From the NCBI GenBank assembly GCA_016219175.1, contig JACRCD010000093.1, positions 1 through 64,000 on the forward strand: a stretch of DNA of 64,000 nucleotides. Reading direction: 5' to 3'. Positions 1-64,000 of the stretch are shown piece after piece. The stretch comes from Deltaproteobacteria bacterium (GTDB lineage Bacteria > Desulfobacterota > Desulfobulbia > Desulfobulbales > SURF-16). A model generated the notes under the pieces. The model saw nothing but the letters and a program-made list of their open reading frames with translations, was not told the origin of the DNA and searched no databases. Position 1 is the first letter of the stretch. Every line of letters begins with the position of its first letter. The position numbers were made by a program, and so were the translations under genes.

Positions 1-37
1 AATTATTTTTAACTATTTTTACCATACTCTCTTTCCC

Positions 38-298
38 ATGAAACATATCGATCAAAAACTGGAAGTTGCATATCCCTGCATCTGGCTATACAAAATCATA
101 GGCAGCGATAAAGACGCCATGATTATGGCAATCAATGAGATCTTTGCCGGCTCGGATCATTCTCTGTCATTTTCCAAGAAGAGCGGGACGGGTAAATATA
201 TATCATTAAATCTTGAGGTAACGGTGCATTCCGCAGAGGCGAGAAACTTTTTTTTCACCGCTCTGCGGGAACATTCCTCCATCAAAATGGTACTTTAA
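38..298 (+). CDS. DUF493 (YbeD-like) family small protein
   Basis: An 86-residue cytoplasmic protein without signal peptide or membrane segment. Its length and its pattern, an N-terminal strand ending in 'YPCIWLYKIIG', a central 'SGTGKYISLNLEVTV' strand pair and a C-terminal helix, fit the DUF493/YbeD family, a ferredoxin-like fold thought to be a small regulatory domain; its exact role is unknown. It lies 4 nt upstream of the next gene, so it heads a likely operon with the Fe-S protein and rarA. No strong Shine-Dalgarno is visible before the ATG. Confidence 0.75.
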   Translation: MKHIDQKLEVAYPCIWLYKIIGSDKDAMIMAINEIFAGSDHSLSFSKKSGTGKYISLNLEVTVHSAEARNFFFTALREHSSIKMVL

Positions 299-302
299 GA
301 CT

Positions 303-1118
303 ATGAATCCTCTTGAAGTGCTGCAACGAACTCCGAAATCAAACTGCGGGGCATGCGGTTATCCCGCCTGTCTTGCCTTTGCGGCTCATGTCGCGCGCAG
401 CGGAGAAGACCCAAGAAAATGCCCTTATATCAATCTTGACGGCCTCGCCTGTGACACCCCGGGTAAGACCCCTCTTGAGCAGATAGCCGCCAAGCATGAT
501 TTCGATCTGGTACACCACCTCCAGAGTAAAATTAAAGATCTTGATTTTCATAAAATCGCCGGACCTCTTGGCTTGTCATTTTCTGCCGGCCAAGACGACC
601 TCCTTGCCTTTTCCTATCTGGGGCAGCATGTTCTGCTCAGCAAAAAGCAGATACTTATGGACGGCAAGGAACCGGAAGATCCCCGGGACCAGATTCTCTT
701 ATACAATTACATTCATTCCCGCGGCGGCAATCCGCCCTCCGGAACTTGGACAGGTCTCGAAAGTCTGCCGAACTCCATCTCCAAGAGCAAAACACTGGCT
801 ACCTACTGTGAAGAGCGTTTATCGCTGCTTTTCACCGGCCTGGACAGCGAGGCGATATATGCCTTCTGCGGTAAAATCGGCGGCCGGGCCGTTGCGGGAA
901 GTTCCGCTACCGCGGCGGCAATCATTCCTGTCCTGCCCCGTCTCCCCCAGCAACTTCTTTTCTGGGATGCGGAACCCGCGGATGGATTTGCCGCCAGAAC
1001 AAAAATTCTTTTTGACCAAAACGTGCTTACCTATCTTGATCTGGAATCCCTCGTTTTTTCAGCCGAACGTCTGGCGGATCGTCTCGTTTTTCTATTTTCT
1101 CAGTCAAAACAGCAATGA
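303..1118 (+). CDS. Fe-S cluster domain / DUF3786 protein
   Basis: A 271-residue soluble protein. The N-terminus has a four-cysteine pattern (C15, C18, C23, C40, in the context NCGACGYPAC...KCP) typical of the 4Fe-4S 'Fes' domain seen in RnfB and corrinoid Fe-S proteins. The remainder resembles DUF3786, a domain often found with this Fe-S module in anaerobes. The function is unknown; electron transfer or a corrinoid link is an inference from the family. Its stop overlaps the rarA start by 4 nt (ATGA), indicating translational coupling. Confidence 0.75.
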   Translation: MNPLEVLQRTPKSNCGACGYPACLAFAAHVARSGEDPRKCPYINLDGLACDTPGKTPLEQIAAKHDFDLVHHLQSKIKDLDFHKIAGPLGLSFSAGQDDLLAFSYLGQHVLLSKKQILMDGKEPEDPRDQILLYNYIHSRGGNPPSGTWTGLESLPNSISKSKTLATYCEERLSLLFTGLDSEAIYAFCGKIGGRAVAGSSATAAAIIPVLPRLPQQLLFWDAEPADGFAARTKILFDQNVLTYLDLESLVFSAERLADRLVFLFSQSKQQ

Positions 1119-2428
1119 CAACCTCTGACCAGAAACCATTGGCTGAAAGAATGAGGCCGCAACAGTTAAGCGACTTTGTCGGTCAGGATCATCTGCTGGC
1201 CGAAGGGAAAATGCTCTGGCAGCTTCTTAAGGAAAGACATCTTCCCTCCCTTCTGCTCTGGGGCCCCCCTGGTACCGGCAAAACAACCCTGGCGAGAATT
1301 CTTGCCAGATCAACGGGCGCGCATTTCATCTTCTTTTCAGCGGTTCTGGCCGGAGTAAAGGAAATCAGACAGATTATCGACGAGGCCCGCCAGAAGCAGC
1401 TTGAGGGAATAGCTACCATCCTTTTTGTTGATGAAATACACCGTTTTAACAAAAGCCAGCAGGACGCCTTCCTTCCCCATGTTGAAAGCGGGCTGCTCAC
1501 CCTGATCGGCGCCACCACGGAAAATCCTTCGTTTCAGATCGTGGCCCCCCTTTTGTCACGCTGCCGGGTGCTTACCTTATCGCCCCTGACACTCCAGGCC
1601 CTTGAGACCATTTTTCATCGCGCCTTGTCCGATGCAACCAATGGCCTCGGGGAACTCAATCTTCACTTTGAGAAACCGGCGATTGATCATCTCATCGCCA
1701 TGGCGGACGGTGACGCAAGAAGACTGCTTAACAGCATGGAAATAGCAGCGTCGCTTGCCGTCCTTGACGAAAGCGGCACGCGCTGTGTTTCCCTGCGGGC
1801 GATGGAGGATGGTTTCCAGAGAAACAGTCTGCGCTATGACGCAACAGGAGAGGAACATTACAACCTGATATCCGCCCTGCACAAAAGCATGCGGGACAGC
1901 GACCCGGATGGTTCACTCTATTGGCTGGCGCGCATGCTCAAATCCGGAGAGGATCCGCTTTACATAGCCAGGCGCCTTATCCGTTTTGCCACGGAAGACA
2001 TCGGCAACGCAGACCCCCAGGCGTTGGCGGTCTCTTTGAACGCCAGGGAATCCTACCATATGCTCGGGTCGCCGGAAGGAGAACTTGCCCTAGTTCAGGC
2101 AGTCATCTATCTTGCCACGGCGCCGAAAAGCAATGCCGCCTACGTGGCCTATAGTAAGGTCATCAGTGATATTGAGCGTACCGGCAGCCTGCCGGTGCCT
2201 CTTCATATCCGCAATGCCCCGACCAGGTTGATGAAAGAGCTTGGTTACGGCAAGGGGTACCAGTATGCCCATGACTCACCCGTCGCTCTGGTTGATCAGG
2301 ATCATTTACCGGAGGAGCTTTGTGGTGTACGATACTATGAACCGACCAATAGAGGTCATGAGGCAATTATTAAAGACCGATTAACCAAATGGCGGCACCT
2401 ACTGTCGCAACAAAAATCCAACAGATAA
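1115..2428 (+). CDS. rarA: Replication-associated recombination protein A (RarA/MgsA)
   Basis: A 437-residue AAA+ ATPase of the clamp-loader-like RarA/MgsA/WRNIP1 family, which acts at stalled replication forks. Walker A GPPGTGKTT lies at residues 50-58 and Walker B with LFVDEIHRF around 103-111; sensor-1-type 'GATTENPSF' follows. The C-terminal half carries the family tetramerisation region with 'EDIGNADPQAL' and 'SNAAYVAY'. Length matches the family (about 440). It overlaps the upstream Fe-S gene by 4 nt. Confidence 0.93.
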   Translation: MTTSDQKPLAERMRPQQLSDFVGQDHLLAEGKMLWQLLKERHLPSLLLWGPPGTGKTTLARILARSTGAHFIFFSAVLAGVKEIRQIIDEARQKQLEGIATILFVDEIHRFNKSQQDAFLPHVESGLLTLIGATTENPSFQIVAPLLSRCRVLTLSPLTLQALETIFHRALSDATNGLGELNLHFEKPAIDHLIAMADGDARRLLNSMEIAASLAVLDESGTRCVSLRAMEDGFQRNSLRYDATGEEHYNLISALHKSMRDSDPDGSLYWLARMLKSGEDPLYIARRLIRFATEDIGNADPQALAVSLNARESYHMLGSPEGELALVQAVIYLATAPKSNAAYVAYSKVISDIERTGSLPVPLHIRNAPTRLMKELGYGKGYQYAHDSPVALVDQDHLPEELCGVRYYEPTNRGHEAIIKDRLTKWRHLLSQQKSNR

Positions 2429-2441
2429 CATGGAATAAACA

Positions 2442-3989
2442 ATGAATCGTCACTTACCCATCATTCTTGCAATCTTATTTTTCATCTTTCCAGCCCCCTT
2501 TTCAGCCGCTAAAACGACGGGGGAATTTAACCTTTATTATACCAATGACGTACATGGAGAAACAGAGCCCTGCGGCTGAAAATCAAAACAATTGGGCGGT
2601 CTGTCCAAAAGAAAAACTCTCTTAAAAGAATCCGGATTCCAAGAAACGCAGGATCTGTTGCTTGATGCCGGCGCTCTCCTGTTTGACAATAGCGCGCTGT
2701 CTGCCGGCCGCGAGGAAGAGCAGGCCAGGATAAATGCCCAAGGCCTGGTTGAGGCGTACAACCTGCTGGGCTACGAGGCTGTGGGTATTTCCACAATTGA
2801 TCTGCTGGCCGGTATCGATTTTTTGCAGCAGCTGCATGAAAAATCGATTTTCCCCTGGCTCAGCGCCAACCTGGTCCATCCGGAAAGCAAACAACCTTTT
2901 TTCACTCCATACATTCTCAAAGAGAAAAATGGGCTTCGCATAGCGATAATCGGCATCACCGGCACCGAGCCGAAATATGGGGCCAGGGGACAGGAGAAAT
3001 ATCTGATACTGCCATGGCGTGACGTGTTACCTAAACTTCTCGAAGAACTTCGAGGCAAGGCCGATGTATATATCTTACTGTCAAGTGAGTCGAAACAGGA
3101 AAATCAGCTGATTGCAAAGGATTTCAACAATATCCATATAATCATCCAATCAGGCACGAACGCCCACAATGAAAATCCCGTGCTTACCAACAACACACTG
3201 ATCTGCCAGACGGAAAAACAGGGTAAATACCTTGGCAAGATGCGCATTAACTGGAACAGCTCCGCTATCTGGGCCAACAAATCAATAGATACCGCGGTTT
3301 TGCAGAAACAGGAATACGACAGGATCGCCTGGCAGATAAAAAGGCTGCAAGAAAAAGGTGATCCGGAACAAGTTTATAAGGATAAACCGGCAACATTAAA
3401 AGCATATTACAAACTTGCCGAACGGATGAAAATTCTTGAGGAAGAGACCCGCAAGCAGCAAACGGGGAAAAACCAGGCAACTGAAAATGCCACCTTTGAA
3501 CATAATTTTCTTGAGGTAGAGCCAACCATTGCCGATGATCCGACCATCGAAAAAATTACCAAGGAAACAAAAAATAAAATAAATGCCATCGGCAGAAAAG
3601 AGAGCAGAGACAACACCATCCAGCCCGACCATGTGGGCAGTCAGGCCTGCATGAGCTGCCATGAAGAAATCGCCAAACGGTGGCAGTTGACTCCCCATGC
3701 CCGCGCGTATGAAACCTTGGTTAAAAAAGATCAGCAATTCAATGCCAATTGCCTCCCCTGTCACGTTACAGGCATAAGCATGGAAGATAAGAACAAATCC
3801 CTGTCCTTGCCCGACACCTTGCATAACGTTGGCTGCGAGAGCTGCCATGGCCCGGGGAAAAAGCACGTGGAAAATCCTGAAAAATGGAAACTGAATGGTC
3901 TGCCCGGGAAACCGCTCTGTCTGCAGTGTCATCTGCCCGAGCATGATGACTCGTTTGATTACGACAAAGACAGTAAGCTTGTTCATTAA
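2442..3989 (+). CDS. UshA-like selenoprotein fused to a tetrahaem cytochrome domain (in-frame UGA = Sec46)
   Basis: Reading from the ATG at 2442 and decoding the TGA at 2577-2579 as selenocysteine gives a 515-residue secreted protein. Residues 1-23 form a signal peptide. Residues 31-46 hold the 5'-nucleotidase/UshA-type start 'YYTNDVHGE' followed by TEPCG-U, where relatives have Cys, so C44-G-U46 is a likely redox pair. Only D36 and H38 of the usual metallophosphatase ligands are evident; GNH(E/D) and GHxH motifs are not visible, so phosphoesterase activity is doubtful. The C-terminus has four CxxCH haem motifs at C403, C437, C465 and C493, like cytochrome c554. An ORF search that stops at UGA would begin this gene at 2592 and lose the signal peptide and active site. 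It follows rarA by 13 nt. A close family is known as UshA-like (seleno)proteins; the substrate is unknown. Confidence 0.85.
2577..2608 (+). promoter_or_regulatory. Sec UGA codon with bacterial SECIS-like hairpin
   Basis: After the UGA at 2577-2579 a stem forms between 2592-2596 (UUGGG) and 2604-2608 (UCCAA), with a 7-nt apical loop CGGUCUG at 2597-2603. The GGUCU of the loop starts 18 nt after the UGA, the same spacing and loop sequence that I recall for the E. coli fdhF SECIS recognised by SelB. The pairing is seen in the sequence; the function is inferred and agrees with selB being present in this window. Confidence 0.75.
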
Positions 3990-3999
3990 AAATGAGTAG

Positions 4000-4185
4000 C
4001 TGACCTGTTACCGGTTTGAGTACTTTAAGTGCCTAAATGCCTAACGTACTTAAAGTAAAAGGTTTTATCTGATCAGAAAGTACCATAACTTTAGCCACTT
4101 GAAGTAGTTTAGTACTTCAGGCATTTTTTTTGCTCTTGTATTTTGGTGCCAGCGGTTAATCTGCCGAGATCAGGTTGTTTGAATT
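4000..4185 (+). repeat. Dispersed repeat B, copy 1
   Basis: About 186 bp that matches, as reverse complement, the region 24311-24507. Shared landmarks include 'GGTTTTATCTGATCAGAAAG', 'TACCATAACTTTAG' and 'TAATCTGCCGAGATCAGG'. The left part contains short runs of a 'CTTTAGGCA/CTTAAAGTAC' type that can pair with each other. It fills the gap downstream of the selenoprotein gene. No ORF of note is inside. Confidence 0.85.
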
Positions 4186-4192
4186 TACAGTC

Positions 4193-4232
4193 ATAAAAAA
4201 AGCCGTGCTCCCAGCTAGGAACACGGCTTTTC
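4193..4232. terminator. Bidirectional intrinsic terminator
   Basis: A 9-bp perfect stem (4199-4207 with 4222-4230, AAAGCCGTG/CACGGCTTT) has an A-run on its left and a T-run on its right, so it can work for transcripts from both sides: the selenoprotein operon on plus and ppaC on minus. Confidence 0.75.
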
Positions 4233-4251
4233 TTATGGTTACCGAGGCAGG

Positions 4252-4360
4252 CTAAGCCGTTATCAATAAATTACTGTAACACACCATGCGTGGCAACGGC
4301 ATAAGGGGCCGTATTGGTGATATCAAATCTGTAATGGTTATTTTATAACGGCCCCTAAAC
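4252..4360 (-). repeat. Structured 109-bp repeat A, copy 1 (3' of ppaC)
   Basis: Reverse complement of 8300-8408 with about 4 mismatches in 109 positions. Read on the minus strand it starts 8 nt after the ppaC stop codon. It contains two inverted repeats: GGGGCCGT with ACGGCCCC, and GCCGTT with AACGGC. There is no ORF in it. See copy 2 for coordinates of the stems. Confidence 0.9.
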
Positions 4361-4368
4361 GTTAATAA

Positions 4369-5298
4369 TTAACAGCCGAATGCCTTCTGCAGGTTGGGAA
4401 TGGTTTGTTTCTTGCGGCTCATCATGCCATCAATCCACATGGAGTTGCCGGAAAGTTTCGAGTTGAAGGCCTTCTCAATGAGAGAAGCGTCATCGGAGAT
4501 AACCATGAGGTCGGTTCCTTCCTTGACAACATCGGTAAGCATCAGCAGCACGGAGTGACGTCCGTCAGCTTTGACCTTCTGCATTTCCGCGTACAGGGCA
4601 TCACGCAAGGAAGCAACCTGGTCAAGGGTGGCAAGTTCAAGCTGGCCAACCCCGACTTTACTGCCTTTCATGTCGAAATCCTTATAATCCCGGAAAAGAA
4701 GATCCTTGGGCGGTACACCCGCAACCGCGGATTTTGCCTTGAGCATTTCCATGAACAGTTCATCCATGTCGCTGACGCCGGCGACTTTGGCGAGATCCGC
4801 GCAGGCAGCCTTATCGGCATCGGTGCAGGTCGGTGATTTAAAGTTTACGGTATCGCTCAGAATTGCGGCGAGCATTATCCCGGCAATGTTCTTCGGAATT
4901 GCAATGCCGCTACTCTTATACATCTCATTTAATACCGTGCATGTACAGCCTACCGGCTGGGCATTGAAATAAATTGGGTTATTGGTGGTGATATCACCAA
5001 TTTTATGATGATCAACAACGGCGACAAGTTCTGCCTTCATTATATTAGCAGGGGCCTGGGCAATATCACTGTGGTCAACCAGGGCGATTTTTTTGCCTTC
5101 AGCGTCACTGATCTTTTCGGGCGCAGTCAAGCCGAAACGGGCTAGTACGGTTTTGCTTTCGGGGTTTAAAGCCGCGGCATCGGTCTGCATGCAGGCGATA
5201 GCGTCCTGGCCCTTGGCCTTCAAGTAATTTGCAAAAGAAATTGCCGAGGCAACGGAATCGGTATCTGGATTTGAGTGGCCAACTACACAAATAGACAT
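4369..5298 (-). CDS. ppaC: Manganese-dependent inorganic pyrophosphatase
   Basis: A 309-residue DHH-family (class II) inorganic pyrophosphatase that hydrolyses PPi in the cytoplasm. It has GHSNPDTDS at residues 7-15, the DHS at 75-77, the DHH signature at 96-98, and an SRKKQ active-site segment near the C-terminus. The length matches the two-domain form without CBS insert. A strong Shine-Dalgarno AAGGAGG lies 8 nt before the ATG. It is monocistronic, with repeat A and a bidirectional terminator behind it. Confidence 0.95.
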   Translation of the reverse strand: MSICVVGHSNPDTDSVASAISFANYLKAKGQDAIACMQTDAAALNPESKTVLARFGLTAPEKISDAEGKKIALVDHSDIAQAPANIMKAELVAVVDHHKIGDITTNNPIYFNAQPVGCTCTVLNEMYKSSGIAIPKNIAGIMLAAILSDTVNFKSPTCTDADKAACADLAKVAGVSDMDELFMEMLKAKSAVAGVPPKDLLFRDYKDFDMKGSKVGVGQLELATLDQVASLRDALYAEMQKVKADGRHSVLLMLTDVVKEGTDLMVISDDASLIEKAFNSKLSGNSMWIDGMMSRKKQTIPNLQKAFGC

Positions 5299-5627
5299 GG
5301 TACAATCCTCCTTAGAAACAATTTTTTAATTTCTCCTATACAACTAGCCTGTGCTGGGGTAAAATCATTATGCGCCTTGCCTGTAGGGCTCGATGGCAAA
5401 AAATTCACCCCACAGAATTCACGCCTTATTTTTATAAATTTACTTACTTAAAACGTGCAAAAGATAGTTCTTAAACTCTTCTGAGTCAAGAATAAAAATG
5501 AATCCATCTTCATTTTCCGCAATACAAATTTACTGGTTCAGAAACATTTTTCTGTCCTTCTTCCTGCAAAAAAATTGAATTTCCTGCCAAGGGAAAAAAT
5601 TAAACAAACGGAATCAGGACCATCATC
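5299..5627. other. Intergenic region between divergent ppaC and response-regulator genes
   Basis: About 330 bp, AT-rich, between two divergent starts, so it must hold both promoters. I see no convincing ORF, repeat or structured RNA in it, and no promoter pair good enough to call. Confidence 0.5.
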
Positions 5628-6071
5628 ATGGCTGGAAAAACATCCAAAGTACTTGTCGCCGAAGATAATCCGGTTGTCCGTAAAGGATTAACGAATTTTC
5701 TGACAAAATGGGGATTTACGCCTATTGAAGTGGAAGACGGGGATGCGGCCATGCACATACTGGAAAATGACCCCAGTGTAAGGCTTGCCATCCTTGACTG
5801 GAATCTGCCGGGCTTAACTGGCTTACAGATATGCCAGCGCCTGAGGATAAATCCAAGGATTCCCTATGTCTACATCATCATATTCAGCGCCAGAAAATCA
5901 AAGGAAGAGCAAGTACTGGCCCTGGAAGGCGGAGCTGACGATTATCTTGTCAAACCTTGCAAGCCATCGGAGCTCAGGGCCAGACTCGGCGTGGGAAAAC
6001 GGATCATGGAAACGGCGCTGTCCGGCTCATGTTCTTCCTGCTCAACCACAACGAACACAGAGAATCAATAA
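5628..6071 (+). CDS. Single-domain response regulator (CheY-like receiver)
   Basis: A 147-residue receiver domain without output domain. Acidic pocket residues E12 and D13, phosphoacceptor D57 in 'ILDWNLPG', and K109 in 'DDYLVKP' are present. After the receiver fold ends near residue 128 there is a short tail with C134 and C137 and a Ser/Thr-rich end, which is unusual and could bind metal or be disordered. No sensor kinase is adjacent; the partner is unknown. Confidence 0.88.
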   Translation: MAGKTSKVLVAEDNPVVRKGLTNFLTKWGFTPIEVEDGDAAMHILENDPSVRLAILDWNLPGLTGLQICQRLRINPRIPYVYIIIFSARKSKEEQVLALEGGADDYLVKPCKPSELRARLGVGKRIMETALSGSCSSCSTTTNTENQ

Positions 6072-6113
6072 GTCAAACTCCCGAACCCAAACAGGAGCAC
6101 ACAGCGTCCAACC

Positions 6114-6764
6114 ATGTCTGTAAAAGCTATTATTTTTGATCTTGACGGCACCCTGCTGAACACGCTTGACGACTTGGCTGATTCGATGAATCGAGTCCTT
6201 TTCGCCATGGGATTTCCCCTGCATCCGACCAGCGCCTACAAATATTTTGTTGGCGACGGGATAGAAAAACTTGCCAGCCGTGTTTTACCTGAAAACCACA
6301 GGGATAAAACAACCGTGGAACGGTGCGTTGCGGGAATGACCCATGAATACGGAACTCACTGGCAGGACAAAACTTGCCTCTATGACGGCATCGATGAAAT
6401 GCTGTCAGCGCTTAGTGATCGAAAAGTGAGCCTGAATATCCTCTCCAACAAACCAGATGCCTTGACACGCATTACCGTGTCAACTTTTTTTGCATCATAC
6501 GGTTTTGCCATAATAACCGGAGCCAGGAAGGGAATCCCAAAAAAGCCCGACCCAACGAGCGCCTTTCATATTGCCAACTCCCTGAATATTCCCACCCATC
6601 AGTTTCTCTATCTTGGCGATACGAAAACCGATATGGAAACAGCGACGGGCGCCGGCATGTTTGCTTTGGGTGCTTTATGGGGCTTCCGTACCGCCTCTGA
6701 ATTAAGGGAAAGTGGAGCCCAGGCTCTTCTCGAACAGCCTATTGAGATCTTAAACTATCTCTGA
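6114..6764 (+). CDS. HAD-family phosphatase, phosphoglycolate phosphatase-like
   Basis: A 216-residue haloacid dehalogenase-family hydrolase of the Gph type. The catalytic motif DLDGT holds D9 and D11, motif II is in 'LNILSNK', the motif III lysine is in 'IPKKPDPT', and motif IV is 'GDTKTDM'. A helical cap domain lies between motifs I and II (residues about 15-85), as in phosphoglycolate phosphatase. The exact substrate cannot be told from sequence. It follows the response regulator by 42 nt on the same strand. Confidence 0.85.
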   Translation: MSVKAIIFDLDGTLLNTLDDLADSMNRVLFAMGFPLHPTSAYKYFVGDGIEKLASRVLPENHRDKTTVERCVAGMTHEYGTHWQDKTCLYDGIDEMLSALSDRKVSLNILSNKPDALTRITVSTFFASYGFAIITGARKGIPKKPDPTSAFHIANSLNIPTHQFLYLGDTKTDMETATGAGMFALGALWGFRTASELRESGAQALLEQPIEILNYL

Positions 6765-6767
6765 AGA

Positions 6768-7208
6768 CTATGAAGCCAGCCTTTCGGATTCTTTTTGCTT
6801 CCTGATCTCACATGCTTTTTTGAAGGCCTTATCCTTGCCATGTTTTTTGATGGAGACCGACGTCTTGCCCTGTTTACCAACGCCATTCACCCAGCTCACC
6901 TCATAGCGGTGCATCTTTTCATTCAGCCGGACGCCAACAACACCAGTGGTTGTATTGCTCACAGTAACGATGTGTTTATTGGTCCGCAGTTTACCGATTC
7001 TTGCCTCAATTTCATCGCGCCACGCTAATGCGGCCAGCAGGCTGGAATATCTTCCGCCGCATTTACCATCAGAAAAGAATTTGGAATGGGTTTTTCCATA
7101 ATAGCGCACACGTACATACCAACCATGAGTCCGCTTTGTCTCCTGATCGATACGGGCGATATCCTTATGCTTTTCATACACTATTTTTTTCTCTTTTTTT
7201 GCTTCCAT
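6768..7208 (-). CDS. AP2-domain-like protein
   Basis: A 146-residue basic, lysine-rich protein. The part from about residue 85 to 140, with 'TGVVGVRL', 'YEVSWVNGVGKQGKTSVSIKKHG' and 'AFKKACEIRKQ' split over the region, looks like an AP2/ERF DNA-binding fold: three strands then a helix. The N-terminal half may be a second degenerate copy ('HGWYVRVRYYGKTHSKFFSDGK'). In bacteria such domains are found in homing HNH endonucleases; no HNH motif is visible here, so DNA binding alone is inferred. The Shine-Dalgarno AGAGG is 7 nt before the ATG. It is convergent with the HAD gene, only 3 nt apart. Confidence 0.7.
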   Translation of the reverse strand: MEAKKEKKIVYEKHKDIARIDQETKRTHGWYVRVRYYGKTHSKFFSDGKCGGRYSSLLAALAWRDEIEARIGKLRTNKHIVTVSNTTTGVVGVRLNEKMHRYEVSWVNGVGKQGKTSVSIKKHGKDKAFKKACEIRKQKESERLAS

Positions 7209-7472
7209 TGCTTTACCTCTTTTCCTGTTTGTGGCATTAGGATGGTTTGCAGTTGCAGTAAAATAAAAAGCAACTACGTATTAATACCTATTAGAGTATC
7301 ATTTTAAACAAACTTGTCAATAAATTTCCATCATCAATTAATTAGGTTCATAACAATTGCAAAACCCAATAATTACTTTGTATCATATCTCCAAAATAAT
7401 ATTTATACATAATTAATCAATGATATTAATTTTTTCACTAAAAAAATGAGTATCCAGCATAATCTCTGCTAA

Positions 7473-8291
7473 ATGGAGCAATACGAACGATTTATGAATG
7501 ATAATGATAAGGACACAGGCAAAAAATTCTGCGAGCTATTAGACATTATATCCCGTTTGCGCGGTCCGGGCGGTTGCCCATGGGATCAAAAACAAACAGT
7601 GCAGACCTTCAAACCATATCTTCTTGAGGAAACCCACGAACTCTCCGAAGCCCTGGACAACGATGATACCTCCCAAATAAAGGAAGAACTCGGTGATCTT
7701 TTTTTCCAGCTTGGTTTTATCAATCAAATGTACCAGGAAAATGAAAAATTTTCCATGACAGATGTCCTGCAAGCTATCATAGACAAAATGATTCGCCGGC
7801 ATCCCCATGTGTTTGAAGGAAAAACCTTTGAATCATACGAGGAAATGAGAAAAAATTGGGCAAGGGTCAAGGAAAAGGAAAACACAAAAAAAATAAAAAA
7901 AACCTACGAACTTGATGTGCCCAAATCTCTGCCGGCATTAAGCAGGTCGCAGAAGGTCGCCGGCCGCGCGGCCAGAACCGGGTTTGACTGGCCGGACCTC
8001 GGTTCATTACAAGACAACCTGTCCCGTGAATTTGCCGTATTAATGAATAGTATCACGGCAGACTGCAAAGATAACATCGACAAAGAGCTGGGCGATTTCC
8101 TTTTCCTGCTAGTCAATTTAGGACGAAAGCTGGAAATAAACAGTGAAGAATGCCTTCACTCAGCAACCAACAGGTTTATCAGCAGATTTAAAGTCATGGA
8201 AAAAAGATTATCAGAGGAAAATCTTGCCATGGATGGAATTGACAGCAAAGCACTTCTTGAATTTTGGCGCAAAGCGAAGGAGAACACCTGA
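7473..8291 (+). CDS. mazG: Nucleoside triphosphate pyrophosphohydrolase MazG
   Basis: A 272-residue all-alpha NTP pyrophosphatase that cleaves (d)NTPs to NMP and PPi. The family start 'LRGPGGCPWDQKQT' is at about residues 30-43, followed by EETHE..EALD and EELGDLFFQ, which supply the Mg-binding acidic residues; a second, weaker EELGD-like segment ('KELGDFLFLLVNLGRK') shows the two-domain MazG. A second ATG at 7494 is an alternative start; neither has a clear ribosome-binding site. Repeat A starts 8 nt after its stop. Confidence 0.93.
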   Translation: MEQYERFMNDNDKDTGKKFCELLDIISRLRGPGGCPWDQKQTVQTFKPYLLEETHELSEALDNDDTSQIKEELGDLFFQLGFINQMYQENEKFSMTDVLQAIIDKMIRRHPHVFEGKTFESYEEMRKNWARVKEKENTKKIKKTYELDVPKSLPALSRSQKVAGRAARTGFDWPDLGSLQDNLSREFAVLMNSITADCKDNIDKELGDFLFLLVNLGRKLEINSEECLHSATNRFISRFKVMEKRLSEENLAMDGIDSKALLEFWRKAKENT

Positions 8292-8299
8292 AAATGGTA

Positions 8300-8408
8300 G
8301 TTTAGGGGCCGTTATAAAATAACCATTACAGATTTGATATCATCTATACGGCCCCTTATGCCGTTGCCACGCATGGTGTGTTACAGTAATTTATTTACAA
8401 CGGCTTAG
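8300..8408 (+). repeat. Structured 109-bp repeat A, copy 2 (3' of mazG)
   Basis: Second copy of the element at 4252-4360, in inverted orientation on the map but in the same orientation relative to the gene before it: it starts 8 nt after the mazG stop, as copy 1 does after ppaC. Stem 1 pairs 8305-8312 (GGGGCCGT) with 8348-8355 (ACGGCCCC). Stem 2 pairs 8360-8366 (GCCGTTG) with 8398-8404 (CAACGGC). There is no T-run, so a simple intrinsic terminator is not the obvious reading. Confidence 0.9.
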
Positions 8409-8488
8409 AATCAAAACTACAACATCAAAGTTGAACAAACGATATTTCAACAATTGCTGAATCCCTTTTACTTGGAAGGAGAAACCCT

Positions 8489-9142
8489 ATGCTAACAACA
8501 ACGCTTGACGACGTGGAGACCAGAGTGCTGGGCTGCCTGCTGGAAAAGGAAATGGCAACCCCGGAATATTACCCGCTCTCTTTAAATGCCCTGGTGAACG
8601 CCTGCAACCAGAAATCAAACCGTGAACCGGTGGTGAATTATGATGAGGCAACGGTAATACGGGGCCTTGACGGTCTGAAGGAAAAACGGTTTGCCCTGCG
8701 GAGCGATGCCAGCCGCGTGACCAAGTATGAGGAGAATTTCATCAAGCTCAACAACCTCCTGGAAAAGGAGGGGGCGCTCATCTGCCTGCTCCTGTTGCGC
8801 GGGCCCCAAACGGCCGGGGAGTTGCGCGGCAGGTCGGAACGTCTCTACCGCTTTAATGATATCGAAGAGGTCGAGGCAAAACTTGACGATCTGAGCGAAA
8901 TGGGCTTGGTCATGAAACTCCCCAGGCAGCCGGGCCGAAAAGAATGCCGCTTCATGCATCTTCTGTCCGGAGAACCGGCAGCCCTTCAGGCCGCGCAGGC
9001 TGATCAGTCAGCAGCGCAACCGGTTATTTCCCATGATAACGACAGGATAGCCTGCCTGGAGCAGGAAATCACCCTTCTCAGGCAAGAGCTCCATGATCTG
9101 CAAGCCGAATTTACCGAATTCAAAAAGCAGCTTGGAGAGTGA
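8489..9142 (+). CDS. YceH family protein (DUF480)
   Basis: A 217-residue cytoplasmic protein of the YceH/DUF480 family, built of two winged-helix domains: residues about 8-80 ('ETRVLGCLLEKEMATPEYYPL', 'ACNQKSNREPVV') and about 85-160 ('LLLRGPQTAGELRGRSERL'). From about 178 to the end there is a predicted coiled coil rich in E, L and Q. The function is unknown. A strong Shine-Dalgarno AAGGAG precedes the ATG. Confidence 0.92.
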   Translation: MLTTTLDDVETRVLGCLLEKEMATPEYYPLSLNALVNACNQKSNREPVVNYDEATVIRGLDGLKEKRFALRSDASRVTKYEENFIKLNNLLEKEGALICLLLLRGPQTAGELRGRSERLYRFNDIEEVEAKLDDLSEMGLVMKLPRQPGRKECRFMHLLSGEPAALQAAQADQSAAQPVISHDNDRIACLEQEITLLRQELHDLQAEFTEFKKQLGE

Positions 9143-9147
9143 ACAGG

Positions 9148-9181
9148 AGGGCTGAAGGTGTGTTGCACAACCTTCAGCCCT
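9148..9181. terminator. Strong hairpin between convergent yceH and hemB
   Basis: A perfect 12-bp stem (9148-9159 with 9170-9181, AGGGCTGAAGGT/ACCTTCAGCCCT) with a 10-nt loop sits between two convergent genes. No T-run follows on either strand, so it may be a weak or factor-assisted terminator or an RNA-end protector. Confidence 0.6.
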
Positions 9182-9203
9182 GTACCCCCCCAACTACCGG
9201 CCG

Positions 9204-10178
9204 TTAGCCGTTCAACATCCTGGCCATTTCCTTGGCGCCATAAGTGATAATGATGTCAGCGCCCGCCCGGTGGATAGCGAGCAGGGATTCGGCCATGACC
9301 CGGTCCGGGTCAATCCAGCCCTTCTGACCGGCGGCCTTGATCATGGCATATTCGCCGCTGACCTGGTAGGCGGCAATGGGCAGGTCGAACTCCTCCCGCA
9401 ACCGGCTGATAATATCAAGATAGGCAATCGCCGGTTTCACCATCAAGATATCCGCGCCTTCGTCCACATCGAGGGTGGCTTCACGCAAGGCCTCCCGGAC
9501 ATTGGCCGGGTCCATCTGATAACCCTGGCGATCTCCTTCCTGGGGTGCGCATTCCGCGGCATCCCGAAAAGGTCCATAAAAGGCGGAGGCGTATTTCACG
9601 GCATAGGACATGACGGGCACCATGTCAAAATCATTTTCATCGAGAATTCCCCTGATTTCAGCCACCCGGCCATCCATCATATCGGAAGGCGCCACGATAT
9701 CAGCCCCGGCCTTGGCATGGGAAAGGGCCACCTGGGCCAGAATCTCAAGCGTTGCATCGTTATCTACCTGTTTATTGATGAGAACCCCGCAATGTCCATG
9801 GCTGGTATATTCACAGAGACAGACATCGGTGGTGACCATCAGCTCGGGTTCCTTGTTTTTAAGCTCCTTGATCGCCTTCTGAATAATACCGTCCTTGGCA
9901 TGAGCGCCGGAGCCGACCGGATCTTTTGTTTCAGGCAGACCAAAGAGGATGACATGGTTCAAGCCCAGGGACCGGAGCTCCTTGGCTTCCCTGCCGAGCT
10001 GATCAACAGTCATGCGGAAAACACCGGGCATGGACGACACCTCCTCCCTTTTGCCCTTGCCGGGCATAATGAAAAGAGGGTAAATAAATTGCTCGGGAGA
10101 CAGCCTGGTTTCACGGATCAGGGAGCGCAGCTGGGCATTTCTGCGGAACCTGCGGGGACGATATTCAGGAAAAACCAT
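9204..10178 (-). CDS. hemB: Porphobilinogen synthase (delta-aminolevulinate dehydratase)
   Basis: A 324-residue enzyme that condenses two 5-aminolevulinate molecules to porphobilinogen in tetrapyrrole synthesis. The two Schiff-base lysines are K195 ('[10 protein letters not shown]') and K248 ('ILMVKPA'). C120, C122 and C130 in '[14 protein letters not shown]' indicate the zinc-dependent type. I chose the ATG at 10178 because GGAGG lies 7 nt before it; the frame is open to an earlier ATG at 10205. It is the last gene of the minus-strand cluster. Confidence 0.95.
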
Positions 10179-10268
10179 TTCATTTCCTCCGGGTAAAAAT
10201 TTCAAGGGGTAGGGTACAATAAGTGATTGAATCGTAAAGAATCAGATTTTCAGCCTGGTCATCAATGC

Positions 10269-12020
10269 TTACAGCCGGAAGATCTCGGCCACCAGGTCAT
10301 TGATGAAAAGATCGGGATTTTCGATGCCCTTGGCGCTGATCAGGATATCACGCACATCGTTTCTCTGCTGAATGAGCTTCAGCCCATACTCAAACGAATT
10401 AAAAATTTCCTCGCATTTCTCGACAACCGCCGTCCGGCTCCAGGACTGCCCCGTCACAATAAGATCCATGGCCTCATCATCAAAGGCGATCTTGAAACCA
10501 TATTCAGCGGAAATAAGCTCCGCGCAATCACGGATGTGCCGAACCAGGCCAATAAATTCCTTGCAGGCATCCCGGGGATCGGCAATTTCCTGCTGGCATT
10601 GGCGGGCTATGAGCTGGAACCGCGCTTCAGATGGCACGATGTTTTCTGCTTTCAGCAGATTCTCCTGTTTGTCCCTGATAAAGTCAACAATCCGGTTAAA
10701 CTCATGGTCAACGAATTCATAATAGCGGGTCCGGTGCAACTCCTGGGTCGCTTCCGAGGTCAGGATCATTTCCAGCTGCTCCATGGGATTTTCTACAATT
10801 TCAGGGGTAACGACCAGATAGCGCACGGATGATGATGGCAGTTTTTTCTCAAAGTACAGCAGGATATGTTCCATGACACTGACCAGGCCGCGCGCCCCGG
10901 TACGTTCCTTGACCGCTTTTGCGGCAAGCAGTTTGAGAGCAGCCTCTTCAAATTGCAGATGGATGCCATAGGCGGCGAAATCCTGTTTTTTTGCCACGAT
11001 AACAGGGCTGTTCGGGTTTAACAGGATGCGATAGAAGTCATCCTCCCGCAGCTCGTCCAGCACGGCAACCACCGGCAAACGGCCGACAAACTCGCTCTCA
11101 AAACCGAATTCGATCAGATCTTCAGCCTTGACCTGCTTAAGCAGTCGGCTGTCTTCCTTGGCTGACGAGATATTCTGTTCAAAACCGATGGATTGCTGCT
11201 GCACCCTTTTCTTTATGGTCTTTTCCAGGCCGGTAAAGGCGCCGCTCATGATAAACAGGATATTTCTCGTGTTCACCACCTTTTTTTCCCGCTTGCCGGT
11301 TGCCCGGTACTGCTCCATGGCTTCCAGCTGGGAAATGGGATCATGGGGAACCTTCATCTCCACTTCGGTTTCCTCCATGGGTTTCAGCAGCGCCCTCTGC
11401 ACCCCGGTGCGCGAGACGTCAGCCCCTAAACGGAAAGGAGAGGAAGCGATTTTATCAATTTCATCCACATAGATGATGCCGTATTGCGCCCTGTCTATAT
11501 CACCATCAGCCTCTCTGACCAGGTCCCGCACCAGATCGTCCACATCTCCGCCGACATAGCCTGTTTCACTGAACTTTGTGGCGTCGCCCTTGACAAAGGG
11601 CACGCCAATATGACGGGCTATCAGTTTAATGAGATAGGTCTTGCCCACGCCGGTAGGGCCGATGAGCAGGACATTGCTCTTTATCCGCCCGGCGGGAGGA
11701 ATGCCGGTTTTTCCGGACTCGTTACGTATTCTGTTGAAATGGGTACAGATTTTCGTGGCAAGAATGGCTTTGGCCTCATCCTGACGTATTACGTACTCAT
11801 CAAGATAAGCGGCAAGCTCATCGGGTTTCAGGTCAAAGTGAAAAACAGCCTTCTTCCGCGGCGCTGTTTTCTGTTTTTTCTCACCCTTTTTTTCAGGATG
11901 GGGAAATAAGCCGGCGGAGACTATTTTAACCTGGCCACCGTATTTCCTGCCTAAATAATCAGCAATTTCCTTTTCCAGGTCTTTCTGATTGGGAAGATTG
12001 GGAAGATTGTCGTCAGCCAT
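10269..12020 (-). CDS. ClpX-like AAA+ ATPase lacking the zinc-binding domain
   Basis: A protein of about 583 residues. The AAA+ core is clearly ClpX-like: Walker A GPTGVGKT at 121-128, pore loop GYVG at 154-157, Walker B IIYVDEIDK at 182-190, 'VSRTGVQRALLKPMEE', an IGF tripeptide at about 278-280 at the place of the ClpP-binding loop, and 'EFVGRLPVVAVLDEL' and 'GARGL' further on. The N-terminus has no four-cysteine zinc domain, and a C-terminal region of about 150 residues beyond the ClpX length has no recognised domain. An ATG at 12035 is also possible. It follows ntrX by about 100 nt in the same direction. The role is unknown; an alternative unfoldase for ClpP is an inference. Confidence 0.85.
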   Translation of the reverse strand: MADDNLPNLPNQKDLEKEIADYLGRKYGGQVKIVSAGLFPHPEKKGEKKQKTAPRKKAVFHFDLKPDELAAYLDEYVIRQDEAKAILATKICTHFNRIRNESGKTGIPPAGRIKSNVLLIGPTGVGKTYLIKLIARHIGVPFVKGDATKFSETGYVGGDVDDLVRDLVREADGDIDRAQYGIIYVDEIDKIASSPFRLGADVSRTGVQRALLKPMEETEVEMKVPHDPISQLEAMEQYRATGKREKKVVNTRNILFIMSGAFTGLEKTIKKRVQQQSIGFEQNISSAKEDSRLLKQVKAEDLIEFGFESEFVGRLPVVAVLDELREDDFYRILLNPNSPVIVAKKQDFAAYGIHLQFEEAALKLLAAKAVKERTGARGLVSVMEHILLYFEKKLPSSSVRYLVVTPEIVENPMEQLEMILTSEATQELHRTRYYEFVDHEFNRIVDFIRDKQENLLKAENIVPSEARFQLIARQCQQEIADPRDACKEFIGLVRHIRDCAELISAEYGFKIAFDDEAMDLIVTGQSWSRTAVVEKCEEIFNSFEYGLKLIQQRNDVRDILISAKGIENPDLFINDLVAEIFRL

Positions 12021-12120
12021 ATGAAAATTTATCACGGTTGAATTTTAAAGATTTCAAAGTAATATTTGGGGTAACAAACTGAAGGCTGGAGGCGGTATGG
12101 AAGCGCTCATAATCAGCCTA

Positions 12121-13518
12121 TCAGTTTTCCAGTTTTACTTCAATACCCAGAGCTTTGAGCTTTTTATGTAGATGACTTCTCTCAAGTCCGACTTGTTCCG
12201 CGGTCTGCGAAATATTGCCATCATTTTCCTTCAGTTTTCCCTCCAGATATTCTTTTTCAAAAATTCTTTTGGCCTCTCTGAAAGAGGCATCCGGGCCAGA
12301 TTGCGGAAGGGAATGTGAATTTTTCTCCTTGTCTTCCTGAAAACGAAGCAGATGCATATCAAGGGGCAGCATGGTGGCAATGATTTCGTCCGTGATGAGC
12401 TCCTGGGGAGTCATGATAGCGATGCGTTCAACAAAATTACGCAGCTCCCTGACATTACCCGGCCAGCTATGACAGGCCATGAGTTTGAGGGCCCCGGCCG
12501 TGAATTCTTTCCTCCCCATGCCTTTCCGGGAAAATTCGCCCAGCAGTTCTTCAACAAGGGAAGGGAGGTCCTCCAAGCGTTCCCTGAGCGGCGGCATGGA
12601 GATGGGAACCACGTTAAGACGCCAGAAAAGATCGGCCCTGAAGCTCCCCCGTTCAATCTCCTGCTCCAGGTCTTTGTTGGTGGCGGCAAGCACCCGCACA
12701 TTCACGGAAATCGTCTTGCTGCCCCCGACCCTCTCAAATTTCTGTTCCTGCAGAATTCTTAATATTTTTGCCTGGGTCTTCAGGCTCATATCGCCGATTT
12801 CATCAAGAAAAAGTATGCCGCCGTCAGCCTGGTCGAACTTCCCCTGCTTGCTGGTGGTGGCGCCGGTAAAAGACCCCTTTTCATGCCCGAAAAGTTCGCT
12901 TTCGATCAACTCCTCCGGGATTGCCGCACAGTTCACCTCGATCATCGGCCTTTCCGAGCAGGCGGACAGACGGTGAATCATCTGGGCCGCCAGTTCCTTG
13001 CCGGTTCCATGCTCACCCCGGATAAGCACCCAGGCATCGGTGGGCGCTACCCTTTCCAGCTGCTGGCGGACCGTGGTAATGGCCGGGGAAACGCCGATGA
13101 TCTTCCATTTCCTGCTGTTTTTTTCCTTCAAAATGAGATTTTCTTCTTCAAGGCCTGAGATATGCAAGGCGTTTTTGACGGACAGAACTATTTTGTCATA
13201 TGAGGGCGGTTTTTCAATAAAATCAAAGGCCCCCATTTTGGTAGCCTGAACAGCCGTTTCAATATTGCCGTGACCTGAAATCATGATGACGGGAAGATGG
13301 GGATATTGCTCTTTAATCCGGGCCAGGGCATCCATGCCGTCCATGCCCGGCATCCAGATATCAAGCAACACCAGGTTAATTTTCTCATAAAGCAGCACCT
13401 CAAAAGCCTTTTCCGCGGATTCAACAGGCACCGGCGCAAAGCCTTCATCCGACAGAATGCCGGCCAAAGACTCTCTGATGCTGGCCTCGTCATCAACGAT
13501 CATAATTTTTTTTGCCAT
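12121..13518 (-). CDS. ntrX: Sigma-54-dependent response regulator, NtrX-like
   Basis: A 465-residue NtrC-family regulator. Order: receiver (residues 1-120, D53 phosphoacceptor in 'LLDIWMPGMDG'), AAA+ sigma-54 activation domain with Walker A-type GEHGTGKE, the sigma-54 contact loop in the variant form GSFTGA, Walker B 'GGILFLDEIGDM', and a C-terminal Fis-type HTH ('ISQTAEQVGLERSHLHKKLKALG'). It lies 43 nt after the kinase gene and forms a two-component pair with it. The naming follows the ntrYX arrangement; the target genes are unknown. Confidence 0.9.
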   Translation of the reverse strand: MAKKIMIVDDEASIRESLAGILSDEGFAPVPVESAEKAFEVLLYEKINLVLLDIWMPGMDGMDALARIKEQYPHLPVIMISGHGNIETAVQATKMGAFDFIEKPPSYDKIVLSVKNALHISGLEEENLILKEKNSRKWKIIGVSPAITTVRQQLERVAPTDAWVLIRGEHGTGKELAAQMIHRLSACSERPMIEVNCAAIPEELIESELFGHEKGSFTGATTSKQGKFDQADGGILFLDEIGDMSLKTQAKILRILQEQKFERVGGSKTISVNVRVLAATNKDLEQEIERGSFRADLFWRLNVVPISMPPLRERLEDLPSLVEELLGEFSRKGMGRKEFTAGALKLMACHSWPGNVRELRNFVERIAIMTPQELITDEIIATMLPLDMHLLRFQEDKEKNSHSLPQSGPDASFREAKRIFEKEYLEGKLKENDGNISQTAEQVGLERSHLHKKLKALGIEVKLEN

Positions 13519-13561
13519 TTCAAGTAACCTTCTTCGTCATTTTTTCCCTGTTGATGTCACA

Positions 13562-15763
13562 TCAGACCAAGGGCAGTTCCACGATAAACCTTGCGCCATG
13601 GGGCGCATTATCCTTTACCCTGATATAGCCGCCATGATCCGCAACAACAGTGCTTGCTATGGCCAGACCCAGCCCGGTCCCTGTTTTTTTGGTGGAAAAA
13701 TAGGGCTCAAAAAGATGGCTTTTATCGTTGTTCTTGATACCCGGCCCATTGTCCCGCACTTCCAGAAAAACCTGTTTCTGCTCCTCGTCAAAGGTTATTG
13801 CCACTTCTATTGTCCCGTCATGACCAACCGCGGCAACCGCATTATCAAGAAGATTTATGAGAACTCTTTTCATCTGCGTAAGATCAAAAGAAAAATCCGG
13901 GATACCCACGGGGCAGATGAACTCAAAACGGATATTCCTGTGCCCCTCCCGGAAGAGCACCATGGACTCCTGCGCCATTTCCCGCAGGTTGTTCACTGAT
14001 TTCCGCACGGCAGGCATTCGGGCAAAGTTGGAAAATTCGCTCACCAGCCGTTTCAGTTCATCAACCTGGCTGATGATTGTTTTTGTGCAGAGATCAAAAA
14101 TTTCCCCATCCGCGGCCAATTTATCCAGATATCTTTTGCGCAGTCTCTGGGCTGACAATTGAATAGGGGTCAAGGGATTTTTCACCTCGTGGGCGATACG
14201 CCGGGCCACCTCGCGCCAGGCGGCCATCCTTTGCGCCTTTTCCAGTTCCGTCAGGTTATCAAAGACGAGCACGACGCCAAGTTCCCTGTCTTCCTCGTCA
14301 ACAAGCCTGGTCATATTCACCCGCAGGGAAAAGGAATCACCTCTTACTTTCAGGTGCAACGGAAGCTCTATGGTCCCTTTGCCGCTCCGCTTAAGCTCGC
14401 CATAAAAATTATTGAGAATTTCCTTATGCTGGGGATTCAACACATCCCGGTAATCATGGTTTAGAATAGAAGCCTTGTTAATTTTCAGCAGTTCCTCGGC
14501 AAAGCGGTTTATGGTGGTAATGCGTCCCTCCGCGTCAAGCGAGATGACCCCGGCTGCAACATTCTGCAGAATAATTTCCGTATACCGTCTTCTGTTTTCA
14601 AGTTCCTGGTTACTTGCCCTCAGCTCTTTCTGGCTGGCGAGAACATCCCTGGTCATCTGGTTAAAGGATTCAACAAGCGTGCCCATTTCATCCCCTGAAT
14701 CCGACTCAACGACAAAATCAAGCTCGCCGTCGGCGACTCGTCTAGTGGCGTTTGCCAGCTTATCAATGGGATCGGTCAGGCTGCGCGCCACATAAAAACC
14801 GAACCAGATAGCGCTGAAAACGATAAGCAGGGTGACAATAAGCAGGATGACCAGTAGACTGGTCTTTATCGGCTGTTTAAGCAGCATCAACTGACGGTAT
14901 CCCTCCAGCCCGCTGGATATGACCCCCATTCTCTCCAGTCTGGACCGGGTTATTAATGTTGATATGATCAACACATGGGGATTTTCCTGTTCGGAAGGGA
15001 GGACAACGGGCATAAGACAACGCACCAGTTCTCCCTCCTCAACCTTCTGGATGGCTATCTGGCCCCGCTCGCCCGCCAATGCCTTGCGCAGCAGATCCGG
15101 CAGTATCTCGGGCACATTGCCAGCCTCCTTGGCCGGTGAGCTGGAAATGCTGATCAGCACCTTACGCTGGGGAGAAATGATCTCGATGGCGGCAAGCCCA
15201 TGACTGTCAAGAATGTCGCTGAGAAAGACATTCAGAGGGGCAACGTCGTTCTGACGGTAGCGTTTTGCCTCTAGCCTGCGGGCAATATTTCCTGACAGAC
15301 TCGCCATTCCCTCCTTTTTTTCCTGGTAGACATCCTGGGCCACATGCAATGACTCCAGCAGAGACTGTTCGACTTTAATATTGAACCAGTAGTCCATGCT
15401 GGTGGAAACAAACTGCAGGGAAATGAAAAAAAGCAAGGCGGTGGGAATAAGGGAAAGCGAGACAAAGGAAATAACCAGTTTCGAGCGCAGTTTTGTGCCG
15501 AGAATCTTCTTCTTGCGTTCGTAAACAAGCTGCACCAGGTTCCGGAGAACCAGGAAGGACATAAGAAGAAGAAGAAAAACATTAAAATTGATGAGAACGA
15601 AAACAAGCACATTACCGCTGACAGGAAAGGGCACTACCCCGATCTGAAAAATCTTGGTTTCGGCAAAAGTCAGCAGCGGAATAAGAATCAGACAGGAAAC
15701 GATGGCTGTCAGGACTCTTTTTCGCTTTCGCTCATCTCTCTGCGGTTGATTCAGGGTTTCCAT
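13562..15763 (-). CDS. ntrY: NtrY-like membrane sensor histidine kinase
   Basis: A sensor kinase of about 733 residues. Two N-terminal hydrophobic segments are followed by a third, a periplasmic sensing region, a fourth segment ('LLVILLIVTLLIVFSAIWF'), then HAMP, PAS, HisKA with the phospho-His in 'HEVKNPLTPIQ', and the HATPase domain with 'NLLDNAVAA', 'DNGPGI' and 'GTGLGLAI'. The ATG at 15763 avoids much of the overlap with the preceding gene; an in-frame ATG at 15796 also exists. It is paired with ntrX. The signal is unknown. Confidence 0.9.
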   Translation of the reverse strand: METLNQPQRDERKRKRVLTAIVSCLILIPLLTFAETKIFQIGVVPFPVSGNVLVFVLINFNVFLLLLMSFLVLRNLVQLVYERKKKILGTKLRSKLVISFVSLSLIPTALLFFISLQFVSTSMDYWFNIKVEQSLLESLHVAQDVYQEKKEGMASLSGNIARRLEAKRYRQNDVAPLNVFLSDILDSHGLAAIEIISPQRKVLISISSSPAKEAGNVPEILPDLLRKALAGERGQIAIQKVEEGELVRCLMPVVLPSEQENPHVLIISTLITRSRLERMGVISSGLEGYRQLMLLKQPIKTSLLVILLIVTLLIVFSAIWFGFYVARSLTDPIDKLANATRRVADGELDFVVESDSGDEMGTLVESFNQMTRDVLASQKELRASNQELENRRRYTEIILQNVAAGVISLDAEGRITTINRFAEELLKINKASILNHDYRDVLNPQHKEILNNFYGELKRSGKGTIELPLHLKVRGDSFSLRVNMTRLVDEEDRELGVVLVFDNLTELEKAQRMAAWREVARRIAHEVKNPLTPIQLSAQRLRKRYLDKLAADGEIFDLCTKTIISQVDELKRLVSEFSNFARMPAVRKSVNNLREMAQESMVLFREGHRNIRFEFICPVGIPDFSFDLTQMKRVLINLLDNAVAAVGHDGTIEVAITFDEEQKQVFLEVRDNGPGIKNNDKSHLFEPYFSTKKTGTGLGLAIASTVVADHGGYIRVKDNAPHGARFIVELPLV

Positions 15764-16340
15764 AAATAAAGGACAGAGAATACCATTCGGTTTCAAACTT
15801 CCAGAGCTGCCAGAAGGGGATGATGTATTGAAAGTTCAGGGGAAGGGTCTTTTTGGCGAGATGGGCCTTCAATTTCAGCACATATTCGTTTCCGCTTTCC
15901 AGCAGGCCAAGATCTATGAGCTTAAAATCATGAATAGCGGTCATGGCCGCTTTGGCCTCTGCAAAGCTCTTTAATGATATGACCCGGGATTGTCCTTCAT
16001 CCTTTTCCACCGCGAATTCCTGCTTGAGCGAGTCGCAGTTCAAAGTGTGATCAAGGACATAACTGACAATTTTACGATCAGGGACGCCGGGGCGGACCTG
16101 ATAGAGTTCAACAAGAAAGCTGAATGTCACGGGAATACCATTCTTGACCCCTTTTTCCATCTCTTCGGTAAAGGAGTCCTTCAGGCTGAAATAGAGAAGT
16201 AGATCATGTTCCGTGTTCATTAACGCAACATCGTCGATCAGCGCGCCTTCCTTCCCGCTCGCCGCAGCAGCACAAAAAAACAGGCTCAGCAGGAGGCAGA
16301 TGCCTGTGCGGAGTAAATTTCCCGTTGTTGACGTTCTCAT
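15732..16340 (-). CDS. DUF4390 exported protein
   Basis: A 202-residue protein with an N-terminal signal peptide or anchor (hydrophobic run at about 10-26 ending AAAASG). The rest matches the DUF4390 pattern, with strands of the type 'LLLYFSLKDSFTEEMEKGV' and a C-terminal 'KTLPLNFQYIIPFWQLWKFET'. It probably resides in the periplasm. It overlaps the previous gene by 4 nt (ATGA) and the kinase gene downstream by about 30 nt, so it is cotranscribed with ntrYX and may serve in sensing; that is an inference from context. Confidence 0.85.
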   Translation of the reverse strand: MRTSTTGNLLRTGICLLLSLFFCAAAASGKEGALIDDVALMNTEHDLLLYFSLKDSFTEEMEKGVKNGIPVTFSFLVELYQVRPGVPDRKIVSYVLDHTLNCDSLKQEFAVEKDEGQSRVISLKSFAEAKAAMTAIHDFKLIDLGLLESGNEYVLKLKAHLAKKTLPLNFQYIIPFWQLWKFETEWYSLSFIYGNPESTAER

Positions 16341-17011
16341 TTTGCCGCAATTTCTTCCAGGAAAAAATCACGCTCCCAGATCATTGTTTTCCCATACTCT
16401 TTTTCAAGGCCACTAAATTCCTGAACCAGGGCATCATGCACAAGGCCCTGCATGTCTTCCATGATTTCACTCTCATGTTCCCAAGCCGCGCATTCAAGAT
16501 ACAGATGGAGGTGATCAGCGGCGAGCCATAACAATAAAACCTTCCCTGCCATCAGCCGCCCGCACGAGAGAAAGACATCATGCAGGAATGAAACAAAGCG
16601 GCTGCTGGCGGCAAAAAGAGGTTTTCTCTGCCGGGCAACCCAAACCACGTGAAATTTTGAGGTCTCGCCGTTCTTGTCCGGCTGACAGCCGGGGTTGCCG
16701 CACCCTCCTCCGTCTGAACAACGCCCGGCGGAAAACGAACGTACAACATCGGCAAAGTAAGCCTCCTTCTCCTGGCATACTGATAAACCCGCACCTCTTT
16801 CCGCCTCTTTGCCGACCAGGGTCAGGTTCGTCCTGAAGGCATGACATTTGAAGCTCTGAGATGAGGAGGACCGCCTGACAATGTTACAGAGATATGATTC
16901 GGACATGGCTTGATCACGGCATACCTGACAGCTGTTTTGCGGCTGATCAAAGGCGTAGGCAAGACAATGGGTGCAGCGTGCGGGAATTTCAGGCAACATC
17001 TTGGTGTCCAT
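16337..17011 (-). CDS. Zinc-ribbon protein with an IS200/REP-type (Y1) transposase-like fold, probably domesticated
   Basis: A 224-residue protein I do not know as a named family. Residues 13-31 hold C13-x2-C16...C28-x2-C31, a zinc ribbon; further cysteines include C98, C104 and C109. From residue 120 the pattern is that of IS200/REP-associated tyrosine transposases: a strand 'FHVVWVARQRKPLF', a helix, then 'AADHLHLYLE', whose H167-x-H169 sits where the HUH motif of the metal site lies, and a late 'IWERDFFLEEI' like the 'LW...YFV.TV' segment. The protein ends there, so the helix that carries the catalytic tyrosine is missing. It overlaps hflX by 23 nt and DUF4390 by 4 nt, which fits a resident operon gene rather than a mobile one. 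Family assignment is inference from motifs. Confidence 0.6.
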   Translation of the reverse strand: MDTKMLPEIPARCTHCLAYAFDQPQNSCQVCRDQAMSESYLCNIVRRSSSSQSFKCHAFRTNLTLVGKEAERGAGLSVCQEKEAYFADVVRSFSAGRCSDGGGCGNPGCQPDKNGETSKFHVVWVARQRKPLFAASSRFVSFLHDVFLSCGRLMAGKVLLLWLAADHLHLYLECAAWEHESEIMEDMQGLVHDALVQEFSGLEKEYGKTMIWERDFFLEEIAAK

Positions 17012-18593
17012 CCCATTTCTTCAACACGAGCTTTTTTGCTTTTTCAAGAAACGGCGCAAAGGTATCAGAGTTTATGGCCGATAGAGCGACGGCGTCAGAT
17101 CTTTCAAGGTGATCTCTGACAAAATCAGGATCAACCAGATCAATTTTATTGTAAACCTGCATGATAGTCATTTCTCCAAGGTCAAGTTCCTGCAGGAGAT
17201 CCTCCACAACCCGGATCTGCTCGGTAAACCGGGGGTTGCTGATATCAATGACATGCACCAGCAGATCCGCCTCATGCAGCTCTTCAAGGGTGGCCTTGAA
17301 GGCCTTGAGCAGCTCGTCGGGCAAATTTCTGATAAAGCCCACCGTGTCGGTGACAATGACTTCAACATCTTCGGGAAAGCGCAGTCTGCGGCTTGTCGGA
17401 TCAAGGGTGGCAAAAAGCTTGTCCTCGGCAAAGATATTGCTTTTTGTCAGCGTGTTCAACAGGGTTGATTTCCCGGCATTGGTGTAGCCCACCAGGGAGA
17501 TGACCGGTAATTCCTTTTTTCTCCGCCGCGACCGGCGGTGGTGGCGCTCCATGCCAACCTGCTTCAACCTTTTATCAAGCTTGCTGAGCCGATCGTTAAT
17601 CCGGCGTTTGTCAATTTCCAGTTTTGTTTCTCCCGGTCCCCTTCCCCCGATCCCGCCGGTCAGCCTGGATAAGGCATCATCGCGCTGGCCAAGGCGGGGC
17701 AACAGATACTTGAGCTGGGCCATTTCAATCTGCAGTTTTCCCTCCCGGCTCAGCGCCCGTCTGGCAAAGATATCTAAAATAAGCTGGGTTCTGTCAATGA
17801 CCCGCAATTCCGTATGATCGGTGATGGATCTCACCTGGGAGGGATTCAACTCCTGATCGAAAACAAGCAGATTGACATTGCGCTTAAGCGCCGTCAGCAT
17901 GATCTCGGCCAGTTTCCCCTTGCCAAGGATCAACTTGGGATTGATTTTATCACGGCGCTGAATAATGGTGTCAATGACCTCAACATCATCGGAACGAACG
18001 AGTTCAACGAGTTCATCCATTGATTCCTGGGCCCTGGTTTTTGCCTGGGTGGTGACACTGACCAGTATGGCCCTGTCCTTGCCCGCATCACTTTTTTTTG
18101 TGGCGGCGGAGCGTGAAAATTCGTCCTCCAGCGCGGCTATGAGTTCAGGAAAATTAACCTTGGGCTGGGAGGGAACCGCGGGAGGGAGGAAATGCCAGCT
18201 CTTCCCTGCAACCGGGACAGGAATGAGATGGACGCCATAAATTTTTTCCGGCAGACCGCTGTCCATGACTTTAATCATGGCCATCAGGTCCAGCCGCAGA
18301 AAAAGAAGATCCATCAAATCGTCTTCGGTCAAATCTTCCCCGCCAAGGTGGGTATGCACGCAACGCAACCCCTTGAGGCGGCCGCTGGCTGTACGGATAT
18401 GGGAAAGAGCGGGAATAACAATTTTTTTGTGGTCACCGACAATAACCGTTTCCACCTGACCGGAGCGGGCAATCAGCACGCCGATTTGCCTGCCGATCTC
18501 AGCTGACAGCTCAGCCATCTCCCTGGCCATTTCCTGGGAGATAATCAGGTCGGGAGGTGTCCTCCTTTTAGCGAGACGCTCCAGCCGTTTCAA
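16989..18593 (-). CDS. hflX: GTPase HflX
   Basis: A ribosome-associated GTPase that splits stalled or hibernating ribosomes. An N-terminal ND1-type domain comes first; a helical linker follows with 'GGIGGRGPGETKLE', and then the G domain with G1 GYTNAGKST, 'TLDPTSRRL', 'DTVGFIRNLP' and NKID. The frame begins at TTG 18593 by standard starts, giving 534 residues, but the family N-terminal segment (ITGNTGGLK...) continues upstream to an ATA codon at 18636-18638 that has AGGAG 6 nt before it. It starts the hflX-ntrYX gene run. Confidence 0.93.
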   Translation of the reverse strand: MKRLERLAKRRTPPDLIISQEMAREMAELSAEIGRQIGVLIARSGQVETVIVGDHKKIVIPALSHIRTASGRLKGLRCVHTHLGGEDLTEDDLMDLLFLRLDLMAMIKVMDSGLPEKIYGVHLIPVPVAGKSWHFLPPAVPSQPKVNFPELIAALEDEFSRSAATKKSDAGKDRAILVSVTTQAKTRAQESMDELVELVRSDDVEVIDTIIQRRDKINPKLILGKGKLAEIMLTALKRNVNLLVFDQELNPSQVRSITDHTELRVIDRTQLILDIFARRALSREGKLQIEMAQLKYLLPRLGQRDDALSRLTGGIGGRGPGETKLEIDKRRINDRLSKLDKRLKQVGMERHHRRSRRRKKELPVISLVGYTNAGKSTLLNTLTKSNIFAEDKLFATLDPTSRRLRFPEDVEVIVTDTVGFIRNLPDELLKAFKATLEELHEADLLVHVIDISNPRFTEQIRVVEDLLQELDLGEMTIMQVYNKIDLVDPDFVRDHLERSDAVALSAINSDTFAPFLEKAKKLVLKKWDGHQDVA

Positions 18594-18800
18594 CTGGCCT
18601 GTTTTCAGGCCACCGGTATTTCCCGTGATATTGCTTATTGGTATCTCCTGTCTTTAAAAAAAGGTGGATAGACTGAAGGCTCCTAGGCTGAAAGGCGGGC
18701 GCGGCAATGACCCAATACAAGCCAACACCACCAGACCCTCACTCTTCAGCCTGCTGGCTAACCAGCATGGCTGGACCAGGCTGGCCAGACACAACGAACC

Positions 18801-18852
18801 ATGAAAGTCCGGCGCTCCGGCATGGGCAGTTTCGAGCAGCGTAGACTTTCAT
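18801..18852 (-). other. Long imperfect hairpin downstream of selB
   Basis: A 9-bp perfect outer stem (18801-18809 ATGAAAGTC with 18844-18852 GACTTTCAT) continues inward with pairing between 18810-18817 and 18834-18841. No T-run follows on the minus strand. The next 60 bases (18750-18800) contain several overlapping GCTGG/CCAGC inverted repeats. It may end or stabilise the selB transcript; it does not look like tRNA-Sec. Confidence 0.45.
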
Positions 18853-18869
18853 ATAAAACAGCTGAGCAG

Positions 18870-20786
18870 TTAGTTTTTTGACCGCAGCACACGCTTGTCG
18901 CCGACCCGCAGAGTCAGCTTGATCTTATCGAAATATTCGAGAAGGGGGATGGAAAATTTTCTGGTCAACCCGGTCATATCCTTGAACCGGGGCGCATCGA
19001 TATCCCCTTCCTTTAATAAATAACCCAGGAGTTTCTCCTGCAGTTCCGCCAGTGTTCTGGTATGAAAATAAAAATCATTGGTCACCTTGGTGATCACCCC
19101 GTCCTTGACAAGAAGGCTTAACACCTCCATCAGCAACGGTTGAGAAACATCAGGGAAAGCGCTGTATACCTCTTTCATGGTCGGCGCGGAAAGACCGCCA
19201 TCGGCAAAGAGCCTGTCCATCTTTTCCCTGATCTCCTTTTCATTGGCCCGCAGGGAAACCTGATGTCCTGCCAGGCGGACAATTCCCTCCTCCAGGACAA
19301 TGATGCCTTTTTTGCCCAAATCGGTCAGACACAACTGAAAAAGCCTCATCCCCAGTCCCTTCTGCAGCCGACTCCGTAATTCTTCCTTGGGCAAACCGGG
19401 TTTCAAAGGACTTTCCCTGTGATAGGCAGTGACAATATCAGTAATTTTTTTCAGGAGAGCCGCATAGACATCTTCCGCGACAAAAAGCTGTTTTTCCGAA
19501 TCAACAACAACCACACTGCGGGAAGAAATCGGGCCATTCATCAACTTCTTGAACCGATTACCGAAACAACCCATTTTCACGGAAAGCTCTGGGCCAGTTA
19601 GGCCATCCAAGCCGCTTTCCCGCAACAGCAGAAGAACAAGATCTTCCTGGGTGCCATTGTGGTACAGGGAAAAAATCCGGCTGTTTTCCTCCTTGAAACG
19701 TTTCCGCTTCGGGGCGGAGTTGTTGACGATCACCCCGCCGCCTATTGTCGTCACCGGTGAATATCTGCGGACCACATAATGATCACCGGGCCAGACCCCC
19801 ACAGGCTCTTCAAGCAGGAGCTGGACATTAGCGGATTTTCCCGGAGCCAGCTCCTCTTCTTCGAGCAGAACCACCCGGCCCATGATCTCGGCCGTGCCAA
19901 GATGAACACGCACCCTTGCCCTGTTTTTTAAAGGCTTGTCGTTTGACGAAAGAAAAAGAAATTCAGCATCAAGCATATAGGAGGGTTTCAGGCAGCCCGG
20001 AGTGGCCAGGACATTTCCCCGCTCCAGCATCTCCATTTCCAGCCCTTGAATATTTATGGCCGTCCGATTTCCTGCCTCCACAAGCTCAACGCTTTGACCG
20101 TGCACCTGAATGCCGCGGATTTTTCCTTCAAGCTCGCCGGGATAAACCATGATATCGTCTCCCACGGCAACCCGCCCGGAAAGAGACGTTCCCGTTACCA
20201 CGGCGCCAAAACCCTTCATACTGAAAATACGGTCAATGGCCAGCCGGAAAGGGCCATAGGCCTCGGCAAATTCACAGGACGAAACAAGTTTGTCCAGGGT
20301 GTGGCGCGCTTCGTCAATACCCTCGCCGGTGGTGGAAGAAACCATGACCAAAGGCGCCTCGGCCAAAAAACTGTCGGAAAAAAAACTCCGGACCTCTTCC
20401 ACGACAAGCGCGAGCCAGTCAGCTTCCACCATATCTTTTTTGGTGATGATGATAAGACCCTTTTTCACGCCAAGGAGACGGCATATTTCAAAGTGCTCCC
20501 TGGTCTGCGGCATGATTCCTTCGTCCGCGGCAATGACAAAAGCCACCAGATCAATGCCTGTTACCCCGGCCACCATATTTTTTACAAAACGCTCATGGCC
20601 GGGAACATCAATAATACCAAGACGATGACCGCAAGGCAGATCAAGATAGGCAAAACCCAGTTCAATGGTGATGCCGCGTTCTTTCTCTTCCTTGAGACGG
20701 TCGGTATCGATACCGGTCAGCGCCCTGACAAAGCTGGTCTTGCCATGGTCTACATGGCCGGCCGTTCCCAGTACGATCTCACGCAT
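18870..20786 (-). CDS. selB: Selenocysteine-specific elongation factor SelB
   Basis: A 638-residue GTPase that brings Sec-tRNA to UGA codons followed by a SECIS hairpin. Residues 10-17 are GHVDHGKT, 60-64 DVPGH, 115-118 TKKD, all within an EF-Tu-like G domain with '[14 protein letters not shown]'. Domains II-III follow, and the C-terminal third is the winged-helix array that binds SECIS RNA. Length fits the family (about 615-640). Its start is 2 nt from the stop of the MBL gene. selA, selD and tRNA-Sec are not in the window. Confidence 0.95.
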
Positions 20787-20788
20787 TA

Positions 20789-21427
20789 TTAAAACTCTCC
20801 GTTGATAAAAGGATTGCTGCGTTTTTCTTCGCCGATTGTTGAACGGGCGCCGCCATAGCCGTGTCCGGGCCAGACCACGGTTTCATCGGGAAGGGTGAGA
20901 AGACGCTGCCGTATCGATTGCATGAATGCCCGCGGATCTCCCCCTGGGAAATCGGTGCGGCCCACGGCGCCGACAAAAAGTGTATCGCCGGTAAAGAGGT
21001 GGGGGGCGGAGTACAGGCAGATCCCGCCGGGTGTATGGCCCGGGGTGTGAATCACCTCAAAGGCCAGCGAACCGACCCGCAGGACATCGCCATGTTTGAC
21101 CAGCCTGTCGGCAGGCGGGGATGAGGGAAGTCCGAGCATGGAAAAATAGTGTTCGGTCTCGGGACGGCTGAAAAAGGCCGCATCCTCTTCATGCATGACA
21201 ATCAAAGCGCCGGTTGCTTTGCGTATCGGGCCATTGCCGCAGACATGATCAGGATGGCCGTGGGTATTGACGATATACTCAAGGTTGACCTTTTCCTTTT
21301 CAATCATGGCCAGGACATCTTTTTCATCTCCACCCGGATCAATGAGCATCGCCTTCCTGGTTTTCTCGCAGGCGACCAGATAACAACATACAGCCATGGA
21401 GCCAACCGTCATCTGTCTGATCAGCAT
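20789..21427 (-). CDS. MBL-fold hydrolase, glyoxalase II-like
   Basis: A 212-residue metallo-beta-lactamase-fold protein. The metal motif THGHPDH is at residues 55-61, and further ligands lie in 'HTPGHTPGG', '[16 protein letters not shown]' and 'VWPGHGYGG'. It belongs to the compact glyoxalase II/persulfide dioxygenase-like branch; the substrate cannot be set from sequence. It stands between mrp and selB on the same strand. Confidence 0.88.
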
Positions 21428-21480
21428 AGTTCACCGCACAAATGAATTTCTGGGTTTCGAGTCAAAACTGCAAACTCCCG

Positions 21481-22434
21481 TTAACAGGTGCAGGTTGATG
21501 GATTGCACGTTGAACCGCAACCGCAACCCGAATCAGCACTGGACAGGGAAAGAGGCTTTAATGGGGCCAGGACTTTTTCCACATTGCTGATTATCTCGGC
21601 AAAGGCCTTGACTGCTGGACTTTCCGCCCCGGAACTTAAATACGGCGTGCCGTCATCACCGCCGACCACGACCCGGGGATCAATCGGCACCTTACCCAGG
21701 AACCTGATCCCGAAGTCTTTTGCGGTTTTCTCCCCGCCGCCGGTCTTAAAAATCTCCACATTGTGATCACAGTGGGGACAGATGAAGCCACTCATGTTTT
21801 CCACCATGCCGATCACATTCATCTTGACATGCTTGCAGAAATTCAATGACTTTCTCACGTCGGCCAAGGCAACTTCCTGGGGGGTCGTGACCACAATCGC
21901 CTGAGCATCTTTTATAGTCTGGGCCACGGTTAACGGCTCATCCCCGGTGCCAGGAGGCGCATCAATAACCAGGTAATCCAGATCACCCCAATCCATATCG
22001 GCGATAAACTGTCTGATGGCCTGGACCTTGAGAGGACCGCGCCAGATAATCGGATCATCCCTGTCTTCCATCATATATTCGAGGGAGATCACCTTCAGAT
22101 TCTCGCCATATTGCATGGGAGGAACCAGGCCGCCGGCCTCGGTTTGCCTTGCCTGCAACTTTTCAGTAAGATTCAGCATGCGGCAGATATCCGGTCCATG
22201 GAGATCCACATCCATCAAGCCGACCTTGTACCCTTTATTAGCCAGCCCAAGGGCAAGGTTGGTTGAAACCGTACTTTTCCCTACCCCGCCTTTGCCGCTC
22301 ATAACGAGAATCTTATTCTTGATTTTGCCAAGAGAGGTATTGATTGCCATATTCTGTTTTGCCATTGCCGCATCAGCCGACCCGCAGGTTGAGCTGCTCT
22401 TGCAGCTGCTGCCCTTTCCGCATGAACTTCCCAT
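21481..22434 (-). CDS. Mrp/NBP35 family P-loop ATPase (Fe-S cluster carrier)
   Basis: A 317-residue ApbC/Mrp/Nbp35-type scaffold that carries and transfers Fe-S clusters. The deviant Walker A GKGGVGKST is at 47-55, and the bridging CxxC is in 'FICPHCDHN'. The two ends are unusually Cys-rich: C5, C11 and C17 in the N-terminal 20 residues, and about six Cys in the last 14 residues, which suggests extra metal or cluster binding. It heads the mrp-MBL-selB run. Confidence 0.9.
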   Translation of the reverse strand: MGSSCGKGSSCKSSSTCGSADAAMAKQNMAINTSLGKIKNKILVMSGKGGVGKSTVSTNLALGLANKGYKVGLMDVDLHGPDICRMLNLTEKLQARQTEAGGLVPPMQYGENLKVISLEYMMEDRDDPIIWRGPLKVQAIRQFIADMDWGDLDYLVIDAPPGTGDEPLTVAQTIKDAQAIVVTTPQEVALADVRKSLNFCKHVKMNVIGMVENMSGFICPHCDHNVEIFKTGGGEKTAKDFGIRFLGKVPIDPRVVVGGDDGTPYLSSGAESPAVKAFAEIISNVEKVLAPLKPLSLSSADSGCGCGSTCNPSTCTC

Positions 22435-22720
22435 TATCTTCTCCTTATGGATGAAAATTATATAAAAATATTAATAGATTAAAGGTAACAAGGCGAAATA
22501 ACGGTCACTCCCCGAAATTTCAAGACAATTCCAAGCATGTCCACAGCAAAAACTGGAATTTATTATAGTAACGCATCAAAACATTTTTAAAAACCTTTTC
22601 TTTTCTCACCATGACAAAAGGCCTTGATTAGCATGGAACTTCAGCATAAGATAAGGCAGAGAAACTAATTGTCCATCTTTTTTCTATTCCAGATTCCACC
22701 AGATAAATATTGAGGTCTTT

Positions 22721-24292
22721 ATGTTTGGCAAAGGTCTTTTCAGTATAGGCGGTTCCTCCCTTGCGGAAGTTGAAAAAATCATCGAAAGGATTGCCCAGGG
22801 CGATCTCACCTCAACGATCAGCCAGACCGGCGGCAAGGAGGTGTTGCGTTCCGTGGCCAATATGCAGGAGAATCTTGCCAGGATAGTGAGCGGAGTGATT
22901 AATAACACCAAGGATCTAGCCGTTTCCTCGGAAGAACTAGAAAAACTTTCCTCCGGGATGCGTGGCAGCGCCGATGTAATGGCCAGGCACACCGTTGAAG
23001 TTGACGCATCAACCAAGGAGATGGAAGAAAATTTACAGACAATTTCCATTGTCGCCTCGCGCCTTTCAAAAAACATGGATGCGGTTTCTTCCAAGGCATC
23101 GGAATCATCAGAGAATTTAAGCATCGTCGCCACGGCGACCGAGGAAATGTCGGCCACCATAACCGAAATTGCCCAGAATTCCGAGCAGGCCAGAGGCATT
23201 GCCGAGAAAGCGGCTCAATCGGTTATGAGAGCCTCTGAAAAGGTAAACAGCCTGGGCAGCGCCGCATCTGAAATCAACAATGTGATATCCGTCATAACGG
23301 AAATATCCGATCAGACTAAACTCCTGGCGCTTAACGCCACCATTGAAGCTGCACGCGCCGGGGAAGCAGGCAAGGGATTTGCGGTTGTCGCCAACGAAGT
23401 TAAGGATCTCGCCACCCAGACCAGCAAGGCCACGGACGATATACGCCACAAGGTCAACGCCATCCAGACGGCAACTGAATCAACCATCAAGGAAATCAGC
23501 ACCATCCATGAGGTCATCAACGAGGTGAATAATGTCGTCGCCACCATTGCCGCCGCGGTGGAAGAGCAATCAGTAACAACAAAGGATATTGCCGAAAGCA
23601 TTTCCAGGGTGACTGACGGCATCAAGGAAATGACCTCCTCGGTGCATAACGCCAGCGAAGCGGTCGCCGAGGCAAACCGGCTCATTTCCGACTCCGCGCA
23701 GTTGGCCCATCTTGTATCCGAATCCATGACCGAAGTTGCCACGGAAAGCGGCAAAATCAAAGCAGATTCGACAAAAGTGTATGCCAGCGGCATGGAGGTG
23801 GCGAGCCTTGGCAAGGATATCGACAGGAAGCTCATGAATTTCAAGCTGGCGGGTAAATTTACCAGTGGTAGAACCGGGGATGAAAGAAAATTCATCTCCT
23901 TCACCGATGAATTCAGTGTCGGCATTGCCGGGATTGACGAACAGCATAAAAAAATAATGGATTTCATTAACCAGGTCCACGGGGCAGTAAAAAAAGACAA
24001 GCCGATTAATGAAATTAAAAGGATTCTGGAGGATATGGCAAAATTCACGGTGGACCATTTTGCCGCCGAAGAAAAATATTTTGCACAGTTCAACTATCCT
24101 GAAACAAAAAAACACAAGGCAATTCACGAAAAACTTCTCGGCAAGGTCTCCGGCATTGTTGCCCAAATAAACGAGGGCACGGAGGTTAATCTCATCGACG
24201 TCCTCATCTTCCTGAAAGACTGGCTGCAGACGCACATCCTTGTTGAAGACAAACAGTATGGCCCGTTTTTGAACAAGCACGGCATTCGTTAA
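22721..24292 (+). CDS. Soluble methyl-accepting chemotaxis protein with C-terminal bacteriohemerythrin domain
   Basis: A 523-residue cytoplasmic chemoreceptor with no membrane segment. The N-terminal 60 residues look HAMP-like ('IERIAQGDLTSTIS'). The MCP signalling hairpin spans about 194-230 ('SDQTKLLALNATIEAARAGE'). From about 390 a haemerythrin domain begins; all seven di-iron ligands are at expected places: H409, H446, E450, H465, H469, H505 and D510. The protein thus probably senses O2 or a similar ligand and reports to CheA. GAGG lies 6 nt before the ATG. A CheX-like gene is convergent downstream. Confidence 0.93.
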   Translation: MFGKGLFSIGGSSLAEVEKIIERIAQGDLTSTISQTGGKEVLRSVANMQENLARIVSGVINNTKDLAVSSEELEKLSSGMRGSADVMARHTVEVDASTKEMEENLQTISIVASRLSKNMDAVSSKASESSENLSIVATATEEMSATITEIAQNSEQARGIAEKAAQSVMRASEKVNSLGSAASEINNVISVITEISDQTKLLALNATIEAARAGEAGKGFAVVANEVKDLATQTSKATDDIRHKVNAIQTATESTIKEISTIHEVINEVNNVVATIAAAVEEQSVTTKDIAESISRVTDGIKEMTSSVHNASEAVAEANRLISDSAQLAHLVSESMTEVATESGKIKADSTKVYASGMEVASLGKDIDRKLMNFKLAGKFTSGRTGDERKFISFTDEFSVGIAGIDEQHKKIMDFINQVHGAVKKDKPINEIKRILEDMAKFTVDHFAAEEKYFAQFNYPETKKHKAIHEKLLGKVSGIVAQINEGTEVNLIDVLIFLKDWLQTHILVEDKQYGPFLNKHGIR

Positions 24293-24310
24293 TTTTGCCC
24301 TGGGAATACA

Positions 24311-24507
24311 ACTTCAGACAACCTGATCTCGGCAGATTAAACGCTGGTACCAAAATACAAGATCAAAAAAAGTGCCTAAAGCACTTAAAATACTTCAAGT
24401 GCCTAAAGTTATGGTACTTTCTGATCAGATAAAACCTTTCACTTTAAGTACTTTAGGCATTTTAGGCACTTTAGGCCCTTTAAGTACTCAAACCGATAAC
24501 AAGCCAG
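24311..24507 (-). repeat. Dispersed repeat B, copy 2
   Basis: About 197 bp, the reverse complement of 4000-4185. Here the 'CTTTAGGCA' type short units are more numerous (24440-24480), giving a tandem series of 9-11 bp. It lies in the gap between the convergent MCP and CheX-like genes, a region of about 357 bp with no other gene. Confidence 0.85.
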
Positions 24508-24566
24508 AATCTGAGATAGTGGCTTAACTTATTGAAATTACGTCATGACGTCAGGAGTTCTGAACT

Positions 24567-24603
24567 GCTGTTTGACGGACTTTTTACGAGCCCGTCAAAC
24601 AGC
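24567..24603. other. Perfect 12-bp hairpin with a fragment of repeat C in the loop
   Basis: GCTGTTTGACGG at 24567-24578 pairs with CCGTCAAACAGC at 24592-24603. The loop 'ACTTTTTACGAGC' is nearly the same as the right end of repeat C (55122-55140). No clear T-run follows, so terminator function for the cheX-like gene is possible but not certain. Confidence 0.55.
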
Positions 24604-24649
24604 TAAAGACAACGGCCGGCAGCTAAGCTGCCTGACTTATTTTTGCGGT

Positions 24650-25192
24650 TTAGCCCTGTTTGAATTCGAGAAATTGCGTCTGCTCCATGGCAAGTTCCAT
24701 GTGAAACCTGTTGGTGCCTATGGTAAAAGCGACGCGGCGATTTTGTTGAAAATTCATTTCAGGAGTGAGGGTAATGGCGTTATTTAAGGCCAGGGCTTTC
24801 GGCTGACCACAGTATGAGGTGAGGCCGTACCTTGATTCCACCATACTCATGGCACGCCCCATAACCTGGTTTGTCATCTCGCCCATGGTGTCGATGACAT
24901 CGTTTGATGTGCATTCCTTGGCTAAATCATTTTCCGGCAGTCCCATGTTGGTCATGTAGCTTTTATACAGATCCATTGCCGCGTCCCCGGAGAAATTCAT
25001 CACCACCAATCCGTTATAATCGCCGGAGAATATTACAAAACTTCCCACCTCCGGCTGCAGTTTCACCTTGGGAATAGCCTGAAAAGTCGGAGAATATTTA
25101 ATTACTTTTTTCGTGCTTTTTTCCAAGGTTTTTTTAATAGCCTGACTAAAAATGTTTGCTATGATATCGATTGTTTCCGGGTCTGCTGACAT
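24650..25192 (-). CDS. CheX-like chemotaxis phosphatase family protein
   Basis: A 180-residue protein of the CheC/CheX/FliY phosphatase class. The signature E-x2-N-x3-G is present as E105, N108 and G112 ('GEMTNQVMGRA'), preceded by 'VVMNFSGDAAMDLYKSYM', the CheX-type strand-helix. CheX removes phosphate from CheY-P. Its convergence with the haemerythrin chemoreceptor suggests a joint role in signal adaptation. Repeat C lies 36 nt upstream of its start. Confidence 0.8.
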   Translation of the reverse strand: MSADPETIDIIANIFSQAIKKTLEKSTKKVIKYSPTFQAIPKVKLQPEVGSFVIFSGDYNGLVVMNFSGDAAMDLYKSYMTNMGLPENDLAKECTSNDVIDTMGEMTNQVMGRAMSMVESRYGLTSYCGQPKALALNNAITLTPEMNFQQNRRVAFTIGTNRFHMELAMEQTQFLEFKQG

Positions 25193-25227
25193 GTTTTACC
25201 TCGATCTGAAATGTATGTATCCTTGAT

Positions 25228-25377
25228 GGCGTCGTAAAAAATTCGATCTACTGCGTTGTAGCGCATTTTTGTTCGTTCGGCATACCGCATGTATGGCCTC
25301 GCTCTCAAAAATACACTACGCCTTGTATATCGAATTTTGTTACTTAGCCATCTGGGCTTTGTCGCCGACTTTTTACG
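25228..25377 (+). repeat. Dispersed repeat C, copy 1
   Basis: About 150 bp shared, in direct orientation, with 54990-55134. The last 130 bp (25248-25377) differ at only a few positions. The copy begins with 'GGCGTCGTAAAAAATTCGAT' and ends with 'ATCGAATTTTG...GACTTTTTACG', so its ends are partly inverted. No ORF. It lies upstream of the minus-strand CheX-like gene. Confidence 0.9.
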
Positions 25378-25454
25378 GATTTATCATCCTTAAAAGACAA
25401 CAAAAGTTTAGCAACGTCAAATTTCCATTTAATATTGCCTGATAGGTACTTAAC

Positions 25455-25595
25455 ATGTCAACTCTTTTCAAGAAATGGGCCATTCCCGTGGCTGAGCAGC
25501 CAGCCGGGTTTGAAGATGAAAATTTCACATCACTACTTTATTTTTCAGTAAAAAAGATTAGAATTCAATTCGACAAGCGATCTCGTTTAAAATAA
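25455..25595 (+). CDS. Possible 46-residue protein of unknown function
   Basis: An open frame of 46 codons starting ATG TCA ACT in the 420-bp gap before the uup gene. The peptide is basic at its end ('VKKIRIQFDKRSRLK') and has no recognised motif. AGG lies 9 nt before the ATG, a weak site. It could equally be chance; the rest of the gap holds repeat C. Confidence 0.25.
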   Translation: MSTLFKKWAIPVAEQPAGFEDENFTSLLYFSVKKIRIQFDKRSRLK

Positions 25596-25611
25596 CCCAG
25601 ACTACCGGTAC

Positions 25612-27417
25612 ATGGTTACCAATTTTCTATTTATGCTTATAAATTGCCAGTCAATCAGCAAGAGTTTTGGCATCCACCAGCTCTTCTCGGATATTTCCAT
25701 CAGCTTTTCCGATGACGAACGCCTCGGCCTCATCGGACCGAACGGTTCCGGCAAATCAACACTGCTGAAAATTCTTGCGGGCCACGAAACCCCTGACAGC
25801 GGCAAGATAACAACCCAGAAAGGACTGCGGGTTGTCTATCTCTCGCAAGAAGACACCTTTCACCCTGACCAGACTGTTGAAATGACCCTTGAAGAGACGA
25901 TCAGCAATGATCCGGACGAAGCCTCCCGCCATGGCCGGGTTAAAATGATCATGAGCCAGGCGGAATTCATTGACGGGAACCAGAAGGTCTCCGCGCTCTC
26001 GGGAGGCTGGCGGAAAAGACTGGCGATTGGCCGAGCCCTTATCCAGAAACCAGACTTTCTTCTGCTGGATGAGCCGACAAACCATCTTGATATCCAGGGG
26101 ATATTGTGGCTTGAAAAAATTTTAGCAAACCCCTCATTTCCCTATATCCTCATCAGCCACGACAGGGCGTTTCTCGAAAACACCACCAACCGGATCGTTG
26201 AACTGAACCGCTGCTATCCCGAAGGATTCTTCAGGGTTGACGGCAGGTACAGCAGATTCCTTGAAGAAAGAGAGTCCTTTCTCAACAGCCAGATGCAATT
26301 GCAATCCGTTCTCTCAAACAAGGTTCGCCGCGAGACGGAATGGCTGCGCCGTGGTCCGAAGGCCCGGACCACCAAGGCTCGCTTCCGTATTGACAAAGCC
26401 CATGATCTGCAAAATGAGCTCGATGATATCCGGCTTCTCAACACGGCAAACAGAAAGGTAAAAATTGATTTTGAAGCAACGGGGCGCAAGACTAGAAAGC
26501 TGCTTGAGGTAAACAACATCTGCAAGTCCGTTGAGGGCATTCCTTTATTTACCGATCTCTGCTTTACCCTGTCCCCCGGCAGCCGACTCGGTCTGATGGG
26601 AGCAAACGGCAGCGGCAAAACCACTCTCATGAATATCCTGGCCGGCAGAAACGAACCTGACAGCGGCACGGTCTTTCGGCCGGATGGTGTTCGTATCGTT
26701 TTTTTTGACCAGCGAAGGGAACAGATTAACCAGAGCGAGACACTGCGCCAGGCCCTCTCTCCCGCGGGGGATACGGTGAATTACCGGGGGGCCCCCCTGC
26801 ACATAGTCGGCTGGGCCAAACGGTTCCTCTTTCAGCCGGATCAATTGGATCAGCCTGTCAATCGTCTTTCCGGCGGCGAACAGGCCCGTATCCTTATCGC
26901 ACGTCTTATGCTGCAGGCTGCTGACATTCTGCTGCTTGACGAACCGGGCAATGACCTTGATATCCCTTCGCTTGGCGTGCTTGAAGAGAGCCTGGTGGAT
27001 TTCCCCGGCGCTGTCGTACTGGTGACCCATGATCGTTTTTTTCTCGACACGGTAGCCACAAAGATTCTCGGCTTTAACGGCAACGGCAACTCTGTAATGT
27101 ATGAGGATGTCGACCAGTGGATCCAGGACCAAAACCAGCTCAATACCCCTGTGAAGAAAAAAACAACTGGCAAGGAAAAACCGCGGAAAAACCAAGAGAT
27201 CAAAATAACGTACAAGGAAAGACTCGAACTTGCGGCAATTGAGGAAAAGATTCTCCAGGCAGAGGGGGAACTTGAGGAATGCCGGGAGAATCTGGCAAAT
27301 CCAGCGGTAATCGACAACGCGGCAGAGCTGGCCAGATGGTGCGGTCTCCTGCAGCCGACCCAGGAGAAGGTTGACAGGCTTTATGCCCGTTGGGACGAGC
27401 TTGAGTCACGAACCTAA
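25612..27417 (+). CDS. uup: ABC-F family ATPase, Uup-like
   Basis: A 601-residue protein with two ABC ATPase cassettes and no membrane domain, as in ribosome-acting or DNA-acting ABC-F proteins. Walker A 1 GPNGSGKST is at 42-50, followed by 'LSGGWRKR' and 'LLLDEPTNHLD'; the linker contains 'RRGPKARTTKARFR'; Walker A 2 is GANGSGKTT, then 'LSGGEQARI' and 'LLLDEPGNDLD'. The last 90 residues form the basic, coiled-coil Uup C-terminal domain. An ATG at 25633 may be the true start, because 'MLINCQSISKSFG' begins the domain. Confidence 0.92.
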   Translation: MVTNFLFMLINCQSISKSFGIHQLFSDISISFSDDERLGLIGPNGSGKSTLLKILAGHETPDSGKITTQKGLRVVYLSQEDTFHPDQTVEMTLEETISNDPDEASRHGRVKMIMSQAEFIDGNQKVSALSGGWRKRLAIGRALIQKPDFLLLDEPTNHLDIQGILWLEKILANPSFPYILISHDRAFLENTTNRIVELNRCYPEGFFRVDGRYSRFLEERESFLNSQMQLQSVLSNKVRRETEWLRRGPKARTTKARFRIDKAHDLQNELDDIRLLNTANRKVKIDFEATGRKTRKLLEVNNICKSVEGIPLFTDLCFTLSPGSRLGLMGANGSGKTTLMNILAGRNEPDSGTVFRPDGVRIVFFDQRREQINQSETLRQALSPAGDTVNYRGAPLHIVGWAKRFLFQPDQLDQPVNRLSGGEQARILIARLMLQAADILLLDEPGNDLDIPSLGVLEESLVDFPGAVVLVTHDRFFLDTVATKILGFNGNGNSVMYEDVDQWIQDQNQLNTPVKKKTTGKEKPRKNQEIKITYKERLELAAIEEKILQAEGELEECRENLANPAVIDNAAELARWCGLLQPTQEKVDRLYARWDELESRT

Positions 27418-27432
27418 CACAAGGAAGATACT

Positions 27433-27921
27433 ATGCCCATATATGAATTTTACTGCAAACAGTGCCACACGATCTTTAATTTTCTTTCGCAGCGTGTTAA
27501 TACCACAGCGCAGCCCTCTTGCCCGAAATGCCATGGGGAACTGCAGCGGAAGATGTCCACCTTTTCCACCATTGGCCGGACAAAGTACGAGGATGATGAG
27601 GATTTTATCCCGCAATTTAACGAAGCAAAAATGGAACAGGTCTTAACCGGTCTGACCCGGGAGGCGGAAGGCCTGGATGAAGATGATCCACGCCAGATGG
27701 CCCAGCTCATGCGGAAATTTTCAGAGCAGACCGGACTTTCGTTAGGTGATGGCATGGAGGAGGCGATAAGCCGCATGGAGGCTGGGGAAGACCCGGACAA
27801 AATTGAGGAGCAGATGGGTGAAGTGCTGGAAAACGAGGACCCTTTTGCCACGATGAGAAAAAAGGGCGGCATCGGCTATAAAACCCCACCTGCCGAGGAT
27901 GACACGCTGTACGAATTATAG
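27433..27921 (+). CDS. FmdB-type zinc ribbon protein
   Basis: A 162-residue protein that opens with the FmdB/CxxC_CxxC zinc ribbon 'MPIYEFYCKQC': C8, C11, C30 and C33 are the metal ligands. The rest is acidic and charged, with a helical part of about 60 residues ('RQMAQLMRKFSEQTG') and no known domain. A good site, AAGGAAG, precedes the ATG, and the gene follows uup by 15 nt. The role is unknown. Confidence 0.85.
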   Translation: MPIYEFYCKQCHTIFNFLSQRVNTTAQPSCPKCHGELQRKMSTFSTIGRTKYEDDEDFIPQFNEAKMEQVLTGLTREAEGLDEDDPRQMAQLMRKFSEQTGLSLGDGMEEAISRMEAGEDPDKIEEQMGEVLENEDPFATMRKKGGIGYKTPPAEDDTLYEL

Positions 27922-28064
27922 AGGAGGCAACCCGTCATCGCTTGGTCCGGCTGGCGGAATTTGGGTTTTTCCCCCAACTCCGTTCACATTCGTGAACTCC
28001 TGCCCGAACAGCTGAACTGGAGCACCTGCCTGTCTCTGATTTGTCATCAAAGACGCGGAAATTA

Positions 28065-28205
28065 TTATTTTTGACCAGGCGATTTCATGAAAGAATGCAT
28101 ATGGATGTGCAGGAATTCTTCGACCAGCTCCTGCCGCTGCGTGAGGGACAATTTAAAATAAATAGGGCTCAACATCAGTATTCGGACGGCTTCGCGTTTA
28201 CTCAT
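28065..28205 (-). CDS. Small conserved-looking 46-residue protein
   Basis: A 46-residue frame in the 450-bp gap after fmdB. The peptide starts MSKREAVRILMLSPIYFKLS, followed by 'LTQRQELVEEFLHIHMHSFMKS', the look of a small family I believe is common in Desulfobacterota (a basic start, LxLSPxYFxL, then QRxELVxEF); this is from memory and untested. GGTGAG lies directly before the ATG. A plus-strand frame at 28041-28289 covers the same DNA but has no such pattern. The rest of the gap (27922-28370) shows only a short GTTCAC/GTGAAC hairpin at 27981-27996. Confidence 0.5.
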   Translation of the reverse strand: MSKREAVRILMLSPIYFKLSLTQRQELVEEFLHIHMHSFMKSPGQK

Positions 28206-28370
28206 CTCACCAGCTCTTCATTTATAATTAATGATCACTTTGTTGTTTTTTCATTGCTTTTTTTGGTGCCATCACATTTCAGTATTTGATACGCATAACA
28301 AATTTAATTACGAAAACAAAGATATTTTTTCAGACTGTTGGCAGTCCTCTAATAAAACCTAATAAATTCG

Positions 28371-28847
28371 CTATTTTTTCTGTTCAACAATAAATCCCCT
28401 GGCTTTGCCCACTCTGTAAACAAATTCCATGAAGCCTTTGGGGAGAGGGACTTCCCTTTCTTCAATCAGTATGCCATACTCCCTGGCATTCTTCAAAATC
28501 TCTTCATTCCTGTCCTGGATACCCTCCTGGTGATTGCAGAGAAAATGCATACGCAGAGCGTCGGTGAGCAAAAAACAAAGCTCATTGAACTCATATGACA
28601 CTTTTTGCAGTTCCTGTCTAATGAGCTCTTCATTTTCTTCGGCAAAGACCCTGAATTTTTCCTGGGGATTGGGGGGGCCAAAAAGGCTGTTCATCATTGC
28701 GCCCGCGAGCATGCCGGTGTAGGTTGGGCCTTCTCCGGGATATTGTTTGCGCAGGTATTCTTTCAACTCCTGAAAAAAAACCATTTTCACCACATCAATT
28801 CCTTCCCGCAGAGCGGGAATCAGCCCCCTATCAATGCCTTTTTCCAT
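28371..28847 (-). CDS. Hypothetical protein, 158 residues
   Basis: A soluble, mainly helical protein that I do not recognise. It has no signal peptide or membrane segment. Features include a helical N-terminal half 'VVKMVFFQELKEYLRKQYPG', a small, Gly-rich 'TGMLAGAMMNSLFG', and a C-terminal 'PKGFMEFVYRVGKARG'. It lies 19 nt after the M23-like gene in the same direction and is probably cotranscribed with it. Confidence 0.65.
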   Translation of the reverse strand: MEKGIDRGLIPALREGIDVVKMVFFQELKEYLRKQYPGEGPTYTGMLAGAMMNSLFGPPNPQEKFRVFAEENEELIRQELQKVSYEFNELCFLLTDALRMHFLCNHQEGIQDRNEEILKNAREYGILIEEREVPLPKGFMEFVYRVGKARGFIVEQKK

Positions 28848-28866
28848 AGCTAACTCCTGTTGTCAT

Positions 28867-29397
28867 CTAAAAAGGATTAAGATACAAATTTCCGTGGCAT
28901 TTGTTGAGATATTTCCAATCAAGATTTTCCACGGAAAATTCCGCGGGGATTTTCAGGAGGGAAAGATGAAGATGCGATGGTACAGCACCGGTTGATGAGG
29001 CAATGACGCCAGCCTCATCTCCTTTGTACACCATGTCGCCACATATATCCCTAGCCGCTATATGCCCATACACAGCTAAAAGCGAACCGAAAAGACCGTC
29101 AGCTCCCATGACGAACACGGAATTCCCCAGAAAATCGCGGCAGATGGCGATAACTTTCCCTGAAATGAGATGGGGAACCTTCATCCCTGCCCGTAAAAAA
29201 TGATCCTTACCGTCAGCAGCTCGATAACAGTATAGATCCACCCCTTCATGCGGACTACTTCTGGTCTCTCCTGGCGCCCACCACTTTTCACGATCGCCAA
29301 AAGCCATGCCTGGCAAAAACATTATCCTTGCCCCCTTTTCATCTATGAGTCCGTTCAACCGAAAAAGATGTGCCGCATATTCTTTTAATGTCATCAT
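28867..29397 (-). CDS. M23-like (LytM-fold) metallopeptidase domain without signal peptide
   Basis: A 176-residue protein with the zinc ligand pattern of the M23 family: H50 and D54 in 'SSPHEGVDLY', H111 in 'LAVYGHI', and H141-x-H143 in 'PSHLHLSLL'. There is no signal peptide, unlike most peptidoglycan endopeptidases, so it may act on another substrate or be exported otherwise. An alternative start at the second Met is possible. It is followed by the hypothetical gene at 28371. Confidence 0.75.
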   Translation of the reverse strand: MMTLKEYAAHLFRLNGLIDEKGARIMFLPGMAFGDREKWWAPGETRSSPHEGVDLYCYRAADGKDHFLRAGMKVPHLISGKVIAICRDFLGNSVFVMGADGLFGSLLAVYGHIAARDICGDMVYKGDEAGVIASSTGAVPSHLHLSLLKIPAEFSVENLDWKYLNKCHGNLYLNPF

Positions 29398-29633
29398 TAT
29401 GTTAAAATTCCAGGAAACCGGTCAGATTTTTCCGGAAATCAAAACTTTTTTAGAAGCCCGAAAATGTATCATACCGGAAAGATGGTAAAAGATATAAAAA
29501 AAATCAAGGAATAAATATTGCAAAGTCTTTAATGAATGGGGTATCATTTTCACTTTAAAGAGAAAGAAATCAAAATTTTATTGAATAATTATCCGGATAC
29601 TACCTCATCGCCACAGAGACTGGAGGTATCACT

Positions 29634-30041
29634 ATGTCAATGTCCATGGAACAGCAGCAATCCTTTATCGAACGTAGAAAGCATAAGCGATACCAGCTTT
29701 CCGACGACATCCTTGTTTTCAACGAATCGACCTTTGGCCAGATCATCAATATCAGCAAAGGCGGACTGGCTTTTCGTTTTCTGACCAGCAAGGACATCTC
29801 CCAGAATCATTATTTCGAACTGGGTATATTAAACAGCGCAAGCGGATTTTATCTTGAAAACATTCCATGCATGACAGTCACCTCAACGGATTCTACCCCC
29901 ATTCACCCAACGGGATCAACCATAGTACGGCGCAACGGCGTGCAATTCGGGGAATTAAGCAGTGAGCAGATGCAGAAAATTGAAGAATTTCTGGCGGAAA
30001 ACGTCGGGAAAATACCTTCCTCAGAAGAAACATCTCATTAA
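29634..30041 (+). CDS. PilZ-domain c-di-GMP-binding protein
   Basis: A 135-residue protein with the two PilZ ligand motifs: RxxxR as R15-K-H-K-R19 and NxSxxG as N39-I-S41-K-G43. The domain fills most of the protein. It probably binds c-di-GMP and passes the signal to a partner. The CNNM gene follows after 36 nt. A GGDEF-PilZ gene lies 4.5 kb downstream. Confidence 0.88.
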   Translation: MSMSMEQQQSFIERRKHKRYQLSDDILVFNESTFGQIINISKGGLAFRFLTSKDISQNHYFELGILNSASGFYLENIPCMTVTSTDSTPIHPTGSTIVRRNGVQFGELSSEQMQKIEEFLAENVGKIPSSEETSH

Positions 30042-30077
30042 CTGTTCAGGTATTCACCATAACCAGAAAAAAAGCTC

Positions 30078-31133
30078 TTGATACTCAAACTTTGTCTTGC
30101 CGCTGGAATTGCCATCCTTGTTTCAGCCCTCTGCAGCTTTGTCGAGGCCGTTCTATATTCCGTGCCGGTCAGCCGTGTTGAGGTTCTGGCCAGTTCAGGT
30201 AAACTTTCCGGTAAATTGTTGCAGCGGCTGAAATACAACATCCAGCAGCCCATTACCGCCATTCTGACTCTTAACACCATCGCTAACACCATGGGCGCCG
30301 CCATCGCGGGAGCCTCTGCCGCCGCGGTATTCGGCGACAAATACCTGAGCTGGTTTTCCGCCCTCTTCACCTTCATTATTCTCATATTTTCCGAGATACT
30401 GCCGAAAACCCTCGGTGTCGCGTATAACAGGGAAATTGCCCCCTGGATTGCCATTCCGCTTTTTGCTCTGGTCAAAATTCTTTCTCCCATTGTCTGGATC
30501 ATCAAACATGCAACCATGCTGATTCCCGGATATGACAAAAAAACTGAAATTTCGGCCGAAGAAATCCGCGTCATGGCTGTTCTCAGCAGGAAATCAGGGA
30601 TGATTGACCCCCAACAGGAAGGAATCATCAAAAACATCATAGACCTCAAAAGAAAAACCGTGCGGGAGGTCATGACTCCCCGCACGGTCACCTTCACCCT
30701 GGATAAAAATCTGTCGGTTGCTGAAGCGCAGTGCATGAAAGACCAATGGAACAGACACAGCCGGGTTCCCGTTTACGACACAAACCCGGACGAAATAGCC
30801 GGCATCGTTCTCCTCAAGGATGTTCTGCTGAGCGCAGCCGAGGGCAAGGAACAGATGACCCTTGCCGCTCTGATGAAACCTGTTCACTTCGTGCCTGAAA
30901 CCGCACAGCTTAATACCATACTTCTTGAGTTTTTCGAAAGAAGACAGCACCTTTTCTGCGTTGTTGACGAATATGGAGGAATGACCGGCGTCATCAGCCT
31001 GGAAGACATCATCGAAGAGATCGTCGGTCGGGAGATTATTGACGAGTCGGATCCGACAAAATCAATGCGCGAGATTGCCCGTGACAAGGGAAAAGCCCTT
31101 TTATCCGCCATAAAAAGACACAGCATCGATTAA
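30078..31133 (+). CDS. CNNM/CorC-HlyC family transporter with CBS pair
   Basis: A 351-residue membrane protein. Residues 1-150 form the CNNM domain with four hydrophobic segments ('CSFVEAVLYSVPVSRVE', 'NTIANTMGAAIAGASAAAV', 'TFIILIFSEILPKTLGV', 'PLFALVKILSPIVWI'). A pair of CBS domains follows ('VREVMTPRTVTFTL', 'FCVVDEYGGMTGVISLEDIIEEIVG'). The family is linked to divalent cation (Mg or Co) efflux. The C-terminal CorC_HlyC domain is missing. The start is TTG at 30078; an in-frame stop lies at 30060-30062, so no longer form is possible, and no clear Shine-Dalgarno is seen. Confidence 0.88.
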   Translation: MILKLCLAAGIAILVSALCSFVEAVLYSVPVSRVEVLASSGKLSGKLLQRLKYNIQQPITAILTLNTIANTMGAAIAGASAAAVFGDKYLSWFSALFTFIILIFSEILPKTLGVAYNREIAPWIAIPLFALVKILSPIVWIIKHATMLIPGYDKKTEISAEEIRVMAVLSRKSGMIDPQQEGIIKNIIDLKRKTVREVMTPRTVTFTLDKNLSVAEAQCMKDQWNRHSRVPVYDTNPDEIAGIVLLKDVLLSAAEGKEQMTLAALMKPVHFVPETAQLNTILLEFFERRQHLFCVVDEYGGMTGVISLEDIIEEIVGREIIDESDPTKSMREIARDKGKALLSAIKRHSID

Positions 31134-31224
31134 GAAGCCAGGGAGGCGGAATGGAACAGGAAAAACAACCAGCATTCTGAATTCCTAACTACTGAAATCT
31201 GATTTCCGGCTTCTACGCGCCCCC

Positions 31225-32586
31225 CTAAAAAATGACCATGAGATAACTGAACAGGGTTCCACCCAGCAGCAGGTGGATGATGACAAAATTCTTCAAATCC
31301 AGCAGCCCTTCAAAAGGGCCAAGACAGTAACGCCACAGGATGTACCCTCCGGCAATGGCGCCATTCATCATAAAAAAGGCCGAAAGAACCTGCACAGGGA
31401 ATTCAGGGATTGTAAAGGAGAGTCTTTCCAGTAACGCTACGCCGAACTGCCGACCAATGGTCGGAATGAAATCGCCAATCCCCTCGGCAAAATGAGCCAT
31501 CCGGTAAACAAGCTCCCCGGTGAAGGCCATGGGAATAAGGATAGGCACCATGGGAGACAATCGCCCGACGATCGGGTCTTTTTCCGTAACGCCAAAAAGC
31601 CGGTTACCGATTCTGATAACCACCAGCACTAAAGCTATACAAACAAGCAGCAAAATACTGAACAGCAGTGAATCTGGCGTTCCCCACCGCTCTAAAATCC
31701 CGCGATAAGACGATTTGCCAATGATAAACCGGGCAAACTGGGAACCGATAAGAAAAGGCACCGTATACATGCAGGTTATATATCTGCCTGCATTGTAAAT
31801 GAGTTCGTTGTAGGGGTTACGGAAAAGAAACTGGGGGGAATCACGGTCGCAAAGCGGCAGACAGTGTCCGCAGACCAGGCAGTGAAGATTGTTCTGCACG
31901 GAAACCGCGCCAAGATAAACAGGGCAACCACGCTTGCCGTCAGCGCCTTTCTTACAGGCAAAACTCTGGCATCCCCTGCATTTATCATGGTCAGCCCGGA
32001 ACTCGGTAATGGAGATTGTCGCCGCGGCCCCGCTGATCCGGCCGAGAGGGCAAAGGTGGCGACACCATGACTGGCCCGGGAAAAGCACGGCCATCAAGGC
32101 CGAGCCCAAAACAATGGAAAGGACAAGATATGAGGTGCCGGCCGGCCACTGATTCAAATCGGCCACCGTCTCAAACCAGATGATCAGGGCAAGCAGGGAA
32201 ACCGAGCAGTAGACCCCGTACTTCTGGAGGACTTTCGGCACCTTAAGGGAAAACGACCAGCCTCTTCTTTGCAGAAAAACGCCCAGTCCGGGGAAAGGAC
32301 AGATTCCGCACCACATACGGCCCACAAAAAACCAGGAAAGAACAATGGCGGGCCAGAGGATGCCCCAGGTCAAAAATACGGCGATATTGCGATGCGCATC
32401 CTGGGGACCGAAAAAACCGGAAATAAGCACCAGCACAAAGAGGGTGTCAGCCGCGGTCCGCAACTGGGCGTAATGATGTCTTGCCGCAAGGAATCTTCTG
32501 AAGGCGGGGAATATCCTGAACAGATCAAACCTTTGCCCGTCACCAAAGGAAATTAAACTTTTAAGGGCTCTTGTCCACCAGGTCAA
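31225..32586 (-). CDS. NapH/CcoG-type polyferredoxin membrane protein
   Basis: A 453-residue membrane protein with about nine hydrophobic segments and several Cys clusters: 'CGICPF', 'CRHLCPLG', then two ferredoxin motifs around 'CRGCQSFACKKG...GCP' and 'CLVCGHCLPLCD'. Such proteins pass electrons between quinone and periplasmic or cytoplasmic partners. The membrane part after the ferredoxin region is longer than in NapH. No terminal reductase is nearby, so its partner is unknown. It follows htrA by 29 nt. Confidence 0.85.
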   Translation of the reverse strand: MTWWTRALKSLISFGDGQRFDLFRIFPAFRRFLAARHHYAQLRTAADTLFVLVLISGFFGPQDAHRNIAVFLTWGILWPAIVLSWFFVGRMWCGICPFPGLGVFLQRRGWSFSLKVPKVLQKYGVYCSVSLLALIIWFETVADLNQWPAGTSYLVLSIVLGSALMAVLFPGQSWCRHLCPLGRISGAAATISITEFRADHDKCRGCQSFACKKGADGKRGCPVYLGAVSVQNNLHCLVCGHCLPLCDRDSPQFLFRNPYNELIYNAGRYITCMYTVPFLIGSQFARFIIGKSSYRGILERWGTPDSLLFSILLLVCIALVLVVIRIGNRLFGVTEKDPIVGRLSPMVPILIPMAFTGELVYRMAHFAEGIGDFIPTIGRQFGVALLERLSFTIPEFPVQVLSAFFMMNGAIAGGYILWRYCLGPFEGLLDLKNFVIIHLLLGGTLFSYLMVIF

Positions 32587-32615
32587 GGTCTATTCCTGAA
32601 AATCATGATCGCGTC

Positions 32616-33725
32616 CTATTCTACCGCATCCAAAGCAATTTTTACCTGAAATTCCTGGCCCTCACGGATGACCTTCAAGGTCACTTCATCGCCAACCTTG
32701 TGGCGGTCCATTTCCTGACGCAGATCGTCGAAATTTGTAATTGGTTTGCCGTTAATGCCCACAATGACATCACCCAGGACAATCTCGCCGCCAACCCTTC
32801 GCGCTCCGCGCAGTCCTCCTTTCTCGGCGGAGCCGCCGCTCTCCACCTGCACGATCATGACCCCTTCAAGGCCCAGGCGTCCCATAAGCCGTTCGTTGGC
32901 AATGGTAACCCCCAGGCCCGGCCTGATCAAACGGCCATGCTTGATAATCTGGGTCACCACATTGTTTACCTCGTCCACAGGGACAGCAAAACCGATACCG
33001 GAGTTTACCCCTTCAGGACTGTAAATAGCCGTGTTGACCCCAATGAGACGCCCGGCGCTGTCGAGTAGAGGTCCGCCTGAATTCCCCGGATTAATGGCCG
33101 CATCGGTCTGAATCACGTCGTGTATCGTCGTGCCGTTGGCGGATTTTATTTCCCGGCCCAGGGCGCTGACAATACCGGCTGTAATAGTCTGATCAAGACC
33201 AAACGGATTGCCGATGGCAAAAACCTTCTGGCCGACCAGCAGGTTAGCGGACTCGCCGACGGGAATGGGCTTTAAGGATGCGGCAGGGGCTGCGATCTTC
33301 AAAACAGCTAAATCCTTGTCCGCGGATGCTCCCACCAGCACGGCCTTCCAGCTGGTGTTGTCGGCAAGCGTCACCTGGACCCGGTTGGCGTCCTCAATGA
33401 CATGATAGTTTGTGACTATTCTCCCTTCCTGATCCCAGATGAATCCGGAACCTGTGCCCTGGGGGATTTCATGAATGTTTAAACTAAAGAGATTGCGCCG
33501 CAATTCGATACTGGTAATATACACCACGGACGGTGATATAGCCTGGAAGAGTTCAATGGTGTTACGTTCATCAGCGGCAAGATCGCCTCGCGCCGTGACA
33601 GCGCGCGGCGCGGCATCGCGGTTGTAAAGGGTGTGGGTTGATCTGAAAAAAAACCACCAGATTACGCCCAGCCCGACCAGAAAAAAAATTAACGGAGAAA
33701 TTTTTCTACTGAATAACCTGTTCAT
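32616..33725 (-). CDS. HtrA/DegP-like S1C serine protease with one PDZ domain
   Basis: A 369-residue membrane-anchored periplasmic protease. One N-terminal anchor ('PLIFFLVGLGVIWWFFF') is followed by the trypsin fold with the triad H in 'NYHVIEDA', D in 'DKDLAVLK', and S in 'GNSGGPLL', then one PDZ domain ('GGEIVLGDVIVGINGKPI'). This order matches the DegS/HhoB type. It probably removes damaged proteins or cuts a regulator in the envelope. The polyferredoxin gene follows. Confidence 0.93.
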   Translation of the reverse strand: MNRLFSRKISPLIFFLVGLGVIWWFFFRSTHTLYNRDAAPRAVTARGDLAADERNTIELFQAISPSVVYITSIELRRNLFSLNIHEIPQGTGSGFIWDQEGRIVTNYHVIEDANRVQVTLADNTSWKAVLVGASADKDLAVLKIAAPAASLKPIPVGESANLLVGQKVFAIGNPFGLDQTITAGIVSALGREIKSANGTTIHDVIQTDAAINPGNSGGPLLDSAGRLIGVNTAIYSPEGVNSGIGFAVPVDEVNNVVTQIIKHGRLIRPGLGVTIANERLMGRLGLEGVMIVQVESGGSAEKGGLRGARRVGGEIVLGDVIVGINGKPITNFDDLRQEMDRHKVGDEVTLKVIREGQEFQVKIALDAVE

Positions 33726-34012
33726 GTCTCAATACCAGGCAGCTTCAGGTGATGCGGTGCATAGGCTGAAGTCCGCGCATATTCATCTCTTTTGGGTGCC
33801 ATGAAAAATTGTCCCTGACCCGGTTACTGCGTCGCAGCGAAAAGCAAAATGCTCAATATGCCGCGCTTTTTATTTTCACCGCTCCTTGTCCTCGAATCAA
33901 ATACCTGATTTTTCAAGATCCGCCATTTTTTTTAACGATCCCGCCCGATTTGTTCCCGCCAGCCTTCTGTCTATTAACCTGAACAGCTACCGGACGTCAA
34001 TGGCAACCACTT

Positions 34013-34369
34013 TCAACTTCCATCCTTCTTGATCCACTGCTTGACAAGATTTCCAGCCCTTTCCGGATCGCTCTCGGCAAGCTTGCTTATGTTCTGCCGG
34101 TCATCTGTCATGCGGGGGGATCTGGTAAATTTGTCAAAGCCGCCAGTATCCGCCGGACTTTCAGCGTTATCGGGCAATTCCTCCGTATTTTCCCGTGCTT
34201 TCGCAGCTTCTTCCTCAGCTTTTCTGGCGGCCTTTATTCTGTCAAAATTAAATAAATGAGAAAAAAAGGGGCGCACAACAAAAAAAAGAAACAAAAAAAG
34301 CAGGATAAGATAGGTAAGCGGCAGGGCGAACCACTCTAAAATGTGGGCTATTCTGTCAATTTTATCCAT
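34013..34369 (-). CDS. Small membrane protein, possibly flagellar-type C-terminus
   Basis: A 118-residue protein with one strong membrane segment at about 17-37 and a charged, mainly soluble tail. The last 20 residues ('SKLAESDPERAGNLVKQWIK') resemble the C-terminal tail of the FliF ring protein that binds FliG. No flagellar genes are adjacent, so this is a weak clue. Otherwise unknown. Confidence 0.6.
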   Translation of the reverse strand: MDKIDRIAHILEWFALPLTYLILLFLFLFFVVRPFFSHLFNFDRIKAARKAEEEAAKARENTEELPDNAESPADTGGFDKFTRSPRMTDDRQNISKLAESDPERAGNLVKQWIKKDGS

Positions 34370-34526
34370 ATTTTAAGGAAATTTTTTCTTTTTTTTATTA
34401 AAGTTAATATCGTGGTCGATACTATACTATCTCGACGCTCAATTTCAAGCTTCGCATGCAATTTTCAGCAGAAACCGTCTATTGTTTTTGATGATGGCTT
34501 CCTGCGCACTTAAAAAGGGTTTCCCT

Positions 34527-35696
34527 ATGAATGTCATCCGCAACAAGATACTGCAATGTCTTTACAACTACTCCAACAACGATGAGGAGCTCATAAACGA
34601 ACTGGAGGGGGTCATAACAGAGTTTGGCAGCCGTACCTTCCCCGTTATTTTTCACGTGCTGACCCATCTTGATCTTGAAGAGGAAGAGGCGGAACGGTCC
34701 TGGCGGGACATCTGCCAGCACCGGCGAGAGATGAGCAGCAATCTTGGTCATAATGTCAACCTGCGCACCTCAATATGCGATTATTTCTGTTCAATCCACA
34801 AATCGCTCAAAAACCCCAAGGTGGTTGAAATACACATTTTTGAAGATACCATCAACACCGCCAAATACGACAGGCTGACCGGGCTGTACAATCGTTCTTA
34901 TTTTGATGAGTCACTCATCAGTGAGGTTGCCAGGGCCAAAAGGTATGATACGGAACTTTCCGTTCTGTTTCTGGACATTGACGATTTCAAGAACGTCAAT
35001 GACAGCTACGGACATTTAGCCGGTGATTTCGTTCTCAAGGATGTTTCCCAGGCCATTATCGATGAAATACGTTCGGAGGACATTGCCTGTCGCTATGGCG
35101 GGGAAGAAATTGTCATCCTTTTACCGGAAACAAAAAAAACAACAGGCCTCATTCTCGCGGAACGGATCCGTGAGTTAATTGAGAAGCTGCCCCTGAAGTT
35201 TGACGGAAAAAACATTCCGTTAACCATAAGCGGAGGCCTTGCCAACTTCCCTATTGACAGTTCAGACCCCACGGAACTGATCAAGTATGCTGACCAGGCT
35301 CTCTTCAAGGCAAAGGCAGCCGGGAAAAACAACATTCAAGCCTTTTCGCCAAACAAGCGCAGGTATGTGCGCGTTGATTTTTCCTCTGAAATTCTCATCA
35401 AGGAAATACGTCTGGACGAATCAACCGGGATCATTCCGGTACACGCCAAAAACCTGAGCTTAACAGGCATACTCTTTGCCAGCACTGACCCCTTGCCGCT
35501 TGGCGGCAAAATTCAGATGCAGATACCGTTTGATGATTTCAACGCAACTGTTCTGCTGCTTGGCACGATCGTCAGAATTGAATTTCTGGGAACCAGCCGG
35601 TACGAAATCGGTGTTTCATTTTTAGAGATGGGCCACACCTCTAAAAATGAGGTTTCCCGCTACCTCCTCAACAAACTGGGGCAGCAACTGAAGTAA
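34527..35696 (+). CDS. Diguanylate cyclase with C-terminal PilZ domain
   Basis: About 389 residues from the ATG at 34527 (AGGG lies 7 nt before it; an earlier ATG at 34482 is in frame). Order: a helical N-terminal domain of about 110 residues, a GGDEF domain ('DRLTGLYNRSYFDE', active loop GGEEI at about 191-195 in place of GGEEF), and a C-terminal PilZ domain with 'RRYVRVDF' and 'NLSLTGI'. An inhibitory I-site RxxD (RSED) stands 5 residues before the loop. The protein both makes and probably senses c-di-GMP. Confidence 0.88.
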   Translation: MNVIRNKILQCLYNYSNNDEELINELEGVITEFGSRTFPVIFHVLTHLDLEEEEAERSWRDICQHRREMSSNLGHNVNLRTSICDYFCSIHKSLKNPKVVEIHIFEDTINTAKYDRLTGLYNRSYFDESLISEVARAKRYDTELSVLFLDIDDFKNVNDSYGHLAGDFVLKDVSQAIIDEIRSEDIACRYGGEEIVILLPETKKTTGLILAERIRELIEKLPLKFDGKNIPLTISGGLANFPIDSSDPTELIKYADQALFKAKAAGKNNIQAFSPNKRRYVRVDFSSEILIKEIRLDESTGIIPVHAKNLSLTGILFASTDPLPLGGKIQMQIPFDDFNATVLLLGTIVRIEFLGTSRYEIGVSFLEMGHTSKNEVSRYLLNKLGQQLK

Positions 35697-35703
35697 AAAT
35701 CGC

Positions 35704-37494
35704 TTACGGCTTCCAGGTGCTGCCTTTGCGTTTGCGCAGCCGGATGGAAGCAGGAGTCACCTCGACCAGCTCGTCGTCGTTGATGTAGGCAATGCAATCC
35801 TCCAGGCTCATCAAGCGCGGCGGGGTAAGAATGACAGCTTCATCCGAGCCGGAGGCGCGCATGTTGGTCAGCTTCTTACCCTTGGCGGGATTGACCACCA
35901 TATCGGCGGGCCGGCTGTTTTCGCCGACAATCTGTCCCGCATAAACATCAATGCCGGGACCGAGGAAAAGCTTTCCCCTGTCCTGCAGATTAAAGAGGGC
36001 ATAGGCTACCGTAGTGGATGGCTCTTTTACAATCAAAACGCCATTGACCCTGTTGGTGATTTCTCCCGCATACGGACCGTATTCGGCAAAGACATAGTTC
36101 ATGATTCCCATGCCCTTGGTGTCGGTCATGAATTGGGAACGGAAACCGAGAAGCCCGCGGGTGGGAATTTTGTAAATCAGTTTGGCCATGTTGTTTTCAT
36201 TGCGCATTTCCAGCATCTGGCCCTTCAGTTTCCCCAGCTTTTCAATGACGACACCCTGATACTGCTCATCAACATCAATGGTCAGCTCCTCATAGGGTTC
36301 AAGCTGCTTACCGTTTTCCTCCTTCATGATGACCTGGGGCCTGGTCACCTGGAATTCATAGCCTTCCCGCCGCATTTTCTCGATCAATATGGAAAGATGC
36401 AGCTCCCCCCTGCCTGAAACCTTGAAACCGACGCCGTCGGTTAAAGGTTGGACGTGCAGGGCGACATCAGCCAGGGTCTCCCTGGCCAGACGCTCCTCAA
36501 TATGCCGGGAGGTGACAAATTTGCCCTCCTTGCCGGCAAACGGAGAATCATTCGGCACAAAATTCATGGAGAGGGTAGGCGGGTCGATCTCAATAAGCGG
36601 CAGAGGCTGGGGATTTAATGGATCGGTGAAGGTGACGCCGACGGTCACATCATCCATGCCGGCCACGGCCACAATCTCTCCGGTCACGGCTTCTGAAACA
36701 GCAATCTTTTCATTGGCCTCGAAACGGAAAATCTTGGAAATTCTTATCGGGGAAATAGAGCCGTCCCTGCGGGCCACGGCGATATCCTTGTTGATTTTCA
36801 GGGTGCCGTTTACCACCTTGCCTATGCCCAAGCGGCCGAGATAAGGTGAATAGTCGATGGTGTTGACCTGCATCTGCAGAGGGGCATCGATGCTGCCGGA
36901 CGGGGCCGGAATGGCGGCGACGATTTTCTCCGAGATGGGATCCATGTTGGCATTTTGCTCATCAAGGGTTCTCAGGGCAAAGCCCTGCTTGGCCGAGGCA
37001 TAGACCACGGGGAATTCAAGCAACTCATCCGGGGCATTGAGCTTGACAAAAAGATCAAAAACCTGATCAACGGCCCACTCGCAGCGGGCGGCGGGTTTAT
37101 CTATTTTGTTGATAACCACGATAATGGGCAGGGCATTGGCCAAGGCCTTTTTCAAGACAAAATAGGTCTGGGGCATGGGGCCTTCCTGGGCGTCAACCAG
37201 CAGAAGACAGCCGTCCGCCATACGCAGCACCCGTTCAACCTGGCCGCCGAAATCCGCATGTCCCGGGGTATCGATGATGTTTATCCAGTAATCCTTATAT
37301 TTGTACGATCCATTTTTCGAGGCAATGGTAATGCCCCTTTCACGCTCCAGGTCCATGGAATCCATGAGCCGTTCCGTGACGGCCTGGTTTGTGCGGAACA
37401 TGCCGCTCTGTCTGAAAAGCTGATCAACCAGTGTTGTCTTGCCATGATCGACATGGGCGATAATTGCCACATTTCTTATTTTATCCTGATCCAT
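35704..37494 (-). CDS. typA: Translational GTPase TypA/BipA
   Basis: A 596-residue EF-G-like GTPase that acts on the ribosome in stress and in 50S assembly. G1 in '[10 protein letters not shown]' at the start, '[10 protein letters not shown]', DTPGH, and NKIDKP mark the G domain; the C-terminal '[15 protein letters not shown]' and '[14 protein letters not shown]' are typical for TypA. Length fits. It is monocistronic as seen here. Confidence 0.96.
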
Positions 37495-37611
37495 AACCTG
37501 TATTACTCAAATGTCCTTATAAGGGGGGATTGCCGGGGAGGCGAAACTGCATCCCTGAAAAGCCACCAAAAAATTTGATATAATAAACCACCTTACGATT
37601 TTAAACAAGAC

Positions 37612-37648
37612 AAAAAAAATGCCCCAGTCTGCTGGAAAGAACAGGGGC
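37612..37648 (-). terminator. Intrinsic terminator of rubrerythrin gene
   Basis: On the minus strand, GCCCC...GGGGC (37644-37648 with 37621-37625) is followed by a run of eight T (37612-37619). It is about 80 nt after the rubrerythrin stop codon. Confidence 0.65.
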
Positions 37649-37726
37649 TTGGCGAAACTTGGGCAGTGAGATTGTTATTCAATCGTCACCAGCCCGCAAA
37701 ACAGGATAAGGACCAGCCCAGGGCCA

Positions 37727-38302
37727 TCACCAGTTTTCCCCAAGCAATTCAAAATGCGCCTGCTTATGGGCACAGGCGGCGCATTCTTCCGGAGCTTCCT
37801 TCCCCTCATGCAGATACCCGCAGTTTCTGCAACGCCAAGTCGTGGCCTGATCTTTTTTAAAAACCCGATCACTCATGATATTGGCAGCCAATTTCCGGTA
37901 TCGTTTCTCATGCTGTTTTTCCGCTACGGCAATGGCCATGAAAATAGCGGCGATATCGGCAAAACCCTCTTCCCTGGCCACTTTGGCAAAAGAAGGATAC
38001 ATCTGGGAGTGTTCATAGTTTTCACCTGCCGCCGCCTCCTCGAGATTTTCCAGGGTCGTGCCGATAACTCCCGCGGGAAAAGAAGCGGTTATCCGCGCCT
38101 CTCCGCCCTCAAGCAGCTTGAATAGCCTTTTGGCATGTTCTTTTTCCTGGTCCGCGGTCTCGGCAAAGATTTCGGCCATCTGCGCATATCCTTCCTTTTT
38201 CGCCTTGGAGGCGAAATATGTATAGCGATTGCGCGCCTGGGACTCACCGGCAAAGGCAGTGAGAATATTTTTTTCCGTCTGGGTTCCTTTCAATGATTTC
38301 AT
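37727..38302 (-). CDS. Rubrerythrin
   Basis: A 191-residue di-iron protein that reduces peroxide in anaerobes. The four-helix domain carries E20 ('AFAGESQARNRY'), E53-x2-H56 and E128-x2-H131, and the C-terminal rubredoxin domain has C158, C161, C174 and C177. Length and order match classical rubrerythrin. The start has AGGAG about 11 nt upstream. The catalase gene lies nearby on the same strand, so peroxide defence genes cluster here. Confidence 0.95.
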   Translation of the reverse strand: MKSLKGTQTEKNILTAFAGESQARNRYTYFASKAKKEGYAQMAEIFAETADQEKEHAKRLFKLLEGGEARITASFPAGVIGTTLENLEEAAAGENYEHSQMYPSFAKVAREEGFADIAAIFMAIAVAEKQHEKRYRKLAANIMSDRVFKKDQATTWRCRNCGYLHEGKEAPEECAACAHKQAHFELLGENW

Positions 38303-38417
38303 TTTGCTTGCAACTCCTATCCAGATTATATTTTGTTTATTGAGATCAGGGACAACTTTTCCTGTATAAAACCCACGCTGCGCAAACCGCGCAACGGATC
38401 ATCAGGGTGGGCAAAAT

Positions 38418-38969
38418 TCACCGCTTACGGCAGAGCATGGCCAGCGAACGGCAAGCGCCGGTAAACCTGGCCAGATGCAGGGCGGAAATACCAAAAACCG
38501 TCTGTGCCTTCGCGTCGGCCCCATGCTGAAGGAGATATTCGACGATCCGACGATGTCCGAACATGGCGGCAAACATCAGAGGGGTCTTCCCTCCTCCGTT
38601 GTCCGCGTTGACATCCGCCCCGGACTCGACCATCAGCCTGACAAGCTTAATGCTACCTTTAAAAGCCACCCCGCCCAGGGGGGTCTGGCCATGGTCATTG
38701 CGCCGGTCAATCTCAGCCCCGCGGCCGAGAAGCATCCTGGCCGTCTCCTCATGGCCATGATAGGCGGCCAGCATCAGCAGGGAGTTGCCTTTCCGGTCAC
38801 TGAGATTAACCGGCATTCCCGCCCGCACCATGCTTTCCAGCACCCCGGTATCTCCGGAACGGGCCGAGTCCAGCGCCAGCATCTGCAGTTCGCCGTAACG
38901 CTGCTCTTCCTCTTTGCTTAAGTAAAGCGCATCCATCATTTTGCCCGAGGTCAACAGTCTATCAAGCAC
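38418..38969 (-). CDS. Ankyrin-repeat protein next to catalase
   Basis: A 183-residue soluble protein with about four ankyrin repeats from residue 40 ('DRKGNSLLMLAAYHGHEETARMLLGRG', then 'NDHGQTPLGGVAFKG', 'NGGGKTPLMFAAMFG', 'VFGISALHLARF', each with TPLxxAA-type cores). In other bacteria a small ankyrin protein lies beside catalase and supports its activity (AnkB/KatB); the same role is inferred here. The gap to katA is 10 nt. Confidence 0.85.
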   Translation of the reverse strand: MLDRLLTSGKMMDALYLSKEEEQRYGELQMLALDSARSGDTGVLESMVRAGMPVNLSDRKGNSLLMLAAYHGHEETARMLLGRGAEIDRRNDHGQTPLGGVAFKGSIKLVRLMVESGADVNADNGGGKTPLMFAAMFGHRRIVEYLLQHGADAKAQTVFGISALHLARFTGACRSLAMLCRKR

Positions 38970-38979
38970 GACAGCGGCA

Positions 38980-40431
38980 TCAAGCCTTCCATTTCATACC
39001 GAGGGCACTGGCCACCCCGGCGGCATAGGCCGGGTCGGCCTTATGGCAATGTCCCAGCTGTCGCTCAACGATGGCGGACGGCACACCCTGCATCGCCTCG
39101 GCCAGGTTGGCAAACAGCTGCTGCTTCTGGTCATCGCTCATCAGACGGAAGAGATCGCCCGGCTGGCTGTAATCATCATTGCCCGCGCGATGGTCGTAGC
39201 GGCCTCCGTCACCGGATATTTTCAGGGGCGGCTCCGCAAACCTCTTGTCCTCAACCGGCCCGCCGAAGCTGTTTGGTTCATAATAGGCATCGGTTCCCGG
39301 AGGTCCGTCAAAACGCATGGAGCCATCCATGTGGTAGGTATCAACAGCGCACAGCGGCCGGTTGATCGGCAGCATCTCATAATGGGTGCCTACCCGGTAA
39401 CGATGGGCATCGGCGTAGGAAAAAATGCGGGCCTGCAGCATCTTGTCCGGCGACCAGCTGATACCGGGGACAATGTTGGAGGGACTAAATGACGACTGCT
39501 CCACCTCGGCGAAATAATTTTCCGGGTTTTGGTTGAGCTCCAGCACCCCCACATCAATGACCGGGTAATCCTTATGCGGCCAGACCTTGGTCAGATCAAA
39601 GGGGTTAAAACGAAACTTTTCCGCCTCCTCTTCCGGCATGATCTGCACCTGCATATTCCAACGCGGGAAATCACCTTTTTCAATGGCCTCATAGAGATCG
39701 CGCTGATTGCTCTCACGATCCTTGGCAACGATGGCTTCCGCTTCTTTATTGGTCAGACACTTGATGCCCTGCTGGGTCTTGAAATGAAACTTCACCCAGA
39801 AGCGCTCGCCGGCGGAGTTGATGAGGCTGTAAGTATGGGATCCGTAGCCGTTGATATGGCGAAAACTTTTCGGCAAGCCGCGATCTGAAAACAAAATAGT
39901 GACCTGATGCAAACTTTCCGGGGACAGCGACCAGAAATCCCACATGGCGGTAGCACTACGCAGATTGGTCTTGGGATGTCTTTTCTGGGTATGGATGAAA
40001 TCGGGGAATTTGAGAGGATCCCGCACAAAAAAAACAGGGGTGTTGTTTCCCACCAGATCCCAGTTCCCCTCTTCCGTATAGAACTTAAGGGCAAATCCGC
40101 GGACATCGCGCTCGGCATCAGCCGCGCCCCGTTCCCCGGCGACCGTGGAAAAACGCTGAAAAACCGGAGTTTCCTTGCCGACCTGGGAAAAGAGCCTGGC
40201 CTTGGTGTACCTGTTGATGTCATGGGTCACCCGGAATGTGCCGTGCGCCCCGGAACCCTTGGCATGGACGACCCGCTCGGGACTGCGCTCCCTGTTCTGG
40301 TGGGCCAGTTTTTCGATCAGCTGGTAATCCTGCAGCAGCAGCGGGCCTCGGGCGCCGGCCGTGACGGAATTCTGGTTGTCAGCGATAACATTGCCGCCGG
40401 TGGTGGTCATGAGTTTTGCTTTCTTGGCCAT
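38980..40431 (-). CDS. katA: Catalase, small-subunit haem type
   Basis: A 483-residue monofunctional haem catalase. The catalytic His is in '[16 protein letters not shown]', the Asn in '[18 protein letters not shown]', and the proximal haem ligand Tyr in '[14 protein letters not shown]'. Length fits clade 3. A strong Shine-Dalgarno (AAAGGAGG) precedes the ATG. The ankyrin gene is cotranscribed downstream. Confidence 0.96.
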
Positions 40432-40674
40432 GGTCTTCCTCCTTTGGGTTTAACTATTTATCATTTTATTCATCTTTCTCATTGTATTGATTCGGGGCAA
40501 CGGACTCAAACAAAATTTTAGGGTAAATCTGTGCATTGACTTCCCGGCCACTCTCCGATAAGGTAAATTTTCATGCTGCACAGGTAAAAACTGCTCATGT
40601 TTCACTGTTGCCAAACGTCTGAGTTTCTTTTTCCCGATCAAATATCAGTTCAAATTACTCAATACCTCTCCACC

Positions 40675-41805
40675 ATGAAAACACGTATTTTTCTTGCTGT
40701 CATTGCCTTGCTTGTTCTGGCCGGAATACTCGGCGGCATCAAAGCCCTGCAGATCCGCCGCATGATTGACCAGCAAAGCAAATTCTCACTGCCTCCCGAG
40801 GTGGTGACCACCTTTCAGGCCAGATCGGAAGCATGGAATTCCGCTCTTTCCTCGGTTGGCACGTTGACAGCTGTGCAGGGTGTCACCGTATCGGCCGAAG
40901 TCCCCGGCAAAGTGACCGATATCGCCTTTACACCGGGGACAAAGGTGCAGGCGGGAGATCTGCTTGTCATCCAGGACACCTCGTCCGAGGAAGCCCAGCT
41001 GCGCGCCGCCGAGACGGCGGAAGCGTTGGCCAAACTGAGCCTCGACCGCTATACGGAGCTTCTCGCCAAGGGAAACATCGCCCAGTCCCTGTTTGACAAT
41101 GCCGAGGCCCAGTACAAACAGGGCAAGGCGCAGGTGGACAATATCCGGGCCATCATCAACAAGAAAAAAATCAGAGCCCCCTTTACCGGCCGGCTTGGCA
41201 TCCGTTTGATCAACCTTGGCCAGATACTCAAGGAAGGTGAGCCCATCGTCTCACTTCAGGCCCTTGATCCGATTTTTGTCGATTTCCCTCTGCCGCAGCA
41301 GCATCTCGGCCAGATCCACCGAGGTCAGCCCGTGCGGATTAAAACGGATGCCCTGCCGGGCCGCGGTATTGAGGGAAAAATTACGACCATCAGCCCGGAG
41401 ATAGACAGCGCCACCCGTAACATCAGGGTCCAGGCCACCGTAGCCAATGAAGAGGAACTGCTGCGTCCGGGACTTTTCGTCAACGTGGAGGTATTGCTGC
41501 CCGGGGGCAGCACTATGATTATCATCCCGGCCACTGCCGTTCTCTATGCCCCATACAGCGACTCGATCTTTGTGCTCAAGGAAACAAAAAACGAGAAAAC
41601 AGGCGCGGATGAGCTGGTTTTAAACCAGCAGTTTGTCAAGCTCGGTGAAAAAAGAGGGGACTTCGTCTCCGTGCTTTCGGGGCTGAACGAGGGTGAGGCC
41701 ATAGTCAGCACCGGCGTTTTCAAGCTGCGCAACGGCCAGGTTGCCGTGGTGAACAACGAGCTGGCTCCCGATTTCAAGCTGGACCCGAATCCCAAGGATA
41801 ATTGA
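40675..41805 (+). CDS. RND efflux periplasmic adaptor (MFP) subunit
   Basis: About 376 residues from ATG 40675, where a short N-terminal membrane anchor begins ('MKTRIFLAVIALLVLAGIL'). The lipoyl/barrel-sandwich halves ('VSAEVPGKVTDIAFTPGTKVQAGDLLV' and 'IRAPFTGRLGIRLINLG') flank a short alpha-hairpin; a beta-barrel domain follows. It works with the RND pump gene that starts 31 nt downstream. No outer-membrane channel gene is nearby. Confidence 0.92.
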   Translation: MKTRIFLAVIALLVLAGILGGIKALQIRRMIDQQSKFSLPPEVVTTFQARSEAWNSALSSVGTLTAVQGVTVSAEVPGKVTDIAFTPGTKVQAGDLLVIQDTSSEEAQLRAAETAEALAKLSLDRYTELLAKGNIAQSLFDNAEAQYKQGKAQVDNIRAIINKKKIRAPFTGRLGIRLINLGQILKEGEPIVSLQALDPIFVDFPLPQQHLGQIHRGQPVRIKTDALPGRGIEGKITTISPEIDSATRNIRVQATVANEEELLRPGLFVNVEVLLPGGSTMIIIPATAVLYAPYSDSIFVLKETKNEKTGADELVLNQQFVKLGEKRGDFVSVLSGLNEGEAIVSTGVFKLRNGQVAVVNNELAPDFKLDPNPKDN

Positions 41806-41836
41806 CGCCGCAACCTTTGCCATCACACCACCTCTC

Positions 41837-44800
41837 ATGAACTTTACCGATCTTTTTATCCGCCGCCCCGTGCTCGCGCTCGTCATCAGCCTGGTCATCA
41901 TTATTGCCGGTCTGCAGGCCTTACGCTCGCTTAACGTCCGTCAGTACCCCGTAAGCGAAAATTCCGCGGTCACCGTCACCACTGTTTATGTGGGCGCAAG
42001 CGCCGAACTCATCCGCGGCTTCATCACCACCCCCCTGGAACGAGCCATTGCCGCAGCCGACGGTATCGATTACATCGAGAGCCGGAGCTCCCAGGGTGTG
42101 TCAACCATCAATGTGCGGTTAAAACTGAACCACGACGCCACCAAGGCCCTGGCGGAAATAGGCTCCAAAGTCGACCAGGTGCGCCGCGACCTGCCGCCTG
42201 AAGCCGAGGTGCCGGTCATCAACATCGAGTCGGCTGACAGCCAGTTTGCCTCCGCCTATCTCAGTTTCACCTCCGCGGATCTCAAGCAGAACGAGATCAC
42301 CGATTATCTGGTCCGCATCGTGCAGCCGCGTCTGTCAGCCGTCGAAGGCGTACAGCGCGCCGATATTCTGGGCGCCCGCACCTTTGCCATGCGCATCTGG
42401 TTGAAACCCGACCGCATGGCCGCTTATAACATCAGTCCGGCCCAGGTACGCCAGGCCCTGGCCGCCAACAACTACCTGGCCGCCCTCGGCCAGACCAAGG
42501 GCTCTCTCATTCAGGTCAACCTCACCGCCAACACCGATCTGCGCTCGGTGGAGGAATTCAAAAACCTGGTCATCCGCGAACAGGACGGCGCGCTCATCCG
42601 GCTGGCGGACATCGGCGAGGTGGTGCTGGGCGCGGAGGATTATGACACGGAGGTCCGCTTTTCCGGGCAGACGGCGGTGTTCATGGGCATCTGGCCTCTG
42701 CCCAACGCCAATGCGCTCGATGTGGTCAGCAAGGTGCGTAGCGCCATGGACTCGGTCCAGCAGGACCTGCCCTCCGGCATGGAGGCGCGCATTGCCTATG
42801 ATGCCACCGCCTACATCAACAACGCCATCCATGAGGTCATCAAGACCCTGGCTGACACCTTAATTATCGTCGTGGCTGTCATCTTCCTTTTCCTCGGCTC
42901 TTTCCGGTCGGTATTCATTCCGGTGATTGCCATTCCGCTGTCGCTCATCGGCGGGGTGTTCCTCATGCAGGTGTTCGGCTTCACCATCAATCTGCTCACG
43001 TTGCTGGCCATCGTGCTGTCCGTCGGTCTCGTGGTGGATGACGCCATCGTGGTAGTGGAAAACGTGGAGAGACATATAAGCGAAGGGAAATCCCCTTTTG
43101 ATGCGGCCCTGGTCGGCGCCCGTGAATTGGTCGGCCCCATCATCGCCATGACCGTTACCCTGGCGGCGGTCTATGCCCCCATCGGCCTGCAGGGCGGGCT
43201 CACCGGCTCGCTGTTCCGCGAATTCGCCTTTACCCTGGCCGGAGCCGTCACCATCTCCGGGGTGGTTGCCTTGACCCTGTCACCCATGATGTCAGCCAAA
43301 CTCTTGAAACCGGGAATGGAGGAGCATGGCCTGGCAGGCAAAATCTCCCGCGACTTCAAACGGCTGCGAAACGTTTACGGCCGCTTGCTTGACGCCACCT
43401 TGCGCGCCCGGCCGGCCGTCTACCTGATCTGGCTCACTGTCAGTCTGCTCACCATCCCCATGTTCAATATGTCGGCCGCCGAACTTGCCCCCAACGAGGA
43501 CCAGGGGGTTATTTTCGGCATTGTCGATGCGGCGGCCAACTCCACCCTGGACCAGACCAGCCGGTACGCGGCAGCGGCCAATGAGATCTTTCTGAGCATA
43601 CCGGAGACGGATTTCACCTTCCAGATCACCCAGCCCAGTTCCGGTTTCGGCGGCATGGTCACCAAACCATGGGACCAGCGCGAACGCACCATCTTCCAGA
43701 TCATGCCGGAGGTGCAGCAGAAACTGCATGGCATATCCGGCATCCAGATGTTCCCGGTTCTCCCCCCCTCTCTGCCCGGCGGCGGCCAGTTCCCGGTGGA
43801 GTTCATCCTGGCCTCCACGGCAGAGACCGAAGAGATTCTGGGGTTTGCCAGCCAGTTGCAGCAAAAAGCCATGCAGAGCGGCCTCTTTGCCTTTCCGCCC
43901 ATCATCGATGTGAAGATCGACCAGCCCCAGTCGGAATTTATCATCAACCGCGACAAGGCGGCGGACCTGGGGCTCAACCTGGAAGAGGTCGGGGCGGACA
44001 TCGGGGCCATGATTGGCGGCAACTTTGTCAATCGCTTTGACATCTCCGGCCGCAGCTACAAGGTCATTCCCCAGATTCAGCGGGTGGACCGGCTCAATCC
44101 GGACCAGCTCAAGGACATTTACATCACCGGACCGGATGGGGGGCTCGTGCCGCTCAGCACCATTGCCACCATCAGGAACTCCACGGTGCCGCGCTCCCTC
44201 AACCGCTTCCAACAGTTGAACGGGGTCAAGATCAGCGGCGTGTCGGTCAGGCCCCTGGACGAGGCCCTGCGTTTTCTGGAAGATGAAGCGGCCAAGATCC
44301 TGCCCATGGGTTATACCATTGACTACACCGGAGAATCCCGCCAGCTGCGCACCGAGGGCAATAAATTTCTGCCGTCCTTCCTGCTGGCCGTAGTCCTTAT
44401 TTTTCTGGTGCTGGCCGCCCAGTTCAACAGCTTCCGCGACCCCTTCGTAATCCTGGCCGGCTCTGTTCCCTTAGGCATCTTCGGCGCCCTAATCTTCACC
44501 TTCCTGAAAATGCCGGACCCGAACGCCCCTTTCTGGACCCACGGCTGGACCACCACGATGAACATTTACTCCCAGGTCGGTCTTGTCACCCTGGTCGGCC
44601 TGGTTTCCAAGAACGGCATCCTCATCGTCGAATTCGCCAACAAACTGCAAGAGCAGGGACTGCCCAAGCTTGCGGCCGTGCGGGAAGCAGCCATGACCCG
44701 TCTGCGGCCGGTCCTCATGACCAGCGTGGCCACCGCCGCCGGCCATTTCCCCCTGACCCTGGTGACCGGGGCCGGGGCCGCGGCCAGAAACTCAATCGGT

Positions 44801-44899
44801 CTGGTGCTGGTCGGCGGTATCACCGTGGGCACCCTTTTTACCCTGTTTATCGTGCCGTCCATTTACATGCTGGTGGCTCGGGACCATGCCAAGGACTGA
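41837..44899 (+). CDS. RND family multidrug efflux pump (HAE-1, AcrB/MexB-like)
   Basis: A 1020-residue inner-membrane pump with twelve predicted membrane helices. The first helix is at 10-30 ('PVLALVISLVIIIAGLQALRSL'). TM4 carries 'VGLVVDDAIVVVENVERH', which supplies the two Asp residues of the proton relay. A porter domain and a second half ('NGILIVEFANKLQEQG') follow. The drug specificity is unknown. It forms an operon with the adaptor gene. Confidence 0.95.
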   Translation: MNFTDLFIRRPVLALVISLVIIIAGLQALRSLNVRQYPVSENSAVTVTTVYVGASAELIRGFITTPLERAIAAADGIDYIESRSSQGVSTINVRLKLNHDATKALAEIGSKVDQVRRDLPPEAEVPVINIESADSQFASAYLSFTSADLKQNEITDYLVRIVQPRLSAVEGVQRADILGARTFAMRIWLKPDRMAAYNISPAQVRQALAANNYLAALGQTKGSLIQVNLTANTDLRSVEEFKNLVIREQDGALIRLADIGEVVLGAEDYDTEVRFSGQTAVFMGIWPLPNANALDVVSKVRSAMDSVQQDLPSGMEARIAYDATAYINNAIHEVIKTLADTLIIVVAVIFLFLGSFRSVFIPVIAIPLSLIGGVFLMQVFGFTINLLTLLAIVLSVGLVVDDAIVVVENVERHISEGKSPFDAALVGARELVGPIIAMTVTLAAVYAPIGLQGGLTGSLFREFAFTLAGAVTISGVVALTLSPMMSAKLLKPGMEEHGLAGKISRDFKRLRNVYGRLLDATLRARPAVYLIWLTVSLLTIPMFNMSAAELAPNEDQGVIFGIVDAAANSTLDQTSRYAAAANEIFLSIPETDFTFQITQPSSGFGGMVTKPWDQRERTIFQIMPEVQQKLHGISGIQMFPVLPPSLPGGGQFPVEFILASTAETEEILGFASQLQQKAMQSGLFAFPPIIDVKIDQPQSEFIINRDKAADLGLNLEEVGADIGAMIGGNFVNRFDISGRSYKVIPQIQRVDRLNPDQLKDIYITGPDGGLVPLSTIATIRNSTVPRSLNRFQQLNGVKISGVSVRPLDEALRFLEDEAAKILPMGYTIDYTGESRQLRTEGNKFLPSFLLAVVLIFLVLAAQFNSFRDPFVILAGSVPLGIFGALIFTFLKMPDPNAPFWTHGWTTTMNIYSQVGLVTLVGLVSKNGILIVEFANKLQEQGLPKLAAVREAAMTRLRPVLMTSVATAAGHFPLTLVTGAGAAARNSIGLVLVGGITVGTLFTLFIVPSIYMLVARDHAKD

Positions 44900-44916
44900 G
44901 GAGTACGAAACAGGGC

Positions 44917-45714
44917 TCAGAAAAACGCGGGCCTGATGTCGTCCGTGGCCAGGAAACTGTCCAGTTCCTCCTGGTTGTAAAAGGCGCGCTCAAAAAAAAG
45001 CCCCTGGGCCGGGGCGGTGAAATGGCTGAGATTGACAGGCTCTGCCAGAAAACGGTCCACCTCGGCCGGGGCAAGATTCCCCCGGCCCGTTTCAGCCAGC
45101 ACGCCGACTATGCGGCGCACCATCTTCCACAAAAAATGAGAGCCGACAAGACGGATCAGGATCAGATCATCCGTTTCCACAACCTGGGTCTTGTGGATCA
45201 TGACCAGGGGTGATTTCTTCTTGATCACCTGCCGGTCGGTAAATGAGGTGAAATCGTGCATACCGGCAAGCAGGGTTGCCGTCTCTTGCATGGGTTTCGC
45301 CCTGAGCGGCTCGGGTATCCGCCAGACATAGCGGTTGCAGAAGGCTGTCCTGCGCTTGGCGATCTGATACAGATAACTGCGGCCGATGCAGTTATGCCGG
45401 GCATGAAAACGGGGTCCGGCCTTCTGCGCTCCGAGAATATTGATATCCTGCGGCAGCAGCTCATTTACCCGCCGGCCTACCTCACCAGCAGAATCCGCTG
45501 TGTTCGCCTCAAGATGAGCGACAAAACGCAGGCCATGCACCCCGCCGTCCGTGCGGCCGTTGCCCTGTACATCCACCGGTTCGCCATACAGCCCGGAGGC
45601 AACCTTGAGCAGAGCGCCCTGGATCGTCCGGGCGTCATCCTGCTTCTGCCAGCCGCTGTAGCGGCTGCCGTCAAATTCCACTACCAGCTTAAAACGTCTT
45701 GCTTGTATTTCCAT
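44917..45714 (-). CDS. truA: tRNA pseudouridine(38-40) synthase TruA
   Basis: A 265-residue enzyme that turns U38-U40 of tRNA anticodon arms into pseudouridine. The start 'FKLVVEFDGSRYSGWQKQ' and the catalytic Asp in 'GNGRTDGGVHG' are clear, as are 'RSYLYQIAKRRTAF' and 'FLWKMVRRIVGVL' near the C-terminus. It lies 3 nt from the thioesterase gene and is convergent with the RND operon (17 nt). Confidence 0.95.
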   Translation of the reverse strand: MEIQARRFKLVVEFDGSRYSGWQKQDDARTIQGALLKVASGLYGEPVDVQGNGRTDGGVHGLRFVAHLEANTADSAGEVGRRVNELLPQDINILGAQKAGPRFHARHNCIGRSYLYQIAKRRTAFCNRYVWRIPEPLRAKPMQETATLLAGMHDFTSFTDRQVIKKKSPLVMIHKTQVVETDDLILIRLVGSHFLWKMVRRIVGVLAETGRGNLAPAEVDRFLAEPVNLSHFTAPAQGLFFERAFYNQEELDSFLATDDIRPAFF

Positions 45715-45717
45715 ATC

Positions 45718-46227
45718 TTAATCCAAAAATATCCCGGCAATCTCTTCCACCAGATCTCCATCCAGAAAGCCGAGATTTTTCGCGGCCTCACTGGTAAAAA
45801 GGGCAAAAACAGCCTCACCCACAGCACTTCGTTCACCAGCCGGGTTAAAAATTTCGGCGGCGAGCAGCGCCTCGCGCTCACTTTTCTTCTCCATTATGCT
45901 TGCCTCCAGCCACAGCAATTGTCCGGCAAAAAGCGGTTTCTCGAACCGCACCTGCAGCGACTTGGTCAGCACCAAACGCTTGAGCAGATAAATGGCGGTC
46001 CAGCCCATGACTTCATCAAGCATGGTGGCGACAATGCCGCCGTGCACCACCTTGCCCCAGCCGCACAGGTGATCAGGCACCACAACCTGAGAGACAACAA
46101 TGCCGCCGTCGGAAAAGAACCTCATGCCGAGTCCGGCCTGATTGTCCGGGCCGCAACCGAAACAAAATCCTGCCGGGCGCCGGGGCAACGGTTTAAAAGC
46201 ATCTGTTAATTTCCTGCTGTTTGGCAT
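45718..46227 (-). CDS. PaaI-type hotdog thioesterase
   Basis: A 169-residue protein with the hotdog-fold thioesterase pattern: 'CFGCGPDNQAGLGM' at the start, 'GWGKVVHGGIVATMLDEVMGW' with the catalytic Asp/Glu helix, and 'EKPLFAGQLLWLEASI'. It likely hydrolyses an acyl-CoA; the substrate is unknown. It is cotranscribed with truA. Confidence 0.82.
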   Translation of the reverse strand: MPNSRKLTDAFKPLPRRPAGFCFGCGPDNQAGLGMRFFSDGGIVVSQVVVPDHLCGWGKVVHGGIVATMLDEVMGWTAIYLLKRLVLTKSLQVRFEKPLFAGQLLWLEASIMEKKSEREALLAAEIFNPAGERSAVGEAVFALFTSEAAKNLGFLDGDLVEEIAGIFLD

Positions 46228-46522
46228 TCCATACTTCTCACGGTAAGGTTATTTCTGCTCAGCGATTTCTCAAGGCTTCCCTCAACACAGTCCGGCACTC
46301 TATTACGAAGCCACCCTTTGCGCAAGCGGCAGGCGCCATGTATCATGCGCTCCCGGCCTTATTTTTTTATCCTACCATGCAACCTTTTCTCAAATCCCGT
46401 CGTTTAAGAATTAAAAGCACCTCAAAAACACTCTCCCTTCCATTGCCCGGGCAGCTTCCTAAGGAGAGCATTGACCAGGTGTCGTTAAGAAACAATAAAA
46501 AAAACCACAAGGAGAAAATTTT

Positions 46523-46987
46523 ATGAAAAACATGTTCACACGTATCATTGTCTTGCTTGCTGTCACAATTCTTGGTTCCGGTCTCTGCTGGGCGGGTAAC
46601 GGCAAAGGCGCGGCTGACGGAACAGGGCCGATCCACGACATCACCGCCGGAGTGCCATTTGAATACACCGGCACCGTGGTCAGCTACGTGCAGGGTGAAG
46701 GTCTTATTCTGGATATCACCACGGAAGAGGACGCCCAGCCCGTGGAAGTGGTTATTTCAGGCATAGGGCCCGAGTTTTACTGGGAAAATCTTGGCGTGGC
46801 CCGCCCGGTAGCGGGTGATATTATTATTGTCAGCGGCTATACGGTTGCATATGACGATACCGAGGTCAACATCGCCGTGGAAATAACCTTGACTGACGGT
46901 ACCGTGGTCGTATTGCGCGATGAAGACGGCGCCCCGCTGTGGCGGCAGTCCGGCAAAAAACAGGCAAGCAAGAAAGCAAACAGGTAA
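46523..46987 (+). CDS. Secreted protein of unknown function
   Basis: A 154-residue protein with a signal peptide cut after about residue 25 ('LGSGLCWAGNGKGAADGTGPI'). A Gly-rich start is followed by an all-beta region ('FEYTGTVVSYVQGEGLILDI', 'GDIIIVSGYTV'), similar in look to an OB-type fold, and a basic tail ('KKQASKKANR'). AAGGAG precedes the ATG. It is the first gene of a cluster with an ECF sigma factor. Confidence 0.7.
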   Translation: MKNMFTRIIVLLAVTILGSGLCWAGNGKGAADGTGPIHDITAGVPFEYTGTVVSYVQGEGLILDITTEEDAQPVEVVISGIGPEFYWENLGVARPVAGDIIIVSGYTVAYDDTEVNIAVEITLTDGTVVVLRDEDGAPLWRQSGKKQASKKANR

Positions 46988-47017
46988 TCCGCAACGGCTT
47001 GACCTGAAAGGCGATAT

Positions 47018-47044
47018 CCCGGGGAACGCCCTTCTTTCCCCGGG
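47018..47044 (+). terminator. GC-rich hairpin after the secreted protein gene
   Basis: CCCGGGGAA at 47018-47026 pairs perfectly with TTCCCCGGG at 47036-47044. No T-run follows, so termination is likely only in part. It separates the secreted protein gene from the sigma factor gene. Confidence 0.45.
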
Positions 47045-47187
47045 ACCGCTTGAGATGAGCCCCCACTCTGTTCCCCTGCCCGCTCCATTCTGACCAATCC
47101 CCTCTCTTCGCAGTCCGCGGCCGTATGGCCTGCAAATACGGATTTTCCCCGTGTTTCTCTTTCTTTACTCAGACAATTGACAAAAAA

Positions 47188-47214
47188 ATGAAACCTTTTA
47201 CCGGCTGATTACGT
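47188..47214 (+). promoter_or_regulatory. Possible ECF-type promoter of the sigma factor gene
   Basis: GAAACC at 47188-47193 and CGTTA at 47210-47214 are 16 nt apart, 18 nt before the sigma ORF. This is the kind of motif pair that ECF sigma factors read, so self-activation is possible. The same pair was not found before the neighbouring genes. Confidence 0.3.
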
Positions 47215-47231
47215 TACAATCGTATTAAACT

Positions 47232-47795
47232 ATGGAAAAAGTAATCAGCTTCATAAACTATTTTTCCCGAACCTCTTCCTTCGAGAAGATCCTACAGCCC
47301 CATATGCTGAAAATGTATCGGGTGGCGTACCGGCTCTGCGGAACGGTGGACGAGGCGGAAGATCTTGTGCAGGACGTGCTGGTCAAGCTCTATCCGCGGC
47401 GCCGGGACCTGGAAAATATTGAAAAGATCGGCCCCTGGCTGGTAAAGGTACTCTACCGTACTTTTATAGATCAGCGGCGCCGTTCGTCCCGCTCGCCCCT
47501 GCATCTTGTCCAGAACACGAATGATGAGGAAAATTACTCCCTGCTGGAATCCATTCCTTCCGAAGACAGCGGGCCCGAGGAAATTTCGCAGAACATCCAG
47601 ATCCGGGAGAAGCTCCTGGGGGCGATCAGCTCGCTCAACATGGATCAGCAACACATCTGTCTGCTTCATGATCTGGAGGGATATACACTGCTTGAACTGG
47701 AAGAGATTCTGGAGACGCCCATCGGCACCCTGAAATCACGCCTGCACCGGGCCAGGGGGAGCTTAAGAAAATTATTGCAGGACGAAACCTTTTAG
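47232..47795 (+). CDS. ECF-type RNA polymerase sigma factor
   Basis: A 187-residue sigma-70 family factor with regions 2 and 4 only. Region 2 is 'YRVAYRLCGTVDEAEDLVQDVLVKLY' and onward with a positively charged 2.4 ('LVKVLYRTFIDQRRRSSR'); region 4 ends in 'GYTLLELEEILETPIGTLKSRLHRARGSLRKLL'. The following gene encodes a membrane anti-sigma factor. The factor probably controls the downstream surface-protein genes. Confidence 0.9.
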   Translation: MEKVISFINYFSRTSSFEKILQPHMLKMYRVAYRLCGTVDEAEDLVQDVLVKLYPRRRDLENIEKIGPWLVKVLYRTFIDQRRRSSRSPLHLVQNTNDEENYSLLESIPSEDSGPEEISQNIQIREKLLGAISSLNMDQQHICLLHDLEGYTLLELEEILETPIGTLKSRLHRARGSLRKLLQDETF

Positions 47796-47833
47796 ACATA
47801 ACAGCCGTTATATATGGTATGAGGTAAATAATC

Positions 47834-48505
47834 ATGAATTGCGAAAAAGCGAGGCAATACCGGGACGACTACCTTGACGACTGTCTTGTTGAGCGGGAAA
47901 AAAATTCTGTCAGGCAGCATCTGGATCTCTGCCCGCGGTGCCGTCATGTCTTCAATCGTGACGCGGAGATGCTGCGGGCCTTGCGCAGTCTGCCGGTACC
48001 GCCGCCATCTCCGGGTTTTGTCGAACGCTCCTTTAGTAAAGCCGGTGCTCGCAGCCGAAAACCGCCTCAGAAATGGCTGATTCCTTCCTGGGCCGGCGCA
48101 CTTGCCGCCTCTCTTATTTTGTGGCTCAGCATCGGCATGCCCCATTTACCGGGGCACCGGACTGCTGAAGCCCCGGCAGCCGCGGTGACCATAACCATAA
48201 ATGAACAGAAAACCGTAAAATTAGTGGTCAATGCCCCGCGCGATCTGTTAAATGCACAGGTTACCATCGAGCTGCCCAGTCAGGTGGAGATGGTCGGTTT
48301 CCCGGGGAGCAGCGAGATTGCCTGGACCACGAACCTGCGCAAGGGGAAAAACCTGTTGAGTCTGCCCCTTGTGGCGAAAAGCGCCGGCGAGGTGAAACTG
48401 GTAACGCGCATCAACCATGAGAACAAGAGCAAACTGCTGCGGTTTGACATGAAAATACAGAACAATACGACCGGCTTTTTACATCAGGCCATTTATATGG
48501 TTTAG
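47834..48505 (+). CDS. Zinc-binding membrane anti-sigma factor
   Basis: A 223-residue protein. The N-terminal zf-HC2 (ZAS-type) motif includes C3, H29, C33 and C36 ('RQHLDLCPRC'). A single membrane segment at about 79-96 ('WAGALAASLILWLSIG') separates it from a periplasmic region of about 125 residues of beta type ('KTVKLVVNAPRDLLNAQVTIEL'). It probably holds the sigma factor at the membrane until an envelope signal arrives. Confidence 0.88.
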   Translation: MNCEKARQYRDDYLDDCLVEREKNSVRQHLDLCPRCRHVFNRDAEMLRALRSLPVPPPSPGFVERSFSKAGARSRKPPQKWLIPSWAGALAASLILWLSIGMPHLPGHRTAEAPAAAVTITINEQKTVKLVVNAPRDLLNAQVTIELPSQVEMVGFPGSSEIAWTTNLRKGKNLLSLPLVAKSAGEVKLVTRINHENKSKLLRFDMKIQNNTTGFLHQAIYMV

Positions 48506-48569
48506 GGCTTGTCCGTAAACCGGCCCGCGGCGTAGCTTGTTGCAGTCTTTTATGGAGCAGGGGAAGTTG

Positions 48570-49361
48570 ATGAAATACTTATGGATGAATGCAATCCTGG
48601 TTACCGGACTGATATTGGCCGGAGGAAATGGCGTTGCCGCGGCTAAAGACCCTGCCACGGGTAAAAAGGCGGGGCAGCTCTTGGTGGCGAAAGCCCCTGT
48701 TGAACTTGATGTTACCATGGAAGTAATCGATGAGGACGTACAATCCGCCGACGAAGCCGTCAACGTCATTGAATTGCCCGTTGCCGCCTCGCCTCGGGAA
48801 ATGAGGCAGGAGCGGGCAGGTAAGGATAATGCGGATACGAAGCGGCCGGATCAAGCGGGAGGAGGAGGCGGGCATGAAGAAGCAAGCCAGGAGTCCCATC
48901 AGGAATCGAACCATCCAGGAAATGCAAACCGGCCCGAGAGCCCGGGCCACCACGGTGATTCGTCCCCTTCCGATACGCCCGCTCAACCGGAGGTCCCCTC
49001 CCTGCCCGATCTTCCCGGCGTACCTGATAATCCCGATCAGCCCGTGATCCCTGAGGTCCCCGATTCTTCCGTGCGGCCGGATATCCCAAGCGGCCCGGAT
49101 AGCCCCATGCAACCTGAAGCACCCGAGCGCCCCGAAAATCCAGGCGGCCCGGATAGCCCCATGCAACCTGAAACACCCGAGCGGCCCGACAGCCCAAGCG
49201 GCCCGAATAATCCCGTCCGGCCCGACAGCCCGGAGCGGCCGGAGAGCCCTGGCGGACCCGGTGATGCTATCCAGCCGGAGATGCCTGGCCGTCCCGACGA
49301 CACCAATCGCCCGGCTGACACTTCCGGTCATTACGGCACGCGCGGTGGACGGGGAAATTGA
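48570..49361 (+). CDS. Secreted proline-rich repeat protein
   Basis: About 263 residues from the ATG at 48570, which has GGGGA 5 nt upstream; an earlier ATG at 48537 is in frame. A signal peptide (residues 1-25) precedes an acidic region with a Gly/His-rich part, then a Pro-rich, Asp/Glu-rich stretch with an 18-residue tandem unit, consensus GPDSPMQPExPERPxxPx, four times at 49092-49307. It ends 'HYGTRGGRGN'. The composition suggests an extended, disordered surface or wall-spanning protein. No anchor is visible. Confidence 0.8.
   Translation: MKYLWMNAILVTGLILAGGNGVAAAKDPATGKKAGQLLVAKAPVELDVTMEVIDEDVQSADEAVNVIELPVAASPREMRQERAGKDNADTKRPDQAGGGGGHEEASQESHQESNHPGNANRPESPGHHGDSSPSDTPAQPEVPSLPDLPGVPDNPDQPVIPEVPDSSVRPDIPSGPDSPMQPEAPERPENPGGPDSPMQPETPERPDSPSGPNNPVRPDSPERPESPGGPGDAIQPEMPGRPDDTNRPADTSGHYGTRGGRGN
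49092..49307 (+). repeat. Tandem 54-bp repeat (x4) in the secreted protein gene
   Basis: Four in-frame 54-bp units start at 49092, 49146, 49200 and 49254. Units 1 and 2 are nearly identical; unit 4 is the most diverged. Such repeats often change in number between strains. Confidence 0.85.
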
Positions 49362-49489
49362 TCGATAGAGTCATGAAATAATTTTCTTTCGTCTCATCAT
49401 TTGCACAAGATTTACTTTAGCCATTGCAAAGAGCCTCTTAACTTGGCAATATCAGCAAAATGATATTAAAATTGCCATGGAAGAGGCGC

Positions 49490-50785
49490 ATGAAACTGTT
49501 TCAATCCATCCAGGGTGGGCTGCCCCTGGTTTTTTTTCTGCTGATCATCTTTCTTTCCAGCCCTGCATTGCGGGCGGAAGAGATCCCTGCCGCCTCGCCC
49601 TTTCAAGCCGGCATCACCGCCTTCAAGCAGGGTGACTACGGCAAGGCCCTGCGGTTTTTTCAGCAAGCCGAATCCTCAGGGCTCAATAAACCATCATTAT
49701 ATTACAATATCGGCGTCTGCTCGTATAAATTAGGCCGTTACCCCGAGGCGGAGGACGCCTTTCGTAAAACAGCCGCTTTTCCGGAAATGGCTCCTCTGGC
49801 CTATTACAATCTGGGCATTGTGGCCGAAAAACAGGCCGATCACAAGAACGCCTTATTCTGGCTGCGGAAATCCTATGATACCGCCAAGACAGATGATTCG
49901 AAAATCCGTGAGCTGGCGAAAAACGCCTTGCGCGAGATGAGGATAGCAAAGGATCGTCCCGCCTGGAACCGGTACATCTCGGCAGGACTGGGCTATGATG
50001 ATAACGTGGAGCTGGTTGCCGACTCCGATGTTCTGCAGGCCAGCAACCAGGAAGACAGCTTTGCCGATCTGTTTGTTTTTTTGAAAAGAACGATCACCAC
50101 GGATTCATCAGCCTCGGGTTCCTTTCTGCAATCCGGCCTTTCCTTTCTGAAATATGCCGAGATCGATGAATATGATACCGGCACGGCAAATCTGGAGTTA
50201 TTTTACTGGAAAAAGCTCGGCACCTATCAGGTGGAGGGCGGCACCGGTTATCATTATATTTTTTTCGATGGTAAAAGTTATGAACAGAGCCCGATGCTCA
50301 GCATGCAGATCAGCCGGCCTCTCTGGTCAGCAAACCTCTTGCGCTTTCTCTACCGGCTCAATTACCTTGACAACCTGAATGAAGATTATGATTATCTAAC
50401 CGGCTGGCGTCATCGGGCCATGGCTGAGCTCTCCGGAAAATGGGGATCTTTTCGCGGCTACCTTGCCTATACCCTCGAAGCAAATAACCGCGATGATGAC
50501 GATTACTCCCCGTTGCGCCACACCTTTACCACCGGCCTGAAAGTCAGATTACAGGATAATCTGGATGGCGGTTTGACTTTTTCCTACCGGGACAGCGATT
50601 ACGACATTTCCAACCAGTCTGACCGGGAAGAAGAGCAGCTCACCACCACCGCGACCCTCACCTACTATCTGCAAAACGGCTGGGAAATGTCCTGCAAAGT
50701 TCAGCACACCGATAATGAATCAAACTATTCGTCGTATGATTATAAAAAAGAGGCCGTTATTCTGTCTGTTGCCCGTTTCTTTTGA
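49490..50785 (+). CDS. TPR outer-membrane beta-barrel protein (SLAM-like arrangement)
   Basis: About 431 residues from ATG 49490 (an earlier ATG at 49460 is in frame). Signal peptide at 1-29 ('VFFLLIIFLSSPALRAEE'); two to three TPR units at about 35-140 ('FQAGITAFKQGDYGKALRFFQQA', 'YYNIGVCSYKLGRYPEAEDAFRKT'); then from about 160 a barrel of alternating strands, starting with 'RYISAGLGYDDNVEL' and ending with the C-terminal Phe ('VILSVARFF') typical of outer-membrane barrels. The order, TPR then barrel, is like SLAM/DUF560 proteins, which move surface lipoproteins; that link is an inference. It follows the repeat protein. Confidence 0.8.
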   Translation: MKLFQSIQGGLPLVFFLLIIFLSSPALRAEEIPAASPFQAGITAFKQGDYGKALRFFQQAESSGLNKPSLYYNIGVCSYKLGRYPEAEDAFRKTAAFPEMAPLAYYNLGIVAEKQADHKNALFWLRKSYDTAKTDDSKIRELAKNALREMRIAKDRPAWNRYISAGLGYDDNVELVADSDVLQASNQEDSFADLFVFLKRTITTDSSASGSFLQSGLSFLKYAEIDEYDTGTANLELFYWKKLGTYQVEGGTGYHYIFFDGKSYEQSPMLSMQISRPLWSANLLRFLYRLNYLDNLNEDYDYLTGWRHRAMAELSGKWGSFRGYLAYTLEANNRDDDDYSPLRHTFTTGLKVRLQDNLDGGLTFSYRDSDYDISNQSDREEEQLTTTATLTYYLQNGWEMSCKVQHTDNESNYSSYDYKKEAVILSVARFF

Positions 50786-50800
50786 ACAAAATCAGGCAAA

Positions 50801-51367
50801 TCAGGCAGCCGCGATTTGGGAAAATTTTGCTCGCAGTTTCCGCAGCAATTCAGGAACAGACGCCCTGGTATCCATGACTATCAGGCAGTCAGAGGCAAGT
50901 TCATCAGGAAACTCCAGACTCTCCTTCTGTCGCTGATAGATCTCCCAGGTGCCGTCGGAAACAGCCAGAGGATCGCTGGCCCGCAGGGCAAGACGCCGCC
51001 GGGTTTCCTCGTCATCGCAGCGGCAGAGAATGAAAAAAAAAGAGGCCGCGCAGCCGGCCGCGCACTCCATCGCCCGCTGCCTCTCGCCGCGCTCAAGATA
51101 GGATCCGTCAAGCACCACGTAATGGTTAACGGAAAGTTCGCGGCGGGCATGGTCAAGCAGGGTGTCGTAAGTCAGCCGGGTGAATGCCGGGCTGTAGATA
51201 CCCTGCCCGAAAGCATCTGCCTGGCGTGAGCTGGGGGCTTTACCCGCCAGTTCCTTGCGGACCACATCCGTGTTGAAATAGGGAAAGGAAAACTCTTCGG
51301 CAAAGGCCTGGGCCAGGCTGCTCTTGCCGCTGGCAATCAGCCCCATGAAGACAAAGAGACTAGCCGG
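50801..51367 (-). CDS. P-loop kinase-like ATPase (partner of APH-like gene)
   Basis: About 188 residues from the ATG at 51367. Walker A is GLIASGKSS at the start; 'YVVLDGSYLERGERQRAME' is in the position of the Walker B region of gluconate-kinase-like enzymes. The frame stays open upstream of this start inside the preceding gene, in another phase. In many bacteria this domain is the C-terminal half of one bifunctional protein with an aminoglycoside-phosphotransferase-like N-terminal half; here the two halves are separate genes that overlap by 8 nt. Confidence 0.8.
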   Translation of the reverse strand, partial: PASLFVFMGLIASGKSSLAQAFAEEFSFPYFNTDVVRKELAGKAPSSRQADAFGQGIYSPAFTRLTYDTLLDHARRELSVNHYVVLDGSYLERGERQRAMECAAGCAASFFFILCRCDDEETRRRLALRASDPLAVSDGTWEIYQRQKESLEFPDELASDCLIVMDTRASVPELLRKLRAKFSQIAAA

Positions 51368-52367
51368 CATAGCGCTCGGCCAGCAGAAAATACTTTTCCG
51401 CCTGGGCCATGGCTTTGCGCCGCGCCGCCTCGTCCACCTCCGGGGCATGGGCGGTAAACAGGCCGATTTTGCCGCGCACGTAAGCCCGGTAGCACTTATA
51501 AAAATTCAACATGGCAGGCAACCCGGCATCATTGCTTGCCTCGGTAAAGCGTCTGATAAAAAAATCACCAAGCGAACCCAGACCATGGAAATCAAGATCC
51601 ATGGCCAGAAAGGCCACATCGCTGGCCACATCGCAATAACGGAAGCGCTCGTTAAACTCAATGCAGTCAAAGATGTGCACCGTACCGTCCAGACAGATAT
51701 TGGCTGAATAGAGATCGCCGTGACAGTCCCTTACCCTGCCGTCCAGACAGCGCTCCAGAAAAAGGGAGTCATTGGTCAGAAAGGCCCGGGCATAGCTGCC
51801 GATGGCATCATACTGACGCTGGGAGAGAGCACCCTTGCCGACAAAATCCCTGGTCTGGTCAAAATTCTCCAGCACATTGACGCTTACCGCCTGGGGTGTG
51901 CCGAATTTCGCCAGCTCAGCCCCACCGGCCGCCTTTTCATAAAAAGGGACCAGGGTTGCCACGATGTCCGCGAGGTGGGATTCAACAAGCTCTCCCCTCT
52001 CAATCACCCGGCCCATCATCCTTTCCCGGTCCATCATCTTCATCCTGACCCCATACTCAACAACTTCGCCAGCGCCGTTGAAACGGAATCCCGCCCCATC
52101 CCGGCAGAGGGCGAAGACATCGAGATAGATATCCGGACAGAGACGGCGGTTTAAGACAAGCTCCTGTCCGCAATAATGACGTCTCTTTTCCAGGGTGGTG
52201 AAATCGAGAAAACCGAAATTGACCGGTTTTTTGAACTTGTAAACAAAATCGCCGGCCAGCAGCACATAGGAGATATGGGTCTGGACAAGCTCGACCCTGT
52301 CCACCGCATGATCAAAGTGGCCAGGGTCGAGAAAATAGGTAATAAATTCAGGAAGGTTCGTCGACAT
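51360..52367 (-). CDS. APH-like phosphotransferase family protein
   Basis: A 335-residue protein of the aminoglycoside phosphotransferase-like superfamily. The Brenner motif HGDLYSAN and the 'HIFDCIEFN' (the DFG-equivalent Asp) are present; the start carries 'AGDFVYKFKKPVNFGFLDF' with the ATP-binding Lys. Its substrate is unknown; drug resistance should not be assumed. It is followed by the kinase-like gene (8-nt overlap) and preceded by ahcY (12 nt). Confidence 0.85.
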   Translation of the reverse strand: MSTNLPEFITYFLDPGHFDHAVDRVELVQTHISYVLLAGDFVYKFKKPVNFGFLDFTTLEKRRHYCGQELVLNRRLCPDIYLDVFALCRDGAGFRFNGAGEVVEYGVRMKMMDRERMMGRVIERGELVESHLADIVATLVPFYEKAAGGAELAKFGTPQAVSVNVLENFDQTRDFVGKGALSQRQYDAIGSYARAFLTNDSLFLERCLDGRVRDCHGDLYSANICLDGTVHIFDCIEFNERFRYCDVASDVAFLAMDLDFHGLGSLGDFFIRRFTEASNDAGLPAMLNFYKCYRAYVRGKIGLFTAHAPEVDEAARRKAMAQAEKYFLLAERYAG

Positions 52368-52379
52368 CAGCCAGTCACC

Positions 52380-53675
52380 TTAGTAACGGTAATAATCAGG
52401 CTTATAGGGGCCGTCCGCCGGCACGCCGATATAAGCGGCCTGCTCTTTGGTCAAGGTGGTGAGGTGGGCGCCGATTTTTTGCAGATGCAGACGGGCCACC
52501 TTCTCATCCAGGTGTTTGGGCAGGAAATACACCTTGTTTTCCATCTTATCGCTGTGTTTCCACAGTTCAATCTGGGCCATGACCTGATTGGTGAAGGAGT
52601 TGCTCATGACAAAACTGGGGTGGCCGGTGGCGCAGCCCAGATTAACCAGCCGCCCTTCGGCCAGCACGATAATCCTCTTGCCGTCCGGAAAGATGACATG
52701 ATCCACCTGGGGTTTGATGTTCTCCCAGGTCAGCTGGCGGATGGAGGCAATATCGATCTCGCTGTCAAAATGTCCGATATTGCAGACAATGGCCTGATCC
52801 TTCATGACATCCATATGGGCGCGGCTGATAACCCGCACGTTGCCTGTTGCCGTGACAAATATCTCGCCGGCCGGGGCCGCCTCTTCCATGGTCACGACCC
52901 GGTACCCTTCCATGGAGGCCTGCAGGGCGCAGATGGGGTCGATCTCGGTGATAAGCACCGTGGCGCCCATGGCGCGCAAGGCCTGGGCGCAACCCTTGCC
53001 CACATCGCCGTAACCGCAGACAACCGCGGTTTTCCCGGCAATCATCACATCCGTGGCCCTCTTGATGCCGTCAATCAATGACTCGCGGCAGCCGTACAGG
53101 TTATCAAATTTCGACTTGGTCACGGAATCATTGACATTAAAGGCCGGGGCAAGAAGCCTGCCGTCCCGCATCATTTCATTGAGCCTGTGCACGCCGGTGG
53201 TGGTCTCCTCGCTGATGCCCTTCACAACCTTCATCAACTCGGGATACTTCTCATGCATGACCTGGGTGAGATCACCGCCATCGTCAAGAATCATATTGGG
53301 CCGCCAGTTATCCGGGCCAAAAATGGTCTGGTCAATACACCACCAGAACTCCTCCTCGGATTCACCCTTCCAGGCAAAGACCGGGATACCGGCGGCCGCC
53401 ATGGCCGAGGCGGCATGATCCTGAGTGGAGAAGATGTTGCAGGATGACCAACGCACCTCGGCGCCCAAATCAACCAGAGTTTCCATCAGCACGGCGGTCT
53501 GGATGGTCATGTGCAGACAACCGGCGATCCTGGCGCCTTTCAGGGGTTTCCTGCCGGCGTATTCTTCCCGCACGGCCATCAGTCCCGGCATTTCCGTTTC
53601 AGCGATGGCAACCTCTTTGCGGCCCCAATCAGCCAGACCGATATCCGCCACTTTATAATCACTAAATCCGTTCAT
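52380..53675 (-). CDS. ahcY: Adenosylhomocysteinase
   Basis: A 431-residue enzyme that splits S-adenosylhomocysteine into adenosine and homocysteine in the methyl cycle. The NAD-binding motif '[15 protein letters not shown]' and the SAH-binding '[13 protein letters not shown]' and 'DDGGDLT' are clear; the C-terminal end is '[11 protein letters not shown]'. Its start codon overlaps the metK stop codon by one base, so the two are translationally coupled. Confidence 0.97.
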
Positions 53676-54850
53676 TATTTATTCCCTTTTATGCCGGCGG
53701 CATCACGCAGGATGTCCGCCTTGTCGGTTTTTTCCCAGGTAAACTCGGCCCGTTCCCTGCCGAAATGACCATAGGCCGCGGTCTTCTTATAGATTGGCCT
53801 GAGCAGGTCAAGATGCTGGATAATTGCCTTGGGCCGCAGATCAAAATGGGCCAGGACCAGTTCCCTGATCTTCTCATTGCTGATCTTTCCCGTGCCAAAG
53901 GTATTGATGTTAATGGACACCGGTCTGGAGATACCAATGGCATAGGCCACCTGAACCTCAACCTCGGTGGCCAGACCCGAGGCCACAATATTTTTGGCCA
54001 CATAGCGTCCCATGTATGACGAAGAACGGTCAACCTTGGAAGGATCCTTGCCGGAGAAAGCACCACCGCCATGGGAACCCATGCCGCCGTAGGTATCCAC
54101 GATAATTTTGCGACCGGTAACCCCGCAGTCGCCGACCGGACCGCCAATGACAAAACGGCCGGTGGGGTTGATAAAAAATTTGGTGTTGGCGTCGATCATT
54201 TCAGCAGGCAGCACCGGCTTGATGATCTCCTCCATCACCCCCTCCTTCAGATCCCCGTAATCAACAATCGGATCATGCTGGGTGGAGAGGACAACGGCTT
54301 CGATTCTCTTGGGTGCGTTGTTCTCGTATTCTATGGTCACTTGACTTTTGCCGTCAGGACGCAGCCAGGGAAGACGTCCGCTTTTACGCACCTCGGCCTG
54401 CCGCTTCATCAGCCGGTGGGCATAGGTAATAGGCATGGGCATGAGCACGCTGGTCTCGGAACAGGCATAGCCGAACATGAGCCCCTGGTCACCGGCGCCC
54501 TGTTCGAGATCAAGTCCCGATCCCTCATTGACGCCAACGGCGATATCGGGGGACTGCTTGTCAATACTGGTCAATACCGCGCAGGACTGAGAATCAAAGC
54601 CCATTTCCGAAGAGTTATAACCAATCTCCTTGATCGTATCGCGAACGATTTGCGGCATATCAACCCAGGCCGTGGTGGTAATCTCGCCGGCGATAATGAC
54701 CATGCCGGTAGTGACCATGGTTTCACAGGCAACCCTGGCATGCTTGTCTTTCTCAAGTATGCCGTCAAGAACCGCATCGGAGATCTGATCGGCGACCTTG
54801 TCAGGATGCCCTTCGGAAACTGACTCAGAAGTAAAAAGATAATTTGACAT
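53675..54850 (-). CDS. metK: Methionine adenosyltransferase
   Basis: A 391-residue enzyme that makes S-adenosylmethionine from methionine and ATP. The family hexapeptide '[12 protein letters not shown]', the '[19 protein letters not shown]' loop and the N-terminal '[21 protein letters not shown]' are present. AGGGGAG lies just before the ATG. No SAM or SAH riboswitch fold was recognised in the 140 bp upstream. Confidence 0.97.
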
Positions 54851-54989
54851 GTTTCTCCCCTAAAAAAAATCAGCAGAATAATGATGAAAATCGACTGAAA
54901 ACAATTTGATAAACTAACCCGTTCCGCGTGGCTTGGCAAGTTTTTTCACAGGTATACCCGCACCACCGCCAATGACGCCCTTTAATGCC

Positions 54990-55134
54990 GGCGTCACTAC
55001 AACTCTACTGCGTTGTAGCGCATTCTTGTTCGTTCGGCATACCACATGTATAGCCTCGCTCTCAAAAATACACTACGCCTTGTATATCGAATTTTGTTAC
55101 TTAGCCATCCGGGCTTTGTCGCCGACTTTTTACG
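54990..55134 (+). repeat. Dispersed repeat C, copy 2
   Basis: About 145 bp in direct orientation relative to copy 1 at 25228-25377; the last 130 bp (55005-55134) are almost the same. It lies between tRNA-Glu and metK, upstream of a minus-strand gene as is copy 1. Confidence 0.9.
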
Positions 55135-55202
55135 AGTTCATCAACATGGTATGGAAGGACAGGAAGCATGAAGAGGGGGGGGAACAACGAGGAGATATAC
55201 TC

Positions 55203-55246
55203 ATAAAAACAAAAAAAAAGGAGCTGCCGGTTATGGCAAGCTCCTT
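55203..55246 (-). terminator. Intrinsic terminator of tRNA-Glu
   Basis: On the minus strand, AAGGAGCTTGCC pairs with GGCAGCTCCTT (one bulged base) around a 6-nt loop and is followed by a long T-run (55211-55219 and beyond). It lies 12 nt after the tRNA 3' end. Confidence 0.85.
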
Positions 55247-55257
55247 GAATTATCAAC

Positions 55258-55332
55258 TGGTGACCCCAAGGGGAATCGAACCCCTGTTTTCGGCGTGAGA
55301 GGCCAACGTCCTGACCGCTAGACGATGGGGCC
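55258..55332 (-). tRNA. tRNA-Glu (anticodon CTC)
   Basis: A 75-nt cloverleaf on the minus strand. The acceptor GGCCCCA pairs with TGGGGTC, the CCA end is encoded at 55258-55260, the anticodon stem TTGGC/GCCGA encloses the loop CTCTCAC with anticodon CTC, and the T-arm holds GGTTCGATTCC. A single tRNA, not in an array. Confidence 0.96.
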
Positions 55333-55349
55333 ATATATTGCTGGCGTTC

Positions 55350-55378
55350 TAACTAAACAAAAATACCCGTCCTGTCAA
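55350..55378 (-). promoter_or_regulatory. Sigma-70 promoter for tRNA-Glu
   Basis: A perfect -35 TTGACA (55373-55378) is 17 nt from a weak -10 TAGTTA (55350-55355), 17 nt before the tRNA 5' end. Confidence 0.5.
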
Positions 55379-55406
55379 GATTTTTATCACGCTGCCCGGA
55401 TAGAAT

Positions 55407-55979
55407 TCAACCGGTAATCCGCCTGCCGAATTCTTCCGCCTCCCTTATTTTTTCTTCAGCCTTCTCCATCTCGCCACGCTTGTCAACCCCCTTGACCAGA
55501 AACGCCCCGCCGTAGGAAACACCCAGTGCGTCGTAGAAATATTTTGCCGTCAGCACTGCGCCATCAAAAATTTTTTCCCCCTTGGTCGCGGCAACGGAGA
55601 CAAAAAAACCTAATCTGTCAGGATCTTCACACCATTGCCCTTTTTTCTTCAGAAGATTTTTTTTGCTCCACAGGGCTTGAGCCCGATCAACAAAGGCCTT
55701 GGCATGGGCCGTCACCCCGTAGAAATAAATAGGCGAGGCCAGGATAATCCGGCGCGCCCGGCCGATTTTTTCATACAACTCCCCCATATCGTCCTTAAGC
55801 ACGCAGATACCGGTCTTGTCGCAGCCCCCGCAGCTGAGACAGGGGGAGATCGTTAAATCAGCCAAACGGATAATTTCAATCTCTCCGCCGGCCAACTCCA
55901 CCCCCTTGGCAACCGCGGAGAGCAGCGTCTCCGTATTGCCGCCACGCCTGGGAGAGCCATTAAAAGCCAAAACTTTCAT
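55407..55979 (-). CDS. Iron-sulfur flavoprotein (flavodoxin-like NAD(P)H-FMN reductase family)
   Basis: A 190-residue flavodoxin-fold protein with FMN phosphate-binding loop 'NGSPRRGGNTETLL'. Cysteines C47, C50, C53 and C59 have the spacing CX2CX2CX5C of the archaeal and anaerobic iron-sulfur flavoproteins (Isf), which bind a 4Fe-4S cluster. Isf-type proteins pass electrons or reduce O2 and peroxide in anaerobes. It overlaps malQ by 4 nt. Confidence 0.85.
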   Translation of the reverse strand: MKVLAFNGSPRRGGNTETLLSAVAKGVELAGGEIEIIRLADLTISPCLSCGGCDKTGICVLKDDMGELYEKIGRARRIILASPIYFYGVTAHAKAFVDRAQALWSKKNLLKKKGQWCEDPDRLGFFVSVAATKGEKIFDGAVLTAKYFYDALGVSYGGAFLVKGVDKRGEMEKAEEKIREAEEFGRRITG

Positions 55980-57526
55980 GACACCACTCCTTTTTTAGCG
56001 GCGGGTCTCTTGCCTCGCGCGTAAAACAAAGTTTCTTCCCGCAAATAATGAACAACTTCGGCAGACAGAAAACGAGAAGCACAGCGCCACTGCCAGTTTC
56101 CTTCCAGAACACTGGGGCGGTTCATCCGGCAGTCAGAACCGAATCCCAGCACGTCCTGCAATGGAATGATGGCCAGTTTCGCCACCGAAGAAAAGGCCAT
56201 CCGCACAAAATCCCTGTGGATGACCGTACCGTCACTGTTGGCGTAGCGCCGGGCCCTGTCCTTGCTTGACTGGGGAACCTCGGAGGCAAGGTACCAGCCC
56301 AGCGTCGTATCATTATCATGCGTACCGGTATAGACAACGCAGTTCGTTGTCTGGAAATTATGAGGAAGATAACTGTTCGACGCATCGAAATCAAAGGCAA
56401 ACTGCAAAATTTTCATACCGGGAAAACCAAACGAATCCCGCAATTCTTCAACATCAGGGGTAATAACTCCCAGATCTTCGGCAATAATGGAGATTTTATC
56501 CGTAACATCCTTCATCTTCTCAAAAAAATGAATGCCCGGACCTTTGATCCACTGGCCGTTCACCGCGGTTTTTTCACCAGCCGGAATCTGCCAGTACGAG
56601 GCAAATCCCCGGAAATGATCTATGCGGACGACATCAACCATTTTGCCGATCTGCAGGAAACGTTGCCGCCACCATTCGTAAAGAGCCTTGTTCGGCTTCG
56701 CCCCGGTTTCCCAGAGATACAGCGGATTGCCCCAGCGTTGGCCGGTTTCACTGAAATAATCGGGAGGAACACCGGCCACATGCCTGGGCGTGAGTGTTTT
56801 CCGGTCGAGATCGAAACATGACTGATTCGCCCAGACATCGGCGCTATCCAGGCCGACATAAATCGGAATATCCCCAACAAGCTTGATCCCTCTTTTTTGC
56901 GCAGCCTGCCTCATCCTGCGCCATTGCTCAAAAAAAACAAATTGCACGAACTTGTGATATCTTAGCCGACCACCCAGCTCTTCCGCGGCCCGCACCAGAC
57001 TTTTTCTCTCATAACGCGCCAAACCGGCAGGCCATTCATACCAGGGTTTAAAGCCGAAATTTTCTCTCAGGCCCATGAACAGGGCAAAGTCGTCAAGCCA
57101 GGAGGCATGCTGACTGCAAAAATGCGTAAAATCATCATGAAAAAAATTACCAGCCTCAAATCGCGCAAAACTCTTGGCCAGCAGCCTGTCCTTAAATTCT
57201 TTCACCGCTCCGTAATCAACAGCGTATTCAGAGAAATGCGGCTTGCCGAAAAGGTCATCCTTCTCCAGAAAACCTTTTTCAAAAAGAAGATCAGGACTGA
57301 TGAAAAGCGGGCTGCCGGCAAAGGCCGAAAGACTCATGTAAGGAGAGTTGCCGAACACCCCGTCTCCCATGCCCGTGGGCAGAAACTGCCAAAAGGACTG
57401 TTCCGTCTGTCCCAGGAAATCAAGAAAGGAACAGGCGGAATCAAGATCCCCGATTCCGTAAGGACCGGGAAGGGAGGAAAGATGAACGAGAACTCCACTG
57501 GATCGATGCTGGAACATTTTTCTCAC
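55976..57526 (-). CDS. malQ: 4-alpha-glucanotransferase
   Basis: A 516-residue GH77 amylomaltase that moves alpha-1,4-glucan segments in glycogen or maltodextrin metabolism. The N-terminal 'RSSGVLVHLSSLPGPYGIGDLD', 'VVRIDHFRGFASYW' with the nucleophile Asp, 'IIAEDLGVITPDVE' with the acid Glu, and 'YTGTHDNDTTLGW' are typical. The gene is the first of a two-gene unit with the iron-sulfur flavoprotein. Confidence 0.95.
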   Translation of the reverse strand: MRKMFQHRSSGVLVHLSSLPGPYGIGDLDSACSFLDFLGQTEQSFWQFLPTGMGDGVFGNSPYMSLSAFAGSPLFISPDLLFEKGFLEKDDLFGKPHFSEYAVDYGAVKEFKDRLLAKSFARFEAGNFFHDDFTHFCSQHASWLDDFALFMGLRENFGFKPWYEWPAGLARYERKSLVRAAEELGGRLRYHKFVQFVFFEQWRRMRQAAQKRGIKLVGDIPIYVGLDSADVWANQSCFDLDRKTLTPRHVAGVPPDYFSETGQRWGNPLYLWETGAKPNKALYEWWRQRFLQIGKMVDVVRIDHFRGFASYWQIPAGEKTAVNGQWIKGPGIHFFEKMKDVTDKISIIAEDLGVITPDVEELRDSFGFPGMKILQFAFDFDASNSYLPHNFQTTNCVVYTGTHDNDTTLGWYLASEVPQSSKDRARRYANSDGTVIHRDFVRMAFSSVAKLAIIPLQDVLGFGSDCRMNRPSVLEGNWQWRCASRFLSAEVVHYLREETLFYARGKRPAAKKGVVS

Positions 57527-57812
57527 TTGTTTTAGATTCTTTTTTTGCTAAAATTTAAATTCATGATTAATTTTTCGCTCTGACTGACAAACCCGGAAGG
57601 AAGCGCGGCAGCTGGAAAATAAATTATGGAATACCTTCACTCCAATGTCAAGACAACGATTTCTGCTTTTTTTTATTGCACAGAAAACAAATCCATTCTA
57701 AAATAGGGAGTTTCGCGTTTAGAAAGCCAACGTATTTTATTTGCACCACAACTCTTCATATCCAACAACTGCCCATCTGGGAACATCTACACGAGCAGGG
57801 AGACACCAATCA

Positions 57813-59135
<1,323 letters not shown>

Positions 59136-59146
59136 AGGCAATCCGC

Positions 59147-61684
59147 ATGCTGTTGTGCAGGCGACCACCCCACCCTCTTGTTCTGGCGGTGCTGGCCTTT
59201 ACCGGCGGAATAGCCTGCGCCGCAGGCTATCAGCCCTCTTCCCCTTTTCTGTTTTTTCTGCTTCTGCTACTTTGCGCCCTTTCCCTTTTTTTCTGCTGGC
59301 TGCGGGATAGCCCCTGGCAACTGCCCTTGCTTCTTGTCTTCTGGTGTGCCTGCGGTCTGCTGCATGGCTCCGCCCGCCTCCATCCTCCCGGCGAAAGTTT
59401 CAGCCTGTATCGTCTTTTTGCAACGGACCGGGAGGTAACACTGGCAGGCACCCTGCTCCAGGCCCCTGCCGTTTTCTCCGACAAGACATCCCTGCTGGTG
59501 CAGGCCGAGGCTTATCTGGCTCCCGAATTCAGCGCGGCACTGCCCCCTGAAAATGCAGCAATCTCCGGGGATCTTTATGCTGCGGCATTCAAGCCGGCCC
59601 AGGGGAAAATCGAACTGAGCCTGAAGGGTCCTCCTCCCGAAAACCTCTCCCCTGGACAAAAGCTGCTGGTCAGGGCCTATGTGTCAAGACCCAAACCCCT
59701 TTCAACCCCGGGCGCTTTTGATTATCAGCAATTTCTCGCCCAGCAATCTATCTGGGTTACCGGCTGGATCAGTTCTCCCGCCCATATCGCCCCATTGCCC
59801 CGGAGTGAAGAGCAGCCCCCATGGCGGAAATTGCGTTTTCTTCCCGAACAGCTTCGTTTTCAGATCAACACCTTCATCACTTCGTCCCTCTCCCCCAGAC
59901 AAAGCAGTCTGTACAAGGCGATTCTCACCGGGGACAGGGCATCACTTTCGCCGGAAACCCTGGAAAATTTCAAGGCAACGGGAGCGATGGACCTGCTGTC
60001 CATCTCCGGGCTGCACATGGGTCTGATCGCCATCGGTCTCGGCCTGGTTATCAATTTCCTTCTCAAACGCTCGGCCTGGCTTTTAATCCACACCCCGGCC
60101 TGGAAAATCGCCGTGGTTCTCATCATGCCCATTCTCTGCGGCTATGCCTTTATCGCGGGTCTGCAAACGCCGGTAGTCCGCGCCCTCATCATGACCTCGG
60201 TTTTTCTGTTGGCCGTGCTGTTTGACCGCCAGTGGCATATCCCGACCAATATTGCCATAGCCGCCTTTATTCTTCTTCTCATCAACCCCGCCTCTCTTTT
60301 TACCGTTTCTTTTCAGCTCTCCTTTGCGGCGATTATTTCCCTGGCAGCCATCATGCCCCTGCTGGCCCCCCTTCTCCAGAAAAGCGACGATAACGACGAC
60401 GAGGGAAAAAACCGCAGCCACTCACTGATCCGCAAGATCAGTCTGATAGTAAAAGGAGGACTTATTGTTTCCCTGGCCGCCCTGGCAGGGATACTGCCTC
60501 TTCTGCTCTTTTATTTCAATCGCTTCTCTCTCCTCTTTCCCGTCTCCACCCTTCTCATCGAGCCTCTTCTCTGTTTCTGGGCCCTGCCGGTCGGCCTCAT
60601 CAGCATCCCTTTTCTCTTTTTTGCCCCCGAAGTTGCCCGCTTTCTTCTGCCCATGGGAGGAGCCGGACTGGAAGCCGCCGACAACATCTGCGCCTGGTTT
60701 GCCGGGCTGCCTTTCCATTCACTCTGGCTGCCAACCCCTTTTCCCCTGGAAATCATCTGCTACTACGCGCTTCTTTTCAGTCTGCTGAACGTTAAAAAAA
60801 TTCATGCGGCCAGATACACGGCAGGTCTGAGTATCACTATCCTGCTTGTCACTCCGGCATACTCTTTATACAGACAGTCGCATGAACAGGCAGACACCGT
60901 ATCCATTCTGGATGTCGGTCAGGGCAATGCCGTGGTCATTGAGCTCGCAGGCGGATATACAGCTTTGTTAGACGGAGGCGGGCCATATTCGCCGCGCTAT
61001 AACGTCGGAGAAAGGGTCATTGCCCCATTTTTATGGGGCAAAAGAATCAGACGGCTGGACGCGGTGATCATCAGCCATCCCGATGCGGATCATTGCAACG
61101 GGCTTGCCTTTATCATCAAAAGGTTCCGGCCCGGGACCGTGTGGATTAACGGGGATGATGGGGCAAATGAAAATTACGCCGCGCTTCTCGATATAGCCAG
61201 GGGGCAAGATACGACAATCCGCGTGCCGCATAAAGACGAAAGCCTGTTCCAAAACAGCCGTTCGCACCTGTTTAACCTCGCCGGGCTCCATGAGGATGAC
61301 AACACGGCCACGGGAAACGACAAAAGCCTGATGATTAAACTGACAAGCCAGGGAAATAATTTCCTTTTCACCGGAGATATCAGCGAATATGCCGAGAAAA
61401 AACTGGTGACGGAGAAAAATCCCCTGCATGCCGAGGTGCTGCTCCTTGCTCACCACGGCAGCAGCTCATCAACAAGCGCGTCTTTTCTTGCCCGGGTTTC
61501 CCCGGCCCATGCCGTGATTTCAGCGGGCAGCAGCAAAAAAAAAATCTTTCCCGCTCCCGAGGTCATGAAACGGTGCGCCGAAGCCGGCTGCCTCATTTAT
61601 AATACCGCCCGGGACGGCGCCATCACCTTCAAGGTGAAAAACGGCAAGCTGCTTGCCAGTCGAATGATCGTTACACATCCGTAA
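59147..61684 (+). CDS. comEC: ComEC/Rec2 DNA-uptake channel protein
   Basis: An 845-residue membrane protein that carries single-stranded DNA across the inner membrane in natural transformation. Order: two to three N-terminal hydrophobic segments, an OB-like DUF4131 region (about 80-200), the competence domain with many membrane helices (about 230-560; 'LSISGLHMGLIAIGLG' is typical), and a C-terminal MBL-fold domain with 'DVGQGNAVVIE', 'ISHPDADHCNG' and 'LLLAHHGSSSST'. AGAGG precedes the ATG. It is convergent with pilT, overlapping by 14 bp. Confidence 0.95.
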   Translation: MLLCRRPPHPLVLAVLAFTGGIACAAGYQPSSPFLFFLLLLLCALSLFFCWLRDSPWQLPLLLVFWCACGLLHGSARLHPPGESFSLYRLFATDREVTLAGTLLQAPAVFSDKTSLLVQAEAYLAPEFSAALPPENAAISGDLYAAAFKPAQGKIELSLKGPPPENLSPGQKLLVRAYVSRPKPLSTPGAFDYQQFLAQQSIWVTGWISSPAHIAPLPRSEEQPPWRKLRFLPEQLRFQINTFITSSLSPRQSSLYKAILTGDRASLSPETLENFKATGAMDLLSISGLHMGLIAIGLGLVINFLLKRSAWLLIHTPAWKIAVVLIMPILCGYAFIAGLQTPVVRALIMTSVFLLAVLFDRQWHIPTNIAIAAFILLLINPASLFTVSFQLSFAAIISLAAIMPLLAPLLQKSDDNDDEGKNRSHSLIRKISLIVKGGLIVSLAALAGILPLLLFYFNRFSLLFPVSTLLIEPLLCFWALPVGLISIPFLFFAPEVARFLLPMGGAGLEAADNICAWFAGLPFHSLWLPTPFPLEIICYYALLFSLLNVKKIHAARYTAGLSITILLVTPAYSLYRQSHEQADTVSILDVGQGNAVVIELAGGYTALLDGGGPYSPRYNVGERVIAPFLWGKRIRRLDAVIISHPDADHCNGLAFIIKRFRPGTVWINGDDGANENYAALLDIARGQDTTIRVPHKDESLFQNSRSHLFNLAGLHEDDNTATGNDKSLMIKLTSQGNNFLFTGDISEYAEKKLVTEKNPLHAEVLLLAHHGSSSSTSASFLARVSPAHAVISAGSSKKKIFPAPEVMKRCAEAGCLIYNTARDGAITFKVKNGKLLASRMIVTHP

Positions 61685-62753
61685 AATCCGTGGGAGGTTT
61701 GCTGAGGAACTGCACGAATTTTCCTTTTTCGATGCAGTTGGCATAGGCATCATCAGGTGATATCCGGCCATTGGTGAGATGGTCCAGGATGGCATCGTCA
61801 AGGGTCTGCATGCCATAACGCTTGCCGGTCTGCATGGAAGAAGGGATCTGATAGGTCTTACCCTCGCGGATCAGGTTGCGCACCGCCGGGGTACAGATCA
61901 GAATTTCCAGGGCCGCGCAGCGTCCCTTTACATCGATTCGTTTAAACAGGGTCTGAGAAACCACCGCTTTCAGGGCATCGGCCAGAGTGGAGCGCACCTG
62001 GGCCTGCTGGCTCGAGGGGAAGATCTCAATGACCCTGTCGACAGTCTTCGAGGCATTCAGGGTGTGCAGGGTGCCGAACACCAGATGCCCGGTCATGGCA
62101 GCCTCCATGGCCAGGGCAATGGTTTCCAGATCACGCATCTCGCCAACCAGTATGATATCGGGGTCCTCACGGAGGGCGCCGCGCAGGGCGGCGGAAAAAC
62201 TCTTGGTATGCAAACCGACCTCACGATGATTGACCACGCATTTCTGACTCTTATGGACAAACTCTATCGGATCTTCAATGGTGAGGATATGATCGCTGCG
62301 GGTCCTGTTCACCTCGTCAACAATGGCGGCCAGGGTGGTGGACTTGCCGCTGCCTGTCGGCCCTGTAACGAGCACCATGCCTTTGGGCAGGGATGCCAGT
62401 TTTTTTACAACCGCGGGCAGCTTCAGCTGTTCGCAGGTAAGAATGGTGCTGGGGATTTCACGGAATACCGCGCCAATGCCGTATTTTTGCTGAAAAAGAT
62501 TGCCGCGGTACCGGGCAAGACCGGGCAATTCATAGCCAAAATCCACGTCCCCGGTTTCTTCAAAAAGTTTGGCCTTGTCTTCGCTGACGATTTCAAACAG
62601 CATCGCCTTCAAGGTGTCATTATCAAAAACCTTGTACTTTACCCGCTCCATGTCGCCTCTGATCCGCAACACCGGCTGCTGACCGGCGACAAGATGCAGA
62701 TCCGAGGCTCCCTGTTCATTCATTAATTTGAAAAAGGCATCTATCTGGGCCAT
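61671..62753 (-). CDS. Type IV pilus retraction ATPase, PilT/PilU family
   Basis: A 360-residue secretion ATPase of the PilT class. Walker A is GPTGSGKST, the Asp box 'TIEDPIEFVH', Walker B 'DIILVGEMRDLETI', and the His box 'TGHLVFGTLHTLNA' follow; the N-terminal PAS-like domain begins 'GASDLHLVAGQQPVLRIRG'. It retracts type IV pili in twitching and, with ComEC, in DNA uptake. Whether PilT or PilU cannot be told safely. Confidence 0.93.
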   Translation of the reverse strand: MAQIDAFFKLMNEQGASDLHLVAGQQPVLRIRGDMERVKYKVFDNDTLKAMLFEIVSEDKAKLFEETGDVDFGYELPGLARYRGNLFQQKYGIGAVFREIPSTILTCEQLKLPAVVKKLASLPKGMVLVTGPTGSGKSTTLAAIVDEVNRTRSDHILTIEDPIEFVHKSQKCVVNHREVGLHTKSFSAALRGALREDPDIILVGEMRDLETIALAMEAAMTGHLVFGTLHTLNASKTVDRVIEIFPSSQQAQVRSTLADALKAVVSQTLFKRIDVKGRCAALEILICTPAVRNLIREGKTYQIPSSMQTGKRYGMQTLDDAILDHLTNGRISPDDAYANCIEKGKFVQFLSKPPTDFTDV

Positions 62754-62974
62754 GTTTTCCTCCTGCCATAGTGCAACCGCGGAACAAAAGATGAAAATAT
62801 CGGCTTTGGCATTAAATATCCCTCATCCTTCCCCGCCTTAACAGCCAGCTTTTACGTTTCTTTATCATAACAAGACTCAACCATTACATAAACAAAAAAT
62901 AAACTTGAACCGAATGCTGTTGCCGGTACTCATTACTCTTGCATAAACATGACGCTTCGGGGTAGGATTTATTA

Positions 62975-63820
62975 ATGGAATACATTGATTTACACCTTCA
63001 TTCAAGCTTCTCTGACGGGACCATGACACCTGCCGAACTTGTCCGGGAGGCGGCAAAAAAATGTATCCGCGGCATCGCCATTACTGATCATGACACCATC
63101 GAAGGTATTGACGAAGCACTGGCGGAAAGCAATAAAAACCAGGTTGAAATTCTTGCAGGTGTTGAAATAAGCGCCTATCTGGATGACATGCCGATGCATT
63201 TGCTTGGATACGGTTTTCACCATAAGGATCCCGATCTGCAACATAATCTGGAAAAAATACAGGAAGCCAGAAATGAGCGGAACGAAGGTATCCTGGCAAA
63301 GTTGAATTCCCTCGGCATCCAGGTGACAAAAGATGACCTGAAAATGTACTCCCGGTCAGGGCAGACGGGCCGCCCTCATATTGCCAGTCTGTTGATAAAA
63401 AAAAAGGTGGTCAGCAGCATGGATGAGGCCTTTTCCCGCTATCTGCGGAAAGGCGGCCTTGCCTATACGGAAAGAAAAAGACTGGCGGCGGCCGACGCCA
63501 TTGCCATGATCAGCGCCGCGGGGGGCATTGCGGTCCTGGCCCACCCCCTGACCATGGATCAGACCATGGTCACTCTTCCCTCCGTACTCCTCAGGCTGAA
63601 GGAAATGAAACTGCAAGGCGTGGAAGCATATTACCCCATCTATTCCGCTACCGTCCGTCAGAAAATCGTTGCCCTCTGTCAGCACATGGAACTGCTCGTT
63701 ACAGGCGGCAGTGATTTTCACGGCGCCACCCGGAACGGAACCCGGCTGGGCGGAAACAACAAGAGTCAGCGCGTTCCCTACGAACTTCTGGCTGCTCTGA
63801 AAAAAAGACTCGGCAATTGA
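62975..63820 (+). CDS. PHP-domain phosphoesterase (YciV/RNase AM-like)
   Basis: A 281-residue PHP-domain metallohydrolase. The metal motifs are 'DLHLHSSFSDGT' (residues 4-15), 'AITDHDTIEG', 'EISAYLDDMPMHLLGY', 'VLAHPLTM' and 'GGSDFHG' near the C-terminus. Relatives cleave 3',5'-nucleotide bisphosphates or trim RNA 5' ends. It is monocistronic as seen here. Confidence 0.9.
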   Translation: MEYIDLHLHSSFSDGTMTPAELVREAAKKCIRGIAITDHDTIEGIDEALAESNKNQVEILAGVEISAYLDDMPMHLLGYGFHHKDPDLQHNLEKIQEARNERNEGILAKLNSLGIQVTKDDLKMYSRSGQTGRPHIASLLIKKKVVSSMDEAFSRYLRKGGLAYTERKRLAAADAIAMISAAGGIAVLAHPLTMDQTMVTLPSVLLRLKEMKLQGVEAYYPIYSATVRQKIVALCQHMELLVTGGSDFHGATRNGTRLGGNNKSQRVPYELLAALKKRLGN

Positions 63821-63916
63821 GCCGCGGGCAAAAAAATCCCCTTGGGCACCCATTACCCTTAATCCCGCTATGGACGCATTATACCTCTATCATAACAAAC
63901 AGACACCGAGGCCTGC

Positions 63917-64000
63917 ATGCATACTATTCTGGTAGTTGATGATGAGCCGAACTATCTCATCGTCCTGGCCGAATTGCTTCGGGATGAGGGTTTTGAGGTT
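63917..64000 (+). CDS. Response regulator, N-terminal part (cut by window end)
   Basis: The first 28 codons read 'MHTILVVDDEPNYLIVLAEL' and onward, the start of a receiver domain with the acidic pair D8-D9 (VVDDEP). The output domain is out of the window. Phrasing like this is common in NtrC-type regulators, but the type cannot be set. Confidence 0.75.
   Translation, partial: MHTILVVDDEPNYLIVLAELLRDEGFEV

Follow-up and report, generated by a model that had tools for sequence, protein, structure and literature searches.

A gene that very probably encodes a UshA-like tetrahaem selenoprotein lies at 2442-3989 on the plus strand of the window, i.e., the whole stretch of 64,000 nucleotides that was analysed. 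It is located between rarA/mgsA (plus strand, 1115-2428) and an inorganic-pyrophosphatase-like DHH/DHHA2 gene (minus strand, 4369-5298). The frame starts with ATG at 2442, is closed by a TAA ending at 3989, and is otherwise open except for a single in-frame TGA at 2577-2579. Read-through translation gives a product of 515 aa, in which the TGA read as Sec completes the motif C44-G-U46. Under the standard code, the sole listed ORF at the locus starts with TTG and spans 2592-3989 (465 aa). A conventional ORF caller would thus cut 50 residues off the protein, including the signal peptide and the CGU site, a truncation that the first-pass annotation had anticipated. The coordinates it gave for the frame and the TGA proved exact.

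The product begins with a hydrophobic leader, followed by the family motif and a 5'-nucleotidase/SoxB-like domain, which a helical linker connects to a cytochrome c554-like domain. The leader, MNRHLPIILAILFFIFPAPFSA (2442-2507, plus strand), was recognised by eye and is a putative signal peptide. The family motif, NDVHGETEPCGUKSKQLGG (2547-2600, plus strand), was delimited from the sequence and an alignment of relatives, and profile comparison places the UshA/SoxB-like (5'-nucleotidase N-terminal) domain, which has a degenerate metal site, at 2526-3263 on the same strand. The tetrahaem domain (3645-3938, plus strand) is defined by a C-terminal cytochrome c554 profile match and four CXXCH haem sites. 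Together with the NCBIfam match described below, these features bear out the earlier description of the gene as a UshA-like domain joined to a tetrahaem cytochrome. An AlphaFold model of the protein, built from the lone sequence, was unusable (pLDDT 35.6, pTM 0.21) and was set aside.

The protein matches NCBIfam NF041198, “UshA-like (seleno)protein”, with 600.3 bits against a curated cut-off of 275. The match runs across the TGA and covers essentially the whole model (protein residues 10-507 on model positions 5-518 of 519), and the family's PCGU/PCGC motif, encoded with an in-frame TGA or a Cys codon, is found here as PCGU with TGA. This family has been catalogued since 2008, when the Global Ocean Sampling survey reported 76 Sec sequences of COG0737 UshA-like proteins with a CxU motif and, with regard to conserved Cys-based redox motifs, named UshA-like as one of the exceptions (PMC2398784). 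The CxU form of the UshA-like protein also appears in a 2022 review (PMC9312934) and, as NF041198, in a 2026 review (PMC13188914). Since NF041198 is a published CxU selenoprotein family, the window gene belongs to an already known kind and is a sound, ordinary new member of it. It shares with NF041198 (UshA_like_PCGU) the full-length match, the PCGU motif, the TGA at that motif and the C-terminal haem domain; nothing essential differs, and the window protein happens to retain H38 of the old DxH motif.

The nearest other families are more distant. NF049981, UshA_like_Sel_2, belongs to the same UshA-like fold family, but the window protein scores 52.5 bits against its cut-off of 140 and has CxU where NF049981 is given as CxxU (PMC13188914). 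SoxB (TIGR04486) and UshA (PRK09558) are related in sequence across the N-terminal domain, but the window protein falls far under their cut-offs (55.5 of 550 bits for SoxB and 54.8 of 600 for UshA), has lost most of the metal ligands, and has gained the Sec motif and the haem domain.

Frames that stay open through a TGA are not in themselves unusual. Requiring 35 or more open codons on both sides of the TGA and 150 or more in total, we counted 65 of them in the window, and the others, when viewed by eye, were chance-like candidates only. The hairpin of the window gene taken alone is also unexceptional in stability (z -1.28 vs shuffles; p 0.32 vs synonymous recoding). The case for Sec therefore rests on family evidence. 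Chance frames of this sort, together with the conventional ORF call of 2592-3989 alone, are what could be said for a pseudogene or a sequencing error, in which the TGA would be a true terminator or stand for a misread TGC or TGT, or translation would restart at TTG 2592. Against this, the rest of the frame is intact, the same TGA and hairpin recur in many independent genomes of a Sec-using lineage, and the genome holds the whole Sec machinery; we regard such an explanation as very improbable.

The phylum scan covered 297 genomes, and at a threshold of E 1e-30 the family was matched in 140 of them; a single in-frame TGA is present in most of the strong matches. Among 36 motif-bearing genes compared at the Sec position, the codon is TGA in 33 and TGC or TGT in three (L176-L178), which accordingly have CGC instead of CGU. 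Aligning 27 relatives showed G39, E40, G45, G52 and G53 to be invariant, and P43, C44 and residue 46 to be nearly so. Homologues were checked for Cys or Sec at position 46, and with U counted as C, both C44 and position 46 are kept in 26/27. The claim that Sec occupies the second place of a Cys-Gly-Cys/Sec motif is thus matched by relatives carrying TGA, TGC or TGT there. The exception in the alignment is L041:4-1548, a full-length tetrahaem member in which PSGR replaces PCGU, so that both redox residues (S and R in their place) and the TGA are gone.

Some variants of the motif were observed beside the PCGU type. The loci L193, L194, L196, L198, L201, L204 and L205 have PC-x-x-U in place of PCGU and possibly represent the CxxU subfamily of NF049981, judging by the motif; several genomes hold both types. 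The window's own genome has a second UshA-like relative on another contig (L002:1312-2529, minus strand, contig C94), which is haem-less, scores 154 bits and thus stays below the NF041198 cut-off, has MCGG where PCGU is expected, and has no TGA in its frame.

Immediately after the UGA, folding and family comparison identify a SECIS-type hairpin at 2592-2608 on the plus strand (UUGGGC-GGUCU-GUCCAA), with the stem at 2592-2597/2603-2608 and the apical loop at 2598-2602. The stem starts 12 nt and the GGUCU loop 18 nt after the UGA. The SECIS of E. coli fdhF has the same loop and the same spacing. As the hairpin sequence also encodes the protein-conserved LGGL, synonymous recoding is the proper null. 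Overall fold energy was uninformative against this null (mean z -0.23), and we used a register-specific test, scoring in 33 Sec genes the best stem that closes a 4-7-nt loop beginning 17-21 nt after the UGA. The stems averaged 6.1 bp, compared with 3.8 bp after recoding, and all 300 recoded sets fell short of the observed mean. Stems of at least 5 bp were present in 91% of the Sec genes, compared with 19% under recoding. At the second Gly, 29 of the 33 use GGT, a codon whose usage across the same genes is 17%. The synonymous null ignores kinship among the sequences, and as these are related, the binomial value of 1e-18 for this test set is not to be taken literally. In the three Cys forms, the corresponding stems are 4, 4 and 2 bp. 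The excess over recoding and the contrast with the Cys forms point the same way, i.e., to a family-wide hairpin that is maintained beyond protein constraint.

The genome from which the window derives is 98.4% complete and contains the full set of Sec genes. The window itself carries selB, the Sec-specific elongation factor, on its minus strand (18870-20786; 365 bits, cut-off 242), in agreement with the first-pass annotation. A check of the rest of the genome for selA, selD and tRNA-Sec found all three: tRNA-Sec scores 68.9 bits against a gathering score of 47, selA 619 bits and selD 376 bits (L026:1501-2427, contig C88). The selD frame itself contains one in-frame TGA, and SelD of this genome is therefore probably also a selenoprotein.

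This gene set also bears on whether the UGA could be read as another residue, e.g., Trp or through a reassigned code. We found no support for such a reading, and the residue that replaces Sec in the relatives L176-L178 is Cys (TGC/TGT), the hairpin is confined to TGA genes, and tRNA-Sec, selA, selB and selD are all in the genome; we regard it as extremely improbable. The family match across the TGA, the TGA/TGC/TGT pattern in relatives and the family-wide hairpin under the synonymous null place the reading of UGA as Sec well above chance. Collectively, and with the complete Sec gene set, they uphold the selenoprotein proposed at first pass as well as its SECIS-type hairpin with a GGUCU loop and 12/18-nt spacing, and we are highly confident that UGA 2577-2579 encodes Sec. 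The hairpin right after the UGA, acting with SelB and tRNA-Sec, would direct the ribosome to insert Sec at position 46, and the product would be exported and bear four c-type haems. We are equally confident in the overall assignment as a member of the UshA_like_PCGU family with SECIS-directed Sec46, predicted export and four predicted c-type haems.

The metal-ligand positions were placed by aligning the family profile to solved 5'-nucleotidases. At positions 36, 38, 78, 118, 215 and 238, the window protein has D, H, A, T, S and G, compared with D, H, D, N, H and H, so that only two of the six dinuclear metal ligands (D36 and H38) are kept, and A78, T118, S215 and G238 are substituted. Across the family, 23/27 members keep 0-2 of the six ligands; of the other four, one has three ligands and the rest have four. 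The NDVHGE segment, described at first pass as the family start, does not constitute a working phosphatase site, as most metal ligands are gone and H38 is unconserved, being present in just 2/27 relatives. An enzyme that is a selenoprotein and still a metal-dependent phosphoesterase or thiosulfohydrolase of UshA/SoxB type, with Sec aiding catalysis or binding metal, would be consistent with the sequence kinship to 5'-nucleotidases and SoxB, with D36 and H38 in the window protein, and with the three or four ligand positions kept by 4/27 relatives, which show that metal loss is not universal. Nevertheless, the four substitutions and the rarity of H38 make it unlikely.

Since most of the ligands are missing from the window protein, as from the majority of its relatives, it is more likely to be a redox protein built on a phosphatase scaffold no longer in use. 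The loss of ligands alongside conservation of G39, E40, G45, G52, G53 and CGU further argues for redox function; in most members, redox chemistry at Cys44/Sec46 may have taken the place of a lost phosphoesterase chemistry. Cys44 and Sec46 could act as a selenenylsulphide/selenolthiol pair or provide a selenolate nucleophile, and electrons would pass to or from the protein's own tetrahaem domain. As the 2008 survey treats UshA-like proteins as an exception where conserved Cys-based redox motifs are concerned, the redox reading is our own proposal, and we consider it about as likely as not that the protein is a redox enzyme devoid of phosphatase activity. The same even balance applies to the evolutionary scenario, in which the metal site of a periplasmic metallophosphatase decayed while CxU arose on the same loop, giving a self-contained selenothiol oxidoreductase wired to the tetrahaem domain. 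The family is widespread among Sec-using bacteria, and ligand loss, CGU gain and tetrahaem fusion together suggest a phosphatase scaffold turned redox enzyme. This idea was not found in the papers examined, which for the family give just the name and the motif (PMC2398784, PMC9312934, PMC13188914). Based on the kinship to SoxB, our guess would be that the substrate is a small oxidised sulphur or similar periplasmic compound.

Gene neighbourhoods were searched for a hint of the substrate and yielded none. The arrangement of rarA/mgsA, family gene and DHH/DHHA2 gene is conserved at the level of the order in several genomes, and outside the same order the family gene adjoins unrelated genes. Four genomes, all from one other family (L215-L218), have next to the family gene a gene that encodes both multihaem cytochrome and cytochrome b561 domains; a DUF1684 gene is close by. 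Such a multihaem/cytochrome b561 membrane protein gene next door is only a correlation, but it fits a redox role.
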